64,000 nucleotides of DNA. It comes from Thermoanaerobaculia bacterium. Lineage in GTDB: Bacteria > Acidobacteriota > Thermoanaerobaculia > UBA5066. The stretch's first letter is position 1, and each line of letters begins with the position of its first letter. Below the pieces are notes generated by a model. That model was given only the letters and a program-made list of their open reading frames with translations. It had not been told where the DNA came from and searched no databases. The DNA is taken from NCBI GenBank assembly GCA_022071945.1, contig JAJVIN010000020.1, forward strand, positions 106,794 through 170,793, written 5' to 3'. Shown in pieces: positions 1-64,000 of the stretch. Position numbers and translations under genes: made by a program.

Positions 1-312
1 CTGATCTTGGTCGAGGTCTCGGGACGCCCCGCCACCGCGTCGGTCCGCGCGGTGGACGAGGCTGGCCGAACCCTGGCCTCGAGGACCTTTGAGGTCGAGT
101 CCCGGCAGTACCTTCAGATCAACGACGTCTTCGGACCGAACGGTCTCGGACTCGGGGATGGTCCGTTTTCAAATTTCGAGATCGCCGTCAGCGTCCAGGG
201 AGGGGACGGCCGGCTCATATCGTTCGTCACCCGCAACGACAACATCTCCGGAAATCCGGAGGTCTTCGTTCTGAAGGAGCCGGGTCCTCCATCCGGAGGA
301 CGTCTCGACTGA
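1..312 (+). CDS. C-terminal end of an unidentified, probably secreted protein (5' truncated by window edge)
   Basis: The reading frame is open from the first base and stops at 312, so only the last 103 or so residues of a longer protein are visible. The fragment alternates short hydrophobic strands with polar turns (for example TASVRAVDEAGRTLA and FEIAVSVQGGDGRLIS) and ends in a Pro/Gly-rich tail. This resembles the all-beta C-terminal domains attached to secreted bacterial proteases and adhesins, but no catalytic motif lies in the visible part. A TTG at 7 could act as a start codon, but the sequence before it is in frame and domain-like, so truncation is the simpler reading. Function unknown. 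Confidence 0.6.
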   Translation: MILVEVSGRPATASVRAVDEAGRTLASRTFEVESRQYLQINDVFGPNGLGLGDGPFSNFEIAVSVQGGDGRLISFVTRNDNISGNPEVFVLKEPGPPSGGRLD

Positions 313-398
313 CGAGACTCCGTCGTGTCTGACGGCCTCTCACAGGAGAAGAGGTGTCTCGGCGAGTCGTGGATCCCGGTGGAGAGAACCGGCCGGGG

Positions 399-1325
399 CT
401 ACGCCGACTCCTTGTAGTACGACTCGTCCCACTCCGCTCCCATTCCGTTGAGCTTCTCGGCTGATTCGTAGCGGTGCCAGGTACGTCCCGACATGCTGTA
501 CCGGTAGAAGCTCGCGTAGTGGTCCGGCGTGTACACCACCTCGCCCGTCTCGGCCAGGATGAGGCGCTCGACGTTGATCTGGTTTCCGCGGGCCCTCCAG
601 TAGCCCTCCAGGGCCCGCTGACACGCCTGGCCGACCCGAACGAGAGCTCCGCCCCGGTTGACCTCGTACCAGGAGGTCGTCCCGGTCAGGGTTCGCTGCC
701 ATCCGTACTCGAAGTACGCGATGCGGCTCCCCTTGAAGGGATGGCGCCGCTGGTAGGTCTTGAAGAGGCCCGACGGCAGTTCGCGGCCGAGGTTGCGGTA
801 CTCGGTGTTGAAGTTGCCGTGATTCGGATTCGCCACTCCCCTCGCGATCAGCCCCAGCTCCCCGCTCAGATCGATCATGCGGGGCTGCGTGTAGAAATAG
901 CCGGGGTACTCGCGCATCGTCGAACGGACACACCACCTCACGTCCATGATCCAGGGGCTGCGAACCTTGTAGGCCAGGATCCGGATCCCGCGGGGGATCG
1001 ACGAGTCGTCGGGACCGGGCAGCTTGATCCGCACCTTCTTCAGGTTCGCCTTGGCCCGCAGGAGCATCTCGGGAGTGATCGCTCCTCCCCCGCCTCCACC
1101 CCTGGGCCCTGAAAAGACCGGCGGCGGCCCCGGAGGCTCCGGAATCGACGGACCCGTCTCGGACACGGTCGGAGGCGTGGACGGTGGAGGAGACGTCCGC
1201 TGGCCGCTCCGCGTGAGCCGCTCGGTATTCGTGGACCCGCAATCGGGACACTTCTGGACCTCGGTGTTCGGCTTGCGGTTGAAGATCCTGTCGCAGTCCA
1301 GACAGAGCGATTTCGGCTTCGCCAT
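399..1325 (-). CDS. Zinc-ribbon protein of unknown function
   Basis: This 308-residue protein begins with a four-cysteine zinc ribbon (CLDC at 8-11 and CPDC at 26-29). A Pro/Ser/Gly-rich linker follows at about 40-85, then a C-terminal domain of about 220 residues rich in Tyr, Trp and Arg that I do not recognise. There is no signal peptide or membrane helix, so it is probably cytoplasmic. The ATG is supported by an AGGAGGAGG ribosome site 4-5 bases upstream. It converges on the truncated gene at the left edge and diverges from the GH13 lipoprotein. Ribbon-plus-linker layouts often occur in nucleic-acid or protein-binding factors, but the function is unknown. Confidence 0.7.
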   Translation of the reverse strand: MAKPKSLCLDCDRIFNRKPNTEVQKCPDCGSTNTERLTRSGQRTSPPPSTPPTVSETGPSIPEPPGPPPVFSGPRGGGGGGAITPEMLLRAKANLKKVRIKLPGPDDSSIPRGIRILAYKVRSPWIMDVRWCVRSTMREYPGYFYTQPRMIDLSGELGLIARGVANPNHGNFNTEYRNLGRELPSGLFKTYQRRHPFKGSRIAYFEYGWQRTLTGTTSWYEVNRGGALVRVGQACQRALEGYWRARGNQINVERLILAETGEVVYTPDHYASFYRYSMSGRTWHRYESAEKLNGMGAEWDESYYKESA

Positions 1326-1399
1326 GACGCCTCCTCCTGGCGGAGTGATTCCGGGACGACTCAGTCTACCCGGGATGGGTGGGGCAAACGAAATTTTCT

Positions 1400-1429
1400 A
1401 GTTTACTCCCGTGCACGCTCTTCATGCAA
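1400..1429 (-). promoter_or_regulatory. Putative sigma-70-like promoter for the zinc-ribbon gene
   Basis: Read on the minus strand there is TTGCAT (1424-1429), an 18-base spacer and TAAACT (1400-1405), placed about 75 bases before the start codon at 1325 in an unusually AT-rich patch of the GC-rich intergenic region. The match to consensus is only partial. Confidence 0.3.
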
Positions 1430-1538
1430 TCCCTCGGATTTCCCCGCCGAACTCCCCTCGCCCGGCGCCTCACGCCATCGTCCCCCCGCTCCCGCCAGGC
1501 GAGGGCACGCCGCCACCACTACTCAGACGCACACCCGA

Positions 1539-1569
1539 TTGCCGAAACGGATCCCGCTCTCTCTAGAAT
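1539..1569 (+). promoter_or_regulatory. Putative promoter of the GH13 lipoprotein gene, possibly leaderless
   Basis: A TAGAAT hexamer (1564-1569) lies exactly 7 bases before the ATG at 1577, and no Shine-Dalgarno sequence is visible. A weak TTGCCG lies 19 bases upstream of it. If this is the -10 box, transcription would begin at or next to the start codon. Confidence 0.3.
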
Positions 1570-1576
1570 CACCAGC

Positions 1577-3331
1577 ATGGTTCCAGCCACCCCTTCCCTC
1601 CTCCGCCGAGTGAAGAGCCTTGTCGTCTCCACGGCCCTGATCTGTGCCCTCTCCTCCTGCGGCGGCTCGACCAGCCCGCAACAAGCCCCCGCCGTGGTGC
1701 CCGCGCCCGCACAGGCGGCCCCTGCGCCGCCGGCTCTCGTCCGGCCGGCCCTGCCCCCCGCCCCGCCGGACACTTCGACCCTGCCGGACAGGAAGTGGGA
1801 CCTCGAGTGGGTGCGCTCAGCGGTTTTCTACGAAGTCTTCGTGAGGAGCTTCAGGGACACCGACGGCGACGGGAAGGGGGACTTCCGGGGCCTCACCGAG
1901 AAGCTCGACTACCTCAATGACGGCAACCCGGCCACGACGGCGGACCTCGGGATCGACGGGCTCTGGCTCATGCCGGTTTTCGCGTCTCCCAGCTATCACG
2001 GATACGACGTGACGGACTACGAGAAGGTCAACCCCGACTACGGGACAGAGGAAGACTTCGCCCGGCTGATCTCCGAGTCGCACCGCCGCGGAATCAAGGT
2101 GATCGTCGACCTCACCCTGAACCACTCGAGCGCCCAGCACCCCTGGTTTCGGGATTCCGCCGCATCCGCAACCTCCCCCTTCCGTGACTGGTACATCTGG
2201 CGGGCAGACAACCCGGGCTGGACACAGCCCTGGGGCGGGAGCAACCCGACCTGGCACGCGCGTGGCGGTTCGTACTACTACGGGATCTTCTGGGGCGGCA
2301 TGCCGGACCTGAACTTCCGCAACGCCGCCGTTCGCGCCGAGGCCCGCCGCATCGCCTCGTACTGGCTCGAGAAGGGACTCGATGGCTTTCGTCTCGACGC
2401 GGCCCGCCACATGATCGAGGACGGCCCAGGACAGGGCCAGTGCGACACGCCGGAGACTCACGCCTTCTGGAAAGAGTTCGCGGCCCACGTTCGGAGGGTG
2501 AAGCCCTCCGCCCTGCTGGTCGGCGAGAACTGGACGGACACGGACCGGATCGCGGAGTACTACGGCGACACCAGCAAGGACCCGCTCGGCGACGAGCTCC
2601 CGATGAGCTTCAACTTCCCGCTCGCCTCGGCCCTCGTCAGCGCCGTTCAGAGCGGGGACGGCTCCGGCCTTGCGGCGAAACTCGAAGAGATCTCCCGCTC
2701 GTACCCCAGAGGTGTCCTCGACGGCACGTTCCTGACGAATCACGACATGAAGCGCGTCGCGAGCCAGCTCGGCGAGGACCCCGGCAAGCTCCGCCTCGCC
2801 GCGGGTCTCCTCCTGACTCTGCCGGGAACGCCCTGGATCTACTACGGAGAAGAGGTTGGGCTCGCGAACGGCTCGGGCGACCAGGACGAGAGCAAGCGGT
2901 CTCCGATGCCGTGGAACGACAGCGAGGAGGGCGGCGGGTTCACAACCGGGAAGCCCTGGTACCGCTTCTCGAAGGGCCGCGCTCCGGCAAACGTGGCGTC
3001 TCAGACCGGGGACACCGGTTCCCTCCTTTCCCTCTACCGGACCCTCATTCGAGTTCGCAAGGCAACTCCGGCGCTCTCGAAAGGCTCACTCTCGATCCTG
3101 TCGACGGGCGCGGGGAGTACCTTCGCTTTCGTGCGCGAGGGAGAAGGCGAGCGGGTCCTCGTCGCTCACAACCTGGCCACGACACCAGCGGAAGCCGGTC
3201 CCTTCCCGGTAGGGTCCAAGGGACTCGAGCCCCTGCTCGTGCCGGAAGGCGCCTCCGCCTCGGGCGACCAGGCGGCGGGCTGGAAGATCACACTCCCTCC
3301 GAGAGGATCGGCCGTCTGGCGCCTCCGATGA
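1577..3331 (+). CDS. GH13 alpha-amylase-family lipoprotein
   Basis: This is a 584-residue glycoside hydrolase of family GH13, predicted to act on alpha-glucans or maltooligosaccharides at the cell envelope. Residues 1-27 form a lipoprotein signal peptide ending in LSSC, so Cys28 would be lipidated. A Pro/Ala-rich spacer follows to about residue 70. The (beta/alpha)8 barrel shows the family motifs: DLTLNH, GFRLDAARH with nucleophile Asp274, VGENW with acid/base Glu317, and TNHD with Asp390. A C-terminal beta domain closes the protein. The start is the ATG directly before the signal peptide; the frame is open further upstream but codes nothing recognisable there. It precedes the glucosylglycerate operon but is separated from it by about 250 bases. 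Exact substrate unknown. Confidence 0.88.
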   Translation: MVPATPSLLRRVKSLVVSTALICALSSCGGSTSPQQAPAVVPAPAQAAPAPPALVRPALPPAPPDTSTLPDRKWDLEWVRSAVFYEVFVRSFRDTDGDGKGDFRGLTEKLDYLNDGNPATTADLGIDGLWLMPVFASPSYHGYDVTDYEKVNPDYGTEEDFARLISESHRRGIKVIVDLTLNHSSAQHPWFRDSAASATSPFRDWYIWRADNPGWTQPWGGSNPTWHARGGSYYYGIFWGGMPDLNFRNAAVRAEARRIASYWLEKGLDGFRLDAARHMIEDGPGQGQCDTPETHAFWKEFAAHVRRVKPSALLVGENWTDTDRIAEYYGDTSKDPLGDELPMSFNFPLASALVSAVQSGDGSGLAAKLEEISRSYPRGVLDGTFLTNHDMKRVASQLGEDPGKLRLAAGLLLTLPGTPWIYYGEEVGLANGSGDQDESKRSPMPWNDSEEGGGFTTGKPWYRFSKGRAPANVASQTGDTGSLLSLYRTLIRVRKATPALSKGSLSILSTGAGSTFAFVREGEGERVLVAHNLATTPAEAGPFPVGSKGLEPLLVPEGASASGDQAAGWKITLPPRGSAVWRLR

Positions 3332-3578
3332 CTCGAAACCCTTCACGGCCGCGGCCCTCGCCGCGGCGATCAGAGAGATTCCTGGAGCTCCAATCGGGCT
3401 GAACTCCGCTCCCGGCCTCCTCGCCCTCCTGATCTCAACCCCCAGAGGGATCACTCGGCTCCTCCGACCCCGGGGCGGCGCTGATCTGGCGCCTTCACGT
3501 TTTCTCGACACCACCCACTTTGGTTTGAAGTCATAGTATTGTGGGGTGGCGACGCAAACGGCCTGGCAGGAGGTGAAC

Positions 3579-5432
3579 ATGCAGGGCTATTCCGGGGCGC
3601 GCTCGGCCGATCCGTTCCGATCTCTCTCCTACCGGCTGGAACCCGACTTCTCTCAGCCGCTCGCGGGGGCTTCCACCGAGATACGGGCCCGGGTGAAGCG
3701 GCGGCTCGGCGCCATCTACGGGGAGGACGGAACGGATTCGCTGGTACGTCAGGTCGAACGCCTGATCCGGGTTCACGATGCCCACTCAACGCCGGAAATC
3801 CGGCAGGCGGAGCGGGACTTCGACCCGAGAATGCGATTCACCGAGCGGGACGTGGTGCTGATCACCTACGGAGATCTCGTCGTCTCGCGCAATCGCCCTC
3901 CGCTCCGGACACTCTCCGACTTCGCCTTCGTCCTCTTTCGCGGACTGGTGACGATCGTTCACGTGCTGCCGTTCTTCCCCTCGTCATCGGACAGGGGCTT
4001 CTCCATCATTTCCTACGAGGAGGTGGACCCGAAGCTCGGAAGCTGGGACGAGATCACGGAGCTCGGCAGGAGGTTCCGCCTCATGTTCGACGGGGTGTTC
4101 AACCACATCTCGTCGCGGAGCAGGAGGTTCCAGCGCTTCCTCACGGGCGATCCGGACTATGAGGACTTCTTCCGCGTCTTTAGCACCAGAACGGCGATCC
4201 ATCCGGATCACTTGCGCCTCATCCTGCGCCCGCGCACATCGGATCTCCTCAGCGACTATCACACCGTGGACGGGGTCAAGTGGGTCTGGACCACCTTCTC
4301 CCGCGACCAGATCGACCTGAACTTCCACAATCCCAAGGTCCTCCTGGCCATTCTCGAGATCCTTCTCTACTACGTCCGTCGCGGCGCGGACCTCGTCCGA
4401 CTGGACGCGGTCACCTACATCTGGCACGAGCTCGGGACCTCCTGCGCGCATCTGGAGGAAGGGCACGAGGTGGTGAAACTCTTCCGGGACGTGCTCGACG
4501 CCGCGGCTCCTCACGTCGGAATCGTCACCGAGACCAACGTGCCTCACGCCGACAACATCACCTACTTCGGCAACGGGTCGGACGAGGCGCAGATGGTCTA
4601 CAACTTCGCTCTCCCGCCGCTCGTCCTCCATTCCTTCGTGACCGGCTCGGCTCGGACGCTGTCCAGGTGGGCTTCCACCGTGAGCCCGCCCTCCGACACG
4701 ACGGCGTTCTTCAACTTCCTCGACTCGCACGACGGGATTGGCCTCTTGGGGGCGAGAGGAATCCTCTCGTCCGCCGAGATCGACGAGCTCTGCAGCCACG
4801 TGAAGGCACGCGGCGGGCTCATCTCGATGAAGTCCGCGGGCGACGGGACCCCTACTCCATACGAGCTGAACATCACCTGGTGGAGCGCCCTGAACGGCGA
4901 GGATTCGGGGGAACCGCTGGAGATCCAGATCGACAGGTTCATCGCTTCGCGAGCCGTTGCGCTCGTCCTCTCCGGCGTTCCCGGCATCTATCTGCCAAGC
5001 TTCTTCGGTTCGAAGAACGACCTCGAGGCGGTACGGCGCGACGGGCAGGCGAGGTCCATCAACCGGCCCGCGCTCGAGGAAGAGTGGCTCTTCAGCCAGT
5101 TCTCCGACCCGGCCTCGTTGCCGTCCAAGATCGTCAGCCGGCTCACCCATCTTCTCGAGAAGCGCTCCTGCGAGCCCGCGTTCGACCCCAACGCCTCTCA
5201 GGAAATCCTGGACGCCGCTCCAGGCGTACTCGCCGTCCGGCGCACGGCTCGCGACGGCGGCTGTCGCGTTCTTTCGCTCATCAACGTCTCTCGGGAGACC
5301 GTCTCCATCGAGATCCCGAACCTGGAGGGAGACCGGCCCGTTACGGACATCCTCTCGGGCCGGGTCTGGTGGCCCGAAGGCAACCGCATCCCTCTGGCAC
5401 TCGACCCCTATCAGGTCCTCTGGCTGAGGTGA
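3579..5432 (+). CDS. GH13 subfamily 18 phosphorylase, probable glucosylglycerate phosphorylase
   Basis: The 617-residue protein belongs to the sucrose-phosphorylase branch of GH13 (subfamily 18), retaining enzymes that split an alpha-glucoside with phosphate to give glucose 1-phosphate. The nucleophile is Asp276 (LVRLDAVTY), the acid/base is Glu318 (VTETNVPH), and the third carboxylate sits in LDSHDGIG. There is no signal peptide, so it is cytoplasmic. I chose ATG 3579 because a perfect AGGAGGTGA ribosome site precedes it; a GTG at 3546 is in frame but has no such site. Four bases downstream lies a glucosylglycerate-type phosphatase and then the matching synthase. From this context the acceptor product is most likely glycerate, as for the E. 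coli YcjM group, rather than fructose. Sucrose phosphorylase is the alternative. Confidence 0.8.
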   Translation: MQGYSGARSADPFRSLSYRLEPDFSQPLAGASTEIRARVKRRLGAIYGEDGTDSLVRQVERLIRVHDAHSTPEIRQAERDFDPRMRFTERDVVLITYGDLVVSRNRPPLRTLSDFAFVLFRGLVTIVHVLPFFPSSSDRGFSIISYEEVDPKLGSWDEITELGRRFRLMFDGVFNHISSRSRRFQRFLTGDPDYEDFFRVFSTRTAIHPDHLRLILRPRTSDLLSDYHTVDGVKWVWTTFSRDQIDLNFHNPKVLLAILEILLYYVRRGADLVRLDAVTYIWHELGTSCAHLEEGHEVVKLFRDVLDAAAPHVGIVTETNVPHADNITYFGNGSDEAQMVYNFALPPLVLHSFVTGSARTLSRWASTVSPPSDTTAFFNFLDSHDGIGLLGARGILSSAEIDELCSHVKARGGLISMKSAGDGTPTPYELNITWWSALNGEDSGEPLEIQIDRFIASRAVALVLSGVPGIYLPSFFGSKNDLEAVRRDGQARSINRPALEEEWLFSQFSDPASLPSKIVSRLTHLLEKRSCEPAFDPNASQEILDAAPGVLAVRRTARDGGCRVLSLINVSRETVSIEIPNLEGDRPVTDILSGRVWWPEGNRIPLALDPYQVLWLR

Positions 5433-5435
5433 GAG

Positions 5436-6299
5436 ATGGCCCAGGCCCCTGAAAAGTTCGAGCACGCTCCCGTCGAGGGAAAGACGGCGATCATCTTCAC
5501 CGACCTCGATGGAACGCTTCTGGAGTCCGACGGCTCGGTTTTGCCGGATGTTGTCCGCCTGGTGCGGCGCCTGGGCAGCGAACAGATTCCCGTCGTCCCG
5601 GTCACGAGCAAGACGAGACGAGAGGTGTCGGACTGGCTCCAGCGGCTCGAGATCCCGGGTCCCGCGATCTTCGAGAATGGAGCGGGCGTGCTCTTCGCCG
5701 GTGGAGTCGAGGTCTCTTCGGAGGCGATTCCCGCCCAGACGCTCCTGAGCATCCTCGGCGAGGCTTGCCGGGCAGCGGGTGTCTCTGTTCGTCCCCTCGT
5801 GGAGATCCCCGAAGACGAGCTCTTCCGTCTCACCGGCCTCTCCCCTCGAGAGCAGCGAGATGCCCGTTCGCGCGAGTACTCCGTTCCCTTCCTCGCGCCT
5901 GCCTCGGCGGAGACTCCCCTCCTCGAACGCCTTCGCGCGGCCGGCAGCCTCTCGGTCGTGAGAGGAGGACGCTTCTGGCACCTGATGGGGTGCCACGCCA
6001 AATCGGGTTTCTTCGATCTGATCCGCAATCGCTGCGGAGCCTGGGGCTCGTCCCTCGGCCTCGGAGACGCTCCCAACGACATCCCGATCCTTCAGGCGGT
6101 CGACGTTCCGGTCGTGATCTCCGGGAGAACCGGACCGGAGCCCGAGCTGGTTTCCCGCTTTCCCGATGCGTACCGGCCGGCCGCCTTTGCGGGCGCGGGA
6201 TGGGTCGAGGCGATCGAGACGCTGGTCCTGGCCCGTCTATCCTCGCCGGTGAGTCGTAAACCCTTCGATGATGGTCTGCCCGCCAGGAGGGGAAAATGA
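5436..6299 (+). CDS. HAD phosphatase, glucosyl/mannosyl-3-phosphoglycerate phosphatase
   Basis: This 287-residue haloacid-dehalogenase hydrolase is of the Cof/MPGP type. Motif I is TDLDGTLL with nucleophile Asp23 and Asp25, motif II lies in PVTSKTRRE, and motif IV is GDAPNDIPI near residue 210. The segment following motif II (GPAIFENGAG) is typical of mannosyl-3-phosphoglycerate phosphatases. Together with the downstream synthase it should remove the phosphate from glucosyl-3-phosphoglycerate to give glucosylglycerate, a compatible solute. It starts 3 bases after the phosphorylase stop and its own stop overlaps the next start (ATGA), so the three genes are translated as one operon. Discrimination between glucosyl and mannosyl substrates cannot be read from the sequence. 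Confidence 0.85.
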   Translation: MAQAPEKFEHAPVEGKTAIIFTDLDGTLLESDGSVLPDVVRLVRRLGSEQIPVVPVTSKTRREVSDWLQRLEIPGPAIFENGAGVLFAGGVEVSSEAIPAQTLLSILGEACRAAGVSVRPLVEIPEDELFRLTGLSPREQRDARSREYSVPFLAPASAETPLLERLRAAGSLSVVRGGRFWHLMGCHAKSGFFDLIRNRCGAWGSSLGLGDAPNDIPILQAVDVPVVISGRTGPEPELVSRFPDAYRPAAFAGAGWVEAIETLVLARLSSPVSRKPFDDGLPARRGK

Positions 6300-7516
6300 G
6301 TGACTTCCATCAGTCCGGCTCCATCACGACCCTGACCCGCTTCGGCTCACGCCCTCTGGAAGAGCTCGAGGAAGCGATCGTGAGGCACACGCGCCGCAAC
6401 AAGGCCGCCCTCCTGATTCCCTGCCTCGTCTCGGAGATGGACCGGCCCGCCCTGGTCCGAATCTGCGATGAGATCGCGAAGGTCCCCTACCTCGACACGG
6501 TCCTGATCTCGCTCGACCGCGCCGACGAGGACGGCTTCCGCCGCGCGCTCGACTATTTCAAGAGGTTGAAACGGCGAACCGTCATCCTCTGGAACGACGG
6601 ACCGGGAGTGAAGGGACTTCTGGAGAAGCTCGCGAGGAATGATCTGAAGCTCGGCGAGCGGGGAAAAGGCCGCGCGTGCTGGATGGCTTTCGGCTACCTC
6701 CTCGCGCAGGGAAACATCGAGTACATCGCCCTTCACGACGGAGACGTGATCGATTACGACAGGGCAACCCTGGCCCGGCTTCTCTATCCGGCCGTCGACC
6801 CGATTCTGAACTTCGACTTCTGCAAGTCCTACTACGCGCGATTCACCACCAAGTTGAACGGCAGGGTCAGCCGCCTCTTCGTCGAGCCGCTCCTGGCATC
6901 GCTGCACGCCCTCCTCGGTTCCCACCCCTATCTCGAGTTTCTTTCCTCGTTTCGGTACCCGCTCTCGGGAGAGTTCGCCCTCTCGGCGGACCTTGCCCGT
7001 CAGATGCGAATGCCGGCCGACTGGGGTCTCGAGATCGGGGTCCTCTCGGAGGTCTTCCGGCATCGCTCGGCGAGGCGCATCTGCCAGGCGGACGTAGCCG
7101 ACCGGTACGACCACAAGCATCAGGCGCTGTCGCCTACCGACCCCGGCGCGGGGCTGAATCGCATGGCGGGCGACATTGCCAAGCATCTCCTGCGCACGCT
7201 CGCGGCCGCCGATGTCGTCCTGTCGGAGGGAGCTCTCAAATCCCTGCTGGCCTCGTACCAGAGGCGGGCGGAAGACGCCGTCGGCTGCTACTACGCCGTC
7301 GCCAAGTTCAACGGTCTCGAGTTCCCCAGACACGAGGAAGAGATGGCGGTCTCGACGTTCGGCGGGGCGCTGAAGTCAGCCATCGAACAGTTCCTCGTGG
7401 ATCCCTTCGGCGCTCCTCAGATCCCCAACTGGGCCCGGGTCCTCTCCGCGGTCCCCGACGCAGGCGACCTCCTCCTCGAGGCCGTGGCAACCGAGGGAGG
7501 CCTCTTGAACGGATAG
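6296..7516 (+). CDS. gpgS: Glucosyl-3-phosphoglycerate synthase (GT81-like)
   Basis: The 406-residue GT-A-fold glycosyltransferase resembles GT81 glucosyl-3-phosphoglycerate synthases, which transfer glucose from an NDP-glucose donor to 3-phosphoglycerate. Visible features are the N-terminal nucleotide-binding region (ALLIPCLVSE), a DGDVIDYD metal-binding segment, the YPLSGEFALS motif followed by WGLEIGVLSEVF, and YDHKHQ, all typical of the family. Length is normal. Start ATG overlaps the phosphatase stop by four bases and is preceded by GGAGGGG. With the phosphatase it forms the two-step route to glucosylglycerate, while the first gene of the operon can phosphorolyse the product. The closely related mannosyl-3-phosphoglycerate synthases are a different family, GT55. 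Confidence 0.85.
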   Translation: MSDFHQSGSITTLTRFGSRPLEELEEAIVRHTRRNKAALLIPCLVSEMDRPALVRICDEIAKVPYLDTVLISLDRADEDGFRRALDYFKRLKRRTVILWNDGPGVKGLLEKLARNDLKLGERGKGRACWMAFGYLLAQGNIEYIALHDGDVIDYDRATLARLLYPAVDPILNFDFCKSYYARFTTKLNGRVSRLFVEPLLASLHALLGSHPYLEFLSSFRYPLSGEFALSADLARQMRMPADWGLEIGVLSEVFRHRSARRICQADVADRYDHKHQALSPTDPGAGLNRMAGDIAKHLLRTLAAADVVLSEGALKSLLASYQRRAEDAVGCYYAVAKFNGLEFPRHEEEMAVSTFGGALKSAIEQFLVDPFGAPQIPNWARVLSAVPDAGDLLLEAVATEGGLLNG

Positions 7517-7552
7517 GCCAGGAAGCGCATGGCGCCACCTCCGAGCGGCCTC

Positions 7553-8248
7553 TCAGACGTGGCGGATGCCGGTCTCTTCCTCCTCTGCCCGGAGCCTCTT
7601 CTCGAGGTAGGCCTTCGCGAGATCCCGGGCCCCGAGCCCGAAGGCCAGGGCCAGCGCCAAAACGAGGCCCCCTCCGGCGATACAGAAGGCCGCAATGAGA
7701 ATCGAGCGCCCGACCCCGAGGTGATCGAGCGCGGCCGCCGCAAAGGAGATGACGATGACGGCGTGAATCCCCCTCGCGCCGGGGCGGGCCCACGGCAGCC
7801 CGGCATTCACCGCGGCCAGCAGAACGCTTCTCCGCGCGAGCACGGCAAGGCCCAGTCCAAGTACGAAGAGAAAGGCGGACGTCAAGATCTTCGGCAGGAA
7901 GGAGACGACCTCGAGAAGTATGGTCCTCAGGGCACCAGGCTCCAGCGCGTTGACACCCACCGAGAGCGCCACGACGACGGCCGTCCAGAACGAGACGCTC
8001 CCCGCCAGGCGCTCGGGATGAGAGGTCAGACCGGCGGCCCGGAGCAGGCCCGCGGTGGCCGGCGTCCCCGGCGTCCGCTTCTTGCGGAGCGAGAAGAGGC
8101 CCATGAGGACCGCCTTGAGCAGCATCCCCACCATGACGCCCGTCAGGAGAGCCGCCAGCAAGACGAGGACGGCCGGGATGACGGAAAGAAAGGTATCGAA
8201 CAGTCGCCGGAATGCCTCGCCGATCTGATGCTCCAGGGTGCTCCACAT
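7553..8248 (-). CDS. MscS-related membrane protein with conserved transmembrane helices
   Basis: The 231-residue protein has about four or five hydrophobic helices (around residues 20-45, 85-105, 120-140, 160-180 and 190-210) with a basic loop containing RKKRTPG between the first two. The amphipathic, Gly/Ala-rich helices resemble the 'conserved TM helix' proteins related to small-conductance mechanosensitive channels, but the soluble MscS beta domain is missing. ATG 8248 is preferred over a longer frame because the protein then starts directly at the first amphipathic helix. It lies 23 bases downstream of a glycosyltransferase gene on the same strand, so the two are probably cotranscribed. 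A role in osmotic release of solutes is plausible but unproven. Confidence 0.65.
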   Translation of the reverse strand: MWSTLEHQIGEAFRRLFDTFLSVIPAVLVLLAALLTGVMVGMLLKAVLMGLFSLRKKRTPGTPATAGLLRAAGLTSHPERLAGSVSFWTAVVVALSVGVNALEPGALRTILLEVVSFLPKILTSAFLFVLGLGLAVLARRSVLLAAVNAGLPWARPGARGIHAVIVISFAAAALDHLGVGRSILIAAFCIAGGGLVLALALAFGLGARDLAKAYLEKRLRAEEEETGIRHV

Positions 8249-8271
8249 GGCCTGCGCCTCCTTCTTGGTTC

Positions 8272-9540
8272 TTACCCCGCCGCCCACAGGGAGCGCAGGA
8301 GGTCCTTTTCATTCTCGAACTCATTCGAGAGCTTCGCGAATCGCCCCTCCGCTTCCTCCGCGGTGGCTAGCGAAAGATCACTCGCCACCGAGGCGACGAA
8401 CCCGAGGTAGAGCGGCAGCAAGGAACGGACGAGCACGGGCGGTCGCAGGACGCGGCGGTGCCATCCGGCTGCCGCCTCGAAGACGATCCGGACCCACTCC
8501 CGATCGCCGAGACTCGGAACGTGACCACTCGCGGCCTTCTCGATCGCCAGGAGGGACTGCGGGGAGAGGTAGGTCTTCCAGATCGGCTCGAGATCGGCGG
8601 CGGCCCGGCGGAAGGCCGCCGCCAGCGGCTCCAGCCGGACCGGGTCAGGCTCCATCCCGAGCCCGAACGGCGATCCAAGTCGCGGGACGCTCGTGACGGC
8701 CGAGACGCCGCGCCACGCTTCCGGGGACTGCTCCATGAAACCAAGAAGGGTGGAGAGGATCACGTCCAGGACTCCAGCGAGACCCCCCGCGGGTTCGGCC
8801 GGTCCCTGGACCTTCGCTCCCAGGAACGCCTCCACCGGTCTGGCCTCCGACGAAAGGACGCTCACCGTCGCAAAGAGATTGACTCCGTACTGTGCAGCCG
8901 GGCCTTCCCAGTTCCCGCAAGAAAGGAACGTCTCCGCAAGCTTCCCCGCAAAGCCGAAGTCCCCACCGAGGGGCTGGGAAATCCGCTTCCCGTACAGTGT
9001 GGCCAGGAGGGGCGACACCAGGAGCTTGGCGAGCATCCCGTCGAACTTCTGCTGTGAGTAGGAGGGGCAGACGAAATCCGCCGAACCGGAGACGATGGGA
9101 GCCAGGAGCATCGGCACCCAGCGGCCGGTGACGCTCCGGAGCCCACCGTCGATGACGGCGCACGCCGGGACTTTCATCTCCAGGGCGGCCCGAAAGATTC
9201 CTGCCAGGGCCCAGCCCTTGCCCGGCCCCCCGGAACCGCTTCCCAGGCGTCCCGTCCGCGCGCGGGAAGGGCACGCATCCAGATGGATCTCCGTGAGGCC
9301 CCCCACGTCGGTTCCTTCCAAGATCTCCCGCGTCCGGTCGGTCGACCCTCCATCGCTCATAAGCAAGACGGCCCTCGCTTGCGGGAACTCGAGGCGCAAG
9401 GACGAAGACACGACCCGAACGACGTGCCCGATCGTCCTCTCGTCGTTGAAGGAAGGGATCCCGACGAGGATGTCCGCCTTCCCCGCTTGACCGATCCGGG
9501 CGGCGGTCTCGGCGGGCAAAGAGGGGAACCCCGACGTCAT
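8272..9540 (-). CDS. GT2-type glycosyltransferase, candidate glucosyl/mannosylglycerate synthase
   Basis: This 422-residue protein starts with a nucleotide-sugar-binding GT-A half: ILVGIPSFNDERT near residue 25, LMSDGGSTDRT near 60 and GGPGKGWAL near 107. It continues with QPLGGDFGFAGK, a motif seen in transferases that make glucosyl- or mannosylglycerate. The C-terminal part is helical with one hydrophobic stretch (VRSLLPLYLGFVASVASD). No signal peptide. The ATG has an AGGGAAG site. It is separated from the convergent glucosylglycerate operon only by its downstream membrane-protein partner. That position suggests a second, possibly one-step, route to the same solute. A different acceptor cannot be excluded. 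Confidence 0.7.
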   Translation of the reverse strand: MTSGFPSLPAETAARIGQAGKADILVGIPSFNDERTIGHVVRVVSSSLRLEFPQARAVLLMSDGGSTDRTREILEGTDVGGLTEIHLDACPSRARTGRLGSGSGGPGKGWALAGIFRAALEMKVPACAVIDGGLRSVTGRWVPMLLAPIVSGSADFVCPSYSQQKFDGMLAKLLVSPLLATLYGKRISQPLGGDFGFAGKLAETFLSCGNWEGPAAQYGVNLFATVSVLSSEARPVEAFLGAKVQGPAEPAGGLAGVLDVILSTLLGFMEQSPEAWRGVSAVTSVPRLGSPFGLGMEPDPVRLEPLAAAFRRAAADLEPIWKTYLSPQSLLAIEKAASGHVPSLGDREWVRIVFEAAAGWHRRVLRPPVLVRSLLPLYLGFVASVASDLSLATAEEAEGRFAKLSNEFENEKDLLRSLWAAG

Positions 9541-9716
9541 GGCTTCCCTTTCTCTCCCCGGGCCGGCTGCTCGCCACAGGAAAAATGCATCCTGCCTCCT
9601 TACTTTGGAGTCAAATTACCATGTGGCCCGCGTGGCCCGGCTGAACCTCGCCACGAAGGGGAACCGCGCTCTGCTGACGTCGCCCGCATTCTGACACGCC
9701 CCGCCCGGGCCGGGCT

Positions 9717-10409
9717 TCAGAGCTTGGCGAAGGCCTCGAGGCTCTTGCGGGATCCGAACAGGATGAGAAGGTCTCCTCGCTCGATCACGGTGTCCGGCCT
9801 CAGGATCCCGAGCAGGGTGCGCGAGACGGTCTTGTGGAATCCCAAGAACCCCGCCAGCTCTCGCGTCCTCTGGATGGAAACGACCTGGACGCCGTACGTG
9901 CCCGGAAAATCGACCTCCCCCACTGTCCTCCCGAGAACCGCCTCCGGAGCGGGCGACTCCGCGATGGCGTGATCGGAGGCGAGAGGCAGCGCCTCGACGA
10001 GGTCGCCCGCTGTCAGGGACGTCGCCAGTCGCTGGACGGCCTCGGTCACCGGGAGTACGACCTCGTCGATCCCCAGCCGGTTGAGGATCTTCTGGTGCCG
10101 GATCGACGTCGCGCGCGCCACGATCCTCTTGACGCCGAGCTGCTTGAGGATCATCGCCGTCAGGAGGAGGGTCTCGAAGTCGGTGCCGAATCCCGCGATC
10201 ACGGCATCGAAGCGGTCGAGCTTGTGGCCGGCGAGGGCCTCCTCCTCTGTGGCGTCCAGCCTCACGGCATGCGTCACGTGATCCTTGACGCTGTCAACGG
10301 CGTCGATCTTCTCGTCGATCGCCAGGACTTCCGCCCCTCTCTGGCAGAGCTCGACGGCGAGCTGAGCTCCGAAGTTCCCGAGTCCGATGACGGCGAACTG
10401 CTTTGCCAT
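9717..10409 (-). CDS. ktrA: KtrA/TrkA-type regulatory subunit of potassium uptake
   Basis: The 230-residue protein has an N-terminal Rossmann RCK-N domain with the nucleotide-binding GLGNFGAQ motif at residues 9-16, acidic residues after strand 2 (LAIDEK), and a C-terminal RCK-C domain from about 140. Such octameric cytoplasmic rings gate the membrane subunit in response to bound ATP/ADP or NAD(H), with cyclic di-AMP as a further ligand in some species. It begins 10 bases downstream of the transporter gene on the same strand (GGGAG ribosome site), the standard ktrB-ktrA arrangement. Length matches single-RCK KtrA rather than the double-length TrkA. Confidence 0.92.
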   Translation of the reverse strand: MAKQFAVIGLGNFGAQLAVELCQRGAEVLAIDEKIDAVDSVKDHVTHAVRLDATEEEALAGHKLDRFDAVIAGFGTDFETLLLTAMILKQLGVKRIVARATSIRHQKILNRLGIDEVVLPVTEAVQRLATSLTAGDLVEALPLASDHAIAESPAPEAVLGRTVGEVDFPGTYGVQVVSIQRTRELAGFLGFHKTVSRTLLGILRPDTVIERGDLLILFGSRKSLEAFAKL

Positions 10410-10419
10410 GGCACTCCCT

Positions 10420-12237
10420 CTAGACGAGCACGTCTTCTTTCGGGAAGTCGTGCTGCCGTTCTCTCTCCAGGGGGACGAACGCCGCGACCGTCCCGAGGAG
10501 TCCAGCGCGTCCCACGAGCATCAGAAGGATCAGCATCGCCTTCCCGGGCGACGAGAGATTGGGGGTGATTCCGGTCGAGAGACCGACGGTTCCGACCGCA
10601 GAAACGACCTCGAAAGCGAGGTGGTGGAAGGGTTCGTCTTCCAGGATGAGCATCACAAAGAAAGCGGTTCCGATCAGAAGAACGCTGAGGAGCATGGTGC
10701 TGAACGCCTTTCCGATGGAGATCTGAGAGATCTCGCGGCGGAAGATCTCGACCCTGGCACCTCCCCTCACCATCGATCTCAGGGTCAGGAGCGCGAGGGT
10801 CAACGTCGTGGTGCGAATTCCACCGGCCGTCGACGCGGGAGAGCCCCCGATCCACATCAGAAACATGACGAGAAGCAGGCACGCCGGGGTCACCGCTCCG
10901 AAATCTATGGAGTTGAATCCCGCCGTTCTGGCCGAAACGGCCTGGAAAAGGGCGTGAAGGGCGTCCTCGCGCCGGTCAGAGGACCCCGCGATCCTGCCCG
11001 TTTCGAGAACCCAGATCCCGAGCGTTCCGGCAACGACGAGGACCAGGGACGTCGCCAGGACGATCTTCGTGTGCAGGTTGAGGGGAAGACGCAGACCCGA
11101 AAGACGCGTCCGCACCCAACCCCAGAGACTCAGATAGACGGGGAAACCCAGCCCTCCCAGGGTAATCAGGGCCGCAACCGGCAGCAACACTCCCGGGGCG
11201 TCTCGTACGGCGGGATCGGCCAGATTCAGCGATGTGAGGGCGAACCCGGCGTTGCAGAAGGCCGAAACGGAGTGGAAGACCGAGAAGAAGCCCCGCCGTC
11301 CCTCGGGGACGATCTCCGGGGGCAGGTGGTAGTAGAGCACCACGCTCCCCAGAGCCTCGATCCCGAAGGTGAGCAGGGCGATCCGCCCAACGGTGGCGCG
11401 CGCTCGCGAGAGACTCGAATCTGCGAGCAGATGCTCGACAGACGACGCGGTCTTCAGATCCGCTTGCCCCATCAGCATCTGCGCGAAGAACGTCGTCAAC
11501 GTCATGATCCCGAGGCCCCCGATCTGGATGAGGGCGAGCAGGATTCCCTGTCCGAGGGGGGAGAACCGCGTGGCGGGACCCACGACCGAGAGTCCCGTCA
11601 CCGAGACGGCGCTCGTCGACATGAACAGAGCCTCGAGGAAGCCGAGGGGTTCTCCTCGGACGGCACGCGGGAGCATCAGCGCGAGAGCCCCGGCCAGAGC
11701 GGCCAGAAAGAAGCTCATCAGGATCAGGACGGAGGGGTTGATCCTGAGCCGCATCAGACGGCGGCTGTAGCGCAACGCCTCCGGAATGACGGCCGCCACG
11801 AGGAGAACCTGTGTCACGTCCAGATACGCGCTGGCGAGATCCCCGGGATCGGAGATGCCCAACCGCCCCAATGCCCGAGCGAGAACCGATTCGGGCAGGA
11901 GAAGCACCAGGAGGGCCAGGACGAGCACGGTCAGGTCGAGCCACCTGGACCTGAGGGTCGACCGAAGGCCGCCGCCGCGGAAAACGGAGACGAGCAGGAG
12001 AAGCGTCAGGGCCCAGAGCAGGATGCGCTGGAGTTCCCGCCCCAGGGCCACCCACTCGGACGAGAGCGGAAACCCGTGCTCGAGGACGAGAGTCCCGAGG
12101 GCGGCGAAGGCCACCGGGATGCCGGCGAAGCGGCAGCCTCTCCGGATCTGCCGCAGGAGGGACGCCCCTGTCGTCCGTTCTGCCGGATTCGAGAGGGCTC
12201 CCCTGGACAGGAATCTCAAACTCACTCGTCCCAGCAT
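10420..12237 (-). CDS. ktrB: KtrB/TrkH-family potassium transporter
   Basis: The predicted 605-residue integral membrane protein has many hydrophobic helices, and the four-repeat pore architecture of the Trk/Ktr superfamily is recognisable from segments such as TGLSVVGPATRFSPLGQ and GGSPASTAGGIRTTTL, which surround filter glycines. An N-terminal extension of about five helices precedes the core, making it longer than a minimal KtrB of about 450 residues. ATG 12237 was chosen because it starts MLGRVSLRFL just before the first helices; the frame is open further upstream but low in hydrophobicity and Pro/Arg rich. It is cotranscribed with ktrA, supporting K+ uptake during osmotic upshift. Confidence 0.88.
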   Translation of the reverse strand: MLGRVSLRFLSRGALSNPAERTTGASLLRQIRRGCRFAGIPVAFAALGTLVLEHGFPLSSEWVALGRELQRILLWALTLLLLVSVFRGGGLRSTLRSRWLDLTVLVLALLVLLLPESVLARALGRLGISDPGDLASAYLDVTQVLLVAAVIPEALRYSRRLMRLRINPSVLILMSFFLAALAGALALMLPRAVRGEPLGFLEALFMSTSAVSVTGLSVVGPATRFSPLGQGILLALIQIGGLGIMTLTTFFAQMLMGQADLKTASSVEHLLADSSLSRARATVGRIALLTFGIEALGSVVLYYHLPPEIVPEGRRGFFSVFHSVSAFCNAGFALTSLNLADPAVRDAPGVLLPVAALITLGGLGFPVYLSLWGWVRTRLSGLRLPLNLHTKIVLATSLVLVVAGTLGIWVLETGRIAGSSDRREDALHALFQAVSARTAGFNSIDFGAVTPACLLLVMFLMWIGGSPASTAGGIRTTTLTLALLTLRSMVRGGARVEIFRREISQISIGKAFSTMLLSVLLIGTAFFVMLILEDEPFHHLAFEVVSAVGTVGLSTGITPNLSSPGKAMLILLMLVGRAGLLGTVAAFVPLERERQHDFPKEDVLV

Positions 12238-12311
12238 ACCCGCGGCGCGCGGACATCCGGCAGGCAAGCGCGCGCCGGTCTCCCGGACGCCTCTACGAGG
12301 GCCGGCCAACT

Positions 12312-12371
12312 GTCCCGCGGTGCTCGCCGCGGGACAAGCCAAGAGAAGGGGCCGGGGACCAGACCCCGGCC
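12312..12371 (-). terminator. Double hairpin, probable terminator of the small membrane-protein gene
   Basis: Two perfect inverted repeats stand back to back: GTCCCGCGG/CCGCGGGAC (12312-12335, 6-base loop) and GGCCGGGG/CCCCGGCC (12350-12371, 6-base loop). On the minus strand the second is followed by CCTTCTCTT. They lie about 90 bases beyond the stop of the upstream small gene and before ktrB, so they likely insulate the ktrBA operon. Confidence 0.5.
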
Positions 12372-12459
12372 AGCTACGGACCAGGCCGCCGGCCGTGGGA
12401 CAAGGCCCACGGGGCGCGCCCGGGCTGTTCCCCGAGGGATGGGAACGCAGTCCCGGACC

Positions 12460-12702
12460 TCACCAGCCGAAGTACTGCTTGAGACCGAAGATCAAGAGGG
12501 CCGACCCGATCAGAAAGATCGCGACCTTGATCAAGTTGCTCCTCTGCTCGGAAAGGGCGAGGCCGGTGAATCCGATCTCCTCATCCTTGTTCTCGGTGTT
12601 TCGGGGGGACGGGCTCGCCGCGGCAGACCCTTCCCCGGCGGCCGCCATGTCAACGGGGGATTCCGCGGGCGTGGAGGCCACGCCCTCGCGCTTCTTCGCC
12701 AT
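12460..12702 (-). CDS. Small single-helix membrane protein
   Basis: An 80-residue protein starting MAKKREG, with a Ser/Ala/Pro-rich acidic N-terminal half and one C-terminal transmembrane helix (residues about 58-77, LIKVAIFLIGSALLIFG). The start is well defined by GGAGGAAAC directly upstream of the ATG; the frame is open further upstream but that part has no ribosome site. Tail-anchored topology with a cytoplasmic N terminus is likely. It sits between the chloride-transporter region and ktrBA on the same strand. No family recognised; function unknown. Confidence 0.6.
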   Translation of the reverse strand: MAKKREGVASTPAESPVDMAAAGEGSAAASPSPRNTENKDEEIGFTGLALSEQRSNLIKVAIFLIGSALLIFGLKQYFGW

Positions 12703-12748
12703 GTTTCCTCCTTCGTTCCTGTGACCAGGCCCGTGGTATCGACGGAGG

Positions 12749-13054
12749 TCAGACGAGGCGCGGAGGAGGAAGCGGGCAAGACGGGACGGAGTCCGAGAAG
12801 GGAGGCTCTGGAACCTGGCGAGCCAGGCGAGAGACTCCGGGAACAGGCAGCACGATCGCGGGAACCAGCTCACCGCCAAGGAGGGTAGAGAACGGGGTCA
12901 GCTCGCGCAGGGTGACCTCTTCGAAATCGCCGTGGAAATCAGGCGCCGAGAGGACCATCACCCCGGGTTCGCGGGCGAGCGGGCCGTCCCCGGCCGGCAC
13001 GAATACCGGCGCAAGGAAGACGAAAAGGGGGAGGAAGACGGCCACCCCCTTCAT
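12749..13054 (-). CDS. Possible small exported hypothetical protein
   Basis: The 101-residue frame starting MKGVAVFLPLFVF has a hydrophobic N-terminal segment with cleavage-like residues (VFVPAGDG near 18-25), then a Pro-rich region ending at 12749. It follows the chloride-transporter gene by 55 bases on the same strand. No clear ribosome site precedes the ATG and no domain is recognisable, so this could be a non-coding open frame in GC-rich DNA. Confidence 0.35.
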   Translation of the reverse strand: MKGVAVFLPLFVFLAPVFVPAGDGPLAREPGVMVLSAPDFHGDFEEVTLRELTPFSTLLGGELVPAIVLPVPGVSRLARQVPEPPFSDSVPSCPLPPPRLV

Positions 13055-13109
13055 TCGCCGTGGCTCGCGAGCGCAGACCCTCAAGGCCGCAGGGTAGGAC
13101 GGCCGTTTG

Positions 13110-14870
13110 TCAGACCAGGGTGCCCAGAGGCCCCGCATCGTCCTCGTTCTCCCGCTCCAGACGTGCCTTCAGAACATCCGTCGGAGACAGAAACCCGGTG
13201 AGGGTGGCATCGGTCTCCGAAACGACCACGGGAGCGCGAGTCTCGCCGGCGCGTGCGAGCTCGGAGAGGGCGTCCCCGAGGCGCATCTCCTGAGGCAAGA
13301 GGATTCGGGCCGGCTGGACCTTGGACCCCACGGACTCGTCCAGGGCTCCTTCATGGACCGCCAGCTGAATCGCCTCGGCCTGGAGAAGCCCAACGCAGCG
13401 GCCGGCCTCGTCCACGACCGGGTACGACTTGAAGTGAACGCCTTCGGTCCGCGACTCCGCCTCCCGAAAGCTCATCGAGCTCTCCAGGGTCAGAACTCCC
13501 GTGGACATCACATCTCCCACCCGCACCGCCGCCAGCGCATCCTGGGAGGATCCGCGGATCTTCACACCCGAAGCCCGCAAGTGGCTCTCGACCAGGGTCT
13601 CGGGAGAGAGGCGCCGGGCCACTACCGAAGAGAGGGCGACGGCCAGCATGAGGGGCAAGACGAGTCCATAGTCTCCCGTCACCTCGAAGACGATGAGAAC
13701 GGAGGAGATCGGCGTCCGGAGGAAGCCCGCGAAGAGGGCCCCCATCCCGACGAGGGCGTAGGCTCCTGGATCGATATTCGACCTCGGAAAGAGGAAGAGC
13801 CCGGCATGCCCCACGGCCGCTCCGAGCGAGGCTCCAAGGAAAAGAGACGGCGCGAAGACTCCCCCGACGAGGGGCGCCGACAGGGCGATCACGACGCCGA
13901 TCAGCTTCGTCACGAACGCGAGCGCCGCCTGCTCGGCGCTTCCGTCGCCGTGCAGCCAGCCCGAGATCGAGGCGTATCCCACGCCGAGAGACGAGGGAGA
14001 GACGAGTCCGCACAGGCCCGCGCAGAGGCCGGCCAGAAGTCCTCTGGCGGGGCGCGAGCTCCTGGGAAATGGGTGCTCCAGCCGGGCAAACTGCCGCTCG
14101 AGAAAGGGAACAGCTCGCGGAATCGCGCCCGCGACCAGGCCCGCGATGATTCCGAGAAGCGCGAATCCGAAGAGTTCCCTCGGATCGCTCCATCCCGCCG
14201 GTGCCGCCGGCAGGAGCCGGTCGCCGCCCAGAACTCCCCGCTCGACCACAGCCGCCGCGACCGCCGCGATGAGGGCGCTTCCGAGAACGCCTCGAGAGGC
14301 GGTCCCGATGATCTCCTCGAGAGCGAAGACGACGCCCGTGATCGGCGCCGCGAAGATCGCGGCGATTCCCGCCGCCGTTCCGACCGGGATCATCCCCCTG
14401 GCCAGGCGCCGCGGAAGTCCGAGCCACCCAACCGCCCGCGTCGCGAATGTGCTCGTCAGAACGACCGTGGGGCCTTCCGGGCCCAGAGGCGTTCCGGCTC
14501 CGAGCGAGAGCGTGTTGGCGGCGAATGTCCCGGCGAAGGTCGGCAAATCCAGCGCGGCTCGCCCGGCGTAGGCGCGCCGCACGAGCCCGAGCCCGCCTCC
14601 CGACTGAGGGGCGAATCGCGGGACCAGAACGCTCAGAAGGGCCCCGATCGTTGCGGGAACGGCCAGGATCAGAACCACCTTCAGGGGACCCATGGGCAGC
14701 CGGGTAACGGCGCCCGCCAGGAGCCTGTCCGACAGGGCCAGCGCCAGGTGAAAGAGCACCGCGACCAGCCCGCAACCCGCTCCCACCAGAACGATCACGA
14801 CGAGCAGGAGCTGCCGGTGGCGCCTGAGCAGGAGGTCTCTGAAGTCGGAGAGAAGGCTCGACGCGTTCAT
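13110..14870 (-). CDS. CLC-family chloride channel or chloride/proton antiporter with CBS domains
   Basis: The 586-residue protein combines a CLC membrane domain (residues about 20-430) with two CBS domains at the C terminus (about 450-585). The anion-pathway motifs are visible: GTPLGPEGP, which contains the gating glutamate of CLC exchangers, and GGVFAPSLFLGA. CBS pairs bind adenine nucleotides and tune transport. The retained gating glutamate favours a Cl-/H+ exchanger over a plain channel, though this needs the second (proton) glutamate to be mapped. A candidate promoter lies upstream at 14991-15019. Its neighbours, potassium transport and compatible-solute genes, suggest a role in ion balance. 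Confidence 0.9.
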   Translation of the reverse strand: MNASSLLSDFRDLLLRRHRQLLLVVIVLVGAGCGLVAVLFHLALALSDRLLAGAVTRLPMGPLKVVLILAVPATIGALLSVLVPRFAPQSGGGLGLVRRAYAGRAALDLPTFAGTFAANTLSLGAGTPLGPEGPTVVLTSTFATRAVGWLGLPRRLARGMIPVGTAAGIAAIFAAPITGVVFALEEIIGTASRGVLGSALIAAVAAAVVERGVLGGDRLLPAAPAGWSDPRELFGFALLGIIAGLVAGAIPRAVPFLERQFARLEHPFPRSSRPARGLLAGLCAGLCGLVSPSSLGVGYASISGWLHGDGSAEQAALAFVTKLIGVVIALSAPLVGGVFAPSLFLGASLGAAVGHAGLFLFPRSNIDPGAYALVGMGALFAGFLRTPISSVLIVFEVTGDYGLVLPLMLAVALSSVVARRLSPETLVESHLRASGVKIRGSSQDALAAVRVGDVMSTGVLTLESSMSFREAESRTEGVHFKSYPVVDEAGRCVGLLQAEAIQLAVHEGALDESVGSKVQPARILLPQEMRLGDALSELARAGETRAPVVVSETDATLTGFLSPTDVLKARLERENEDDAGPLGTLV

Positions 14871-14990
14871 CGGGGCTCAGAAGTCCGTCCGGCACCGCCG
14901 GGTTGCGTGCCGCCCCGAAAGACCTCTGTCATCTCCGGGGCCCCCTGGCGGTCTCTCGCACCCGCGCCGAACCAGACACCCATTGCCGCA

Positions 14991-15019
14991 AGTATCGCGC
15001 GGATTTATTTTGGATTCAA
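14991..15019 (-). promoter_or_regulatory. Putative sigma-70-like promoter for the CLC gene
   Basis: On the minus strand TTGAAT (15014-15019) is followed by exactly 17 bases and GATACT (14991-14996), about 120 bases before the CLC start. The element abuts the stop codon of the upstream MarR gene, so CLC can be transcribed independently of it. Confidence 0.45.
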
Positions 15020-15020
15020 A

Positions 15021-15578
15021 TCACTTCTTCGCGGCTTTTCGCGGCGCGGCCTTCCGGAGAGCCGAGGCCTTCGAGGGGACGGCTGCCGACGCTCCCTTGT
15101 CGACGGATGCCGCCAGCTCCGCGCCGATGGCGGCCAGGACCTCGCCCGCGGCCCTAACGGTCTCCGGAGGGAACCGCGAAAGGACAGTCTTCATCACGCT
15201 CTCGACGGTCCCCTGCGTCTGGCTCGCGACCCGCTGCCCGCGGGCCGTCACGCGCAGCTTGATCCGGCGTGCGTCACCGGGATCCTGCTTGCGGGCCAGG
15301 AATCCCTCCGACTCGAGCCTGTTGAGGAGCACGGTGACGCTGCTCGGGTGGAGCCTGAGAACGCTGGCGATTCCCCCGGCGGGTATGTCGGGAAAGAGCG
15401 CGACGATTCGGAGGACGAGACGCTGGGGCCCGGTCACGCCCAGCTTGCCCGTCATGGCCTTCGAAACTCGTTGCAGGTTGTGGTCGAGTCCCCACAGGAG
15501 CTTCATGAAATCCAGGACGTCTCCAAGCGGAGTCTCCGCCGAGACCTCGGACCGCATCCCTTCCTTTCGAGTCGCCAC
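15021..15578 (-). CDS. MarR-family transcriptional regulator with basic C-terminal tail
   Basis: The 185-residue protein carries a winged-helix MarR domain: helices around GDVLDFMKLLWGLD, recognition region IASVLRLHPSSVTVLLNRLE and wing KQDPGDARRIKLRVT. The last 25 residues are Lys/Ala rich (KASALRKAAPRKAAKK), a histone-like tail that may add nonspecific DNA affinity. I chose GTG 15578 because GAGGAGG lies 8 bases upstream; ATG 15557 with an AAGGAAGG site is the alternative. It sits between the divergent permease gene and the CLC gene, either of which may be its target. Confidence 0.8.
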   Translation of the reverse strand: MATRKEGMRSEVSAETPLGDVLDFMKLLWGLDHNLQRVSKAMTGKLGVTGPQRLVLRIVALFPDIPAGGIASVLRLHPSSVTVLLNRLESEGFLARKQDPGDARRIKLRVTARGQRVASQTQGTVESVMKTVLSRFPPETVRAAGEVLAAIGAELAASVDKGASAAVPSKASALRKAAPRKAAKK

Positions 15579-15816
15579 GCTCGTCGCCTCCTCGCCGTCA
15601 ATCCAGGAAACCCAACCGGTTACTTTAGCGGCATTCGCCGGGAACTCCAAACCCCAGTGACTTCTGGACTGCGCCGGCTCCCTCACGGCTGTTTGACACC
15701 TCCCCGGCCGGTCGTCATGATGACGAGCCGGCTCGCCGACAGTCCGTTCGCCCGCCGAAAGGGCCTCCCTTTCTCGCCAGTACGAGCCGAGTCTTTGTGG
15801 AACCGAGGGCCTGCCG

Positions 15817-17328
15817 TTGAAAGACCAGCTCTTCGCCAAGAAGCCTCTCTCTCTCCTCCTGGAGGAGATGAAGGGTGAGAACCGGCTGCGCCGCATCCTG
15901 GGCCCAGTTCAACTGACCAGCCTCGGCGTCGGCGCCATCATCGGGACGGGCATCTTCGTCCTGACCGGACAGGCCGCGCACGACAAGGCCGGGCCGGCCC
16001 TCATCCTGTCGTTCGTCGTCTCTGGAATCGCCTGCATCTTCGCGGCCATGTGCTACGCGGAGTTCGCCTCGATGGTGCCGGTGGCGGGCTCCGCCTACAC
16101 CTACGCGTTCGCGACGATGGGTGAACTCTTCGCCTGGATCATCGGCTGGGACCTCGTCCTCGAGTACACGGTCGTGTCCGCAACAGTCGCCCACGGGTGG
16201 TCCCACTACTTCCAGGACTTCATTGGGATCTTCGGCCTTCACGTCCCGAATGCGGTGACACGGGCCCCCTTCGACTATGACCCCTCTCTCGGCAGGATCG
16301 TTTCCACCGGAACGACGCTGGACCTGCCCGCCATCGTGATCACGCTGATCCTGACAGTGATCCTGGTGAAGGGAATCCACGAGAGTGCGTCCTTCAATAC
16401 CGCCATGGTCGCGATCAAGCTCGGCGTCGTCCTGTTCGTGATCGCCGCCGGGATCTTCTACATCAATCCGGCGAACTGGACTCCCTTCGCTCCGTTCGGC
16501 TATACCGGCATCAGCTTCTTCGGCAAGACTGTCTCGGGAATGACGGACGCCGGCGGGCAGCCTCTCGGCATGCTCGCGGGCGCGGGCATCATCTTCTTCG
16601 CCTACATCGGATTCGACTCCGTCTCGACACACGCGGAAGAGGCCCGCAATCCACAGAAGGACGTCCCGATCGGGATCGTGACCTCCCTCATCCTCTGCAC
16701 CATCCTCTACATCGCCGTCTCGGCCGTCCTGACGGGGATGGTCCCCTACAACAAGATCAACATCGACGCACCCGTCTCGGACGCATTCCGCCAGGCGGGA
16801 CTGCCATGGGCGCAACTGCTGATCTCGGCCGGAGCACTCGCCGGGATCACCTCGGTCCTCCTCGTCATGATGCTCTCGCAGCCTCGCGTCCTGCTCGCCA
16901 TCGCCCGTGATGGACTCCTGCCCCAGAGCTTCTTCGGTGCCGTCCACGAGAAGTTCCGGACGCCCTGGAAGTCGACCATCCTGACGGGCGTGGTCGTGGC
17001 CATCCTGGGCGCCTTCCTCCCGCTGCGAATTCTCGCCGAGCTGACGAACATCGGGACGCTCCTCGCCTTCGTCATCGTCTGCCTCTCCGTCCTCATCATG
17101 AGGTTCACCAATCCCGGCGCCCACCGGCCCTTCAAGGCTCCCGGAGGGATCGTGGTACCAATTCTGGGGACGGCGTGCTGTCTTCTCCTGATGTTCTCGC
17201 TCCCGGCGGAGAACTGGCTTCGGCTCTTCATCTGGCTCCTCCTGGGATTCGTCATCTACTTCGGATACGGACGCCTTCACAGCGCGATGAGGTCTCGAAT
17301 GGAGGGGGGCGCCAGGCTCGAACCGTGA
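15817..17328 (+). CDS. APC-family amino acid permease
   Basis: The 503-residue protein has the twelve-helix profile of the APC superfamily, cationic-amino-acid-transporter branch. The N-terminal signature GVGAIIGTGIFVLTG (around residues 36-50) forms the unwound substrate-binding helix 1, and FFAYIGFDSVSTHAEEARNP (helix 6) is the second half of that site. It imports amino acids by proton or sodium coupling or by exchange; the substrate cannot be told. Start TTG 15817 is used since no ATG fits the family N terminus; GAGGG lies a few bases upstream. The next gene starts in its stop codon, so the two are coupled. Confidence 0.88.
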   Translation: MKDQLFAKKPLSLLLEEMKGENRLRRILGPVQLTSLGVGAIIGTGIFVLTGQAAHDKAGPALILSFVVSGIACIFAAMCYAEFASMVPVAGSAYTYAFATMGELFAWIIGWDLVLEYTVVSATVAHGWSHYFQDFIGIFGLHVPNAVTRAPFDYDPSLGRIVSTGTTLDLPAIVITLILTVILVKGIHESASFNTAMVAIKLGVVLFVIAAGIFYINPANWTPFAPFGYTGISFFGKTVSGMTDAGGQPLGMLAGAGIIFFAYIGFDSVSTHAEEARNPQKDVPIGIVTSLILCTILYIAVSAVLTGMVPYNKINIDAPVSDAFRQAGLPWAQLLISAGALAGITSVLLVMMLSQPRVLLAIARDGLLPQSFFGAVHEKFRTPWKSTILTGVVVAILGAFLPLRILAELTNIGTLLAFVIVCLSVLIMRFTNPGAHRPFKAPGGIVVPILGTACCLLLMFSLPAENWLRLFIWLLLGFVIYFGYGRLHSAMRSRMEGGARLEP

Positions 17329-17951
17329 AGGACCGTCTCCTTGGGTTGCTCCTGTTTCTCCCGGTGCCGGCCGTGCTGTGGCTCTTCACCCGGGCTCCCC
17401 TCGGAGTCGTCGCCTCCCTCTCCATCGGGATCCTGCTCATGGCCTCGCACCGGCTCTATGCCCGGCCGTTCTCTCTTTCGAGGGCTCCTCTCCGGTGTCT
17501 CTGGTGCGGCGGCCCGGCGAAGGACGGGCCCCGCCTCACCATCGAGGAGCCGTCCGGACCGACGGAGTGGCGGGCCTGTCGCCCGTCGCACGCGGTTCGG
17601 CTGAAGGCCGTCTTCTCGGCGGCCCACCTTGCGCGCTGGCCCTTGCGCATCGGGATCCTGGGAGGGCTCCTGGTCCTGTTTGGAACAGGCGCGGCGACAT
17701 CGCTCGCTCCGGCCTTGCCCGTCCGCTTCACGGATGCCTCGGCTCTCTTCCGGCTCGCCGTGGCGCTCGTCGTGACGCCCTTCGGCTGGCTCGCCTCCTT
17801 GCGGCGACCCGTGGACACGGAACCGGTCCGGGTCCCCTTCCCGCTTCACATCCAGGCGCTGATCGGCACGGCCTTCATGCTCTGGCTCTTTCGCATCGTC
17901 GGCATCGTCTGGCTCGCAGCGACGGCCTCGTACTTCGCCCACCGCTTCTGA
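17325..17951 (+). CDS. Integral membrane protein of unknown function with CxxC
   Basis: A 208-residue protein with about five hydrophobic segments (around 4-22, 24-42, 108-128, 140-160 and 185-205). Between helices 2 and 3 lies a soluble loop carrying CLWCGG and later a single Cys, which could bind metal or form a disulfide. The GTG start overlaps the permease stop (GTGA) and has GGAGGGGGG upstream, so expression is coupled to the amino acid permease. No family recognised. Confidence 0.6.
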   Translation: MKDRLLGLLLFLPVPAVLWLFTRAPLGVVASLSIGILLMASHRLYARPFSLSRAPLRCLWCGGPAKDGPRLTIEEPSGPTEWRACRPSHAVRLKAVFSAAHLARWPLRIGILGGLLVLFGTGAATSLAPALPVRFTDASALFRLAVALVVTPFGWLASLRRPVDTEPVRVPFPLHIQALIGTAFMLWLFRIVGIVWLAATASYFAHRF

Positions 17952-18125
17952 ACCGCGAAAGGGGTGAGTCGGACGGCTTGCCGATCTCGCCTTCCCTCCT
18001 TATTCTTTCTCGTTGACCTTTCGAGGCCAAGCAAGTCCCGACGCTCCCGAATCTCCCCCGAGATTCGAGGTTCGAAGAACCGGCATGTGGTTCAGGCCGC
18101 CCGGCCACTGGAAGAGGGGCACGAC

Positions 18126-18956
18126 ATGACTTTCGCCTTTGAGACCCGAGACGTGCAGATCGACTCTCACTCGATCCACTACCTGCGGGCGGGAGCGGGC
18201 GAGCCGCTGCTTCTTGTCCACGGGATCACCACCTACTCCTTCATCTGGCGCGAGGTTCTTCCGCTCCTGGCCGGGCACTTCGACGTCATCGCCGTCGATC
18301 TCCTCGGCTGCGGAGATTCGGACAAACCTCTCGACGTTCCCTACTCCCTGAAGGCTCACGCGGAGAGGGTCGCGCGTTTCATCGAGGTCCTCGGGATCGG
18401 GCCCGTTCACTATGCCGGGCACGACCTCGGCGGAGGGATCGGTCAGATCGTGGCCGTCCGTCACCCGGAACTCCTCAGAGACCTGATTGTGTTCAACACG
18501 GTCGCCTACGATTTCTGGCCGGTGCAGCCGATCACGTCTCTGAGGACTCCGATCATGCGGGAACTCCTGATGGCCGCGGTGAACCTCGGCGCCTTCGAGC
18601 TGATCGTGAAGCGCGGCGTCTTCCACAAGGAGAGAGTCACCCCGGCGTTGATGGAGTCCTTCATGAAGCCCCTCCAGACGCCCCAGGGCCGCAAGGCTTT
18701 CCTCCACTTCGCGCACTGTCTGGACAACCATGACCTCACCGAGATCGCCGGAGAGCTTCGCCGGCTTCAGATGCCGGTCTTGATCGTGAGGGGAGACGCC
18801 GACGTTTATCTTCGTGCCGCCATCGCCCAGACGCTCCACGAGGAGATCCCGGGATCACGGCTCGTTCGCGTGGCCTCGGCCGGACACTTCATCCAGGAGG
18901 ACGAGCCCCAGATCGTCGCGGAGAGCATCCTCGATTTCCTCGGAGTCCGTCCGTGA
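18126..18956 (+). CDS. Alpha/beta hydrolase of the haloalkane dehalogenase / epoxide hydrolase type
   Basis: This 276-residue protein has the alpha/beta-hydrolase fold with oxyanion motif LLLVHGITTYSF near residue 25 and a nucleophile elbow AGHDLGGG in which the nucleophile is Asp100 rather than Ser. An aspartate nucleophile marks haloalkane dehalogenases and epoxide hydrolases. The catalytic His lies in SAGHFIQED near the C terminus. The substrate is unknown. Start ATG 18126 has AGAGGGG upstream. Its stop overlaps the GTG of a hybrid histidine kinase gene, so the two are translationally coupled, an unusual pairing. Confidence 0.82.
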   Translation: MTFAFETRDVQIDSHSIHYLRAGAGEPLLLVHGITTYSFIWREVLPLLAGHFDVIAVDLLGCGDSDKPLDVPYSLKAHAERVARFIEVLGIGPVHYAGHDLGGGIGQIVAVRHPELLRDLIVFNTVAYDFWPVQPITSLRTPIMRELLMAAVNLGAFELIVKRGVFHKERVTPALMESFMKPLQTPQGRKAFLHFAHCLDNHDLTEIAGELRRLQMPVLIVRGDADVYLRAAIAQTLHEEIPGSRLVRVASAGHFIQEDEPQIVAESILDFLGVRP

Positions 18957-21133
18957 CCCCTGTCGACCGCGTCCAGGAACTGGAGGAGGTGGTCCGGCTG
19001 CTCCAGCTCGAGAACGACAGGCTCTCCGAGCAAGCGGAGGACAACCTTCTCCTCGGCCAGATCGGAGAGCGGCTCGCGACGGCGGGCGACCGGGCGGAAC
19101 TGCTCGCCGCCATGCTCGAGCAGATCTCGCTCTTGAAGGACATCCCGTTCTGCGCCTGCTGCTCCGCGACTGCTACTGGTGCGCCAGCTGCGGCTGGCGC
19201 CCGAATCGAGGCCGTATACGCATCGTTCTCGCACGACCCGGTGGGCCTCGGAACAGTGCTCGCCGTTTCCCCCGCTCTCTACGCCCGGGCGGCATCCGGC
19301 GCCGTTTTCCTCGAGGCCGGCCACTGCGCCCCGATCGGCCTCGACGCCGCCCTGGAAGGATCGTCGTTCGAGGCCCGCTCGATCCTCCTCGCCTCCGCCA
19401 AGACGACGTACGCCACGACGCCGCTTTTTCTCTTCGCCAGCAACCGGCCGGCCGAGGCCCTGCGAGATTCCTCCCGCATCCTGGTGAGGGCGGTCGAGAT
19501 GGCCGCGGCCCGGCTCGACACGCTCTTTCTCGTCGAGTCCCTGGCTCATCTGAACCGGGCTCTCGACGAGAAGGTGGAGGAACGGACTGCGGCGCTGGCG
19601 GCAAGCGAGAAGCGCTTCCGGAACCTCTTCGCGTCGATGCAGGAGGGCTTTGCCCTTCACGAACTGCTGCTCGACGAGGAAGGCAATCCGGCCGACTATC
19701 GCTTCCTCGAGATCAATCCCGCCTTCGAGGCTCTGACCTCGCTCTCGTCCGAGTCCGTACTGGGAAGGACGGCATCCGAGGTCCTGGGCTCCGTCGATCC
19801 GCTCCTTCTCTCGCACGCGGCCGAAGTCGTTCGCTCGGGACAGCCCTCGATGATTCCCGACTATCCGGTTTCAGAGGGACGGATTGCCGAGGTTCGCCTC
19901 TACCATCCACAAGGGCTTCAGTTCGCTCTTCTCCTGTTGGAGGTCACACAGCGGCGCCGGGCCGAGAAAGAACGCGCCAGGCTGGAAGGACAGTACCGGC
20001 ACTCGCAGAAGATGGAAGCCGTCGGGCGGCTCGCCGGAGGCGTCGCCCACGACTTCAACAACATCCTGACGGCCGTTTTCGGTTACTGCGAGCTGCTCTC
20101 CCTGAAGATCTCCCCGTCGTCCGCGGCCGCCAGGGATGTGTCGGAACTGCGCGCCTCCGCCGAGAGGGCCGCCTCGTTGACGCAGCAGCTCCTCGCCTTC
20201 AGCCGGAAGCAGGTCCTGCAGCCCCGCCCCGTCGAGCTGGCGGAAATCGTCCGCGGGATCCGTCCCATGCTCGGCCGGCTGATCGGGGAGGACGTCTCGA
20301 TCGAGTTCGAGTTCTCTCCCGAGACCGGGCTCATCAACGCAGACCCGGGCCAGATCCAGCAGGTCATCCTCAACCTCGCTGTCAACGCCCGCGATGCCAT
20401 GCCGGATGGTGGCGTGCTCACCATCTCCACGAAGAACCTCGACTGTGGCGAGGACTACGTCCTCGAACACCACGTTCTGACACCGGGGCCGTACGTCGTT
20501 CTCACCGTCAGCGACACGGGATGCGGAATGGACGCAAGGACCCGGTCCCATCTGTTCGAGCCCTTCTTCACGACGAAGGAGGCCGGAAAGGGAACGGGGC
20601 TCGGGCTCGCGACGGTCCACGGCATCGTCAACCAGAGTGGCGGTCACATCTGGGTCTACAGCGAGCCCGGACAGGGCACGGCTTTCCGCATCTACTTTCC
20701 CCGGCTTCCTCACCCCGGCGAGGAGATCCCGCGTCAGGAGGAGTCCGAGGAAGCCTCGGGCGGCAGCGAGACGATCCTCGTCGTCGAGGACTCCCGCGAG
20801 GTCCGGCAGCTCGTCTGCCGCGTCCTCTCGGAAAAGGGGTACCGGATTCTCGAGGCCGCGACGGGCGAAGAAGCTCTCGATCTCGCCCAGGCCGAGACCG
20901 GGAGGATCGACCTCCTGTTGACCGACGTCGTCATACCGGGGATGAACGGCCGAAGGCTCTCGGAACGCCTCGCCACCAGCCGCCCCGCGATCAAGGTCCT
21001 CTTCATGTCGGGATACACCGCGAACCTGATCGTTCACCACGGCGTCCTCGACAAGGGTCTAAACTTCCTGCCGAAGCCGTTCGGCCCGGCCACGCTCGCA
21101 AGAAAAGTGCGGGAAGTCTTGGACAAGTCCTGA
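18953..21133 (+). CDS. Hybrid sensor histidine kinase with receiver domain
   Basis: The 726-residue soluble protein has an N-terminal coiled coil (EELEEVVRLLQLE-like heptads), a region resembling a GAF domain (about 40-200), a second coiled coil, a PAS domain (about 215-330), a HisKA dimerisation helix with phosphoacceptor His366 (GGVAHDFNN), and an ATPase domain with N box NLAVNARDAMP, G1 DTGCGMD and G2 GTGLGLA. It ends in a receiver domain with phosphorylatable Asp658 (TDVVIPGM) and KPFG. No transmembrane segment is seen, so it senses a cytoplasmic signal. The GTG start overlaps the hydrolase stop. No separate response regulator with an output domain is nearby. Confidence 0.9.
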   Translation: MTPVDRVQELEEVVRLLQLENDRLSEQAEDNLLLGQIGERLATAGDRAELLAAMLEQISLLKDIPFCACCSATATGAPAAAGARIEAVYASFSHDPVGLGTVLAVSPALYARAASGAVFLEAGHCAPIGLDAALEGSSFEARSILLASAKTTYATTPLFLFASNRPAEALRDSSRILVRAVEMAAARLDTLFLVESLAHLNRALDEKVEERTAALAASEKRFRNLFASMQEGFALHELLLDEEGNPADYRFLEINPAFEALTSLSSESVLGRTASEVLGSVDPLLLSHAAEVVRSGQPSMIPDYPVSEGRIAEVRLYHPQGLQFALLLLEVTQRRRAEKERARLEGQYRHSQKMEAVGRLAGGVAHDFNNILTAVFGYCELLSLKISPSSAAARDVSELRASAERAASLTQQLLAFSRKQVLQPRPVELAEIVRGIRPMLGRLIGEDVSIEFEFSPETGLINADPGQIQQVILNLAVNARDAMPDGGVLTISTKNLDCGEDYVLEHHVLTPGPYVVLTVSDTGCGMDARTRSHLFEPFFTTKEAGKGTGLGLATVHGIVNQSGGHIWVYSEPGQGTAFRIYFPRLPHPGEEIPRQEESEEASGGSETILVVEDSREVRQLVCRVLSEKGYRILEAATGEEALDLAQAETGRIDLLLTDVVIPGMNGRRLSERLATSRPAIKVLFMSGYTANLIVHHGVLDKGLNFLPKPFGPATLARKVREVLDKS

Positions 21134-21168
21134 CACCCGGACGAATCCAGCGCCCGTGCTATTCTGCC

Positions 21169-21321
21169 TTGCGCGCCAGCAGCGGCTGGCGCGCAAGGGG
21201 AGTAGTTCCGGCCGCACCGCGCGGCCGCGGGGAGATCGACACACCGGCCCTGTGGGCCCGGTCCCCCACCCCGAGAGGGGCGAGCGAGACCTTCGGAACA
21301 GGTTTTCACCTGGCCGAGGTC
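21169..21321 (+). promoter_or_regulatory. yybP-ykoY (manganese) riboswitch with alternative hairpin
   Basis: The leader of the TMEM165-like gene contains the two hallmark segments of the yybP-ykoY aptamer: AAGGGGAGTAG at 21195-21205 and GAGCGAGACCTT at 21282-21293, with GATCGACACACC between them. This family binds Mn2+. The 3' conserved segment can instead pair downstream: GACCTTCGG (21288-21296) with CCGAGGTC (21314-21321), enclosing CAGGT/ACCTG, which looks like an expression platform. A perfect 12-bp hairpin (21169-21196, loop AGCG) immediately precedes the aptamer core. The start codon at 21380 lies about 60 bases beyond. Confidence 0.8.
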
Positions 21322-21379
21322 CCGTCCCATCCTGGCTCCCGGCACCTCGACCATCACAAACGTCGCGAAAGGGTACCGG

Positions 21380-21943
21380 ATGACGGCTTTCTGGATCTCG
21401 CTCTTCATCGTCTTCATCGCCGAAATGGGCGACAAGACTCAGCTGGTTGCCATGGCGTTCGCCACGCGGTTCTCTCCGAAAGTGGTCCTTTCGGCCGTCT
21501 TCATAGCCACGCTCCTCGTTCACCTCCTCTCTGTCTTTCTCGGCGAGACCGCCAGCACCCTTCTCCCCGTCTTCTGGGTTCAGCTCCTCGCCGGTCTCTC
21601 CTTCATCGTCTTCGGCCTCTGGACGCTGCGGGGGGACGAGATCTCGGACGAGGAGACACAGAAGAAGAGCCGCTTCGGCCCGTTCCTGACAGTGGCGACC
21701 ACGTTCTTTCTGGCCGAACTCGGCGACAAGACCATGCTCGCGACTGTCAGCGTCGCCACGCAGTACAACGCATTCGTGCCCGTCTGGATCGGCAGCAGCC
21801 TCGGGATGGTCGTCGCGGATGGTCTCGCCATCCTTGTCGCCGGAGTGCTCGGGAAGAAGCTGCCGGAGCGGGCCATCAAGCTCGGCGCGGCCGTGGTCTT
21901 CTTCGTGTCGGGAGCCGTGACCCTCTGGACCGCCTTCCGCTGA
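21380..21943 (+). CDS. TMEM165/GDT1 family cation exporter, probable Mn2+ exporter
   Basis: The 187-residue membrane protein has two internally homologous three-helix halves, each with the family signature E-x-G-D-K-T: residues 15-20 (EMGDKT) and 113-118 (ELGDKT). These acidic motifs form the cation site in GDT1 proteins, which move Mn2+ or Ca2+ out of the cytoplasm in exchange for protons. A central acidic loop (RGDEISDEE) separates the halves. Bacterial members are commonly controlled by the manganese riboswitch, and one is visible upstream here, supporting Mn2+ as the substrate. It converges with the radical-SAM gene 12 bases downstream. Confidence 0.9.
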   Translation: MTAFWISLFIVFIAEMGDKTQLVAMAFATRFSPKVVLSAVFIATLLVHLLSVFLGETASTLLPVFWVQLLAGLSFIVFGLWTLRGDEISDEETQKKSRFGPFLTVATTFFLAELGDKTMLATVSVATQYNAFVPVWIGSSLGMVVADGLAILVAGVLGKKLPERAIKLGAAVVFFVSGAVTLWTAFR

Positions 21944-21955
21944 CCGCCCCGCCGG

Positions 21956-23092
21956 TCACACCCACACGCCCGGGATCTTCCGGCGGCAGTCCGGGCACGA
22001 CCCTCCCTTCAGGTTGTTCTCCAGAAGCGCCATGCCACGCCTCTTGATGAGCGTCCGGCCGCACCCCGGGCAGAAAGTGTTCTCGCCCGGGTGCCCGGGG
22101 ACATTGCCCAGATAGACGAACCGGAGCCCCTGCTCCATCGCCGTCTGCCGGGCCCTCTCGAGAGTAGAGACCGGTGTCGAGGGCAGATTCATCAGACGGT
22201 AGGCGGGATGAAAGCGGGTGAAGTGAACAGGAACTTCCGGCCCGAGGTCGTTGACGACGAAGCGGGCGAGGCTCTTGATCTCCTCCATGCTGTCATTCAA
22301 GGTCGGGATCACGAGGACGACGATCTCGGTCCAGGTCCCGAGCTTCATGAGCCTCCGGAGCGTCTCCAGCACGGGCTTCAGCTCGCCCCCGGTATGCTGG
22401 CGATAGAACGTCTCGTTGAAGCCCTTCAGGTCGACCTTGTAGGCCGCCAGTTCCGCGCAGAGGTCGGCAAGGGGCTGTTGCTGGATCGAGCCGTTCGAAA
22501 CCACGACCGTTCTGATCCCCTTGCCCCTGCCGGCCCGGGCAATGTCGAGGACGTACTCCGAGAAAACCGTTGGTTCGGTGTAGGTGCAAGCCACGAGCGG
22601 CGCCCCGCGCTCTCTCGCGACACCGATGGCGTCTTCCGGCGTCAGAGTGAAGCTCCGCACCTGCTCCGGACGGGCCTGCGCAATCTCCCAGTTCTGACAC
22701 CCCTTGCAGTCGAAGTTGCAGCCGGCGGTCGCCAGTGACAGGACGGGCGAGCCGGGAAGGACGTGGAAGAACGGCTTCTTCTCGATCGGGTCGAGAGCGA
22801 CCGTGCACGGTCGCGAGTGGACCAGCGTGTAGAGATTCCCCTTCCGGTTCTCCCTCACTCCGCACGTCCCGCGCTCGGCATCCGAGATCCGGCAGCCCCG
22901 AGGACAGAGGCCGCACTGGACCCACTCTTCCGGAAGTTTCTTGTACCAGCCCGCCGGCCGCGGCGCGAGACCGCCCTCCTCGACGGGCACCATCGTCCCG
23001 CGAGGGGCGACATCCTGGGCGAAGCCCGGGCCCGCCACCGCCGCCACGCAGGCGCCTCCCAGAGAGCAGAGGAACTCGCGGCGGCTCTTCAC
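21956..23092 (-). CDS. AmrS-like radical SAM protein with Tat-type export signal
   Basis: The 378-residue protein belongs to the AmmeMemoRadiSam radical SAM group. The catalytic [4Fe-4S] motif is Cys125-x3-Cys129-x2-Cys132 (CNFDCKGC). Additional cysteines precede it (C60, C63, C67, C77) and two CxxC knuckles close the C terminus (CPGC and CPDC). The first 25 residues read SRREFLCS followed by an Ala/Gly-rich hydrophobic stretch ending PGFAQD, like a twin-arginine signal peptide. That is odd for a radical SAM enzyme, which needs SAM and an electron donor. Its GTG start overlaps the stop of the DUF362 gene, third in a three-gene operon. Reaction unknown. Confidence 0.85.
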   Translation of the reverse strand: MKSRREFLCSLGGACVAAVAGPGFAQDVAPRGTMVPVEEGGLAPRPAGWYKKLPEEWVQCGLCPRGCRISDAERGTCGVRENRKGNLYTLVHSRPCTVALDPIEKKPFFHVLPGSPVLSLATAGCNFDCKGCQNWEIAQARPEQVRSFTLTPEDAIGVARERGAPLVACTYTEPTVFSEYVLDIARAGRGKGIRTVVVSNGSIQQQPLADLCAELAAYKVDLKGFNETFYRQHTGGELKPVLETLRRLMKLGTWTEIVVLVIPTLNDSMEEIKSLARFVVNDLGPEVPVHFTRFHPAYRLMNLPSTPVSTLERARQTAMEQGLRFVYLGNVPGHPGENTFCPGCGRTLIKRRGMALLENNLKGGSCPDCRRKIPGVWV

Positions 23093-24096
23093 ACGTTCCT
23101 CACGTCGACACGAGCTTCGTCGCCAACACCCAGCCCCAGTTTCTGTGCGTCCCGGATGTAGCGGGGCTCCCTCCCTTCCAGGGCGAGCGATTTCAGACCC
23201 TGCGACTTTCTCCGCTCCTCCAGGACGCGCCAGCCGGCCGCGTCCACGGCGACGATGTCGGTCGAGGCGAGGAAGCCCTGGTACTCCCACGCCCACGCCG
23301 GACTGAAACCCGGGCCCCCGTGGCACTGTCCCGTCGTCCCGTCGACGACTGTCAGCCGGAGCTTCTCTCTCAGCAACGGGAACGCGGACAGGTGTGGAAG
23401 GAACGGATTGCACCCCTCGTCGTGGAGCTTGTTCGGATTGTGGATGGTCCCGTACAGGTTCTTCATTCCGAGAGAGACGCCCGACAGTCCGTGGTCCTTG
23501 AGGAGCGGCACGTCGATGACGGCCGTGAGGTCCTCGACGAGAAGCCGCGCGAACCGGGACGCACCGGGTCCCCACTCTCTGAGCCGTCCCTCGTAGTCAC
23601 CGTCGGTCCCGATGACTCTGGGTCCCGACTGGGACGGACTGAACCCGGCGGATTTCAGTTCTCGCTCCGTCCGGTCCCAGATGACGATCTGCCCGGGCGG
23701 GACACCCGCGACCTGAAGCCAGAGCGCGATCTGGGCCGCCACCTCGGGCCGGGTCGAGAGCCCCCTTCCGGCAAGGCAGTTGACCTTGATCCCGACGACG
23801 TCCCGGGGAGTGAAGAGCTTCTGGAAGGCGTCAACCGCGGTCTTTTCTCCGGCCGCGCGCGAGACGGCAGCCCCAAGGGCCTCCTGGACCTTTCTCATGT
23901 CGAGCTTTCCGGCCGGACGGTCGATCATCCCTTCGCGCCGCGCGATGGCGACGACCGGGCGGGAAGGAGCGGACGCGACGGAGGGAGGCGGACCCGGCAA
24001 GAAGAACGCCTCCGCCTCCCGGACGGTGGCCGCCGAGACTGCCAGTCCCGCCGCGACGCAGCCGATGAAGTCGCGGCGGGTCGGGGCCTCTGCCAC
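23089..24096 (-). CDS. DUF362 protein with Tat-type signal
   Basis: A 335-residue DUF362-family protein. It opens with TRRDFIGC and an Ala-rich hydrophobic segment to about residue 30, which looks like a twin-arginine signal. The body contains VGIKVNCLAGRGLSTRP, DVPLLKDHGLSGVSLGMKN and ASTDIVAVDAAG, segments conserved in DUF362, but no ferredoxin-type cysteine cluster is seen. GTG start with GGAGGGAG 8 bases upstream. It lies between the Memo-AMMECR1 fusion gene and the radical SAM gene with overlaps of a few bases, so all three act together. Biochemical role unknown. Confidence 0.8.
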   Translation of the reverse strand: MAEAPTRRDFIGCVAAGLAVSAATVREAEAFFLPGPPPSVASAPSRPVVAIARREGMIDRPAGKLDMRKVQEALGAAVSRAAGEKTAVDAFQKLFTPRDVVGIKVNCLAGRGLSTRPEVAAQIALWLQVAGVPPGQIVIWDRTERELKSAGFSPSQSGPRVIGTDGDYEGRLREWGPGASRFARLLVEDLTAVIDVPLLKDHGLSGVSLGMKNLYGTIHNPNKLHDEGCNPFLPHLSAFPLLREKLRLTVVDGTTGQCHGGPGFSPAWAWEYQGFLASTDIVAVDAAGWRVLEERRKSQGLKSLALEGREPRYIRDAQKLGLGVGDEARVDVRNV

Positions 24097-24098
24097 CT

Positions 24099-25721
24099 CT
24101 AGTTCTCCCTCCTCCGTTTCTCGTGGAAGACCTGGCCGGTGAAGACGGAGAACCGGGCGCCTTCGCGCCACGCCCCGGCTGGCAAACCCGCCTTGTGGCA
24201 GAGAGCCTCGAGTGTTTCTTCGAGGGTCCATCCCTGTTCGGGCGCGACCTGCGGCAGGAAGAGGGCTCGGCGTCCGCTCTTCTCCAGGACGATCCCGTGA
24301 GTTCCGATCCTGATGTCGTGATACGAGCCGACCGGACGCTGTGGGGATAGGACGGTCACGTGGATGTCGAGACGAGCGAGCTCGGCCTTCTGGACGGGTT
24401 CGAAGCGCGGATCCTCCTGCGCGGCGCTGAGAGCCGCCCTCACGACCGCGAGCTCGAGGGGGTAGGTGGGTTCGACTTGCCCGATACAGCCCCGGAGTGT
24501 TCCCTCTCGCCTTATCTCCGCTGGATCCGTCCGGTTGAGGGTGACGAAGACTGCCTGGAGCCGTTTGACCTCGGGGCCGGCTGGCAACGCGAGGAGCTCT
24601 GTTTCGAGCCCATCCTTCCCCGCGATTTCGGCCTCGAGGACGGCACGGGCGACTCGCACGAGACCGGCCCCGAGCTCGGGAGAGAGCGGCGGGGCGTCGA
24701 CGGAAACCCTCTCCGGTGTGGGGAAATCTGTCATCGGGGCCGCCGGAGCCGCCGGCTCGCGGGTGAAGGCCATCGAGACATAGTCGACCGAGTTGGCGTC
24801 GGCCATTCCCGGAATGTCCGTCGAAGCGTAGTGAGCGAGCAACGTGGCATGAGCCGACGGAACGAGACGCGGCAGAAGCTCCAGCAGGGTCGACAGACCG
24901 TGGCGCCCGCAGATGGTGGCACCGGTTTCCTCGAGGAAAGAGCGGAACCCGGCCGCGTCGACTTTCGCGAGGAGAGCGGCTGCCTTTCCGTCTGTCTCGC
25001 GGATCTTCTGCCGGCAACCCAGGGACATCGGTCCGAACGGGGAGTAGTCGAACCGGGGCCCGTAGTGGATGAAATCGGTGGAGAAGACGAAGAGGGTCTT
25101 GCCGTCGGCGAGGAGGGCGAGCTTGCGGGCCATGGCCTTCTCGTCGTCAGCCGTCGTCCGCCCGGCGAGGATGGGAACGAGCTTGAAGGGACCGAGCGCC
25201 GCCTGCAAGAACGGGAGTTCTATCTCGAGGCAGTGCTCGGGCCGCGCCGCACTCCTCTGCCAGCCGATCCGTCCGCCGTTCAGGAGGCTGCGGACGGCAT
25301 CCCGGTCGACGAGGACGTCGCCGAGCGGTGTCTGGTAGGCCACCGAGTCATCGAGGCCGTACCCCTCGAAGCCCGCATAGTGAGACGGTCCCATGAGGAC
25401 GACCCTCGTGAACTCGCCTGGTTTGAGGAGCCTGAACGCGGCGCCGGCGGCCACACCCGAGTAGACCCAGCCCGCGTGAGGAACGACGAGGGCGACCGGC
25501 CTGCCGGGAGGCACCGGAGCGGTCGAAGCAGAGTGCATGAGGTTGACTGCAGTCGCGGTGGCCAGTGCCTTGCCACTCGGGTACCAGCTCCCCGCGAGGG
25601 CTGACGGTCTCATACCGCGCACCTCCGGGTCCCCGCCGCTGGCCATCGCGAGGGAGAGGGCACCGGCGAGGACACCAAACCAGAGCCCCCGGGGAAGCCA
25701 CGAAGAGAATCGGGATCGCAT
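24099..25721 (-). CDS. Memo (AmrB) - AMMECR1 (AmrA) fusion protein, exported
   Basis: The 540-residue protein fuses two conserved domains. Residues about 35-320 form a Memo domain related to metal-dependent dioxygenases, with VVPHAGWVYSG, GPSHYAGF, STDFIHYG and ATICGRHG carrying the metal-site His and Cys candidates. Residues about 350-540 form an AMMECR1 domain with the hallmark LRGCIGQVEP. An N-terminal signal peptide or anchor (WFGVLAGALSLAMASGG, about 14-30) suggests export. It heads the operon with DUF362 and radical SAM genes; the three domains are known to co-occur as AmmeMemoRadiSam. ATG with GGGGGAAG upstream. Confidence 0.88.
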   Translation of the reverse strand: MRSRFSSWLPRGLWFGVLAGALSLAMASGGDPEVRGMRPSALAGSWYPSGKALATATAVNLMHSASTAPVPPGRPVALVVPHAGWVYSGVAAGAAFRLLKPGEFTRVVLMGPSHYAGFEGYGLDDSVAYQTPLGDVLVDRDAVRSLLNGGRIGWQRSAARPEHCLEIELPFLQAALGPFKLVPILAGRTTADDEKAMARKLALLADGKTLFVFSTDFIHYGPRFDYSPFGPMSLGCRQKIRETDGKAAALLAKVDAAGFRSFLEETGATICGRHGLSTLLELLPRLVPSAHATLLAHYASTDIPGMADANSVDYVSMAFTREPAAPAAPMTDFPTPERVSVDAPPLSPELGAGLVRVARAVLEAEIAGKDGLETELLALPAGPEVKRLQAVFVTLNRTDPAEIRREGTLRGCIGQVEPTYPLELAVVRAALSAAQEDPRFEPVQKAELARLDIHVTVLSPQRPVGSYHDIRIGTHGIVLEKSGRRALFLPQVAPEQGWTLEETLEALCHKAGLPAGAWREGARFSVFTGQVFHEKRRREN

Positions 25722-25850
25722 CTTCTTCCCCCGGCCGAGCGGCCGGCATCATCTTATCGCCGCGCGGGGACTGCGGCGCGTCAAATCGCGGGTGCGAACG
25801 TGCGAGGCTCGAAGCCCGAATCGCTCCCGATTCAGGCTATCTTTCGCCGC

Positions 25851-27056
25851 ATGACTTCCTTGATCTCCGCCACGGATACGTGGGCCTTGTGGACTTTTCT
25901 GGCCGTCGGAGCCGCCGTCAGCATCTGGCTCGAGCAGCGATACCGCTGGGCCTCGACCGTCAGCGGCGTCCTGATCGCTCTTTTCTGGGGAATGATCGGC
26001 GTCAACGCTCGCATCGTCCCCGCCGAGAGCCCCGTCTGGGACGACGTCTGGTCGTTCGTCGTGCCGCTCGCGGTGGCGTTGCTCCTCTTCGACGCGGATC
26101 TGAGGAAGATCTGGCGCGAGTCGGGCCGCATGTTCTGGATCTTCAACCTGAGCGCCGTCGGAACCGCGCTCGGGGCGATCCTCGCGTACCTCTTCCTCCA
26201 CAAGGCGATCCCCGAGGCCCACAAGGCAACGGCGATGATGACGGGCACCTACATCGGCGGCACAGTCAATCTCGTGGGCCTTTCCGCCGCGCTCGACGCC
26301 AGCAAGGACCTCGTCAGCGGCCTCGTGGTCGCCGACAACGTCACCATGGCGGCGGCATTCGCGATCCTCGTGGCCATCCCGACCCGCGCCATCTTCAGGC
26401 GTCACTTCGCCCACCCCTTCGACGATGCCGCCGACGCGGCGAGCGCCTCGGAGGCGGGGACCCGGGCCGCCCGGTTCTGGCGCGCCAAGGAGATCTCCCT
26501 GGCAGACCTCGCGGCCGCCCTGGCCGTCGCTCTCGTGGCCGTCAGTGTCTCAACAAAGCTCGCCGATCTCGTCAAGGGAATCGGTGGCGCTCCGGAGTTC
26601 GTCAAGCAGACGCTCGGCCAGAAGTACCTCGTCCTACCGCTGGTGATGGCGGGCCTGGCCACCGCTTTTCCGGGCCGTCTCTCGGCCATCCGCGGTGCGA
26701 GGGAACTGGGAATGCTCGCGATGTACCTCTTCTTCGTCGTCGTCGGCGTTCCCGCCAGCGCGGCGGAGATCGCGCAGAAAGGTCCGATCCTCTTCGCCCT
26801 GACCGCCGTGATGGCGACGGTGAACATCCTGTTCACGCTGGGCGCCGCGAAGCTCTTCCGGTTCAGCATCGAGGAGGCGGTCCTGGCTTCGAACGCCAAC
26901 CTGGGTGGCCCGACGACGGCTGCCGGCATGGCCGTGGCCAAGGGATGGGACGGCCTCGTCCTTCCGGCCATCCTGGTGGGCGTCTGGGGCTACGCGATCG
27001 GGAACTGGGTCGGGCTCCTCGTGGGCCGGACAGTGCTTTCGCTCATCGGCCCCTGA
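25851..27056 (+). CDS. DUF819 family integral membrane protein
   Basis: The 401-residue protein has about ten to twelve hydrophobic helices and matches the DUF819 (YjcL-like) family: GTYIGGTVNLVGLSAAL near the middle and NANLGGPTTAAGMAVAKGW near the C terminus are the conserved repeat-like Gly/Asn motifs resembling ion-transporter hairpins. A charged cytoplasmic loop (about 185-215) separates two halves. Substrate unknown; a secondary transporter is likely. ATG 25851 begins right before the first helix; a TATCTT hexamer lies 7 bases upstream and no ribosome site is seen, so the mRNA may be leaderless. Confidence 0.82.
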   Translation: MTSLISATDTWALWTFLAVGAAVSIWLEQRYRWASTVSGVLIALFWGMIGVNARIVPAESPVWDDVWSFVVPLAVALLLFDADLRKIWRESGRMFWIFNLSAVGTALGAILAYLFLHKAIPEAHKATAMMTGTYIGGTVNLVGLSAALDASKDLVSGLVVADNVTMAAAFAILVAIPTRAIFRRHFAHPFDDAADAASASEAGTRAARFWRAKEISLADLAAALAVALVAVSVSTKLADLVKGIGGAPEFVKQTLGQKYLVLPLVMAGLATAFPGRLSAIRGARELGMLAMYLFFVVVGVPASAAEIAQKGPILFALTAVMATVNILFTLGAAKLFRFSIEEAVLASNANLGGPTTAAGMAVAKGWDGLVLPAILVGVWGYAIGNWVGLLVGRTVLSLIGP

Positions 27057-27066
27057 CCGGGCGGGC

Positions 27067-27597
27067 TCAGCCCCCAGCGAGAAGGCACAGGAGAGCTTCC
27101 CGTCTCTTTCGCAGGTGCGGGTCCGCGGTCTGGGGCAACGTGACGATCGCCCGGGTGAGTCTCGGCAAGTCGAGGAGAAGCCCTCGTTCCCGGGCCGCCC
27201 GGATGGCGGAAGCGCAGTCGGCGAGATCCTGTTCCGAGAGTCTGCGCATCTTCAGCAGGATGAAGAGCGTCGGGGTCGGCCGCAGGATTCGGCCTCGAGA
27301 GCCCGCGATGAGGAGTTCGGTCTCCGCCTTCCAGCCATCGATCGCATTCAGGAAGAAGTCCGCAGCCGTATTGACGGCCTCGACCGGCAGATCCAACTCC
27401 TCGGTAAACGACATGAGGGCAAGACGCTGCTCCCTGGATCCGGACACGGGGACGAGATCGAGATCCTCCGTGGTTCGTCGGGGCTCCAGCCAGAGAGCGA
27501 CCAGCGCGCCGCCAATGAGAAGCCAGTCACCGTCCAATCCATCGGCGATGGCTCGAAGAAACGATGCGATGCGATCGCGGTCGAAGGGCTCGGTCAT
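27067..27597 (-). CDS. DUF6036-like nucleotidyltransferase
   Basis: A 176-residue protein with the pol-beta-like nucleotidyltransferase signature: LLIGGALVALW followed by TTEDLDLV, supplying the Gly/Gly turn and the metal-binding Asp-x-Asp. The remainder is helical with a Leu-rich C terminus. Such minimal nucleotidyltransferases are often antitoxin or toxin components, or stand alone. Its start codon is only 17 bases from the start of a divergent small gene, which suggests shared regulation. It converges with the DUF819 gene with 10 bases between stops. Substrate unknown. Confidence 0.7.
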   Translation of the reverse strand: MTEPFDRDRIASFLRAIADGLDGDWLLIGGALVALWLEPRRTTEDLDLVPVSGSREQRLALMSFTEELDLPVEAVNTAADFFLNAIDGWKAETELLIAGSRGRILRPTPTLFILLKMRRLSEQDLADCASAIRAARERGLLLDLPRLTRAIVTLPQTADPHLRKRREALLCLLAGG

Positions 27598-27614
27598 CGA
27601 GCTACGATAGTGCC

Positions 27615-27938
27615 ATGCCTGTCCCGTGGGACGTCTTGACGGCAGCCGGCGTCCCGGCCGGTCCGGTTCGCCCTCGCGGAGTTTCCGCCCTGGACGAACG
27701 GGTCCTTCGGGAGCGGCTGGAGGACCTGGGGCCCAGTCTAGGAGACCTCTCCGAGAACGAGCGGGACGCCGTGCGAGCCTGGCTGTGTGCCTTCAGGCAT
27801 CACTGGCCCGAGGCATTCGCGCGCACCACGGGAGCGTGCGGTCCGCGGCTCCTCGCCTCCCTCGGAGAACCCTCGGACCGTAACCGGCACATCAAGCTGC
27901 GCCGGATCGCGATCGAGAACCTGGCGCACCTGTTCTGA
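27615..27938 (+). CDS. Hypothetical 107-residue protein
   Basis: The protein starts MPVPWDVLTAAG and is mostly helical by composition, with an Arg/Glu/Leu-rich centre (LDERVLRERLEDLGPS). It has no signal or membrane segment and I do not recognise a family. TACGAT at 27603-27608 ends six bases before the ATG and no ribosome site is visible, consistent with a leaderless transcript. It stands back to back with the nucleotidyltransferase gene, 17 bases between start codons, so it may be its functional partner. Confidence 0.5.
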   Translation: MPVPWDVLTAAGVPAGPVRPRGVSALDERVLRERLEDLGPSLGDLSENERDAVRAWLCAFRHHWPEAFARTTGACGPRLLASLGEPSDRNRHIKLRRIAIENLAHLF

Positions 27939-28042
27939 GAGGGAGAAGCCGGGTCTCTCGCTTCTGGGGTGCGCCCGCAGCACTCTCCGCCTGGCCACGG
28001 GTCAGACGAGGACTCCCGGGACCCGGCTCCCCCGGCGGGTTT

Positions 28043-29320
28043 TCACGAAGCCCGGCGGACCGGCAGCTGGATCTTTCCTGAAAGCGGGTCCCATGTGGCC
28101 TCTGGCAAGGACGGCAACGAAAGCGGCGTCAGGATGAACTCGTCGCGCCTCGCGTTGTGATCGCACATCGAGACCGGACCCGAGGGGGTCATCACCATGA
28201 ACGAGCAGTTGTCGATCCGCTCCTGATCGAGCGCCCGGGCGTCCATGAAGTTCTGGATGAAGTACGTCAGCTTGCCCGTCTTGCCCCGCGTCTTGACGAG
28301 CCCCCGCCGCAGGGTCCAGACGGCGCGCGCGAGGAAGGCCGTTCCCTTCGCGAGGAAATAGGGGTTTCGAAACGCGATCTTGATGACCTCCCGCGCCGTC
28401 GCCGCCACGTCGCGCCGGTCGAAGGAGAGGTCCCGGAACTCCTGAATGAACCTCTCGAAAAGGACCCGGTCAGAGAGGACGTCGAAGAAGCTCGTTCCAG
28501 ACGTCGCAAGCATGACGGCCTGGTGGCACTTCGGGTGTCCGATCAACGCCGTCTCCCACGAGAGACCCGAGGCCCCTATCCCGGCCTCGATCCGGCTCCT
28601 CACCGAGGGCAGGGAGACGGTGTCGTCCCGATCCCCCAGAATCCCGCGGCCCGTTCCCGCCTGCAGCTGGAAGGACGCCATCCCGACCGCCGTCGAGTTC
28701 TCGAGAAAGAACCTTGCCAGGGCCGGAACCTCGTGGAGGTTCCCGGCGTGAACCGTTGTATTGAAGATGACAGCGAGCTTCAGGCCCCTCGCCCTTTCGA
28801 TGTACTCCGAGCGGACACGATTCAGGCTGGCCTCGGTCGCGAATCCCTTCCTTTCCTGGGTCGTGTCGACGTGGAACGCGACATCGAAGAGCCCTGCCTC
28901 AGAAAGTTCGAGGAGCAGGTCTCGCGTTGCCTTGATTCCATTGGTGAAGAGCGCCGGGCGAAGCCCCTTCTCCGAGAGCCGGCGGACGATCGCCACGAGC
29001 TCCTCGCGCTTGCGCAGCGTCGGGTCCCCGCCCGTCACCTGAACCCCGATGCCCGCTCCATACAGGTCGCGGATCTCGTCAATCCGCTCGAAGAGAACCT
29101 CCAGGGGGGGGTCCTTCACTTTCTCGGAGCTCTCGGAGAGATAGCAGAGGGTGCAGTCGAGATTGCACCTCTGCGTGATCTCCAGCGCGACACACCCGAC
29201 GGTCGACCGCCGCCCGAGAACCTGATTCTTGGTCCTGAACTCCGGCGAAAGCCGATTCCACGCTCGTATGAGAGCCCGTTCTCGCTCGGGCCCGGCCAGT
29301 CTTCCCACTCTTTCGCTCAT
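28043..29320 (-). CDS. Radical SAM protein with SPASM-like C terminus
   Basis: The 425-residue protein carries the radical SAM motif Cys52-x3-Cys56-x2-Cys59 (CNLDCTLC), the GGDPTLR motif of the SAM-binding barrel and FTNGIKA. The C-terminal quarter has further cysteines (CSFMVMTP and SMCDHN), perhaps ligands for an auxiliary cluster. No signal peptide. Relatives include heme-biosynthesis-like and peptide-modifying enzymes, but no peptide substrate gene is visible nearby. The start is uncertain: ATG 29320 is chosen by protein alignment sense, but no good ribosome site precedes it and upstream in-frame ATGs exist. Reaction unknown. Confidence 0.75.
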   Translation of the reverse strand: MSERVGRLAGPERERALIRAWNRLSPEFRTKNQVLGRRSTVGCVALEITQRCNLDCTLCYLSESSEKVKDPPLEVLFERIDEIRDLYGAGIGVQVTGGDPTLRKREELVAIVRRLSEKGLRPALFTNGIKATRDLLLELSEAGLFDVAFHVDTTQERKGFATEASLNRVRSEYIERARGLKLAVIFNTTVHAGNLHEVPALARFFLENSTAVGMASFQLQAGTGRGILGDRDDTVSLPSVRSRIEAGIGASGLSWETALIGHPKCHQAVMLATSGTSFFDVLSDRVLFERFIQEFRDLSFDRRDVAATAREVIKIAFRNPYFLAKGTAFLARAVWTLRRGLVKTRGKTGKLTYFIQNFMDARALDQERIDNCSFMVMTPSGPVSMCDHNARRDEFILTPLSLPSLPEATWDPLSGKIQLPVRRAS

Positions 29321-29473
29321 GCCGTAGGTCGCTATGCCGCGTTTGGGGGACCGGTTACCGGAATCGGACCGCATCTCGGGAGACCATCTCAGCCCCGTGA
29401 CGCAGGAGAGGTCCGAGAAGATCTGGGGCAGGGATTTCCACTGCCCGGTCTCCATCCACTACCATCTGTCGCC

Positions 29474-29896
29474 ATGTCCTCGCCGGACAGCAGGTTCCGC
29501 ATCGTCTGGCTCGCGGCCGGACTCCTCGCGGCCGCGCTCGGTTTTTGCGGCGTCTTCTTGCCCGTCCTTCCCTCCACGCCGTTCTTCCTCCTGGCGGCGG
29601 GGGCGCTCGCACGGAGCAGCCCGAGGTTGCACGCCTGGCTCCTCGGGCTTCCGCACGTCGGGAGCACCATCAAGGACTACGAGCAGGGCCTCGGGATTCC
29701 CCGAAAGACGAAGATCCTGGCCACGGCCCTCATCGTTTTCACCATCGGCTTCACGGTCACGCTGGGAGTCGAACACTGGGCTCTCAGGCTCGGGGTGACG
29801 CTCCTGGCGGGCTACGGGACATTCTTCATTTGGCGCCGGGTGCCGACTCGCGAGGAGGTCCTCCGGGAGACCCCGCCCCGGCCGGATCGGCCGTGA
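29474..29896 (+). CDS. DUF454 (YbaN-like) inner-membrane protein
   Basis: A 140-residue protein with the DUF454 pattern: helices at about 10-25 and 26-45 around GVFLPVLPSTPFFLLAA, a loop with HVGSTIKDYEQG, then two further helices (LIVFTIGFTVTLG and LRLGVTLLAGYGTFFI). The family consists of small inner-membrane proteins of unknown function. It diverges from the radical SAM gene; TACCAT at 29460-29465 lies 8 bases before the ATG. Confidence 0.82.
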   Translation: MSSPDSRFRIVWLAAGLLAAALGFCGVFLPVLPSTPFFLLAAGALARSSPRLHAWLLGLPHVGSTIKDYEQGLGIPRKTKILATALIVFTIGFTVTLGVEHWALRLGVTLLAGYGTFFIWRRVPTREEVLRETPPRPDRP

Positions 29897-30040
29897 CCGC
29901 GCCCAGGGGATCCAACCCCCAGAGTCACCGCCCCCGTGAGAGAGGCGCGTTCCTTTTCAAGAAGAAAGTCCCCTGCCCGCAAATCCAGAGTGCTCCCTTC
30001 CACGTATGACGAAGCAGTTCTCTGGGACCGGGAGGATTTC

Positions 30041-30442
30041 GTGATCGATCCAAAGATCGAGACGGTGAAGCGTGTCTACTCCGCCTTCGCTTCGGGAGAC
30101 GTTGCCGCGATTCTGACGGAACTGAACGAAGACGTTGTCTGGCAAGTAGATGCCGACCCGTCCGGAGTTCCCTGGTACGGCGTTCACTCCGGAAAGGCAC
30201 AGGTCGCGAAGTTCTTCCTGGCCGTCTCCACGTCGGCTCGAGTCACCCGGTTCGAACCGTTGTCCTTCGCCTGCAACGAAAGCGAGGTCTTTGCGGTCTT
30301 GGAGTGCGAAGTCGAGATGAGCGCAACCGGCAAGCACGGCAGGATGCTGCTTCATCACTGGTGGGGATTCCGCGGAGGGAGAGTCGACCGATTTCACGGC
30401 TCGGAGGACTCGGCGCTGACTGCGCAACTGCTCACTCCCTGA
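30041..30442 (+). CDS. SnoaL-like / NTF2-fold protein, copy 1
   Basis: A 133-residue single-domain protein of the SnoaL-like NTF2 fold: an N-terminal helix (ETVKRVYSAFASGDVAAILTELNEDVVW), a strand with VPWYGVHSGKAQVAKFF and a C-terminal strand set ending in AQLLTP. Such cone-shaped folds bind small hydrophobic ligands, act as cyclases or isomerases, or have no known activity. GTG 30041 has GGGAGG upstream. A second copy of the same length lies at 31649-32050, so the two come from a local duplication. Confidence 0.78.
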   Translation: MIDPKIETVKRVYSAFASGDVAAILTELNEDVVWQVDADPSGVPWYGVHSGKAQVAKFFLAVSTSARVTRFEPLSFACNESEVFAVLECEVEMSATGKHGRMLLHHWWGFRGGRVDRFHGSEDSALTAQLLTP

Positions 30443-30604
30443 ACCAGGAACAGGACTCCTCCTTCTCCGCAGGCCAAGAGCACGACCGGGGTGTCCGTCA
30501 GGGCCCGGCGTACCCCTTCGTCAATGGGCCGCCGAATCGTGGTGAGAGCTTCACCCTTTCGTGGGGGATCTGTGGGACGCCTTTCCTCCAGATCCCGGCA
30601 CGGC

Positions 30605-30750
30605 CCTAACCTCAAGCCCGGTAATGTGATGATCGGCGGCCACGGACGGGCGCGCATCACCGACTTCGGTCTGGCCGTTCCCGGCGAAAACACTCCCGGC
30701 GCCGTGGTGGAGAGAGGATTGCCGCCCGGCACCCGGGCGGCTCCATTTAC
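30605..30750 (+). pseudogene. Remnant of a serine/threonine protein kinase
   Basis: A short frame reads NLKPGNVMI followed closely by ITDFGLAVPG. These are the catalytic-loop and DFG segments of bacterial Hanks-type kinases, but the HRD motif is degenerate (HGPN), and the nucleotide-binding lobe and C-lobe are missing on both sides. The fragment sits in the 378-base stretch 30443-30820, which otherwise holds nothing recognisable. It is in frame with, but unrelated to, the following acetyltransferase. Confidence 0.6.
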
Positions 30751-30820
30751 CCGCCACACGGGGCCCTCCCCGCGCATCCGCGCCCGCGCAGGATTCCTGG
30801 CACCTTCTATGATTCCCCGG

Positions 30821-31378
30821 ATGTTCCGACTCGAGACCGCGCGCCTTTTCATCCGTGAGTGGGACCCAGCCGATCGCCCTGCGTTTCGAGCCATGGCGCA
30901 GGACCCCGTCGTGATGCGCTACATCAATGGCGGGGTGCCTCTCACCGAGGAGGAGATCGACGCGGCTCTCGGCCGCCAGCGCCGCCACGCCGCGGAGCTC
31001 GGTTTCTGCATGGGCGCGCTCGTGGAGAAGGCGAGCGGCGAGGTCGTGGGCGTCGCCGGCCTCCAGCCACTCGGAACGACGGGTGATCTGGAGATTGGCT
31101 GGTGGCTCTCGCCTCGCGTGTGGGGAAGGGGCTACGCGACCGAGGCCGGGCAGGCTGCGATGACGCACGTCCTGGAGACACTGGGCAGGGAACGGGTCGT
31201 CGCCATCATCGACCCGCCGAACGAAGCGTCGAAGCGGGTCGCGATGCGTCTGGGGCTCCGGCTCGTCCGGCGGACGACCGGCGTCGAGCTCGGTCACCGT
31301 CTGCCGGAGATCGTCGTCGACCTTTTCGCACGCGAGGCCCGAGAGACCGGACCGGCAGCCGAGCTACCCCTCGCCTGA
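30821..31378 (+). CDS. GNAT-family N-acetyltransferase (RimJ/RimL-like)
   Basis: This 185-residue protein has the Acetyltransf_3 pattern: MFRLETARLFIREW at the N terminus, a central strand IGWWLSPRVWGRGYATEAG, which contains the acetyl-CoA-binding loop, and IIDPPNEASKRVAMRLGL, the conserved helix. It should acetylate an amine of a protein N terminus or small molecule. ATG 30821 is preferred; an in-frame ATG at 30809 exists but overlaps a TATGAT hexamer placed 7 bases before 30821, which could be the -10 box. It lies between the two SnoaL paralogues. Confidence 0.85.
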   Translation: MFRLETARLFIREWDPADRPAFRAMAQDPVVMRYINGGVPLTEEEIDAALGRQRRHAAELGFCMGALVEKASGEVVGVAGLQPLGTTGDLEIGWWLSPRVWGRGYATEAGQAAMTHVLETLGRERVVAIIDPPNEASKRVAMRLGLRLVRRTTGVELGHRLPEIVVDLFAREARETGPAAELPLA

Positions 31379-31648
31379 CCGGGTTCGGCCCGCGATTCAG
31401 GTTGAAGGGGCGAGGTCCAGGAGGTTCGGGGGGAAGGAAGTACGGTGCGCGTGGAGTCTCTTCTCGCGCAGCCTGCGGCGGCCATCGCACGGCTGCGTGA
31501 ATGTGACTCCGATCCCTGGAGAGAAATCCACCGGTTCATGGGGAATCTGCAGGAGATCTCTCCTGGAAGGTGTCTCGAATCCACTGATCCAGCAGGCGTC
31601 GCCGGTCCGTACCGCAGGGAAACACTCCCGAAGAGCAAGGAGAACACT

Positions 31649-32050
31649 GTGAGTAACCCGAATGTCGAGACGGTACAACGAATCTACGCGGCCTTCGGCC
31701 GAGGCGACGTCGAGGCGATCCTCGCCGAGCTGACCGACGACGTGGACTGGTCTTCGGAGGCCTCTTCCACGGAGGCTCCCTGGTGGGGAGCCCACCGTGG
31801 GAAGGCAGAAGTTCCCAGGTTCTTCCAGGCACTTGCCAGCACGATCGAGGTGACCGAGTTCACTCCACTCGCCTTCGCTTCCAACGACACCGACGTCTTC
31901 GCGGTCATCCGGTTCGCATCAAAGGTCACCGCGACGGGCAAGAGCGGTGCGATGGACCTGCACCACCGGTGGGAGTTCCGGGACGGGAAGGTGTGCCGGT
32001 ACAGGGGCACCGAGGACACGATCCTGACCGCGAGCCTGCTCGCGCCCTGA
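31649..32050 (+). CDS. SnoaL-like / NTF2-fold protein, copy 2
   Basis: A 133-residue paralogue of the protein at 30041-30442, sharing the layout ETVQRIYAAFGRGDVEAIL at the N terminus, APWWGAHRGKAEVPRFF in the middle and ASLLAP at the end. GTG 31649 has CAAGGAG directly upstream. The 270 bases before it (31379-31648) are open in the same frame but carry no ribosome site and no recognisable domain, so I leave them out. Function unknown; ligand binding or isomerase-like activity is possible. Confidence 0.78.
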   Translation: MSNPNVETVQRIYAAFGRGDVEAILAELTDDVDWSSEASSTEAPWWGAHRGKAEVPRFFQALASTIEVTEFTPLAFASNDTDVFAVIRFASKVTATGKSGAMDLHHRWEFRDGKVCRYRGTEDTILTASLLAP

Positions 32051-32063
32051 CGGCAGCAGCGCC

Positions 32064-32096
32064 GGCCCGGGGCTTCCGGCCAGGGAGCCCCCGGCC
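32064..32096. terminator. GC-rich hairpin between convergent genes
   Basis: GGCCCGGGGCT (32064-32074) can pair with AGCCCCCGGCC (32086-32096) with a single mismatch and an 11-base loop; a second palindrome, GCCCCCGGCCGGGGGC, overlaps it. It lies between the ends of the SnoaL gene and the ChrR-like gene and could stop transcription from both sides, though no T run follows. Confidence 0.45.
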
Positions 32097-32150
32097 GGGG
32101 GCCCTCGAGTTTTCGAGCCGGCGCCACTCGACAGCCCGCCCGGCCGTCAG

Positions 32151-32717
32151 TCAGGGAGACGTCCGATCGCCCTCGCTCGCCGGATCGACTCCGAACTCGT
32201 CCCGGTCGCTCGACACCGAGAGGATCATCCCGCCCGTCTCCGAATACGTCCCGGTCTCGACCGTGCCCTTTTCCGACCGGCAGTAATCACCCGCGCGGAG
32301 CAGGACACCGTTGACCCACACGGTCCCCTCGAGGACGTAGACCTCTTCCCTGCCGCCGTGCCGGTGCGACGGATAGGTTGTTCCCGGCCCGAACCGGACG
32401 AGCTTCGTCGAGATCCCTTTCTCCTCGTCCCGGAAGAGGAGCTTGACCTCGAGGCCAGGCAAGGGTGTCGGCTTCCACGTTGCCTCGGCCGAACGGACAC
32501 CGACGACTCCCGGTTTCGGGAAGAACGAGCCCTCCGGATGTTCCGCGGCCTCAACCGTCGACTCGGCCGCAAACCGTTCGAGAAGGCGCGCCTTCAGCCG
32601 CGCGGGGGGTGCAACGAGCGGAGCCGCGAGACCGAGTTCGGGAAGCTGCTCCGCAATGTCGCCGGCGCGACGCGGCGTGGAATCGATTGCGGCGGGTGGA
32701 TTCCCTTTCCCTCTCAT
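32151..32717 (-). CDS. ChrR-type cupin anti-sigma factor lacking the zinc motif
   Basis: The 188-residue protein resembles the ChrR family of anti-sigma factors. Residues about 20-60 have the LAAPLVAPPARLKARLLERF segment common to anti-sigma N-terminal regions, but the H-x3-C-x2-C zinc site of ChrR is absent. Residues about 85-170 form a cupin with YPSHRHGGREEVYVLEG and LLRAGDYCRSE; His-x-His-x4-Glu would bind a metal and could sense oxidants or small metabolites. The ATG overlaps the sigma-factor stop (ATGA), so the two are coupled. The pair ends the microcompartment operon. Confidence 0.82.
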   Translation of the reverse strand: MRGKGNPPAAIDSTPRRAGDIAEQLPELGLAAPLVAPPARLKARLLERFAAESTVEAAEHPEGSFFPKPGVVGVRSAEATWKPTPLPGLEVKLLFRDEEKGISTKLVRFGPGTTYPSHRHGGREEVYVLEGTVWVNGVLLRAGDYCRSEKGTVETGTYSETGGMILSVSSDRDEFGVDPASEGDRTSP

Positions 32718-33283
32718 GCCAGCCTTCCTCCCACCACCGGCTCGAGCCACTCTCTCAGGTGTGCCATCGCGAGCCTGAGTCTCGACTTGGCCGTTCCAAG
32801 CGGAAGCTGCGTTCTCTCGGCGATCTCCGAGTGGCTCAGCCCCTCGAAGTACGCGAGTTCGACGACCAGGCGCTGCTCCTCGGAGAGGCGGCCAAGAGCT
32901 TCTCGCACCCGGCGTGCCCGCTGGGAGAGCGCGCTCGACTCCTCGGGAGAGGCGGCCTGATCGGCAATCGCGTCCATCAACTCGAGGCCGTGATCGACTC
33001 GCCTCGCCCCGTGCGACCGGATCCTGTCGATGGCGCGCGAACGGGTCATGTTGAGAAGCCAGCCGATCACGTCTCCGCGCGCCCGGTCATAGCGCGAAGC
33101 CTGCCGCCAGACCTGTGAATAGACGTCCAGGGTGACCTCCTCGGCGTCGGCTGGATGCTGGAGGATCCTCAGGGCCAGGCTGTAGACCGCTCGGTTCGTC
33201 GCGTCGTACAGCAGCTCGAGGACCGCCGAGTCGCCCGCCGCCAGACGACATACGTAGTCAGAGAGCTCGTCGGTTCTCGTCAC
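32714..33283 (-). CDS. ECF RNA polymerase sigma factor, end of microcompartment operon
   Basis: A 189-residue extracytoplasmic-function sigma factor of the SigK/ChrR-associated type. Region 2 spans about 25-95 (RILQHPADAEEVTLDVYSQ and GWLLNMTRSRAIDRIR), and region 4 spans about 125-180 (LSEEQRLVVELAYFEGLS and GTAKSRLRLAMAHLR). Its GTG start lies only 8 bases after the stop of the last shell gene; GGAG is 14 bases upstream, so translation may rely on coupling. It is followed by the cupin anti-sigma gene. This placement suggests the sigma factor senses the state of the compartment pathway and may drive its operon. Confidence 0.88.
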   Translation of the reverse strand: MTRTDELSDYVCRLAAGDSAVLELLYDATNRAVYSLALRILQHPADAEEVTLDVYSQVWRQASRYDRARGDVIGWLLNMTRSRAIDRIRSHGARRVDHGLELMDAIADQAASPEESSALSQRARRVREALGRLSEEQRLVVELAYFEGLSHSEIAERTQLPLGTAKSRLRLAMAHLREWLEPVVGGRLA

Positions 33284-33291
33284 CCTGGAAA

Positions 33292-33588
33292 TCAGTTCTC
33301 CAGGCGAGAGCTCTCCGGAGCCGCGTCGACGCCGTCAACGATCCCGACGATGAGCGACCGGACCGGAGCGGACGGATCCCCGATGATCTGACGCGCGGAG
33401 TTCCCCTCGTCCTCGATCAGAACCGTTTGCCCCTCCCCGGCTCCCACCGTGTCCACGGCCACGATGTACTTGTCGCCGTCGAACGACCCATCGGGCAGGA
33501 TCGCCGCCACGATCAGTTGCTTCTTCCCGCTGTAGAACGGATGCTGGATCGTCGAAACGACCGTCCCGATCACGCGCCCCAGGATCAT
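33292..33588 (-). CDS. BMC pentameric vertex protein (EutN/CcmL), copy 3
   Basis: A 98-residue EutN/CcmL-type shell protein. It starts MILGRVIGTVVSTIQHPFYSG and continues with KKQLIVAAILPDG and AVDTVGAGEGQTVLI, the conserved beta-barrel core; the C-terminal segment IVGIVDGVD closes the fold. Five copies cap one vertex of the polyhedral shell. Its ATG overlaps the stop of the preceding vertex gene by four bases. Three different vertex proteins in one locus suggest mixed or alternative pentamers. Confidence 0.92.
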   Translation of the reverse strand: MILGRVIGTVVSTIQHPFYSGKKQLIVAAILPDGSFDGDKYIVAVDTVGAGEGQTVLIEDEGNSARQIIGDPSAPVRSLIVGIVDGVDAAPESSRLEN

Positions 33589-33872
33589 CGCTTTCTCCCC
33601 TCGTCCGAGACCGCGTGCTGGTCGACGATCCCGACGATGGCGTGGTCGACCGGGATGAACCACGGATCGTGGAGAAGCGCCGCCTCGCGCGAGGCTTCCC
33701 ACGTCACGAGATCTCCTGAAGAGGCCTGGGCAGAGGCGTCCGTGGCGACGAAGGGCTCCCCGTCGTCACGAAGATCGGCGGTCAAGGGCCTCACGATCAG
33801 GAGCTTCAGCCCCTTCATCGCCTCGGGCTTGATCGTGGCAACCATCGTTCCGATCACGCGCCCGAGTTTCAT
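33585..33872 (-). CDS. BMC pentameric vertex protein (EutN/CcmL), copy 2
   Basis: A 95-residue vertex protein with MKLGRVIGTMVATIKPEAMKG, LKLLIVRPL, a central acidic insertion (LRDDGEPFVATD) and HAIVGIVDQH at the end. The usual GAGEGE-type turn is replaced by ASSGDLVTW, so it is the most divergent of the three copies. It overlaps both neighbours by four bases (BMC-T upstream and vertex copy 3 downstream), which fits tight stoichiometric coupling. Confidence 0.88.
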   Translation of the reverse strand: MKLGRVIGTMVATIKPEAMKGLKLLIVRPLTADLRDDGEPFVATDASAQASSGDLVTWEASREAALLHDPWFIPVDHAIVGIVDQHAVSDEGRKR

Positions 33873-34459
33873 CCCCGGAACTCCCTGAAGAACCGGCTCC
33901 CCGAGCCGAGCGCCGACATCACGACGGCATCCGCGCGCGGGATGAGAGCCACAGAAGCATCGGGAGCCAGGACGCGAGCGATGTCGAGGGCGGCCTCGAC
34001 GTCATGAGTCTCTCCCCACAGAGTGGCGATCGCCTTACCGCCGAGCCCGTCGCCCACGCGGAGTTCCACCAGCTCGACGAGAGCCCCCTTCAGCGCCCCA
34101 TCGACGGCCCCGACGAGCGCAGGTGGCGTCTCGGTCTGAATCACCGCGAGAGTGTCGCCCGGGGCGGGCCACCGAATGGTGCCGCCCGAGAGTGCCGGGA
34201 GGATCCGGGCCTCGGCATACGGGAGGAAAACCTCCCCCGCCAGATGCGTCCCCGCTGTCCGCAGGGCCCGCCTCCAGGCCGTCTCCACAGGCGCCACCTC
34301 GCCCGCGAACAGGATGAGATATCGGCCGCAGTGGATCGTTCCCGTCTGAACGACGGTGACCTCGGCCTCCTTGACGAGAGCGTCGAGCACCCTGAGCCCG
34401 GCGGGAATCTCATCGAGAAGGAGCATCGAAAGTGCAGGACCGGCGGCACTTGTCGTCAT
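33869..34459 (-). CDS. BMC-T tandem-domain trimeric shell protein
   Basis: A 196-residue protein with two BMC domains in tandem: residues about 8-90 (GLRVLDALVKEAEV and GRYLILFAGEVAPVETA) and about 103-190 (IQTETPPALVGAVDGALKGA and GGKAIATLWGETHDVEAA). Trimers of such proteins mimic a hexamer in the shell facet and often gate larger metabolites or stack in two layers. It resembles the trimer-forming proteins of Haliangium-type shells. It starts 7 bases after the aldehyde dehydrogenase stop and overlaps the next vertex gene. Confidence 0.88.
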   Translation of the reverse strand: MTTSAAGPALSMLLLDEIPAGLRVLDALVKEAEVTVVQTGTIHCGRYLILFAGEVAPVETAWRRALRTAGTHLAGEVFLPYAEARILPALSGGTIRWPAPGDTLAVIQTETPPALVGAVDGALKGALVELVELRVGDGLGGKAIATLWGETHDVEAALDIARVLAPDASVALIPRADAVVMSALGSGSRFFREFRG

Positions 34460-34466
34460 CGCCGCC

Positions 34467-35942
34467 TCACACGATCCTGAAGTGGTCGACGAGCGTGCAT
34501 CGGCGCCAGCGTGAGAACGATCGAGGCGTCGTCAGACCTTCGCCCGTCGGAGACGCGATCGTGAAAGACGTGTACCCCTCGCCCCGATAGCCGAGCCCGG
34601 CCAGGCACGGCCCGTTCTTGACGAAGATCGAGCAGTTGCACCGCCGGGCCATCTCGGAGAGCGCCGAGATGTCGGTCGAGTGCATCGACGCGGTGTGGTA
34701 GCAGGCCCCCTCGCAGGCGACGGCCAGATCGATGGCGTCGTGAACTGTCCGGACTCTCGTCAGGGGCAGGACCGGCATCATCTGTTCTGTCCAGATGAGC
34801 GGGTGCTCGTTCGGCACCTCGACCAGGATCGTCCGGATCTCGAGGCCGGCCGAGATGCCGAGTTCCTTCAAGATCACCGAGGCGTCCTTGCCGACGAACT
34901 TCTTGTTGACGACCGCGTGGCCCCGGGGACCCGCTCCCTTCTCGAAGATCACCTTCTCCAGCCTCGGGAGGTCGGCGGGAGGAAGCTCGAAGGCACCCGC
35001 CTTCCTCATCGAGAGCTTCAGCTGATCCGCGATGGAGTCGACGGCGATGACTTCCTTCTCGTCGATGCAGATCACGTTGTTGTCGAAGGAGTGGCCGTAG
35101 ACGATATCCCGCCCGGCCTTCTCGATGTTGGCGGTCTGGTCGACGATGGCGGGGGGGTTCCCGGGACCTGCGCAGATCGCGCGCTTGCCCGAGTTCATCG
35201 CCGCCGCCACCACCGCGCCTCCGCCCGTCACGACGAGCAGCCGGACTCTCGGATGTTTCATCAGCTCGCCGGCCGAGGCGATCGTCGGCTCGGCCACGCA
35301 GGTGATGACGTTCGCCGGGCCGCCCGCGCGCACGATCGCCGCGTTGAGGAGCCTCACGGTCGAGGCGGAGACGCGTTTGGCGGAGGGGTGCGTGTTGAAG
35401 ACGACCGTGTTTCCGGCCGAGATCATGCCGATGGCATTACAGATGATCGTGGAGGACGGGTTCGTCACCGGTGTGATCGCGCCGATCACGCCAAAGGGCG
35501 CCGGCTCGATCAGGACGAGGCCGTGATCCCCGCTGATCGCTTGCGGCGTCAGCTCCTCGGGCCCAGGGGTCTTCTCGGTGACGAGAAGGTTCTTCAGGAC
35601 CTTGTCCTCGACGCGGCCGAGCCCGGTCTCCTCGACCGCCTCGACCGCCAGAACGCGGGCGGCGGCTCGCATCGCCTCGCGCATCGAGGCGATGATGTCG
35701 TGCCGCTTCTTCAAACCGAGGGCGTCGAGCGCCCGGAAAGCCGCGGTCGCGGCCGCCACCGCATCATCCAGGGAGCGGAAGATGCCGTCGCCCTGGCTAC
35801 CGGGCGAGGCTGGGGGGGACGTTTCTGGCGGCGTTCCCCTTGTGGAAGACGACGGTGCCGCTGCCGGGCTCGCCAGGATCTCCCGCGCCAGTACCTCCGC
35901 CAGCCGCCGGAGCTGATCAGGATTCATCGGTCCCTGACTCAC
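34467..35942 (-). CDS. BMC-associated CoA-acylating aldehyde dehydrogenase (PduP-like)
   Basis: The 491-residue enzyme oxidises a short aldehyde with CoA and NAD+ to acyl-CoA. The first 25 residues (NPDQLRRLAEVLAREILAS) form an amphipathic helix separated from the enzyme by a Pro/Ser/Thr-rich linker, the layout of an encapsulation peptide that targets cargo to the shell. The catalytic Cys292 lies in NNVICIDEKEV, Asn161 in TPVTNPSS, and the C terminus CTLVDHFRIV matches the PduP group. In this locus the aldehyde is most likely acetaldehyde from the aldolase encoded first in the operon. It lies between a vertex gene and the BMC-T gene. Confidence 0.93.
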   Translation of the reverse strand: MSQGPMNPDQLRRLAEVLAREILASPAAAPSSSTRGTPPETSPPASPGSQGDGIFRSLDDAVAAATAAFRALDALGLKKRHDIIASMREAMRAAARVLAVEAVEETGLGRVEDKVLKNLLVTEKTPGPEELTPQAISGDHGLVLIEPAPFGVIGAITPVTNPSSTIICNAIGMISAGNTVVFNTHPSAKRVSASTVRLLNAAIVRAGGPANVITCVAEPTIASAGELMKHPRVRLLVVTGGGAVVAAAMNSGKRAICAGPGNPPAIVDQTANIEKAGRDIVYGHSFDNNVICIDEKEVIAVDSIADQLKLSMRKAGAFELPPADLPRLEKVIFEKGAGPRGHAVVNKKFVGKDASVILKELGISAGLEIRTILVEVPNEHPLIWTEQMMPVLPLTRVRTVHDAIDLAVACEGACYHTASMHSTDISALSEMARRCNCSIFVKNGPCLAGLGYRGEGYTSFTIASPTGEGLTTPRSFSRWRRCTLVDHFRIV

Positions 35943-35961
35943 GGCTCACTCCGCGGCACGG

Positions 35962-36279
35962 TCAGACGTCTCCGTATCCATGTTCGGCGGAGTGCTTCTC
36001 GAAAAGCTGCGTGCCGCCGATCTCCCACGAGTCGACGATTGCCATGACGACGGCATCGCAGGGACGGTCTTTCGTCACCTCGGTCTGCCGCGCGGAAGAG
36101 CCGGACGCATAGAGGACGTACTCTCCGACCCCGCAGCCGACCGCGTCGTTGGCCACGACGAAACCCCCTTCCTTGAGAGTCTCGGGGTTGACCTGCCGGA
36201 GCAGCAGGAACTTCAGGCCCGCGATCTTGGGGTCCTTGCGGGTGGCCACCACGGTTCCGACGACCTTCGCCAGAAGCAT
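35962..36279 (-). CDS. BMC pentameric vertex protein (EutN/CcmL), copy 1
   Basis: A 105-residue vertex protein. It starts [21 protein letters not shown], then [34 protein letters not shown] and [11 protein letters not shown], which is the standard EutN/CcmL pattern including the Gly-rich turn. It carries a longer C-terminal tail than the other two copies. It sits 53 bases downstream of the hexamer gene and 19 bases before the aldehyde dehydrogenase. Confidence 0.93.
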
Positions 36280-36332
36280 GGGTCACCGCCTTCCCGGCGC
36301 GAGAAGGGCCAGAGACACGATCGGCTCCCGCC

Positions 36333-36653
36333 TTACTTCTTGCCGCCGCGCGACTCGATCTCCTCTGCGACCTCGGCCTTGCGGCCGAGCGGGAGAACGA
36401 GGTCCACGTTGACGTGGGGACGGGCGATGATGTGAGTCGCGACGACTTCGCCGACGCGCGAGGCGCCGTTCTGTCCGGCGTCGATGGCGGCCTTCACCGC
36501 GGCGACGTCGCCCCGGATGATGGCGGTGACGTAGCCGCCGCCCGTCTTCTCGTATGAGACGAGCTCGACCTTCGCCGCCTTCACCATGGCATCAGAGGCT
36601 TCCACCATTGCCGCGAACGAGCGGCACTCGATCATTCCCAGAGCTTCGGCCAT
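36333..36653 (-). CDS. BMC-H hexameric shell protein (PduA-like)
   Basis: A 106-residue single BMC domain protein and the only hexamer-type shell protein in the window, so it presumably forms most of the facets. Conserved segments are [44 protein letters not shown] and [11 protein letters not shown]. The pore loop reads TGGGY, giving a glycine where PduA has serine, so the central pore lacks the usual hydroxyl ring. A small conserved C-terminal extension is Lys/Glu-rich. A palindromic hairpin lies upstream in the 154-base gap to the preceding shell gene. Confidence 0.95.
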
Positions 36654-36716
36654 AACAGTTCTTCCTTTCGGGTGGCAGTTGGAGAGTTCATTGGTTTCGT
36701 GAGGAACGCCTCGAAG

Positions 36717-36740
36717 CCTTCTCCCGCTTTCGGGAGAAGG
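36717..36740. repeat. Palindromic hairpin, REP-like, ahead of the BMC-H gene
   Basis: CCTTCTCCCG (36717-36726) and CGGGAGAAGG (36731-36740) pair perfectly over 10 bp around a 4-base loop. The following bases (GTGTCGCGGAGCGCCGGATGAGGG) make the whole resemble the dispersed REP-type palindromes of other bacteria. It lies inside the operon between the second BMC-T gene and BMC-H, where it could shape mRNA processing so that the hexamer message is more stable. Confidence 0.55.
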
Positions 36741-36806
36741 TGTCGCGGAGCGCCGGATGAGGGCCCCGGGCGAACGGCGAAGGCGTGAGGATCACCGCTG
36801 GCCCTC

Positions 36807-37427
36807 TCATTTGCCCGGTCTCCCGGCGAGTCCCTCGATCGCCTTCTCGGCCACCGGACGGGCGACGTCGATGTCGCGGTCGGCCCCCGCCAGGTAGACG
36901 CGGCCGAAGGCCCCGAACGAGACGATCTCGAGGACCTTGATGTGAGCCGCCTTTTCCGCCTCGTTGGCGGCCAGCGCGGCATTGGCGGCCGGCTGGACTT
37001 CCAGGATATAGAGCGACTGCCCCGCCACGATCATGTGGCCGTGGCGCGTCCGGTTGATGAGCTGCGTCTGCCGGTCGTCGAGATGCCGGATCACGGTGGA
37101 CGAGAGGATCTCCGGCTTGATCCGGTCGGCTTCGGTCTTGCCGATCTCGGAGAGGATCGCCTCGCCCGCGCGCCGCACCTCGGCCTGCTGGTCGTGGTGG
37201 ATCTCGAGGAGGCCGTAGAGCCGCTCGACGATCTGCATCCCGGGTGTCACTGCCGTCGCCTTCACGGCGATGTCGGTGAGCCTGTTGATCGAAATGCCGG
37301 GCGAGACCTCGATGAAGAGCGAGCTCTGTCCGGCGATCGGCAGAAAGCCGCGGGCGACGGTCCCGAGGAACGCGGCGTGCTGCTTCTGGAGGGAATCGAG
37401 AAAGACGTAGCTTCGGAGGTCGATCAC
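36807..37427 (-). CDS. BMC-T-like tandem shell protein, paralogue 2
   Basis: A 206-residue protein beginning with GTG. It has two BMC-like halves: about 15-100 ([17 protein letters not shown] and [16 protein letters not shown]) and about 120-206 ([24 protein letters not shown] and [19 protein letters not shown]). It shares most conserved positions with the neighbouring paralogue encoded at 37431-38066 and differs clearly from the BMC-T at 33869. The start follows the paralogue's stop after 3 bases. Probably a facet trimer or pseudohexamer. Confidence 0.82.
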
Positions 37428-37430
37428 GTC

Positions 37431-38066
37431 TCAGTCCCTCCGGCCCTTCTGAGCCTCGCGGCCCGTCAACGACTCGATCGCCTGGATCGCGGCAACGGAA
37501 GCGACGTCGATGTCCTTCTGCTCGCCGCCGAGGTAGACACGGCCGAAGGCTCCCGTCATCCTCACGTCGATCACGTTGATCTCCGCCGCCTTCTCCGCCT
37601 CGTTGGCCGCGAAGGCCGCGTAGCCCGCGGGCTCGACCTCGAGAATGTAGAGCGACTCCCCGGCGACCAGCATCATTCCCTGCCGGTTTCGGTTGATCAG
37701 CTGGACCTGCAGGTCCTCCACGTGCCGGATGACCTGCGAGGAGAGGACGCGCGGCTTGATGCGGTCCGTCTCCTTCAAGGCGAGCGCGTCGAGGATCGAA
37801 TCGCCCGCGCGCCTCACGTCCGCCTGGGACGGACTGTGGATCTCGAGCATTCCGTAGAGCCGCTCGACGACCTGCATTCCGGGCCGGACGTCCGTCGCCT
37901 TGACGGCGACGTCGGTGACGCGGTTGATCTCGATCCCGGGCGAGATCTCGACGATGAGAGACGCCTCGTACGCCACGGGCAAGAAGCCTCGCGCGACCGT
38001 CCCGATGTAGGCCGCCACCTGCGGCTGCATGGCGTCGAGGTAAACGAAGCTCCTCAGTTCCGCCAT
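37431..38066 (-). CDS. BMC-T-like tandem shell protein, paralogue 1
   Basis: A 211-residue tandem shell protein, [16 protein letters not shown] at the start, with halves around [17 protein letters not shown] and [24 protein letters not shown] and a C-terminal [16 protein letters not shown]. It is a close paralogue of the downstream protein. The ATG overlaps the aldolase stop by one base. Two such paralogues may form a mixed trimer or a double-layered pore; the function of the pair is not established by sequence. Confidence 0.82.
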
Positions 38067-39478
38067 CAGTAGGCTCCCTTCCCGTCTGCTGAAGAGGTGG
38101 ACTGTCCCTTCGACTCCTTGACGATCTTCACGCCGACCGATGCTCCGATCCTCGTGGCGCCGGCCGCGATCATCTTCTGCGCGTCGGAGGCGGAGCGAAT
38201 CCCTCCAGACGCCTTCACGCCGAGCTTGTGATCGACGGCCTCGGCCATCAGCGCGACGTCGTGGGCCGTCGCCCCGCCCGTCGAGAATCCGGTCGAGGTC
38301 TTCACGAAGTCCGCGCGGGCATTTCTCGCCGCCACGCACGCGGCGACCTTTTCCTGATCGGTCAAAAGCGAGGTTTCGAGGATGACCTTCAGGATCGCTC
38401 CCCCGTCGTGCGCGGCTTCCGCCACGAGGCGGATGTCGTCCTCGACGTAGCGGACATCTCCGGACTTCAGGGCACCGATGGCGAGGACCATGTCGACCTC
38501 GCGCGCCCCGTCACGAATCGCGCGGCGCGCCTCGAGCGCCTTGATCTCCTTCGGCGTCGCTCCGAGCGGGAAGCCCACCACGGTGCAGACGAGGGGCCGC
38601 GCACCCGCGAGCCGCTGAGCCGCGCGCTTGACGTGGATCGGGTTCACGCAGACCGAGGCGAACCCGAACTGCGCCGCCTCGGAACAGAGCTTGTCGATCT
38701 CGGCATAGGTCGCATCCGCCTTGAGGAGCGTGTGGTCGATGTACTGGGCCAGATCCTTCGGGACCTCTCCCACCCCTGGCGCGGAGGAGATCCGGCAGCC
38801 GGGACCGACACACTCGATCATCGAGCGGACGGCCGGGGTGCACTTCGTGGCGCAGTGTCCGCCGATCGGGCATCCCGCGCAGGAGCCAGAGGCCGCTCCC
38901 GCGCAGGTGGAGGCGCCGAGAAGGGATGGATTCGCGGCCAGGATCGCGGAGATCCGGCCGACGAGCAGTTCGAAATCGGGAGAGGGGGAAGGGCTTGCGC
39001 TCATCGCACTCCTGGTTGTCGAGAGGCGCGGGGCATCCAGCGCATCGATCTGGGCGACCCGCCGTTTGTGCCTCTCGACCGTGCACTCGGTGGTCAGAAA
39101 GACGTCCACGATCTTCAGGGCGAGGTCTTCCGAAAGGTACGAGGCCCCGAGCGTCAGGACGTTGGCGTCGTTGTGCTCGCGGGCATTCTTCGCGGTCGAA
39201 AGGTCGAAGGCCATCCCCGCGCGGACCCCGGGCACCTTGTTGGCGACCATGCCGGAACCGATTCCCGCCCCGTCGACGACGACGCCTCGGAAGGCCTGCC
39301 CGGAAGCGACGGCCTCGGCCGCGGCGCGCGCGAAGACCGGGTAGTCACACGCCTCGGTGGAGTGGGTCCCGACGTCCAGAACATCGAACCCCGAGGCCGA
39401 CAGGTGCTTCTCGATGGCCTCTTTGAGCGCGTAACCGCCATGGTCCGAGCCAACGACGACCCGCCTCTTCGCGGTCAT
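38066..39478 (-). CDS. RpiB-like isomerase fused to deoxyribose-phosphate aldolase (DeoC), BMC cargo
   Basis: This 470-residue fusion is the first gene of the microcompartment operon. Residues 1-150 are an RpiB/LacAB sugar-phosphate isomerase domain ([36 protein letters not shown]). The catalytic Cys of E. coli RpiB (CGTGIG) is replaced by Asp69 (DGAGIG). Residues 165-187 ([16 protein letters not shown]) form an amphipathic helix resembling an encapsulation peptide. Residues 192-228 hold seven cysteines. Residues about 240-455 are class I DERA with Schiff-base Lys393 (VKTSTG), Lys422 (VKASGG) and Asp329. DERA splits deoxyribose 5-phosphate into glyceraldehyde 3-phosphate and acetaldehyde, the substrate of the dehydrogenase in this operon. 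Confidence 0.9.
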
Positions 39479-39650
39479 CCTACGGGCGCTCCCCCGCCGC
39501 TTGCCGCCAATATCCTTTTGAAAAAGAAGACATTAGGAGGACCTTTCGGGACGAGGAACGATTCTCCCGAGGCCGTCTGGCAAAGTCAAGACAATCTCCC
39601 CCCTTCCTTCCAACCAAGGGAAGGCCGGGGCCGGCCGCTCAGAAGGGCTG
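39479..39650 (-). promoter_or_regulatory. Likely promoter region of the microcompartment operon
   Basis: The 172 bases upstream of the fusion gene include an AT-rich patch at 39508-39536 (minus-strand GATATT at 39509-39514) that stands out from the GC-rich surroundings. No convincing -35 partner at normal spacing is visible, which would fit use of the operon's own ECF sigma factor. An inverted repeat GAAGGGC/GCCCTTC lies at its upstream edge, reaching into the GYD gene end. Confidence 0.35.
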
Positions 39651-39962
39651 TCAGCCCTTCTTTCCTTCCACCGAGTCCGAGACCTTCAGGAACGCCTCGT
39701 ACGGCATCGCCGGCCAGCTCTCCGCGGAGATGGCCCCGTGCTCCCTGGAAAGCAGGGAAACGCGGAAGGCGGTGTCGTCGGAGGGGGCCTCGTAGATGTC
39801 CATGAAGTCGTACGGGCCGAGGAGCGCGTAGTGAGCCACCCACTTGATCCCGGGGCAGAGGGACTCGACCTTCTTCATCCAGTCGTGTCCTGTTTCCCGG
39901 CGTCCGGAGGTGCCCTGGATGGCCCGGGGGGAGAGCTTCGTCATCAGAACGTAGGTTGCCAT
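39651..39962 (-). CDS. GYD-domain protein
   Basis: The 103-residue protein has the GYD family pattern: MATYVLMTKLSPRAIQ at the start, WVAHYALLGPYDFMDIYEAPSD in the middle, which contains the Gly-Tyr/Pro-Asp core, and a C-terminal acidic helix. The family is a ferredoxin-like small fold of unknown function. GGGAGG lies upstream of the ATG. Its stop is 172 bases before the start of the microcompartment operon on the same strand, so read-through is possible but not evident. Confidence 0.8.
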   Translation of the reverse strand: MATYVLMTKLSPRAIQGTSGRRETGHDWMKKVESLCPGIKWVAHYALLGPYDFMDIYEAPSDDTAFRVSLLSREHGAISAESWPAMPYEAFLKVSDSVEGKKG

Positions 39963-40089
39963 TGCGGACCTCCCGTGCTCGATGTCGTCAGGCTTTGCTG
40001 GCGCTTCCAGACTACACCTTCGAGACCGGGTTGGGTCTCTCGAGATGACTCGATCCGGCGCATACTGCGGTTTTGCGGAGGAACGTTCC

Positions 40090-41106
40090 ATGCCCAGAAT
40101 CACTTTCTCCACGGTCGAGAGATCCATCGAGGCGGACGAGGGGACCTGGATGTACGAGGTGGCCCAGGAAGCGAAGGCCGGGATCCCGTTTGCCTGCAAG
40201 GCCGGAGCGTGTGGCGCCTGTGCCACTCAGGTCCTCGAGGGAGTGGAGCATTTCGGAGAGGCCGGGGCCCGCGAGGTCCGGACCCTGACGGCGCACAAGC
40301 TCGACCCGGCCACGCACCGGCTGCCGTGTCTGGCCGAGGTTCATGGCGATGTCGTGTTCGGCAGGCCCGCGAAGGCTCCCGAGAAGGGCGCGGCGCTCCA
40401 GATTCACGAGGCGGTTGTCGAGTCCTACCGGCCGCTGAACCTGACTGTCGCGGAGGTCCGGTTCTTCGTGGAGACGGCGTCGTTCGCGTTCAAGCCCGGC
40501 CAGTACATGATCTTCCACGTCCCCGGAAGCGAGAAACCGCTGCGGCGCTCGTACTCGATCAGCACCCCGCCGTCGGACAAGCGCCACTTCGAGGTGTGCG
40601 TCCGCTCGGTCGCGGGAGGGCTCGGCTCCAACTACGTCCACCGCCTGCGGCCAGGAATGAAGGTCAAGGTGGAAGGCCCCGTCGGCGAGTTCATCCTGCG
40701 GGAGAAGTCGCAGAAGAACATCCTGATGATCGCGACGGGGACGGGCATCGCTCCCATCAAGGGCATGCTCCTGCACCTCCTCGACACGCACAGCAAGAGA
40801 AAGATCCGGCTCTTCTTTGGCCTCCGGCACGACTCTGACCTCTTCTACACGGACCTCTTCCGGGGCCTCGCCGCCCACTACCCCGAGTTCCGCCACCAGA
40901 TCATCCTGTCCTCGCCGGACCCGGCGCACTGGGCCGGACCCCGGGGACACGTGACCGATCTCATCGAGCAGCAGGTGAGCCCGGCGGACGCCGCAACGAC
41001 GGAGGTGTATCTTTGCGGCGGCATTTCGATGATCGAATCATCGAAGGAGTGCCTCCTGAGGAAGGGCATCCCCCAGGACAGCATCTTCCACGAGAACTTC
41101 TACTGA
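40090..41106 (+). CDS. 2Fe-2S ferredoxin - FAD/NAD(P) oxidoreductase
   Basis: A 338-residue electron-transfer protein. The N-terminal plant-type ferredoxin domain has Cys36-x4-Cys41-x2-Cys44 and Cys80 as 2Fe-2S ligands. Next comes the FAD-binding domain with RRSYSIST, and then the NAD(P)-binding domain with ATGTGIAPIKGML, ending YLCGGISMIESSKE. This is the layout of reductase components of oxygenases and of NqrF-like proteins; it moves electrons from NAD(P)H to the cluster and on to a partner. ATG with GGAGGAAC upstream. No oxygenase is encoded nearby, so the partner is unknown. Confidence 0.9.
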   Translation: MPRITFSTVERSIEADEGTWMYEVAQEAKAGIPFACKAGACGACATQVLEGVEHFGEAGAREVRTLTAHKLDPATHRLPCLAEVHGDVVFGRPAKAPEKGAALQIHEAVVESYRPLNLTVAEVRFFVETASFAFKPGQYMIFHVPGSEKPLRRSYSISTPPSDKRHFEVCVRSVAGGLGSNYVHRLRPGMKVKVEGPVGEFILREKSQKNILMIATGTGIAPIKGMLLHLLDTHSKRKIRLFFGLRHDSDLFYTDLFRGLAAHYPEFRHQIILSSPDPAHWAGPRGHVTDLIEQQVSPADAATTEVYLCGGISMIESSKECLLRKGIPQDSIFHENFY

Positions 41107-41120
41107 GAGGGGACATCCGG

Positions 41121-43052
41121 GTGCAGACCGTTCGCGCCGCCACGGTGACGCTTGTACTTCTCGTTTTCTCGCTGGCCGCCCCGGCGCAGTCTCAGAAGAA
41201 GCTCCTCCTCGTCTCGTGGGACGGAGCGCCCGACTGGGTGGTGGACCGGCTTCTCGAGGAAGGCAAGCTGCCCGGCGTCGCGCGGCTGTCCAGGGAGGGT
41301 GTTCGCGCCGAGTCCATGATCGCCGGATTCCCTTCCAAGACCGCTGTCGGTCACGCGGCAATCTTCACGGGTTGCTGGGGGGTCACGAACGGGATCACGG
41401 GGAATCTGATCCCGATGCTGCCTCGCTCCTCTCACACGGTCCTCGAGGCCGCGTCAGGTTTCGCGTCATCGTCGCTGCGGGCGGAACCGATCTACGTGGC
41501 TGCCGCCAAGGCTGGACGCCGGGTCGCCGTCCTGTCGGCCACGCAGTCGTATCCGCCCGACGTTCACCTGGCCACCCTAAGGGCGGCCGGGGTCAAGGAC
41601 GGCAGCCTCCTCTCATTCTCAGGTTTCGAGGGGCTCGTCGCCCCCCTTTCGTTGATTCGAGCGGACGCCCTCAGACCTCCCGGCGCCGGCTGGACCGGCC
41701 TCCCGAAGCACAAAGGGAAGCTCTTGGAGGCCGAGGTCAAGGTCGCGGAAGCCGAGTTCTTCGCCCTTCTTTATGACGATTCCTCTGACCCCGCGAAGGG
41801 TTTCGACACCGTCTTGATACGGCAAGGAAGCCGGGACGCTTCCCGCGCGAAGGCCGCGGCCACGCTCAAACCCAGGGCGGCATCTCCGGACGCTTCGGCC
41901 TGGAGAGGCCCGTTCCGTGTGACACGGCAGAATCTCTCAGGCAATACCTTCTTTCGCCTCTTCCGGCTTTCCCCGGACGCACGCACGTTCGAGCTCTACG
42001 TGCGCGCCGCCCACGCGATCCAGGGGTCAGCCCCCCAGCAGGAGTTCCTGGCCTATCTCAACGCTTACGACGGTTTCCACGACGACAACTTCGCCGCCTA
42101 CGGCCGGGGACAGCTGGGACCGACGCTCTGGCAGGGTGGCGATGGCGAGGCGGAGAGGCGGGTGATCGAGGGCGTTCGATTCGATGTGGAAGAAAGGATC
42201 CGGGGAGTCCGCTACGCCTTCGACACGTGGCACCCGGACGTCCTCCTGCACTACACACCCACCACGGACAGCGCCGGCCATGTCTGGATCGGGATCCTCG
42301 ACCCGAAGAGCCCCAGCCACGACCCGGCCCTGGCTGCGAAGATCTGGCCGTTCTATTCACAAGTCTTCCAGCTGGAGGACCAGTGGCTGTCGGCCATGAT
42401 GGAGGTCGCGGGTCCCGAGGTCGCCATCGCCCTCGTCAGCGATCACGGGATGCAGGGCGTCGCCCGGCTCTTCAACCCCAACGCCGTGCTGGCCAAGGCC
42501 GGGCTCTACGCCGAAGGGAAAGAGGGGTCGCCCGATCTCTCCAAGACGAAGGTCCTCTCGCCCCGCTGGAGTGACTTCGGGCTGGTCATCAACGGCACGG
42601 ACTGGAAGGGCGGCATCGTCCCGCCCCAGGAGCGGGAAGAAGCCCTGGCGCGCGCGGCGGAGGCCCTGCTCGCCGCCCGGGATCCAGAGAACGGCCGTCC
42701 CATCGTCACCGCGGTCCTGCCCGCTGCCGCTCTCGGCGAGATGGGCCTCGGAGGTCCAGCCGGCAGCGACCTCTATCTGGACGTCGCCAACGGCTACTAC
42801 CCGTCTTCCGCCTCTTCGCGAGACGTCGTCATGAAAGGGCGATCGCCGATTGGCTCGGGGGAACACGGGTTCTTCCCGCAGCGGCGCGAGATGCACGCCA
42901 TCTTCTTTCTCGCGGGTCCCGGAATCGCAAAAGGGAGAGCCGTGCCGCCGGTCCGCCAGATCGACGTCTTCCCCACCCTCGCCCACTACCTCGGGATCCC
43001 GTCCCCCCAGACGGTGAGCGGACAGATCCTCGGCGGCGTCTTCGCGCCGTGA
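41121..43052 (+). CDS. Exported alkaline-phosphatase-superfamily phosphodiesterase
   Basis: The 643-residue protein starts at GTG with a signal peptide (VTLVLLVFSLAAPAQS). It belongs to the type I phosphodiesterase / nucleotide pyrophosphatase family: metal-binding Asp34 in SWDGAPDWV, nucleophile Thr74 in FPSKTAVGHA, then TDSAGHVWIG, SDHGMQG and GEHGFFP as further metal ligands. An insertion at about 180-370 is typical of large members. It would hydrolyse phosphodiester or pyrophosphate bonds in the periplasm; the substrate is unknown. It follows the reductase gene by 14 bases and may be cotranscribed. Confidence 0.88.
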   Translation: MQTVRAATVTLVLLVFSLAAPAQSQKKLLLVSWDGAPDWVVDRLLEEGKLPGVARLSREGVRAESMIAGFPSKTAVGHAAIFTGCWGVTNGITGNLIPMLPRSSHTVLEAASGFASSSLRAEPIYVAAAKAGRRVAVLSATQSYPPDVHLATLRAAGVKDGSLLSFSGFEGLVAPLSLIRADALRPPGAGWTGLPKHKGKLLEAEVKVAEAEFFALLYDDSSDPAKGFDTVLIRQGSRDASRAKAAATLKPRAASPDASAWRGPFRVTRQNLSGNTFFRLFRLSPDARTFELYVRAAHAIQGSAPQQEFLAYLNAYDGFHDDNFAAYGRGQLGPTLWQGGDGEAERRVIEGVRFDVEERIRGVRYAFDTWHPDVLLHYTPTTDSAGHVWIGILDPKSPSHDPALAAKIWPFYSQVFQLEDQWLSAMMEVAGPEVAIALVSDHGMQGVARLFNPNAVLAKAGLYAEGKEGSPDLSKTKVLSPRWSDFGLVINGTDWKGGIVPPQEREEALARAAEALLAARDPENGRPIVTAVLPAAALGEMGLGGPAGSDLYLDVANGYYPSSASSRDVVMKGRSPIGSGEHGFFPQRREMHAIFFLAGPGIAKGRAVPPVRQIDVFPTLAHYLGIPSPQTVSGQILGGVFAP

Positions 43053-43142
43053 CGAGACCTCGACGGGCTGAAGAATCGCGCTTCGAGCCTGGACTCGAGG
43101 ACCAGAGCTCACTTCCAGGGTAGGCTAGGGTCAGGAGTCGAA

Positions 43143-44924
43143 GTGCGAGCAACGATGGAACCGCACGCCTCCCGGAGCCAGGCGAGCGTCTCGAGGATCG
43201 CCCTGGTAGGGCTCGTCGTCGCCGCGGCGTATGCGATCACCGGCCGTCTGGGCATGCTCGCCGCCATTCCGCCCGGACTCGCCACGGCGATCTGGCCACC
43301 CGCTGGCATCGCCCTCGCGGCCGTATATCTGAAGGGCCGCTGGATGGCTGTTGGGGTCGCGATCGGCTCCGTTCTCGTGAACACGTGGGGGGCCGCCGCC
43401 GCTGGCACACTCGACTCCTCCACTTTCGCTCTGTCCGCGCTTTTCGTCGCCGCCGGTGCCGCGCTCCAAGCCCTTGCCGGAGCCGCCCTGGTGAAACGCT
43501 TTCTCGAGCAGTCCGGCGGTAGCCCCTCGCTCCCCTTCCGCTCCGCGCGAGGCGTCACACTGTTCTTCGCCGCCGCCCTTCTCACCTGCGTCATCAACTC
43601 GACAATCGGGTCCCTCGCCATCTCTCTGTTGAAAGCTGACAACTGGCCTGGTTTCCAGACGACCTGGTGGACGTGGTGGCTGGGAGATACGGCCGGAGTT
43701 CTCGTGTTCGCCCCGGCCATCCTCGCGTTCGCACAGCCGGGTTCGTTCGCCGGTCGCACCCGACTCGCCGAAACGCTCCTTTTCGCGATCTCCCATTTCG
43801 CCGTGGCAGTGTTCGGATTCTGGGGCAATTACCCCCTTGCCTACCTCGCGGCTCCAGTCTTGGTCTGGGCGGCCCTCCGTTTCGGGGTCAGGGGAGGGAC
43901 AGCCTCGATCCTCGCCTTCTCACTGATCGCTCTCCTCGGGACGATCCACGGAGTCGGACCGTTCATCCGTTCCGACTTCAGCCGGAACGAGTCCCTGCTG
44001 CTCCTGCAGGGATTCATGGCGTCGTGCGTGTTGACGACCTTGGTTCTGGCCGCCGTCGTCGAAGAGAGAGTCCGGGCCCGCGAGTCCCTCGAACAGACCG
44101 TGGCGGAGCGCACACGAGAGTTGAGCAACTCTCTCCAGCAGATGGTGTCGCTACAGAGGGAGACCGAGGCCGCGATGGCGCTCGCGGAACAGTCCGGAGA
44201 GAAGGCGCGCGAAGCCGACAGAGCCAAGAGCACGTTCCTCGCGCAGATGAGCCACGAACTCCGCACACCTCTGAGTGCCATCATCGGCTACGCGGAGCTG
44301 ATCTCGGAGGGTCTGGATGACGCCCGACGGGCCGATCTCGAGCCCGATCTCGCGAAGATTCGCTCCTCGGCCCAGCACCTCCTGTCCCTCATCAACCAGA
44401 TCCTCGACCTCTCGAAGATCGAGGCTGGAAAGATCGATCTCATCTGCGAGGAGGTGCAGATCCGGAAACTCGCCGCCGGACTCGCGGCCACCCTGGAGAC
44501 CCTCGCTCGCAAGAGGGGGAACCGGACGAGCGTCGATGTCGATCCGGTCATCGAGAGCATCGAGACTGATGGACTGCGACTCAAGCAGATCTTGCTGAAC
44601 CTCATCTCGAACGCGTGCAAGTTCACGAGGAACGGCGAAATCTCCCTGAGAATCCTCCGGGTGGGCAAGAACAGTGTCGCCTTCGAGGTGCGTGATACGG
44701 GGATCGGGATGACCGAAGAGCAGACCGGGAGGCTCTTCCAGCCCTTCATGCAGGTCGATACGGCAACTCACCGGGCCTACGGCGGAACGGGCATCGGGCT
44801 CGCCCTCAGCCGGCAGCTGGCAAATGCCATGGGAGGGGACATCACCGTCCAGAGCGAATACGGCAAGGGAAGCCTCTTCACCCTCGTGCTCCCCCGTTCG
44901 ATGCCGTCCCCACAAGCGCCGTGA
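43143..44924 (+). CDS. MASE1-domain membrane sensor histidine kinase
   Basis: A 593-residue membrane kinase. Residues about 15-310 are a MASE1 integral-membrane sensor with eight hydrophobic helices (LAAIPPGLATAIWPPAGIAL and LGDTAGVLVFAPAI). Then come a coiled coil, a HisKA domain with His371 (MSHELRTPLSA) and an ATPase domain with NLISNACKF, DTGIGM and GGTGIGLALS. GTG 43143 has AGGAG upstream; ATG 43155 is a close alternative. There is no receiver domain and no response-regulator gene within a few kilobases, so the partner is elsewhere. The signal is unknown. Confidence 0.88.
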   Translation: MRATMEPHASRSQASVSRIALVGLVVAAAYAITGRLGMLAAIPPGLATAIWPPAGIALAAVYLKGRWMAVGVAIGSVLVNTWGAAAAGTLDSSTFALSALFVAAGAALQALAGAALVKRFLEQSGGSPSLPFRSARGVTLFFAAALLTCVINSTIGSLAISLLKADNWPGFQTTWWTWWLGDTAGVLVFAPAILAFAQPGSFAGRTRLAETLLFAISHFAVAVFGFWGNYPLAYLAAPVLVWAALRFGVRGGTASILAFSLIALLGTIHGVGPFIRSDFSRNESLLLLQGFMASCVLTTLVLAAVVEERVRARESLEQTVAERTRELSNSLQQMVSLQRETEAAMALAEQSGEKAREADRAKSTFLAQMSHELRTPLSAIIGYAELISEGLDDARRADLEPDLAKIRSSAQHLLSLINQILDLSKIEAGKIDLICEEVQIRKLAAGLAATLETLARKRGNRTSVDVDPVIESIETDGLRLKQILLNLISNACKFTRNGEISLRILRVGKNSVAFEVRDTGIGMTEEQTGRLFQPFMQVDTATHRAYGGTGIGLALSRQLANAMGGDITVQSEYGKGSLFTLVLPRSMPSPQAP

Positions 44925-45036
44925 GCCCGGACAGTATCCGGTCCTGATCCGCGGCGAATTCTGCAGGAGAGGTCCGGCGAAGACGAGGCCCCGGCGTCGA
45001 GGGCCTCTCCGGCTCGTGTCCGCCCTCGCTTCCTCC

Positions 45037-45639
45037 CTACTTCGCCCCGGGCAGCGCGGCCTCGACCGCCGCGGTCAGTTTCGGTGACATCGGGTCCACG
45101 CCTGAATCGAAGCGCGCGACGACCTTGCCGGTGGAGTCGACGAGGAACTTGTTGAAGTTCCACTTGATGTCGCCATCGAACCCGGAGCCGGCCGTCAGGT
45201 ACTGGAAGAGCGGGTGGATGTCCTTGCCCTTGACGCTGATCTTCGAGTAGAGCGGGAACGTCACCTTGTACTTCGTCGAACAGAACGCGGCGATCTCGGC
45301 GTTGGTGCCCGGCTCCTGGCCGCCGAAGTTGTTGGCGGGGAACGCCGCGACCGTGAACCCCCTATCCCTGTAGGTCTCGAAGAGCTTCTGGAGGGGTCCG
45401 TACTGTGGCGTGTAACCGCACTCGGAGGCCGTGTTGACGATCAGGATCGCCTTGCCCGCGTGCGTTTGGAACGTGGTGTCCTTTCCATCAATCGTCTTGA
45501 CCGGGATGGAGTAGATCTTCGCCGAATCCATCTTGACTGTCTCCTTCTGGCTGTTCTTCTTGACCTCTGCCGGGGCCATCCCGGACAGAGCCACGTTGAC
45601 GAGGACGAGGGTGAGAATGCCGCCCCGGGCAACTCGCAT
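45037..45639 (-). CDS. Exported glutathione peroxidase-like protein
   Basis: A 200-residue thiol peroxidase of the glutathione peroxidase family. A signal peptide (LTLVLVNVALSGMAPA) at 8-24 suggests export. The catalytic Cys74 lies in NTASECGYT (cysteine, not selenocysteine), Gln108 in NNFGGQEPG and Trp160 in IKWNFNKFL, forming the catalytic set. Members of this group usually use thioredoxin-like reductants. It is convergent with the histidine kinase gene and divergent from the large regulator, so it is transcribed alone. Confidence 0.9.
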   Translation of the reverse strand: MRVARGGILTLVLVNVALSGMAPAEVKKNSQKETVKMDSAKIYSIPVKTIDGKDTTFQTHAGKAILIVNTASECGYTPQYGPLQKLFETYRDRGFTVAAFPANNFGGQEPGTNAEIAAFCSTKYKVTFPLYSKISVKGKDIHPLFQYLTAGSGFDGDIKWNFNKFLVDSTGKVVARFDSGVDPMSPKLTAAVEAALPGAK

Positions 45640-45873
45640 CGGACGGGCCCTCCTGGAAGAACGCGTAGAGCCTCTTCTTCCGTGAACTCTCAACGCTACG
45701 CTCGAGCGCGGGATCCGGTTTCCGGCCGATCAGCCGCCGGAGGGACTCGGGGGCCCCCTTCCGGGGCGCCGGACTGCTGCGAAACCGAGAGGCTGAAACG
45801 GACGATCCCCGGGCCGCCGGGCCGCGCCTGGATTCCCCGTGCCCGCCACGTTAGGATCGCGGCACCGACTCTC

Positions 45874-48840
45874 ATGATCTACGCGTTCGGGGCCTTCGAA
45901 CTCGACACCCGCGTGTTCGAGCTGCGCCGGGCGGGCATCGCGATCCCGCTCGAGCCGCAGGTCTTCGACGTGCTTGCGTACCTGATCCGGCACCGGGACC
46001 GCCTCATCTCGAAGGAGGAACTCCTCGAGAAGCTCTGGTCCGACCGATTCGTCGCCGAGACGACACTCACCTCGCGGCTGAAGGAAGCTCGAAAGGCCGT
46101 GGGCGACACGGGCAGCGAGCAGGCCTTCATCCGCACGCAGCGGGGGCGCGGCTACCGATTCGTCGCCACGGTCACCGTGCGTGAGGACCCCTCTGGCGTC
46201 GAGTCCGCCCCGACCCCCACTCCCGGGGCCTTGCCACCCGAACCATCACCAGGCCTCACGGCCGCCACCAGCATCCGGTTCGCGCGGGACCAGGCGGGCT
46301 TCGTCGGACGGACGAAGGAACTCGACGCGCTCAGGGCGGCCCTCGAAGCCGCTCTGGCGGATTCGAGACGAGTCGTCTTCGTCACGGGCGAGGCGGGTGC
46401 CGGCAAGACGACCCTGGTCGACGCGTTCCTGTCTGGCGTGGCGAACTCGGGTACGGCGATGATCGCTCGCGGACAGTGCGTGGAGAACCGCGGGAGCGGC
46501 GAGCCCTACATGCCCCTGCTCGACGCCCTCGCCCGGCTGGCGAGCCAGCCGGACAACACGCGCCTGGGGGGAATGCTGCGCGGGCTGGCTCCGAGCTGGC
46601 TCCTGCAGATGCCGTCGCTGATCACGGGAGAGGAGACGGCGATCGTCCGGATGCGCGCGGGCCAGGGAGGAGAGCGGATGTTGCGCGAGTTCGGAATGCT
46701 CGTCGACCAGCTCGTCGCCGAGATCCCTCTCGTCCTGGTCCTCGAGGACCTGCACTGGAGCGACTTCGCGACGCTCGACGCCATCGACGTCCTCGCGCGA
46801 CAGCGGCCAGCGGGACGCCTGCTCCTCATCGGGACGTGGCGGCCGAGCGACGTCAAGGCCGCGCGTCACCCGGTCTACGCCCTCACGCAGGAACTCCGGG
46901 CGAGGGGCCAGTGCGAGGTGATCCCTCTCCCGCTCTTCGACGCGGCCGAACTCGGCTCGTATCTCGCCCTCAGGCTCGGCGACGAACGTCTCGGCACGAG
47001 AGCCGCCCCGGCACTTCTCGCGCGCACCGGCGGCAACGCGCTCTTTGCCAGGAACCTCGTCGACTCCTGGTTCGAGCGGGGCCTATTCGTCAAGCGCGAC
47101 GGCCGATGGGGGCTCTCGGGAGACCTGAGAGACCTCGAGCGCGACGTACCGGACACTCTCCAGCACCTGATCGAGAATCAGATCTCGCGCCTGGATCCCG
47201 GCTCGCAGCGGCTGCTCGAGACCGCTGCGGTTGCCGGGCGCCGGTTTTCGGTCGCGCTGATCGCGGCGTCGCTTCCCGCGGCCGACGACGACGTCGAGCG
47301 CCAACTCGAGAACCTCGCGCGCGAGTCGAGCATCGTCCGCGCCGACGGAAGCGAGCCATGGGGGGACGGGTCGCTCACCTCGAGGTTCTCCTTCGCCCAC
47401 GACCTCTACGTCGACGTCGTCTACGGCCGGATCCCCTCCATGCGGCGGGCGCGCCTGCACCGCCAGCTGGGACTCGCGCTCGAGCGCGCCTGGAACGGGC
47501 GCGAGAAGATGAGGGCACCCGAACTCGCGCTCCACTTTCGGCGGGCGCTCGACAGGCAGAAGGGTCCGGCCTACCTCGCCCTCGCCGCGGAGCAGGCCCT
47601 CGAGCGAAGCGCGCATCGCGAGGCGGTCGAGCACCTCTCCGCGGCGCTCGAGTTGATCGAGGGCGAGCCCGGCGGCCAAGAACGGAAACGCACCGAGCTG
47701 AAGCTCCGCTGCAGGCTGGCGCCGTCGCTCATCACGACCCGCGGCTGGGTCGAGCCGCTCGCGGAGGAGAACTACCTGCGAGCGCGCCAGCTCGCCGAGG
47801 AACTCGGCGACATGGAACTCCTCTCCCAGGCGCTCTACGGGCTGGCGAACATGTACGAGTACATCGGCCAGTACACGCGCGCCGAAGAAGTCACAAAGGA
47901 GCGGATCGCTCTCGACCGGATGGGCTCCTGCGATCGCGTGATCGAATCCCACGAACTCTTGACGTGCTCGTTCTTGCACCAGGGCCGCTACACCGAGTCC
48001 GTCCGCGTCGCCGAGATCGCGCTCTCATCGTATCGGGCCAGAGGGGCAAAGGAGTTCGCACCGGAGGTGATCGCCCTCGTCGTGCAGGCGCACGGCTGGA
48101 TGTCGGGCGCTCTTCACTTCGCCGGACGATTCGACGAGGCGCTCGAGAGCAACGCCCGGGCCCTCGCGCTCGCCGGCGGGAGCGGCGATCAGCTTGCGCG
48201 GGCGAGCGCCGCGGTGCAATCCGCCTTCGTCCGTTTCCACCGCCGCGAGCCAAGGGAGTGTTCGGATCTTGCCGCTCGCGGCGAAGCGATCTCGACCGAA
48301 CATCTGTTTCCCTTTCACCTCGCATGCGCCCGAATCCTCAGAGGATGGGCCGATTACGGCACCCTCGGCCACGAAGATGCCGCGCGTCAGATCCAGCGGG
48401 GAATCCGGACGTGCGAGTCGATCGGCGCTCGAATGGACCTGCCTCTCTTTTACGCGATCCTCGCGGATGTGCTCGCCGCCGGCCGCGACGCGCGCGGCGC
48501 CCTCGACGCGCTCGACACCGGCATCGCCCTCGTGAGCCACGGCCGTACGTTCTTCTACGCTCCGGAACTCTACCGCCAGTACGGCTCGACCCTTTCGCGC
48601 CTCGGTGAGGCGAGCCGGGTTGATGCGATCGCAGCGATCCGCCGCGCGCTGGAGATGGCGGCCGAGCAGGGCTGCCGCCTTTTCGAACTCCGCGCTCTCG
48701 TCGACCTCGTCACTCTTGACGGCGCCGGGTGGAAGCCCCGGCTCGCCGGCACCCTCGCCTCCTTCACCCAGAGTCTCGCCTCCGCCGACCTCGAGGCGGC
48801 GCGCTCGGCGCTCTCGGGTGAGGCGGCCGGATTCGCCTGA
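45874..48840 (+). CDS. Large winged-helix / ATPase / TPR transcriptional regulator
   Basis: A 988-residue protein. Residues 1-100 form an OmpR-type winged helix (LEPQVFDVLAYLIRH and GRGYRFVATV). Then comes a Pro-rich linker, an AAA/STAND ATPase (Walker A TGEAGAGKTTLV near 170, Walker B VLVLEDLHWSD near 290), and a helical repeat C-terminal half (about 500-960). This is the plan of Trans_reg_C-AAA-TPR activators. No receiver domain is present, so it probably responds to a ligand or partner binding the repeats. It is convergent with the flavoprotein/OsmC operon, which it could regulate. Start ATG lies just before the winged helix; the frame is open upstream without a domain. Confidence 0.86.
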   Translation: MIYAFGAFELDTRVFELRRAGIAIPLEPQVFDVLAYLIRHRDRLISKEELLEKLWSDRFVAETTLTSRLKEARKAVGDTGSEQAFIRTQRGRGYRFVATVTVREDPSGVESAPTPTPGALPPEPSPGLTAATSIRFARDQAGFVGRTKELDALRAALEAALADSRRVVFVTGEAGAGKTTLVDAFLSGVANSGTAMIARGQCVENRGSGEPYMPLLDALARLASQPDNTRLGGMLRGLAPSWLLQMPSLITGEETAIVRMRAGQGGERMLREFGMLVDQLVAEIPLVLVLEDLHWSDFATLDAIDVLARQRPAGRLLLIGTWRPSDVKAARHPVYALTQELRARGQCEVIPLPLFDAAELGSYLALRLGDERLGTRAAPALLARTGGNALFARNLVDSWFERGLFVKRDGRWGLSGDLRDLERDVPDTLQHLIENQISRLDPGSQRLLETAAVAGRRFSVALIAASLPAADDDVERQLENLARESSIVRADGSEPWGDGSLTSRFSFAHDLYVDVVYGRIPSMRRARLHRQLGLALERAWNGREKMRAPELALHFRRALDRQKGPAYLALAAEQALERSAHREAVEHLSAALELIEGEPGGQERKRTELKLRCRLAPSLITTRGWVEPLAEENYLRARQLAEELGDMELLSQALYGLANMYEYIGQYTRAEEVTKERIALDRMGSCDRVIESHELLTCSFLHQGRYTESVRVAEIALSSYRARGAKEFAPEVIALVVQAHGWMSGALHFAGRFDEALESNARALALAGGSGDQLARASAAVQSAFVRFHRREPRECSDLAARGEAISTEHLFPFHLACARILRGWADYGTLGHEDAARQIQRGIRTCESIGARMDLPLFYAILADVLAAGRDARGALDALDTGIALVSHGRTFFYAPELYRQYGSTLSRLGEASRVDAIAAIRRALEMAAEQGCRLFELRALVDLVTLDGAGWKPRLAGTLASFTQSLASADLEAARSALSGEAAGFA

Positions 48841-48868
48841 CACGCCCATTTCCTGCCCGTGCCAGGGG

Positions 48869-50014
48869 TCATGCCGCCTCACGGCGATCGAGGCTCTCGA
48901 TCAGGTCCAGCTCAGGCTTCATCGACCGGCTCATGTCGCGGAGGTGGACCCGGATCTCGTCCATCGTCCAGTCGTATCCCGCGATCCGTTCGGTCACGTC
49001 GAAGTGATCGCGAATGACGTCGTCGCGCAGCTGCTGATAGCTTCCGCCGGGCAGCTCGCCCGACAGCTCGCGGGCGAGTAACTCCGCATCCCGGAACGCG
49101 TCGGAGATCCCGTGCGCGGTGATCGGGTCGCGGAAGTAGCCGGCATCGCCGACGAGCGCCCAACCCGGACCCCTGCACTCCCGAACGTATCCACGCACCC
49201 CCGCAAACCCGCGGAGCCGTCCTTCCTGCCGGCCGCCCTCGACTCTCCCGGCGACCACGGGCGACGCCTCGCGCAGGATCTCGAGAAAGCCCGCATCCAT
49301 CCGGGGAAAGACGCGCTTCCTGAACACGTCTTCCGGACCTCCGGCGAACACCACGACCTGACCGTCGTTGGTCGGGATCACACCTGACGAGACGCCCGGG
49401 GCGTAGGACCACTCGTATCCCTCGGCCGGAACACCGCTGAAGTACCCGTATGCGATGGCGCCGCTCCTCCCGCCACGCCGGGTGACCTCGGCGCCAGCGG
49501 CCTGGGCGACGAGCGAGCGGATTCCATCGGCTCCGATGACGACGCCCGCGCGGAGATCGATCTCCTCACCCTGGTCGTCGCGGCCGCACAGGCCCACCGC
49601 GCGCCCACCCTCGAACTCGACCTCGTCCGCTATGGCGCCGAAGACAAACTCGGCTCCTGCCTCCCGTGCGGCGTCGACCAGAATCGTGTCGAGCACGGTG
49701 CGCCGCGGGGCAAAGAGTTCGCCGACCCCGTCGGCGACCTTGAGATCGACCCTCACGGTCTCGCCGGGGTAGCGAAAGACGACGCGCGAGACAGCGGCAG
49801 CGCCGGAGGCGCGCACCCGGTCGAGGAGGCCCCAGCGATGGAGTTGAACGACGCCCGCTCGCATCAGGGCGTGAGTCGAAAGGGTGTCGCTCCCGTAGCG
49901 AGCCCGGTCGAGGACGAGAACCCGGGCCCCTCGTCTCGCCAGGAGCATCGCGGTCGCCGCGCCCGCGGCGCGCGCACCGACGACCACCGCGTCGTATTTG
50001 CCTCTCACGGTCAT
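48869..50014 (-). CDS. FAD-dependent oxidoreductase (geranylgeranyl-reductase/monooxygenase-like)
   Basis: A 381-residue flavoprotein starting MTVRGKYDAVVVGARAAGAATA, whose Gly-rich dinucleotide-binding motif (VVGARAAGA) binds FAD. Later segments GVVIGADGIRS and WALVGDAGYFRDPITAHGISDA are the DG and GD motifs of the aromatic hydroxylase / geranylgeranyl-reductase class. It should oxidise or reduce a small molecule using FAD, but no substrate is evident. Its ATG overlaps the stop of the flavin monooxygenase gene, so the two are coupled with the OsmC gene in one operon. Confidence 0.83.
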   Translation of the reverse strand: MTVRGKYDAVVVGARAAGAATAMLLARRGARVLVLDRARYGSDTLSTHALMRAGVVQLHRWGLLDRVRASGAAAVSRVVFRYPGETVRVDLKVADGVGELFAPRRTVLDTILVDAAREAGAEFVFGAIADEVEFEGGRAVGLCGRDDQGEEIDLRAGVVIGADGIRSLVAQAAGAEVTRRGGRSGAIAYGYFSGVPAEGYEWSYAPGVSSGVIPTNDGQVVVFAGGPEDVFRKRVFPRMDAGFLEILREASPVVAGRVEGGRQEGRLRGFAGVRGYVRECRGPGWALVGDAGYFRDPITAHGISDAFRDAELLARELSGELPGGSYQQLRDDVIRDHFDVTERIAGYDWTMDEIRVHLRDMSRSMKPELDLIESLDRREAA

Positions 50015-51255
50015 GCTGCCTCCCTTCGGCGCCAGCCGGCGCGGTTTCTGATCGCCGTTGCGATCTCCACGGCGTCCTCGCCCACACCGTCGATGAGGCT
50101 CGAGTTGCGCCGGATCATGAATTGCAGTCCGAGGACGAAGAGCCCGGGAACCCGCGTCACTCCCCTCTCGTTGACGACTTCGCCCCGGTCGTCGAGCACT
50201 CCCGCGTCGAGCCAGGGGTAAGACCGCCGGTACCCGGTCGCCCAGAGGACGCACCGGATGCCGGCCTTCTCGAGATCGATCTCGCGCGGCGTCGCCACGC
50301 GCGGCGTCGGTTCCCAACCGCCGCCGGCCGGGAACCGGCCACCCAGCCCGTGCGCCTCGATCTGCCTGTCGATGCGCTCCAGAAGCCGCCCCATCTGGAG
50401 GTCGGCCGAGGCCGCATTCGAGGGCAGGTCGTCCCCGAAGCGGGCAAGGACACCGTCGATCGACGTGAGCCGGCCCGCCAGACGGACGCCCCTGTGGGAG
50501 AGGGCGGCGAGGTCGACGTTTCTCCCCGCCTCGTCTCCGACGAGTTGCAGCGACGGCTCGCTCGCCGCGGCGCGTCTGTCGGGCATGTCCGAAAGCGGGC
50601 GTCGCAGCGCTCCCGTCCAATCGAGCCAGTACAGGATGTCCTTTCCGCGGTAACGCCTCGGGAGGCGCGTGTGCCTGCCGGTGGCGATCGTCACCTCTCG
50701 GCCCGAACGGAGGAGTTCGTCGGCGAGTTGAACGCCTGTCGCCGAGGCCCCGACGACGAGGACTCCCCCCTCCGGGAGCTGTCCAGGACGCCGGTAGCGG
50801 CTCGCCGGGACCTGTTCGACCCGGCGGGGGAGAAAAGCGGCCATTCCGGGAATGCGCGTCTCCTGGCAGTGCCCCGTCGCGATGACGACGTTTTCCGCTC
50901 GCCACGTCCCGCCCCCGGCGTCGACGATGAAGCCACCGTCCGCCGGCCGAACGCGGCGTACCGGGGTCTCCTCCAGGACGGGAGCGCCGAACGACGCGGC
51001 GTACCGTTGCAGATAGGTGATGACTTCGTCGCGGCCCATGTATCCGTCGGGCGCGCTGCCCGAATACCGAAAGCCCGGCAGGCGGGTCATCCAGTTCGGA
51101 GAGAGGAGCCTCAGCGAGTCCCACCGCTCGGTCCAGCTCTGCGCGGCCTGGCCTCGCTCCAGGACGACGTGGTCCAGTCCGAACCCCTGGAGGCAGCGGC
51201 TGAGAGCGAGGCCGGCCTGTCCGGCGCCGATGATGATGGTGTTGGTGCTTTTCAC
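50011..51255 (-). CDS. Flavin-containing NAD(P)-dependent monooxygenase
   Basis: A 414-residue flavoprotein with two dinucleotide sites: IIIGAGQAGLAL for FAD near the start and VLVVGASATGVQLADELL for NAD(P)H near 170. WDSLRLLSPNWMTRLPG and ATGHCQETRIPG place it in the group of FMO/Trk-like monooxygenases; ATGY...WL marks the C-terminal FAD region. GTG 51255 is preferred because GGAG lies 6 bases upstream; a GTG at 51267 is also in frame. It lies between the OsmC gene and the second flavoprotein gene. Substrate unknown. Confidence 0.82.
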   Translation of the reverse strand: MKSTNTIIIGAGQAGLALSRCLQGFGLDHVVLERGQAAQSWTERWDSLRLLSPNWMTRLPGFRYSGSAPDGYMGRDEVITYLQRYAASFGAPVLEETPVRRVRPADGGFIVDAGGGTWRAENVVIATGHCQETRIPGMAAFLPRRVEQVPASRYRRPGQLPEGGVLVVGASATGVQLADELLRSGREVTIATGRHTRLPRRYRGKDILYWLDWTGALRRPLSDMPDRRAAASEPSLQLVGDEAGRNVDLAALSHRGVRLAGRLTSIDGVLARFGDDLPSNAASADLQMGRLLERIDRQIEAHGLGGRFPAGGGWEPTPRVATPREIDLEKAGIRCVLWATGYRRSYPWLDAGVLDDRGEVVNERGVTRVPGLFVLGLQFMIRRNSSLIDGVGEDAVEIATAIRNRAGWRRREAA

Positions 51256-51339
51256 GTTGCGCTCCACCTGGTCCGTTGTGGATGGAAGGGCGCCCAGGCC
51301 GGAGGGTCCGGCGGGACCGTCCGGCCGGGGCGGCTGCCG

Positions 51340-51918
51340 TCAGACGCTCATCGCCTCGACGTGGATATCGACCGGCGTGCCGTTGGTGAGGACGTCGTAC
51401 ACGGCGGAGCGGTCCTTCGACCGCATGACGATCTTTTCGAGTTCGGCCGCGGAGGCGTCGCCCTTGATCTTGAAGCTGACGCGGATCCCCTGGTAGCCGT
51501 TGCGAACGTTGTCGTCGATGCCCAGAAGACCCAGGAGGTCGACGTTCCCCTCGACCGTCGACTCGACAGACTCGAGCTTGATCCCCCGCGCGGAAGCGAT
51601 GTTGCCGATGCCGGCCGTCAGGCAGGACGCCAGGGCGTGCAGCAGGAACTCGACCGGTGTCGGAGCCTTGTCGCCGCCGACGAGGACAGCCGGGTGATCG
51701 CCCTCGAACATCATCGCGCTCGCGTGCTTCATTTCCTGCATCGCACCGTAGAAACCGCTGATGGTCGAGCGGCTGTGGGTGCCCGCGAGCCACTGGTTCG
51801 TCGCGCGGAACTGGAACTTCGCGATCTCTCTGTTCTGCTTGACGGCATCGAGGGTCGCGAAGAGCGTCGGGACGTCGACTCCGTTGAGGGGCTTGGGGGC
51901 GGTCTTGGTTGCGTTCAT
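51340..51918 (-). CDS. OsmC-family protein with a single cysteine
   Basis: A 192-residue OsmC fold protein: EFLLHALASCLTAG holds the peroxidatic Cys99, and the C-terminal half carries strands such as IRVSFKIKGDASAAELEK. OsmC and Ohr enzymes normally use two cysteines; here the second site reads KDRSAVYD with no Cys, so the peroxidase mechanism is altered or the protein acts otherwise. ATG with AAGAAGGAG upstream. It heads the operon with two flavoproteins, 84 bases before the monooxygenase. Organic-peroxide defence is possible but not certain. Confidence 0.85.
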   Translation of the reverse strand: MNATKTAPKPLNGVDVPTLFATLDAVKQNREIAKFQFRATNQWLAGTHSRSTISGFYGAMQEMKHASAMMFEGDHPAVLVGGDKAPTPVEFLLHALASCLTAGIGNIASARGIKLESVESTVEGNVDLLGLLGIDDNVRNGYQGIRVSFKIKGDASAAELEKIVMRSKDRSAVYDVLTNGTPVDIHVEAMSV

Positions 51919-52230
51919 GTCTTTCTCCTTCTTGCTGGTGCTGTTTTCTTGGCCCGTCGGGCCGTTTCGTTGACGGGCAATAAGATGCCGCCGCGAAAGC
52001 CCCGGTGCTTGGAGAGAGCGTGGAGAAAACGTGGAGACCGCGGGCGCTTCACGAGGGGGATCGTGACTGTGTGAGCCTTCCGGGGCGATGCCGGCACTGT
52101 CGACGACCCTGGCGCAGCCCTCCGGTTACCGAACGACCAGGAGGCGCCGCTCGTCCTTCGGTGTACTAGACTAGTCGCGAGATTCTCCGAATCCGCGCCC
52201 CAGCGAACACCCCCGGCAAGGGGAGCCGGA
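51919..52230. other. Intergenic region between divergent OsmC and sigma-factor genes
   Basis: These 312 bases carry no gene. A palindrome GGCCCGTCGGGCC occurs near the OsmC side, and ACTAG-A-CTAGT, a perfect inverted repeat in an AT-rich island, lies at 52164-52174, about 60 bases before the sigma-factor start. The latter could be an operator or overlap a -10 element (TAGACT). No further structure is evident. Confidence 0.4.
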
Positions 52231-53112
52231 TTGGTTTCTGACCGGGACGGGGAGCACAAGAAGCTCGCCATGGGAGAGAAAGTCGAGGCTTCTGGTCCTG
52301 CCGAAGGGTCAAGGAGCGGGGATGCTGACCAGCCCTGGAGTGGTTTCCTCAGCGAAAAGGCCGCCCTGATCCTCCAGGTGGTTCACCTGTTCGAGCGAGA
52401 CCCGGACCAGGTGCAAGACTGCTTCCTCTTCGTCTGTGAGCGGCTGCGGCGAGACAACTTGCGGCGAATCAGGAGTTTCCGCTCACCCGGCCCCGCCTCC
52501 TTTTCCACCTGGTTGAGGGCGGTGGTGAGGCACCTGTGCCTTGACTGGCGCCGCCACCGCGACGGGCGCTTCCGCCTCCCCAGCGCCATCGGCCGACTGC
52601 CGGAACTCCACCAGGAAATCTTCCGCTGCATCCACCTGCGGGGCCTGTCCGAAAACGAAGCTTTCCAGGCTGTGAAGGCTCTGTGGCCCGGCCTCTCTCG
52701 CGACCAGTTCGTCGACACGGTTGCAGAGGTCGGAAAGAACCTCCACGGCCGGCAACCCTGGTTCCTCCTCGTGCGCCATCCCCGGATGCAGTCTCTTTCC
52801 GCCGTGCGGCCGGGGGACGATCCGGCAGAGGGAGAAGCGGGGCTGGTCGATCCGAGAGCCGATCCCGAACAGGAGACCGCGACCCATGAACAAGCTGCCG
52901 TACTCCGGAAAGCCCTCGAGCAGCTGCCGGCGCGAGCACGGCTCCTCGTCCAGCTGCGTTACGAACAGGAGCTGACGCTCGAGGAGATCGCCACGCTGAC
53001 GGGCCTTTCGGGAACCGCACAGGTCGAGCGGCTGATCCATCAGGCGCTCGAAGCCCTGAGAAACCGAATGAGCGCGCAAGGCTTCGCCAGTCTGTCCGTG
53101 AAAGAGAAGTAG
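52231..53112 (+). CDS. ECF-like sigma factor with long interdomain linker
   Basis: A 293-residue sigma factor. Region 2 is about 45-110 (FLFVCERLRRDNLRRIRSF, FSTWLRAVVRHLCLDWRR), and region 4 is about 225-285 (LEQLPARARLLVQLRYEQELTLEEIA and AQVERLIHQALEALRNRM). The roughly 110 residues between them are longer than in common ECF factors and include LHQEIFRCIHLRGLSENEAF, perhaps a regulatory insertion. TTG 52231 has GGGGAG 5 bases upstream; ATG 52270 is the alternative. It is followed by an anti-sigma gene 9 bases later and then the CHAT protease. Confidence 0.83.
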   Translation: MVSDRDGEHKKLAMGEKVEASGPAEGSRSGDADQPWSGFLSEKAALILQVVHLFERDPDQVQDCFLFVCERLRRDNLRRIRSFRSPGPASFSTWLRAVVRHLCLDWRRHRDGRFRLPSAIGRLPELHQEIFRCIHLRGLSENEAFQAVKALWPGLSRDQFVDTVAEVGKNLHGRQPWFLLVRHPRMQSLSAVRPGDDPAEGEAGLVDPRADPEQETATHEQAAVLRKALEQLPARARLLVQLRYEQELTLEEIATLTGLSGTAQVERLIHQALEALRNRMSAQGFASLSVKEK

Positions 53113-53121
53113 CGGCTCACC

Positions 53122-53853
53122 ATGAACGACAAAGAGATCACCGCCCTGCTCTCGGCCGCCAGCGCCTCCAGCGCCCGCCAGGGCTGGCGCTGCCCCGACG
53201 AGACCCAGCTCGCCGATTACGTCGAGGGGAGACTCGAGCGCTCCCTCCGGGAGGGGGTCGAGGTCCACCTGGCCGACTGTGCCTTCTGCCGGGGTCAGGT
53301 GGGGTTCCTCGCTCGCGCCGGGCGACTCGAGGCGCCACCCGCCGTTCCCGTTCACCTGCTCGCCGAAGCGAAAGGCGACCGGTCTCCTCTCATCAGGTTT
53401 CTCCGTCCGGCTACCCTCGCGTTGGCCGGGGCAGGATTCGTCATTGCCCTGTTCCTGATCGCGCCCTATCCGCGCGAGGGATCGTCCCCCGGCGGTTCGA
53501 GACCCGAGACCATCCTGCCGTCTGAATCCCGTTCTGGAGGCAATGCCCGCAACGGCCGCGGCGCGGCGGACGGCCCGTGGATCGTGCGTCCCCTCGAGGG
53601 TCAGGACCTCCGTCGAGGCGCGTTGACACTGCAGTGGGAAACGGCTCCCGCTGCTCTCTTCTACACCGTGCAACTCGTCGATCAGAAGGGTGACGTTGTC
53701 TGGGAGGGGCGGAGCGAAGGCCAGAGTCTGGTCGTTCCACCCGATGCCGCGCTCGCTCCCGGCCAGCCCTACTTCGCGTGGGTCCTTGCCCATGTTCAAA
53801 ACGGCGCCACCGTGAGGTCTCCGGCCGTGGGGTTCCGGGTGGCTCCGGACTAG
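53122..53853 (+). CDS. Zinc-finger anti-sigma factor with external FN3-like domain
   Basis: A 243-residue membrane anti-sigma factor. The cytoplasmic N terminus has the zinc motif His49-x3-Cys53-x2-Cys56 (VHLADCAFCRGQ). One transmembrane helix spans about 95-114. The external part has a Ser/Gly-rich stretch (about 115-148) and then a domain of about 90 residues with FN3-like strands (TLQWETAPAALFYTVQLVD and YFAWVLAHVQNG). It should hold the neighbouring sigma factor until a periplasmic signal releases it. An exported protease gene follows directly, so the external domain may be a target or sensor. Confidence 0.85.
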   Translation: MNDKEITALLSAASASSARQGWRCPDETQLADYVEGRLERSLREGVEVHLADCAFCRGQVGFLARAGRLEAPPAVPVHLLAEAKGDRSPLIRFLRPATLALAGAGFVIALFLIAPYPREGSSPGGSRPETILPSESRSGGNARNGRGAADGPWIVRPLEGQDLRRGALTLQWETAPAALFYTVQLVDQKGDVVWEGRSEGQSLVVPPDAALAPGQPYFAWVLAHVQNGATVRSPAVGFRVAPD

Positions 53854-53878
53854 TCCGTCTCTTCCGGGAGGGAGGCCG

Positions 53879-56878
53879 ATGTTCCTGCCGTCCCGTCTTC
53901 TCGTCCTGATCTTCCCGATCGTTCTCGCGAGCCTCCCCGTGAACCAGGAGGCCGTCGCCACCCCACCGAAGGCGGCCCCTGAAGACCTGGCCCGCGCCCA
54001 GGAGGTCTACGAGGCCGAAGGCCCCGCCGCCGCCTTGCCCCTCTTCGAGAAAGCCCTGGCGGCGTACCGGGAGGCCGGGGACAGGAAGGGAGAGGCCATC
54101 ACGCTCGGTCTCGTCGGCAACTGCCACAAGCGCCTGGGTGACCTGGACAGGGCACTGGCCCTCCTCCGGCAGGCGTTGGCCATGAAGCGCCAGCTCGGCG
54201 ACCGGCTCGAGATCGGCAAGACCCTGAGCCACCTTGGCCTTGTCTACTGGGAACGGGCGGAGTACCAGCCGGCCATCCGGCACCTCGAGGAGGCGGCGGC
54301 CATCGGCCGGGAGATCGGCAACCCGAAGCTGGAGGGTTCCGCCCTCAACAACCTCGGCCTCGTCCACGACGAACTCGGCGACTACGAGAAGAGTCTCGCC
54401 CGCTACCGCCGTGCCCTCGAGGTCTATCGGGGGGCCGGTTTTCCGAGGGGTGAGGGCGACACCCTGGGGAACCTCGGAGGCGTCTACCTGCTGCTCGGAC
54501 GCTACCGAGAGGCGATGGGCTACTACCAGCAGGCCCTGGCGGTCAGCCAGCGTCTGGGCACGAAGCCGGGCATGAGTCAGGACCTCGGCAACCTGGCCCT
54601 CTGCCACGCTGGCCTCGGCGACGTGACCGAGGCCGTGGCGGACTTCGACCGCGCCCTCGCGCTTGCCAGGGAGACGGGTCTTCACAAGGAGGAGGCAGAC
54701 TGGCTGAAGGGCAAGGGAACGCTCCTCGTCGCGACAGGCCGCCACAGCGAGGGCCTCGAACTCGTGCGGTTGGCGCTGGCTCACTACGAAGCCTCCGGGC
54801 TCAGACGCGAGAGGGTGGAGGCGCTCGAACAGCTCGCTCTTCTCCACCTCGAACTCGGCGACATCGCGGCCGCCGAGGAGAACCTGCGGCTCTCTCTGGA
54901 GGCGGCGCGGGCCATCGGTCATGCGCGTGGTGTCCTGGCGGGGCTGACGGGCCTCGGGGACCTGGAACGGCGGAGGCAGCGTCCCGAACAGGCGGCGGCT
55001 CTCTTTCTTGAGGCCCTCCAGGGAGTGCGCGCCGCAGGCGACCAGGGCCTCGAGGCGTCCTGCCACATCCGGCTCTCTCGTGTTCTCGCCGACAGTGGAG
55101 AGTTCGAGAGGGCCGTCGAGGAAGCCCGTCAGGGTCTGAAGTTCGCGCGTGGTGAAGGAGCGCGGCTTCTCGAGGCCGAGGCCCGCTTCGCGGCAGGCGA
55201 CGCCGAGTTGCGGCTCGGGAGGGCCCAGCCGGCGCTCGACGAGTTCAGCACCGGAGAGCGCCTCCTCGAGAAGGCGGGCGAGCCCGACATCGCCTGGAGG
55301 CTCGCCAACGGTCGAGGCCGGGCTCTCGAAGCCCTGGGCCGGGAACAGGAGGCCGTGAAGGCGTACCGCCGGGCGGTCAGGCTGATCGAGACGGTCCGTG
55401 GACGGTTGCGCGAGGAGCGGTTCCGGGCCGGTTACATCGAGGAGCGCTACCAGGCCTATGTCGACCTCGTCCGGATCTTGCTGCGGATTGGCAAGGAGGA
55501 CGAGGCGTTCTCGACTTCGGAGCGGCTGCGAGCGCGCACTTACCTCGACCTTCTTTCCAAGAAGCAGGATCCTGGACTGACGCCGGCCCAGCAACTCACG
55601 GCCGGAGAGTTGAAGCACCGGATTCGGGCGCTCGAGCAGGCCCTCGACGCGGAGGGGCGAGCCCCCGGGAAGGAACGGCAGCGGGCGACGAGTCTTCTCT
55701 CCTCCGAACTGGCGGCCGCCGAGCGGGACTACGAGGCGTTCCTCGCCAAGCTACGAGCCGCGAACCCCGCGCTGGCGAGCACCTGGTCGCTCTCGATCCC
55801 TCCGGTGGCCTCGGTTCGAGCCGCCCTGCCCAGGGATTCCGCCCTGATCGAGTTCGTCGCTGGCAATGCAGAGGTCATGACCTTCGTCCTGACGCGGAAC
55901 CGCCTTCGGACACTCATCACTCCGCTCTCCCACCGGGATCTGCAGGCCAAGGTCGCGCTGGTGAGGGAACTTCTCCCGCGCAAGAAGAATGAGTGGCGTG
56001 CCCCCGCGGCGAGCCTCGCCGGATATCTCATCGAGCCGCTCGAGAAGGCGGGCTGGCTGGACGGCCGGCGGCGCCTCTACGTCGTTCCGCACGGTGTCCT
56101 CCACCTCTTGCCATTCGCGCTGTTGCCCAGCGGGCCGAAGGGCGAGTTTCTGGTCGAGCGGTATGAGCTGACGGTCCTCCCGGCGGCGGGTCATCTGGTC
56201 TTACCGGGACGCGTCCAGCATCCGGCGGGGACGGTCCTCGCCGTGGCGCCCAGAAGCACGAAGCTCGAACACGCCCTGTCGGAAGCCCGTGCCGTGGCGG
56301 AGGCTTACGGCGAACCGAGGAAGCTCCTCATCGGGGCCGACGCGACGGAAAGCGCCTTCAAGGGCGCCGCGCAGGGGTTTCGGGTCCTGCACCTGGCCAC
56401 GCACAGCCAGTGGAACCGGTTCAACCCGCTGCTCTCGAGACTGGAATTAGAGCCGTCGCCGGGTGACGACGGAAAGCTGGAGGTGCACGAGATTCTCGGA
56501 TTGCGGCTGGAGGCGGAACTCGTGACCTTGAGTGCCTGCGGAACGGCACTCGGCAGCGACCTTTTCGGATCGGTCCCCGCCGGCGACGACTTCGTGGGTC
56601 TCACGCGGGCGTTTCTCCACGCCGGGAGCGACGCCGTTCTGGCGAGTCTCTGGGAGGTCGAGGACCACACGACCCTGGAACTGATGCGTTCGTTCTACGG
56701 CCGTCTCTCTGCTCAAGGTCCGGCCGCGGCCCTGGCCGCGGCGCAGCGGCAGATTCTCGCCAGCGGAGTCGCTGACTCCTCGCACCCGTACCACTGGGCC
56801 GCGTTTGTCCTCATCGGAGAACCCACGGCGAAAAAGAAGTCGACAGCTTCTCCACAAGTGTCCGTGAAAGTTCATTAG
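53879..56878 (+). CDS. Exported TPR-CHAT protease
   Basis: A 999-residue protein with a signal peptide (LLVLIFPIVLASLP, about 5-22), then about 600 residues of tetratricopeptide repeats (many repeats carry LGNL..LGDY.EAL-type pairs), a coiled-coil segment (about 590-640) and a C-terminal CHAT caspase-like domain. The catalytic dyad is visible: His842 in HLATHSQWN and Cys887 in LSACGTALG. CHAT proteins are cysteine proteases of the separase/caspase clan. Being exported distinguishes it from the cytoplasmic CRISPR-linked TPR-CHAT proteins. It follows the anti-sigma gene by 26 bases, with GGGAGGGAGG upstream of its ATG. Confidence 0.9.
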   Translation: MFLPSRLLVLIFPIVLASLPVNQEAVATPPKAAPEDLARAQEVYEAEGPAAALPLFEKALAAYREAGDRKGEAITLGLVGNCHKRLGDLDRALALLRQALAMKRQLGDRLEIGKTLSHLGLVYWERAEYQPAIRHLEEAAAIGREIGNPKLEGSALNNLGLVHDELGDYEKSLARYRRALEVYRGAGFPRGEGDTLGNLGGVYLLLGRYREAMGYYQQALAVSQRLGTKPGMSQDLGNLALCHAGLGDVTEAVADFDRALALARETGLHKEEADWLKGKGTLLVATGRHSEGLELVRLALAHYEASGLRRERVEALEQLALLHLELGDIAAAEENLRLSLEAARAIGHARGVLAGLTGLGDLERRRQRPEQAAALFLEALQGVRAAGDQGLEASCHIRLSRVLADSGEFERAVEEARQGLKFARGEGARLLEAEARFAAGDAELRLGRAQPALDEFSTGERLLEKAGEPDIAWRLANGRGRALEALGREQEAVKAYRRAVRLIETVRGRLREERFRAGYIEERYQAYVDLVRILLRIGKEDEAFSTSERLRARTYLDLLSKKQDPGLTPAQQLTAGELKHRIRALEQALDAEGRAPGKERQRATSLLSSELAAAERDYEAFLAKLRAANPALASTWSLSIPPVASVRAALPRDSALIEFVAGNAEVMTFVLTRNRLRTLITPLSHRDLQAKVALVRELLPRKKNEWRAPAASLAGYLIEPLEKAGWLDGRRRLYVVPHGVLHLLPFALLPSGPKGEFLVERYELTVLPAAGHLVLPGRVQHPAGTVLAVAPRSTKLEHALSEARAVAEAYGEPRKLLIGADATESAFKGAAQGFRVLHLATHSQWNRFNPLLSRLELEPSPGDDGKLEVHEILGLRLEAELVTLSACGTALGSDLFGSVPAGDDFVGLTRAFLHAGSDAVLASLWEVEDHTTLELMRSFYGRLSAQGPAAALAAAQRQILASGVADSSHPYHWAAFVLIGEPTAKKKSTASPQVSVKVH

Positions 56879-56891
56879 GAGGCGAAAGGTC

Positions 56892-58787
56892 ATGAGAAGC
56901 CCCACATCAACTCGCGGCTGGCCGGTCTGGGCGGTTGGCCTCGTTCTTCTGGCCGGCCTGCTCCTCGTGGGGCTGCCGGCATTTGGTCAAGCCATCAAGG
57001 TGACGTCCGCTGTGCCTGACACCACCGAACAGGGCGTCGTTGGTCTTGTCGTGGCCATCGCCGGCGACAACTTCGCTTCTGGCGCCAAGGTCAATTTCTA
57101 TGTCACCGGGACCAAGAACCCCGGCGGCATTGCCGTTAAGAGCGTGAAGTTCAAGGACGCGAAGAACCTCGAGGCGACCATCGACGTGGCTGCCGATGCT
57201 CAGACAGAGCTGAAGTTCGATATCGAGGTGAGGTGCAACGGACGAACCGGAAAGGGTACGGAACTCTTCAAGGTCAGCGTCAAGACGACCGGAGGAGACC
57301 TGACCCCGCCAGGGACGGTGACGGACCTCAGCGTCCTCGAGAGGAGCTTCAACAAGGTCGTCCTGACCTGGACGACGCCGGCGGACGACGCCTTCGACGC
57401 CGGTAGCGGTCCTGCAGCGCAGTACGACATCAGAATCCGCAGGGGAACGCTGGAGTGCGGCCCGTTCACGATGGCGGACTGGGCTGACGACGGAGCGACG
57501 TGGCTGCGGAGCGATCCCTGCGCCATGAAAGCGATCTCGGGGTCTCCTGACGCACCGTGGGCGGCGGCTGCCTGGCCTGTGACGGCCATCCCCCCGGACA
57601 CGGAGTTCTGGGCCGCGTTGCGGGCGGCGGACGATTCCCCGCAGGGCCCCAACTGGTCCGATCCGTCCGAACCCCAGCTTTTGTTCACGACGGCCGCGTT
57701 CCCGCCCGCGGGTTGGACTGCTCCGTGGACCACCCAGATCGTCGACAGCTGCCCGCTCGCCGATACGTCCTGCCACATTAGCGGGATGCCTCGCCTGGGC
57801 TTTGGCGCGGGCACACAATACCCGGTCGTCGTGTTCGGTAAGGACTACAGCGGGGCCGTGGCGAGATGGAACGGAAGCGCCTGGTCAACCGAGGCGCTCC
57901 CGGTCGCCATCGACACTGGGTATTTTCGGTATGACTTCGCGATCGACCCTGTGACCGGCGACGAGACGATCGCAACCATTGTCCGCGGATCGACCGGCAA
58001 CGACGTCCGCTTCTATCGGCGAACGGGCACCAGTTGGCAGACCGACGTTGTCGCGACAGGATCAGTCGACTGGGCCAGCTTGGGGTTTGATTCTGTTGGT
58101 CACGTGCCAACGATCGCCTACCAGTATTCGAAGGGGAAGACTCCCTCCTTGCGGGTGGCTCAGCGGTATGGTTCAACGTGGAGCACGGAGACTGTTGCCT
58201 CGAGCGCGGCCGGCGCACAGGCGCGTCCCGTCGTATTCGACCCCGATGGCAATCCCGCCGTGGCGTTCGCCCAGCAGGTGAGTGGTGCGAGCCGTCTCGC
58301 CTTCGCAATCCGGAACGGAGGAGCCTGGACGGTGGAGTTGCCCGACAGTGGAGCCCCAGGGGCGCCGTACACCGTTAATGACACCGCGGTCGCCGTCGGT
58401 CGCGGCATCTTCTCCGTGCTAGCCCGCTACCACAGCGCCGGCGATAACCAGCTCCGGTATTGCAGGCGGACCGTCGACCCGGTCGCCTGGAGTTGCGAAC
58501 TTGTCGCCCAGGGCCTCAACATCGGTCCGATCTACCTGGCGGCCGATGATTCCGGCACTACTTATGTTGCTTATCGGGCTTACGGGCAAGAAACGAACTT
58601 CATCATGCTCGTCCGCGCCACCGGATCGGCGAGCTGGGCCGCCGAGTACATCGACTGGAACGCCATGGGGCAACTCTCGGGAGGAATCCTCATCGGACCT
58701 GACGGAAAGCCTGCCATCGTTTACGGCGGCACGAACGACGCGACCGGCTTCTCCACCAACTCGGTGGTGTTCGCGCGGCGACAGTGA
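56892..58787 (+). CDS. Exported IPT/FN3 and beta-repeat protein
   Basis: A 631-residue exported protein. A signal peptide with a hydrophobic core (VGLVLLAGLLLVGLPAFG) spans about 15-34. Residues about 38-130 resemble an IPT/TIG domain (VAIAGDNFASGAKVNFYV), about 140-265 an FN3-like domain (VVLTWTTPADDAFD), and the rest repeats strands such as GSAWSTEALPV, SVGHVPTIAYQYS and DGKPAIVYGG, like a propeller of sialidase-type blades. AGGAGGCGAAAGG lies before the ATG. It starts 13 bases after the CHAT protease stop and may be its partner or target at the cell surface. Confidence 0.75.
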   Translation: MRSPTSTRGWPVWAVGLVLLAGLLLVGLPAFGQAIKVTSAVPDTTEQGVVGLVVAIAGDNFASGAKVNFYVTGTKNPGGIAVKSVKFKDAKNLEATIDVAADAQTELKFDIEVRCNGRTGKGTELFKVSVKTTGGDLTPPGTVTDLSVLERSFNKVVLTWTTPADDAFDAGSGPAAQYDIRIRRGTLECGPFTMADWADDGATWLRSDPCAMKAISGSPDAPWAAAAWPVTAIPPDTEFWAALRAADDSPQGPNWSDPSEPQLLFTTAAFPPAGWTAPWTTQIVDSCPLADTSCHISGMPRLGFGAGTQYPVVVFGKDYSGAVARWNGSAWSTEALPVAIDTGYFRYDFAIDPVTGDETIATIVRGSTGNDVRFYRRTGTSWQTDVVATGSVDWASLGFDSVGHVPTIAYQYSKGKTPSLRVAQRYGSTWSTETVASSAAGAQARPVVFDPDGNPAVAFAQQVSGASRLAFAIRNGGAWTVELPDSGAPGAPYTVNDTAVAVGRGIFSVLARYHSAGDNQLRYCRRTVDPVAWSCELVAQGLNIGPIYLAADDSGTTYVAYRAYGQETNFIMLVRATGSASWAAEYIDWNAMGQLSGGILIGPDGKPAIVYGGTNDATGFSTNSVVFARRQ

Positions 58788-58795
58788 CGACACAG

Positions 58796-58831
58796 GGTCT
58801 CGCGTCCCCTTTCGCATGGGGACGCGAGACC
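58796..58831 (+). terminator. Perfect 14-bp hairpin after the exported-repeat gene
   Basis: GGTCTCGCGTCCCC (58796-58809) and GGGGACGCGAGACC (58818-58831) pair perfectly around an 8-base loop, just after the stop at 58787. No T run follows, so it may terminate inefficiently or protect the 3' end. The next gene starts about 195 bases further on with its own ribosome site. Confidence 0.6.
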
Positions 58832-59026
58832 TGAATCGCGGTGAATTCCGCGCCGTTCCGAATTGCCCCCCGGATTGCATCGCTACAGGGCAGATGTCGT
58901 CGAGCCACATCGTCGCCAATTTCGGCAACCGATCTCGAACCCGACAGCAGCAACCGCTCGGGCGCTGGGATCCTGGCCTTCGCCTCGAGCCTATGTCCTC
59001 GACGAGAGGACGATGAGGAGGAAGAA

Positions 59027-60121
59027 ATGCGAAAGATCACGAGACCCCCATTCAGCTTCGCGGCACTGGCGGGCCTTCTCCTGACTGCTCTTGCGGCCTT
59101 TGGGAAGCCACCGACGCCGCCACCTGCGGGTTGTCCAGCCTGCGAGATCGCATACACACAGGCGGCCAACTACACCAGCGGACCGCAGGACCTCATGCTC
59201 ATGAAGAAGGACGGGACAAGCAAGACCGTCCTCCTGTCCGGCGCGAACAACGTCCTCCACAAAGGTCCCGCGTGGGCGCCGGATGGGCAGTGGATCGCAT
59301 TCATTACTCTCGCAAGCGGCTCGGGTTCACTCCGGGCCATCAAGAACGACGGTACTGGACTCACGACTCTCGTGACGCGATGCTCAGTTCGTTGGGAACA
59401 ACCGGCCTGGCGCCCCATCCCGTCGTCCGGTGGCTACTGGCTGGTTTACGTTGATGCGGCCGGCCCGGAAGGGTGCTTTGTCGACCCGAACTCTCCCGGT
59501 CAGAACCTCTGGGCCATTCATGTGAGCCTGGGCTCGCCCGTCCTCGTAGGAAATCGGGTTTGTCTCACTTGCAGTCTGAACACGCAGGATCTCGACTACT
59601 GGCATTTTGCGGCGTGGTCCCGGGACGGATCCCACCTCTCGGCATTGCAGAACATTTCCGACACGAATGGAGCCGTCATCAGCCGTGCGTTCCATATCTT
59701 CGACGTGAGCTTCGAGTCAGGCGACCCTGTTCTCCTCCCCACCTCGCTTTTCGAACTTCCCGGGCTTGACGTGCCGAAGAACCTCCCGCCGAAGTCCTGG
59801 GGGCACTGGAGCGATTCACTCGTCATGAGAACCAACGCCGCCGACGGGACCCATGGACTCGTGAAATTCGAGATCGACCTCGAGAGTGTGCCGAAGCAGA
59901 TCACAACGACGACGGTCGTCACGGAGGGGATCACTTACCACTTCGGCACCCCGGTTTGGTCCGGCGACGACCTCCAACTGGCCGATGATGTCGGTGGCAT
60001 CTCCGCCAAGGCCGACGGGATCTACGTCATCACGCCGGGCCCGCCGTACTCCCTGAAGCTGATCGCTCCCAACAGCCCGAGGATGGTTGATTCCCCCAGC
60101 TGGAATCCTCTGCGGCCGTGA
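59027..60121 (+). CDS. Exported TolB-like beta-propeller protein
   Basis: A 364-residue exported protein with a signal peptide (ALAGLLLTALAAFG, about 10-24). The body carries TolB/WD40-like repeats of the type GPAWAPDGQWIAFIT, QPAWRPIPSSGGYWLVY, FAAWSRDGSHLSAL and TPVWSGDDLQLA, each a propeller blade that begins with an aromatic-Pro/Ser-Asp turn. Several cysteines (CPACE near the start) may form disulfides. GAGGAGGAAGAA precedes the ATG. Such propellers often bind proteins or glycans; no enzyme motif is seen. It follows the CHAT cassette but a strong hairpin separates them. Confidence 0.8.
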   Translation: MRKITRPPFSFAALAGLLLTALAAFGKPPTPPPAGCPACEIAYTQAANYTSGPQDLMLMKKDGTSKTVLLSGANNVLHKGPAWAPDGQWIAFITLASGSGSLRAIKNDGTGLTTLVTRCSVRWEQPAWRPIPSSGGYWLVYVDAAGPEGCFVDPNSPGQNLWAIHVSLGSPVLVGNRVCLTCSLNTQDLDYWHFAAWSRDGSHLSALQNISDTNGAVISRAFHIFDVSFESGDPVLLPTSLFELPGLDVPKNLPPKSWGHWSDSLVMRTNAADGTHGLVKFEIDLESVPKQITTTTVVTEGITYHFGTPVWSGDDLQLADDVGGISAKADGIYVITPGPPYSLKLIAPNSPRMVDSPSWNPLRP

Positions 60122-60171
60122 CGGACAGCTGACACGAGACGAGACACCGCGGTCAAACGGCCTGGTGATGG

Positions 60172-60201
60172 GCGGTGGCCGTCCGATGGGGCGGCCACCG
60201 C
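60172..60201 (+). terminator. Hairpin terminator after the TolB-like gene
   Basis: GCGGTGGCCG (60172-60181) and CGGCCACCGC (60192-60201) pair perfectly around a 10-base loop, followed by TTCCT. It ends the TolB-like gene. The remainder of the 340-base gap up to the antitoxin gene at 60462 shows no other feature that I can support. Confidence 0.55.
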
Positions 60202-60461
60202 TTCCTATCATTGGAACTCGTCCCGAGAGCGGCCATCTTGCTCGGAAGGCGTAGACGGGCCGAGATGCCCGGGAGGCTCTTCCGTCCTCCCCGGATTCAG
60301 GTCTTCGACGGGATTCCGTCATGAGGCGCTCAACGCCGGAGCGAAGGCCGCGGATGGGTTCGGAACGAGAACTGGGGCGCTGGGCAGCTGATGCGGCCCG
60401 GCGCCCCTGCCTTTGGACTCCGGGCATCCCCGGTCTCCGAAGCTGCTCCTTCCTGAGGCGT

Positions 60462-60773
60462 TCAGCTCCGGCGAACGCGGCGCGTACGCGCGGGCTTCAC
60501 CGTCTGTTGCGATGGCGGGCTGGTCCCGACGGTCGCGGGAAGTTCGTCACCCGGCAGGGCCTCGACGTCGGGTACCTTGGCGAGCGCCCTGTCGAAGGCT
60601 TCACGAGTGCCACGGATCGCCCGGTCCTGAAGATATTCGAGGGTTTTCAGAGCCGAGACCTTCTCTGCCACGGCGGTGGTGATGAACTGGTTGATGGAGA
60701 TGCCTTCCTGCCGGGCCAGCTCGCCGACAGAATCGTGGAGGGACTCGGGGAGTCCAAGACGGAGCGTGTTCAC
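60462..60773 (-). CDS. HicB-like/ribbon-helix-helix antitoxin
   Basis: A 103-residue protein with an N-terminal ribbon-helix-helix: MNTLRLGLPESLHDSVGELARQEGISINQFITTAVAEKV, the fold of HicB and CopG-type DNA-binding antitoxins. The C-terminal half is Lys/Arg/Pro rich and may wrap the toxin. GTG start overlaps the stop of the preceding PIN-like pseudogene, so they formed one toxin-antitoxin operon in which the toxin is now broken. Confidence 0.7.
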   Translation of the reverse strand: MNTLRLGLPESLHDSVGELARQEGISINQFITTAVAEKVSALKTLEYLQDRAIRGTREAFDRALAKVPDVEALPGDELPATVGTSPPSQQTVKPARTRRVRRS

Positions 60774-61080
60774 GGTAGTGCTCCAATGCTCGAGAGGAAC
60801 TCGCCAGGGTTGCCGACCTTGGGGCCGAAGTGATCGGCCCCCTTGAAATCACGGACGTTGAAATAACGACGGACTGACAGCCACCTGCCACGGCGACCTC
60901 GATGACCATGTCGTCACAGGGATCCCCTGAGCGCGGCTCGCCAGAGAAGGTACGCCACCTGATGATGGCCCAGAACCGTCTGGTTACGGCCGCCACGGTG
61001 GTGATCACTGAAACAAGAACAGGGCGAAGCTGGCCCTTGTCGGCCGGCCGGTCCGGGTCCAGCATTTCGGACATGGAGAT
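60770..61080 (-). pseudogene. Frameshifted PIN-domain toxin
   Basis: Three reading frames each hold a piece of a COG1569-type PIN toxin C terminus: HHQVAYLLWRAALR, then DPCDDMVIEVAVAGGCQSVV, then YFNVRDFKGADHFGPKV and NPGEFLSSIGALP, ending in the stop that overlaps the antitoxin start. At least two frameshifts separate the pieces. The N-terminal half with the first catalytic acidic residue is not recognisable. The gene is therefore inactive, which is consistent with its antitoxin persisting alone. Confidence 0.65.
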
Positions 61081-61086
61081 TCCGTT

Positions 61087-62280
61087 TTGCGACCCAAATC
61101 GGAAGTGACACCGCGTTGTTTCCGGCCCCCAGACGAGAGTTTCTTCCTCCTCGGCCCGCGCGGGACGGGGAAGTCGACCTGGCTCCGGCACGTCCTGCCG
61201 GACGCCCTCCATCTGGACCTCCTCCGCCCCGAGCTGGAGCGAGAGCTTTCCGCTCGACCGGAGCGCCTCAGAGACCTCGTCCGCGGCGCTCCCGAGCAGG
61301 ACACCGTCGTTCTCGATGAGGTGCAGCGGGTCCCACAACTCCTGAGCGTCGTCCATGAAATCCTCGAATCCCGCGACCGCCGGCGGTTCGTCCTCACCTG
61401 CTCGAGCGCCCGGAAGCTCCGCCGTGGGGGCTTCGACCTTCTGGCCGGACGTGCCCTCGTCAGGAGCCTTCACCCGTTCATGGCGGCGGAGCTGCCCGCC
61501 TTCCGGCTGGACGAAGCCCTGCGCCACGGGCTCTTGCCGCTCGTGGTTGACTCTCGCCGCCCGCAAGACGTCCTTAGCGCCTACGCTTCCCTCTACCTCG
61601 AGCAGGAGGTGAGGCTCGAAGGGCTGACCCGGAATGCCGGCGCCTTCGCCCGATTCCTCGAAACCGTCAGCTTCTCGCATGGAGGCGTCCTCAATCTCGC
61701 GAACGTTTCGCGGGAATGCCAGATCGAGCGAAAGACAGTTGCCAGCTACGTCGAGATCCTCGAGGACCTCCTCCTGGGCTTCCGCGTGCCGGTCTTCTCC
61801 AAGAGAGCACACCGCGAGGTCACGGCACACCCGAAGTTCTATCTGTTCGATGCGGGAGTCTTCCGGTCTCTGCGGCCGAGGGGACCACTCGACCGCCCTG
61901 AAGAGATCGACGGCGGCGCCCTCGAAGGTCTCGTCGCTCAGCACTTGCGCGCCTGGCTCGCCTACGGCGGCGACGGACATCTCTTCTTCTGGCGGACGCG
62001 CGCCGGGGCCGAGGTCGATTTCGTCGTTTACGCAGACGCCGGGTTCTGGGCAATCGAAGTGAAAAGCGCGGGGCGGGTCCGCCCCGAGGACCTTCGTCCC
62101 CTCACCGCCTTTGCCCAAGAGTACCCAGAAGCTGTGCCGATTCTCCTCTACCGGGGAACCGAGCGCTTGCGTGTCGGGGACGTCTGGTGCCTTCCCGTCG
62201 AATCGTTTCTGCTCGACGTGAAGCCAGGCCGGCCGCTGTTCCCTTCCCGTGACGTCATGAGGCCGATGACTTCCCGCTGA
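61087..62280 (+). CDS. AAA-family ATPase with DUF4143
   Basis: A 397-residue protein. The N-terminal ATPase has Walker A LLGPRGTGKST (near 22) and Walker B TVVLDEVQRVP (near 95). The C-terminal DUF4143 domain has FYLFDAGVFRSLRP and a PD-(D/E)xK-like core ending in EVDFVVYADAGFWAIEVKSA, which resembles restriction-type nuclease folds. Such proteins are common near toxin-antitoxin genes and mobile DNA; their role is not established. The TTG start has GGAG upstream. It diverges from the broken PIN gene. Confidence 0.85.
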   Translation: MRPKSEVTPRCFRPPDESFFLLGPRGTGKSTWLRHVLPDALHLDLLRPELERELSARPERLRDLVRGAPEQDTVVLDEVQRVPQLLSVVHEILESRDRRRFVLTCSSARKLRRGGFDLLAGRALVRSLHPFMAAELPAFRLDEALRHGLLPLVVDSRRPQDVLSAYASLYLEQEVRLEGLTRNAGAFARFLETVSFSHGGVLNLANVSRECQIERKTVASYVEILEDLLLGFRVPVFSKRAHREVTAHPKFYLFDAGVFRSLRPRGPLDRPEEIDGGALEGLVAQHLRAWLAYGGDGHLFFWRTRAGAEVDFVVYADAGFWAIEVKSAGRVRPEDLRPLTAFAQEYPEAVPILLYRGTERLRVGDVWCLPVESFLLDVKPGRPLFPSRDVMRPMTSR

Positions 62281-62411
62281 GGTCCGCCATTGATGCCCTC
62301 ACACGCTGGGCCGGTGAATGGTCTTCACTCGAGGAGATCCTCGAGATGAACCGGAAGGAGGCGTTGGCCGCGATTCGGGGCGATTTCGAGGAGGTCCGGA
62401 TTCAGTTGTGA
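62253..62411 (+). other. Open frame ahead of the HicA gene, perhaps an antitoxin remnant
   Basis: A frame distinct from both neighbours stays open from 62253 and stops at 62409-62411, overlapping the HicA GTG. It reads AIDALTRWAGEWSSLEEIL and then MNRKEALAAIRGDFEEVRI. It has no in-frame ATG before 62346, so either a non-standard start is used or the 5' end is lost. The coupling to HicA suggests an antitoxin partner, but no known HicB pattern is visible. Confidence 0.35.
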
Positions 62412-62593
62412 AGCGCCGCGCTCTGGTGGCTCATCTCCAGCAGTGCGGATGTACCCTCGTTCGAGAAGGGGCACGGCATTCGTGGTGGAGCTGTCCGGCG
62501 AATGGACGCCTGTCCGCGGTTCCCAAACACGCGGAGATCACCGGCCTTCTGGCCGGGAAGATCTTCCGGGACATGGGAATACGTGACCCGTAG
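62408..62593 (+). CDS. hicA: HicA toxin (mRNA interferase)
   Basis: A 61-residue HicA/YcfA protein with the double-stranded RNA-binding-like fold: KRRALVAHLQQCGCTLVREGARHSWW and then VPKHAEITGLLAGKIFRDMGI. The catalytic histidine lies in GARHSWW. HicA cleaves mRNA and is normally held by HicB; no HicB gene is recognisable beside it. The GTG start overlaps the stop of a preceding open frame. It is in the decaying accessory zone near the IS21 element. Confidence 0.85.
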   Translation: MKRRALVAHLQQCGCTLVREGARHSWWSCPANGRLSAVPKHAEITGLLAGKIFRDMGIRDP

Positions 62594-62690
62594 ATCGGGT
62601 CCTGGCCGATTCCTTTCCAGCATGACTGCCTGAACGCCACCTCCTGGGCGATGATCTGATCCCACCATCGGCGGGAGACCGGGAGGACCA

Positions 62691-62830
62691 GTGACGAATC
62701 AGACGTACTTCGAAGACATCGTGCCAGGAACCGTCGGGCAGTTCGGCTCGATCGAGGTTTCGCAAGCCGACATCATCGAGTTCGCCAGGAAGTTCGATCC
62801 GCAGTACTTCCACCTCCTTCAGCGCTCGCC
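62691..62830 (+). pseudogene. MaoC-like dehydratase truncated by an insertion sequence
   Basis: The frame reads TNQTYFEDIVPGTVGQFG, then SIEVSQADIIEFARKFDPQYFHL, the N terminus of a MaoC-like hot-dog hydratase. GTG 62691 has GGGAGG upstream. After YFHL the family sequence stops, and the insertion-element repeats begin within a few bases; the frame then ends at 62855. The catalytic half is missing, and its continuation, if any, would lie beyond the element to the right of the window. Confidence 0.7.
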
Positions 62831-62868
62831 AGAAGTGATCCACCTGTGCTCGTGAGAAGTGATCCACC
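62831..62868. repeat. Two direct repeats at the insertion-sequence end
   Basis: AGAAGTGATCCACC occurs at 62831-62844 and again at 62855-62868, 24 bases apart, each followed by [T/C]GTG. Repeated terminal subsites of this type are transposase-binding sites in IS21-family elements. Confidence 0.65.
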
Positions 62869-62988
62869 CGTGTAGAGAGGGTTCTGATCAGCATCATCCG
62901 CCGAAGGCGCCCGAGGCGAGTCGACAGGACGGCCAGGGAATCGAGCACGGGATGAAGAGGCCGTCCCCTGGCGTGGGCGCGGCGAGAT

Positions 62989-63327
62989 TCAGGGTCTCGG
63001 GGGCGTCCTGACGAGCTTGGCGTGCAGGTACAGCCGGTAGCCTGGCGGGAGAGGGGTCACGAGGAGTTCCTCGATGACGGGCAGGAAGTAGGCGAGGGAG
63101 CGGATCAGAGGGAGAGGAGGGCTCCCGGCGGGACGTGTGGCTCGGCGCAGAGTCGCCAAGAGGAAAGCGTCCTTTACGGTCTCGATGGGAACGCTGCGGT
63201 CCCAGAGATCGCGAGCGAGACGGCGGTCAGCCGTGCGGAGCAGGCCGGTGGTGTTCGGCGTCGCCCGGTAGGCGTCGAGGACCCCGCGGACGAAGACATC
63301 GGCCGCGGGGTCCGTTGTGGAAGTCAT
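62989..63327 (-). CDS. Third, accessory gene of the IS21-family element
   Basis: A 112-residue protein whose ATG overlaps the IstB stop (ATGA). It is helical, with VRGVLDAYRATPNTTGLLRTADRRLARDLWDR and a C-terminal segment LAYFLPVIEELLVTPLPPGY. No catalytic motif is recognised. IS21 itself carries only istA and istB; this downstream gene is an addition of unknown role, perhaps an accessory factor or passenger. Confidence 0.65.
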   Translation of the reverse strand: MTSTTDPAADVFVRGVLDAYRATPNTTGLLRTADRRLARDLWDRSVPIETVKDAFLLATLRRATRPAGSPPLPLIRSLAYFLPVIEELLVTPLPPGYRLYLHAKLVRTPPRP

Positions 63328-64000
63328 CCCTGGGGCAGACGGAGGGAGGGGCCGTCAATGGCGACCGTGTGGCACTGGTGGCGCAGACGGCTGAGGAGAG
63401 CCTCCGTCATGGACCGGTTTCCGAGGAAGTTGGGCCACTCCTCGTATGTGAGGTTTGTGGTGATGATTGTTGGCTTTCTCTTGTACCGCTCCTCGACGAG
63501 CTTGAAGAAGATGTTGCTCTGCTCCGGCCTCAGGTTGAGATACGACAGTTCGTCGATGACGAGAACGTCGAGACGGATGAGGCCGTTGAGGAGCGACCGG
63601 GTCGAGCGGTCGGCGAGGGAGGCGTACATCTCGTCGAAGAGGTCCTGGGCTCTGATGAAGCGTCCGCGGTAGCCGTTCTGGATTGCCTTGAGAAGAAGGC
63701 CCGAGGCCAGTCCGGTTTTTCCGACACCGGTTTTGCCAATGAAGACGATGTTCTCGGCCTTGGCGACGAAGTCGAGGGAGGCAAAGGCCTTGATCTGGCG
63801 GCGGTTGACGCCGGGCTGTAGCGCGAACGGGAAGGATTCGAGGGAGAAGGCCTCCGGGAGGGCGGCATTCTTAATCCGCCAGGCGAGGGCTGTCTCCTGC
63901 TTCTCGTGCCACTGAGCCCTCACGAGAGGGAGGAGGAAGTCCTGGTAGTCGATCTGATCGACCCGGGCCTTCTGGAGAGCCTCGGGCAGCAGGCTGCGGA
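63324..64000 (-). CDS. istB: IstB-like transposition helper ATPase (N terminus off the window)
   Basis: At least 225 residues of an IstB helper ATPase. The Walker A motif is FIGKTGVGKTGLA, Walker B VLVIDELSYL, and sensor 1 TIITTNLTYEEW. The frame stays open to the window edge (LLPEALQKARVDQIDYQDF), as expected for the IstB N-terminal helical domain, so the start codon lies beyond 64000. IstB assembles on DNA and activates the IstA transposase. Confidence 0.9.
   Translation of the reverse strand, partial: RSLLPEALQKARVDQIDYQDFLLPLVRAQWHEKQETALAWRIKNAALPEAFSLESFPFALQPGVNRRQIKAFASLDFVAKAENIVFIGKTGVGKTGLASGLLLKAIQNGYRGRFIRAQDLFDEMYASLADRSTRSLLNGLIRLDVLVIDELSYLNLRPEQSNIFFKLVEERYKRKPTIITTNLTYEEWPNFLGNRSMTEALLSRLRHQCHTVAIDGPSLRLPQG

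Follow-up and report, generated by a model that had tools for sequence, protein, structure and literature searches.

A nine-gene operon almost certainly encodes a sugar-phosphate-utilising (SPU) microcompartment. We see about equal grounds for accepting and for doubting that the RpiB half of its RpiB-DeoC fusion protein no longer isomerises a sugar, but opens the furanose ring of 2-deoxyribose 5-phosphate (DR5P) for the fused aldolase (DERA). The new element is the RpiB half, where alignments show a swap of catalytic residues in RpiBs linked to DeoC.

The shell operon and its class

The window, a 64,000-nucleotide stretch of contig JAJVIN010000020.1, contains nine consecutive minus-strand genes at 33292-39478 (Table 1): the fusion, three BMC-T, one BMC-H and three BMC-P shell genes, and an EutE-type aldehyde dehydrogenase gene. 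With two gene starts moved inward, seven of the eight intergenic gaps are shorter than 60 bases and three gene pairs overlap by 1-4 bases, and because of this spacing the nine genes likely form one operon. The initial annotation had described a shell of one hexamer, three tandem-domain and three vertex proteins, and Pfam and structure matches at the coordinates of Table 1 bear this out. The three BMC-P proteins match EutN_CcmL (Pfam, E 6.9e-23, 3.8e-19 and 6.3e-27). The two CcmP-like BMC-T proteins score under the Pfam BMC cut-off (20.3 versus 24.5 bits), yet both CcmP and HO-5816, shell proteins of solved structure, are matched at E-values of 2.6e-68 to 2.4e-77; to the third BMC-T, PduT-like proteins are nearly as close as 5dih. 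The dehydrogenase matches Pfam Aldedh (E 5.5e-33), and its score on NF011927, the EutE-type model, supports the acylating type first proposed for it.

Table 1. Genes of the operon and the linker of the fusion protein (window coordinates).
Feature	Position	Strand	Details
RpiB-DeoC fusion	38066..39478	-	470 aa; RpiB-like domain, linker, DERA domain
Fusion linker, residues 152-239	38762..39025	-	Predicted helix 167-182, then Cys-rich stretch (7 Cys)
BMC-T, CcmP / HO-5816-like, tandem domain	37431..38066	-	Start taken at MAELRSF
BMC-T, CcmP-like, tandem domain	36807..37427	-	NF053796 309.5 bits, under cut-off 340
BMC-H hexamer	36333..36653	-	Pfam BMC domain E 1.7e-29
BMC-P vertex protein	35962..36279	-	Pfam EutN_CcmL
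CoA-acylating aldehyde dehydrogenase, EutE type	34467..35942	-	NF011927 643.9 bits, cut-off 403; Aldedh
BMC-T, two BMC domains	33869..34459	-	Pfam 8.1e-22 over two stretches; best solved match 5dih
BMC-P vertex protein	33585..33872	-	Pfam EutN_CcmL
BMC-P vertex protein	33292..33588	-	Pfam EutN_CcmL; start = MILGRV inside ORF 33292-33702

The shell resembles that of the HO microcompartment of Haliangium ochraceum, which likewise has a BMC-P triplet, one 5dih-like BMC-T and two HO-5816/CcmP-like BMC-Ts; the window differs in carrying an RpiB-DeoC fusion in the main operon. For HO just a pfam01791 enzyme is described, located elsewhere in some genomes (PMC8217296). SPU subtypes have pfam01791 and pfam02502 in common, together with AldDh and shell genes (PMC8217296), and the locus has each of these: a pfam01791 aldolase, a pfam02502 RpiB-type protein, an AldDh, and BMC-H/T and BMC-P genes. 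It thus shares its aldolase, RpiB-like protein, AldDh and BMC-H/T/P shell with the SPU class (Axen 2014, Sutter 2021), and its fusion with Marinimicrobia.

A search for PTAC (PduL) came up empty in this locus and genome. PduL was found in 1 of the 40 SPU genomes searched, the window's genome being among the other 39, which takes away the expected route for CoA recycling. The gene was common in the 2014 SPU loci but not required, Marinimicrobia SPU loci being without it (PMC4207490). The idea that its loss distinguishes the fusion clade was dropped, since split SPU genomes are also without PduL. Several neighbors (an ECF sigma factor with a ChrR-like anti-sigma factor, a GYD protein and a divergent reductase) had no match in the stretches, some of them short, obtained from ten related loci (L104-L113), and were dropped as members of the system. 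As counter-evidence, in L090 an ECF match follows 243 bases after the final BMC-P gene, and more distant ones occur in L027 and L097.

Architecture and spread of the fusion

The fusion is a single open frame encoding one chain, with an RpiB-like domain at residues 1-150 (LacAB_rpiB, E 5.8e-49, residues 7-144) and a DERA domain at residues 243-456 (DeoC, E 3.5e-17, residues 244-452), so that the Pfam domains confirm the order RpiB, linker, DeoC first read from the sequence. Its predicted structure has two confident domains and a low-confidence linker. Both domains are present in 120 of the 120 proteins listed (the best 120 of 7999 scored, the window's own included); one of these comes from Minicystis rosea, from a contig of 16 Mb. 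An assembly error had been raised as a possible cause of the fusion; the single frame and the 120 two-domain proteins show that it is none.

Among the matches listed, the fusion occurs in ten named phyla. Repeat stretches of identical loci (L001-L003, L104-L113) were excluded from the counts. At least two shell genes lie near 33 of the 34 fused loci listed; the other, L071, is an incomplete fusion close to the end of a contig, in a genome with three BMC-P genes elsewhere. The fusion is therefore not widespread outside shell loci. Split RpiB/DeoC pairs are without nearby shell genes in 13 of the 46 scored, and a BMC-P search of the genomes of these 13 loci and of L071 found BMC-P genes elsewhere in 13 of the 14, the exception being the genome of L055. 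One further locus, L177, has three BMC-P genes alongside. On quick trees, a putative single origin of the fusion fits the DeoC tree (one change, support 38; two short rows of 104 left out), but the RpiB tree needs three changes. The fusion was abandoned as a novelty: the 2014 paper that named the SPU microcompartment (Axen; PMC4207490) already described an aldolase-isomerase fusion in Marinimicrobia, and the architecture is widespread. The earlier view that sugar-phosphate compartments carry RpiB and DeoC only as separate genes fails on the same report.

The linker helix resembles an encapsulation peptide. By hydrophobic moment it does not stand out (rank 164 of 455), so a putative encapsulation role rests on the conserved pattern and the predicted helix; the N-terminal amphipathic helix of the dehydrogenase ranks 3 of 476. 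Both helices may serve to load cargo into the shell. A metal-binding linker was set aside as the main story and kept as an accessory lead, since at least three Cys are present in 42 of the 84 DeoCs of BMC type, but among the 34 fusions in only 13, and the trait takes 13 changes on the tree.

An altered active site in the RpiB half

The DERA half scores 257.7 on TIGR00126 (cut-off 117.3), and Asp329, Lys393 and Lys422, the catalytic residues by comparison with E. coli numbering, do not vary across the 38 fusions aligned. At E <= 1e-3 the genome yields no DeoC besides the fusion, and it also has a cluster of a pyrimidine phosphorylase, a purine-type phosphorylase and a cytidine deaminase. DR5P, named from the outset, remains the most probable substrate.

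The RpiB half had been taken for an ordinary isomerase, but its active site is altered. In a set of 84 DeoC-linked RpiBs, enriched for relatives of the window and with four rows (L174-L177) reached via the Asp pattern, position 69 is Asp in all 84, versus Cys in 25 and Gly in 5 of 30 housekeeping RpiBs, and position 71 is Ala in 80, versus Thr or Ser in 30 of 30. Neither Asp69 nor Ala71 occurs in any of these 30 housekeeping RpiBs. The window fusion carries both, with Ser at the position of the M. tuberculosis Glu variant. Of 586 relatives, the peptide-pattern scan kept the best 80; because Ser75 is part of one of the two patterns used, its apparent invariance stems in part from the selection. 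In five alignments, from among 22 PDB matches, the Asp falls on the catalytic Cys of solved RpiBs. In characterised RpiBs this Cys is the proton-transfer base, a Thr relays between O1 and O2, and ring opening is the work of a His; replacing the Cys by Ser or Ala abolishes activity, the LacAB T67A mutant is ~20-fold slower, and the M. tuberculosis enzyme uses Glu75, at a different position, as its base (PMC4783025, PMC3755991, PMC3212906). Relative to RpiB and LacAB isomerases, the DeoC-linked proteins share the fold, the His that opens the ring and a largely conserved pocket, but have Asp for the catalytic Cys and Ala for the Thr/Ser relay.

This pattern bears on what the RpiB half may do. It is improbable that it is a catalytically silent scaffold setting the oligomeric state of DERA and its packing in the lumen. 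Replacement of the catalytic Cys and Thr/Ser, and the fixed stoichiometry of a fusion, would fit such a role, but His102, Arg136 and Arg140 (84 of 84), Asp12 and His13 (83 of 84) and His137 (82 of 84) are kept, unlike in a dead site, and the 50 of 84 rows in which RpiB is encoded separately have the Asp as well. Phosphate-binding Arg113 is retained in just 10 of 84, versus 30 of 30 housekeeping RpiBs, and is Ser in the window protein, which suggests that substrate binding has changed. This loss would suit a triose isomerase, as would a carboxylate base, the triosephosphate isomerase encoded in an Atribacteria SPU locus (PMC4207490) and the proposal that a variant RpiB takes shorter substrates (PMC3212906); the ring-opening His in 84 of 84 points instead to a cyclic substrate and makes a triose role very unlikely.

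A working aldose-ketose isomerase with Asp69 as base, in a compartment that, besides DR5P from nucleic acids, handles ribose 5-phosphate or some other sugar phosphate, is rather unlikely. The kept pocket residues and the carboxylate base of M. tuberculosis RpiB speak for it. On TIGR01120, the rpiB equivalog model, the window domain scores 134.5, under the cut-off of 138.65, but this shortfall is weak evidence because two of three D-type RpiBs remote from DeoC pass (131.0, 145.6 and 157.7); the window domain passes the broader NF004051 and TIGR00689. Against isomerisation stand the loss of both the Cys, whose replacement by Ser or Ala inactivates characterised enzymes, and the relay, as well as a separate Cys-type RpiB in the same genome, which scores 178.8 on TIGR01120. 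Moreover, the product of isomerisation, ribulose 5-phosphate, is not a DERA substrate in established enzymology. On the side of isomerisation, the available parts of the SPU surveys PMC4207490 and PMC8217296 read the protein as an isomerase; they make no mention of the active-site change.

D-type RpiB tracks shells in the genomes compared. Where genomes have both the DNA pattern and BMC-P (91 genomes), 18 of 20 sampled pattern places are RpiB; among 30 genomes with the pattern and no BMC-P match, RpiB lies at the pattern place only in G330, which has a D-type RpiB-DeoC pair. As an RpiB detector the pattern was rejected as noisy, since in BMC-P-negative genomes 30 of its 31 places have no RpiB match. 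Among pattern-negative shell genomes (40 of 73 BMC-only genomes sampled), the RpiB beside DeoC has Asp in 10 of 11 cases, the eleventh (L193) being ambiguous, and the five RpiB-only loci obtained all show Cys.

Ring opening as a proposed function

DR5P has no 2-hydroxyl and hence cannot be isomerised. Only in its linear form can DR5P react with the DERA lysine, and the sugar favours the furanose form (PMC8403123). These two properties suggest that the RpiB half acts as an openase, a step for which we judge the chances to be about even. In LacAB, Thr67 contacts O2, with Cys65 at 3.3 A from O1 (PMC3755991); because O2 is absent from a 2-deoxy sugar, Ala and Asp at these places would suit a 2-deoxy ring-opener. 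LacA likewise has Asp at the position of Asp69 (4lfk_A), and its loop lies outside the LacAB pocket residues, the loop of that pocket being supplied by LacB (PMC3755991). The shell would assemble with its cargo loaded through the linker helix and the dehydrogenase N-terminal helix, and DR5P would enter through the CcmP-like BMC-T proteins. The RpiB half would then open the furanose, with His102 as acid at O4 and Asp69 as base at O1, and pass the linear aldehyde on to the aldolase it is fused to; acetaldehyde would be converted to acetyl-CoA inside the shell. Openase function is further favoured by the tracking of shells by D-type RpiB, by the fusion being the sole DeoC, and by the Cys-type RpiB and nucleoside cluster of the genome.

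Other observations argue against an openase. A carboxylate can serve as an isomerase base, as Glu75 does in M. tuberculosis, and the domain still passes the isomerase models. LacAB has a vacant second site that is filled by bulky residues (PMC3755991). The pocket here is largely intact, unlike that vacant site, so Asp69 might isomerise some other substrate. The frequent loss of Arg113 and the absence of PduL from 39 of the 40 SPU genomes searched also count against the proposal. Spontaneous furanose opening may be fast enough without an openase, and the genome of the G330 pair gave no BMC-P match.

A precedent for ring opening is YhcH, which gives sialate aldolase its open form and was reported by its authors as the first of its kind, with further cases expected (PMC8141875). 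As with YhcH and NanA, a ring-opening protein would lie beside a Schiff-base aldolase; YhcH differs in being an unrelated metalloprotein, neither encapsulated nor fused, whose function was assayed where ours is predicted. At a little under even chances, we propose in full that SPU compartments contain a new type of enzyme pair, in which an RpiB-fold protein abandoned isomerisation, with Asp replacing Cys and Ala replacing Thr, and became a dedicated DR5P ring-opener, fused or co-encapsulated with DERA and passing on the short-lived linear aldehyde in a closed shell.

If true, an openase role would give a reason for the presence of an isomerase gene in SPU compartments, and would extend a YhcH-like role, that of a ring-opener feeding an aldolase, to DNA-sugar catabolism. 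The protein would be the first openase with an RpiB fold and, to judge by searches of open-access PMC papers, also the first known from within an organelle. The Cys-to-Asp substitution, invariant in the aligned DeoC-linked RpiBs, makes the openase reading directly and cheaply testable.

The operon and its relatives

The initial annotation read a nine-gene shell operon containing an RpiB-DeoC fusion, and this was confirmed gene by gene (see the table of features). Intergenic gaps are shorter than 60 bases in seven of the eight cases and three gene pairs overlap, so the nine genes likely form a single operon. Family models placed the aldolase half with deoC (257.7 bits, cut-off 117.3) and the dehydrogenase with NF011927 (643.9 bits, cut-off 403), which we take to be the EutE-type acylating group. 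BMC family search gave a single shell locus in the genome; the genome's BMC-P genes number three. The shell set of the window locus, one hexamer (BMC-H), three tandem-domain proteins (BMC-T) and a triplet of vertex proteins (BMC-P), is similar to that of the Haliangium ochraceum (HO) compartment.

The name sugar-phosphate-utilising (SPU) microcompartment dates from a 2014 study of single-cell genomes, in which the type carries a DeoC-like aldolase together with an RpiB-like isomerase and an aldehyde dehydrogenase (PMC4207490). A 2021 catalogue lists more than 280 SPU loci from 26 phyla, divided into seven subtypes, with pfam01791 and pfam02502 common to all, and finds the HO AldDh closest to SPU5 and SPU7 (PMC8217296). 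All of these SPU features are present in the window locus, which adds a new member to the type. The fusion, which had been put forward as the central novelty, is not new and has already been published (PMC4207490).

The adjoining ECF sigma and anti-sigma genes are perhaps co-transcribed with the operon. They had no match in ten related loci (L104-L113, some stretches short), nor did the GYD protein and the divergent reductase beside the operon in the same loci; a further locus, L090, has an ECF match 243 bases after its last BMC-P gene. The SnoaL-like pair is read as paralogues by eye, the family having been tested for the second protein alone.

Coordinates of features in the window and in other fetched sequences
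Feature	Location	Strand	Remark
Shell operon	33292-39478	-	from 39478: RpiB-DeoC fusion (470 aa), two CcmP-like BMC-T, BMC-H, BMC-P, aldehyde dehydrogenase, third BMC-T, two BMC-P
Linker Cys cluster	38762-39025	-	between presumed encapsulation helix and DERA domain; also in L024, L025, L054, L065, L097 and others
ECF sigma factor and ChrR-like cupin anti-sigma factor	32151-33283	-	begin 8 bases past last BMC-P gene
SnoaL-like proteins (two, look-alike)	29936-30442 and 31445-32050	+	about 1 kb apart
GYD-domain protein	39651-40226	-	directly upstream of fusion
2Fe-2S/FAD/NAD reductase	39982-41106	+	divergent
Type I phosphodiesterase	41013-43052		after reductase
Nucleoside catabolism cluster	G000:C1 163196-167155 (L228)		about 4 kb; pyrimidine-nucleoside phosphorylase, cytidine deaminase, purine-type phosphorylase
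RpiBs with Asp69 and N-terminal extensions, far from DeoC	L230 6931-7767; L231 885-1658; L233 7257-7889		

Distribution of the fusion

Both domains occur in all 120 listed proteins, the window's own among them (the best 120 of 7999 scored), and several of the nearest named homologues, among the matches listed, come from Thermoanaerobaculia (Acidobacteriota), which makes membership of this group probable for the window's organism. The fusion fills the same operon slot in at least 15 of 60 related genomes, as counted from the best 20 places (16 fused, including the window's own, and four split), and in the named collection the best 80 of 586 relatives span many phyla. Together these searches gave at least 34 fused loci: the named collection contributed 18, with a phylum given for 17 of them and ten phyla in all, and the window's own genome with its relatives the other 16. 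As to whether every fusion sits in a shell locus, a check proposed in the initial annotation, this held for 33 of 34, each with two or more shell genes alongside. The remaining one, L071, is a partial fusion close to the end of a contig, with three BMC-P genes elsewhere in its genome. Split RpiB and DeoC genes occupy the same place in otherwise similar operons. The DeoC tree (102 rows, 33 fused) explains the fusion with one change, weakly supported (38); three are required on the RpiB tree.

Altered RpiB active site and its association with shells

Characterised RpiBs use a Cys as base, a Thr in the O1-O2 proton relay and a His for ring opening (PMC4783025, PMC3755991, PMC3212906). The alignment covered 84 DeoC-linked RpiBs, of which 34 are fused and 50 split, and 30 copies termed housekeeping because their genes lie apart from the fusion or pair. 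Position 69 of the fusion is Asp in 84/84 DeoC-linked proteins, versus Cys in 25 and Gly in five housekeeping copies, the latter having a Mycobacterium tuberculosis-like loop; this Asp69 falls on the Cys of solved RpiBs in the five PDB alignments covered (of 22 matches). At position 71, 80 of the 84 have Ala, versus Thr (22) or Ser (8) in housekeeping copies. Ser75 occurs in 84/84 versus 0/30, a difference owed in part to the search pattern, and Arg113 in 10/84 versus 30/30. The ring-opening His102 is kept in all 84, as are Asp45, Tyr46, Pro47, Arg136 and Arg140, with Asp12 and His13 kept in 83 and His137 in 82. Housekeeping RpiBs lie on one side of a branch of the RpiB tree with support 80. 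No account of the substitution was found in the open-access literature searched on RpiB/DeoC microcompartments and RpiB catalysis, a weak indication that none exists.

In the phylum, 396 genomes were scanned for BMC-P and for a DNA pattern encoding [V/I/M]-DGAGIG. The pattern occurred in 121 and BMC-P in 164: both in 91, pattern only in 30, BMC-P only in 73, neither in 202 (Fisher p 1.4e-19). RpiB matches were absent at 30 of the 31 pattern places in the 30 pattern-only genomes, all fetched. Where both occurred, 18 of 20 sampled pattern places (of 91 genomes) were RpiB and two were not; DeoC was not found within the fetched stretch for six of the 18, and was present elsewhere in the genome for all six (in G414 only at 43% identity). 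A pattern-independent test searched 40 of the 73 BMC-only genomes. RpiB adjoined DeoC at 11 of 25 fetched DeoC loci, with Asp in ten, one ambiguous (L193) and Cys in none; the other 14 had no RpiB in the fetched stretch. RpiB-only loci of BMC-only genomes had Cys in 5/5 fetched.

The one exception found to the shell link in the phylum sample is G330 (L174), the only pattern-only genome with RpiB at the pattern place: an Asp-bearing RpiB with DeoC beside it, and no BMC-P match. Separately, the three genomes with extended, DeoC-remote RpiBs carry DeoC elsewhere; some of these extensions have a helix-like start and could be candidate encapsulation signals.

Proposed ring opening and substrate supply, and the linker

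2-Deoxyribose 5-phosphate lacks a 2-hydroxyl and is for that reason no substrate for an aldose-ketose isomerase. The lysine of deoxyribose-phosphate aldolase (DERA, DeoC) bonds with the linear form only, the furanose is favoured, and ring opening may influence DERA kinetics, according to a review (PMC8403123). The LacAB pocket has its Cys at 3.3 A from O1 and its Thr in contact with O2 (PMC3755991). Replacing Cys with Asp would place a base at O1, opposite the His at O4, and replacing Thr with Ala would lose contact to an oxygen not present in the substrate. LacA has Asp at the same position (4lfk_A alignment), and the corresponding loop of the LacAB pocket is supplied by LacB; LacA's own site is, however, occupied by bulky residues (PMC3755991), unlike that of the DeoC-linked RpiB. 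A precedent exists in YhcH, a ring-opener in service of a Schiff-base aldolase (PMC8141875). Sequence and published structures together suggest that the DeoC-linked RpiB may open the 2-deoxyribose 5-phosphate ring for DERA.

The nucleoside catabolism cluster is a plausible source of deoxyribose phosphate. A PduL-type PTAC was not found in 39 of 40 SPU genomes searched, the window's own included (G000, G002, G003, G005, G008, G012, G031, G034, G433-G464), and was present in G463; the 2014 paper reports PduL for each of its SPU loci other than those of Marinimicrobia (PMC4207490).

Linker residues 152-239 are mostly of low confidence in the model, with helices at 167-182 and, shorter, 214-222; the former takes the position of an N-terminal helix-like stretch in split DeoCs (pattern LVExITREVL). 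Of 84 BMC-type DeoCs, 42 have at least three Cys; among the fusions the figure is 13 of 34. The Cys cluster, often CxxCxxCxxC or CxxCxxxCxxxC, recurs across many phyla, both fused and split. Among 20 DeoCs without RpiB in the locus, grouped by locus content alone irrespective of shells in the genome, 16 have at most two Cys and four (L074, L075, L077, L102) have four. The cluster is a possible Zn or Fe-S site, and the linker may have a metal or redox role, though not a universal one. The DeoC-linked RpiB, with its replaced catalytic site, is the part of the locus worth testing.
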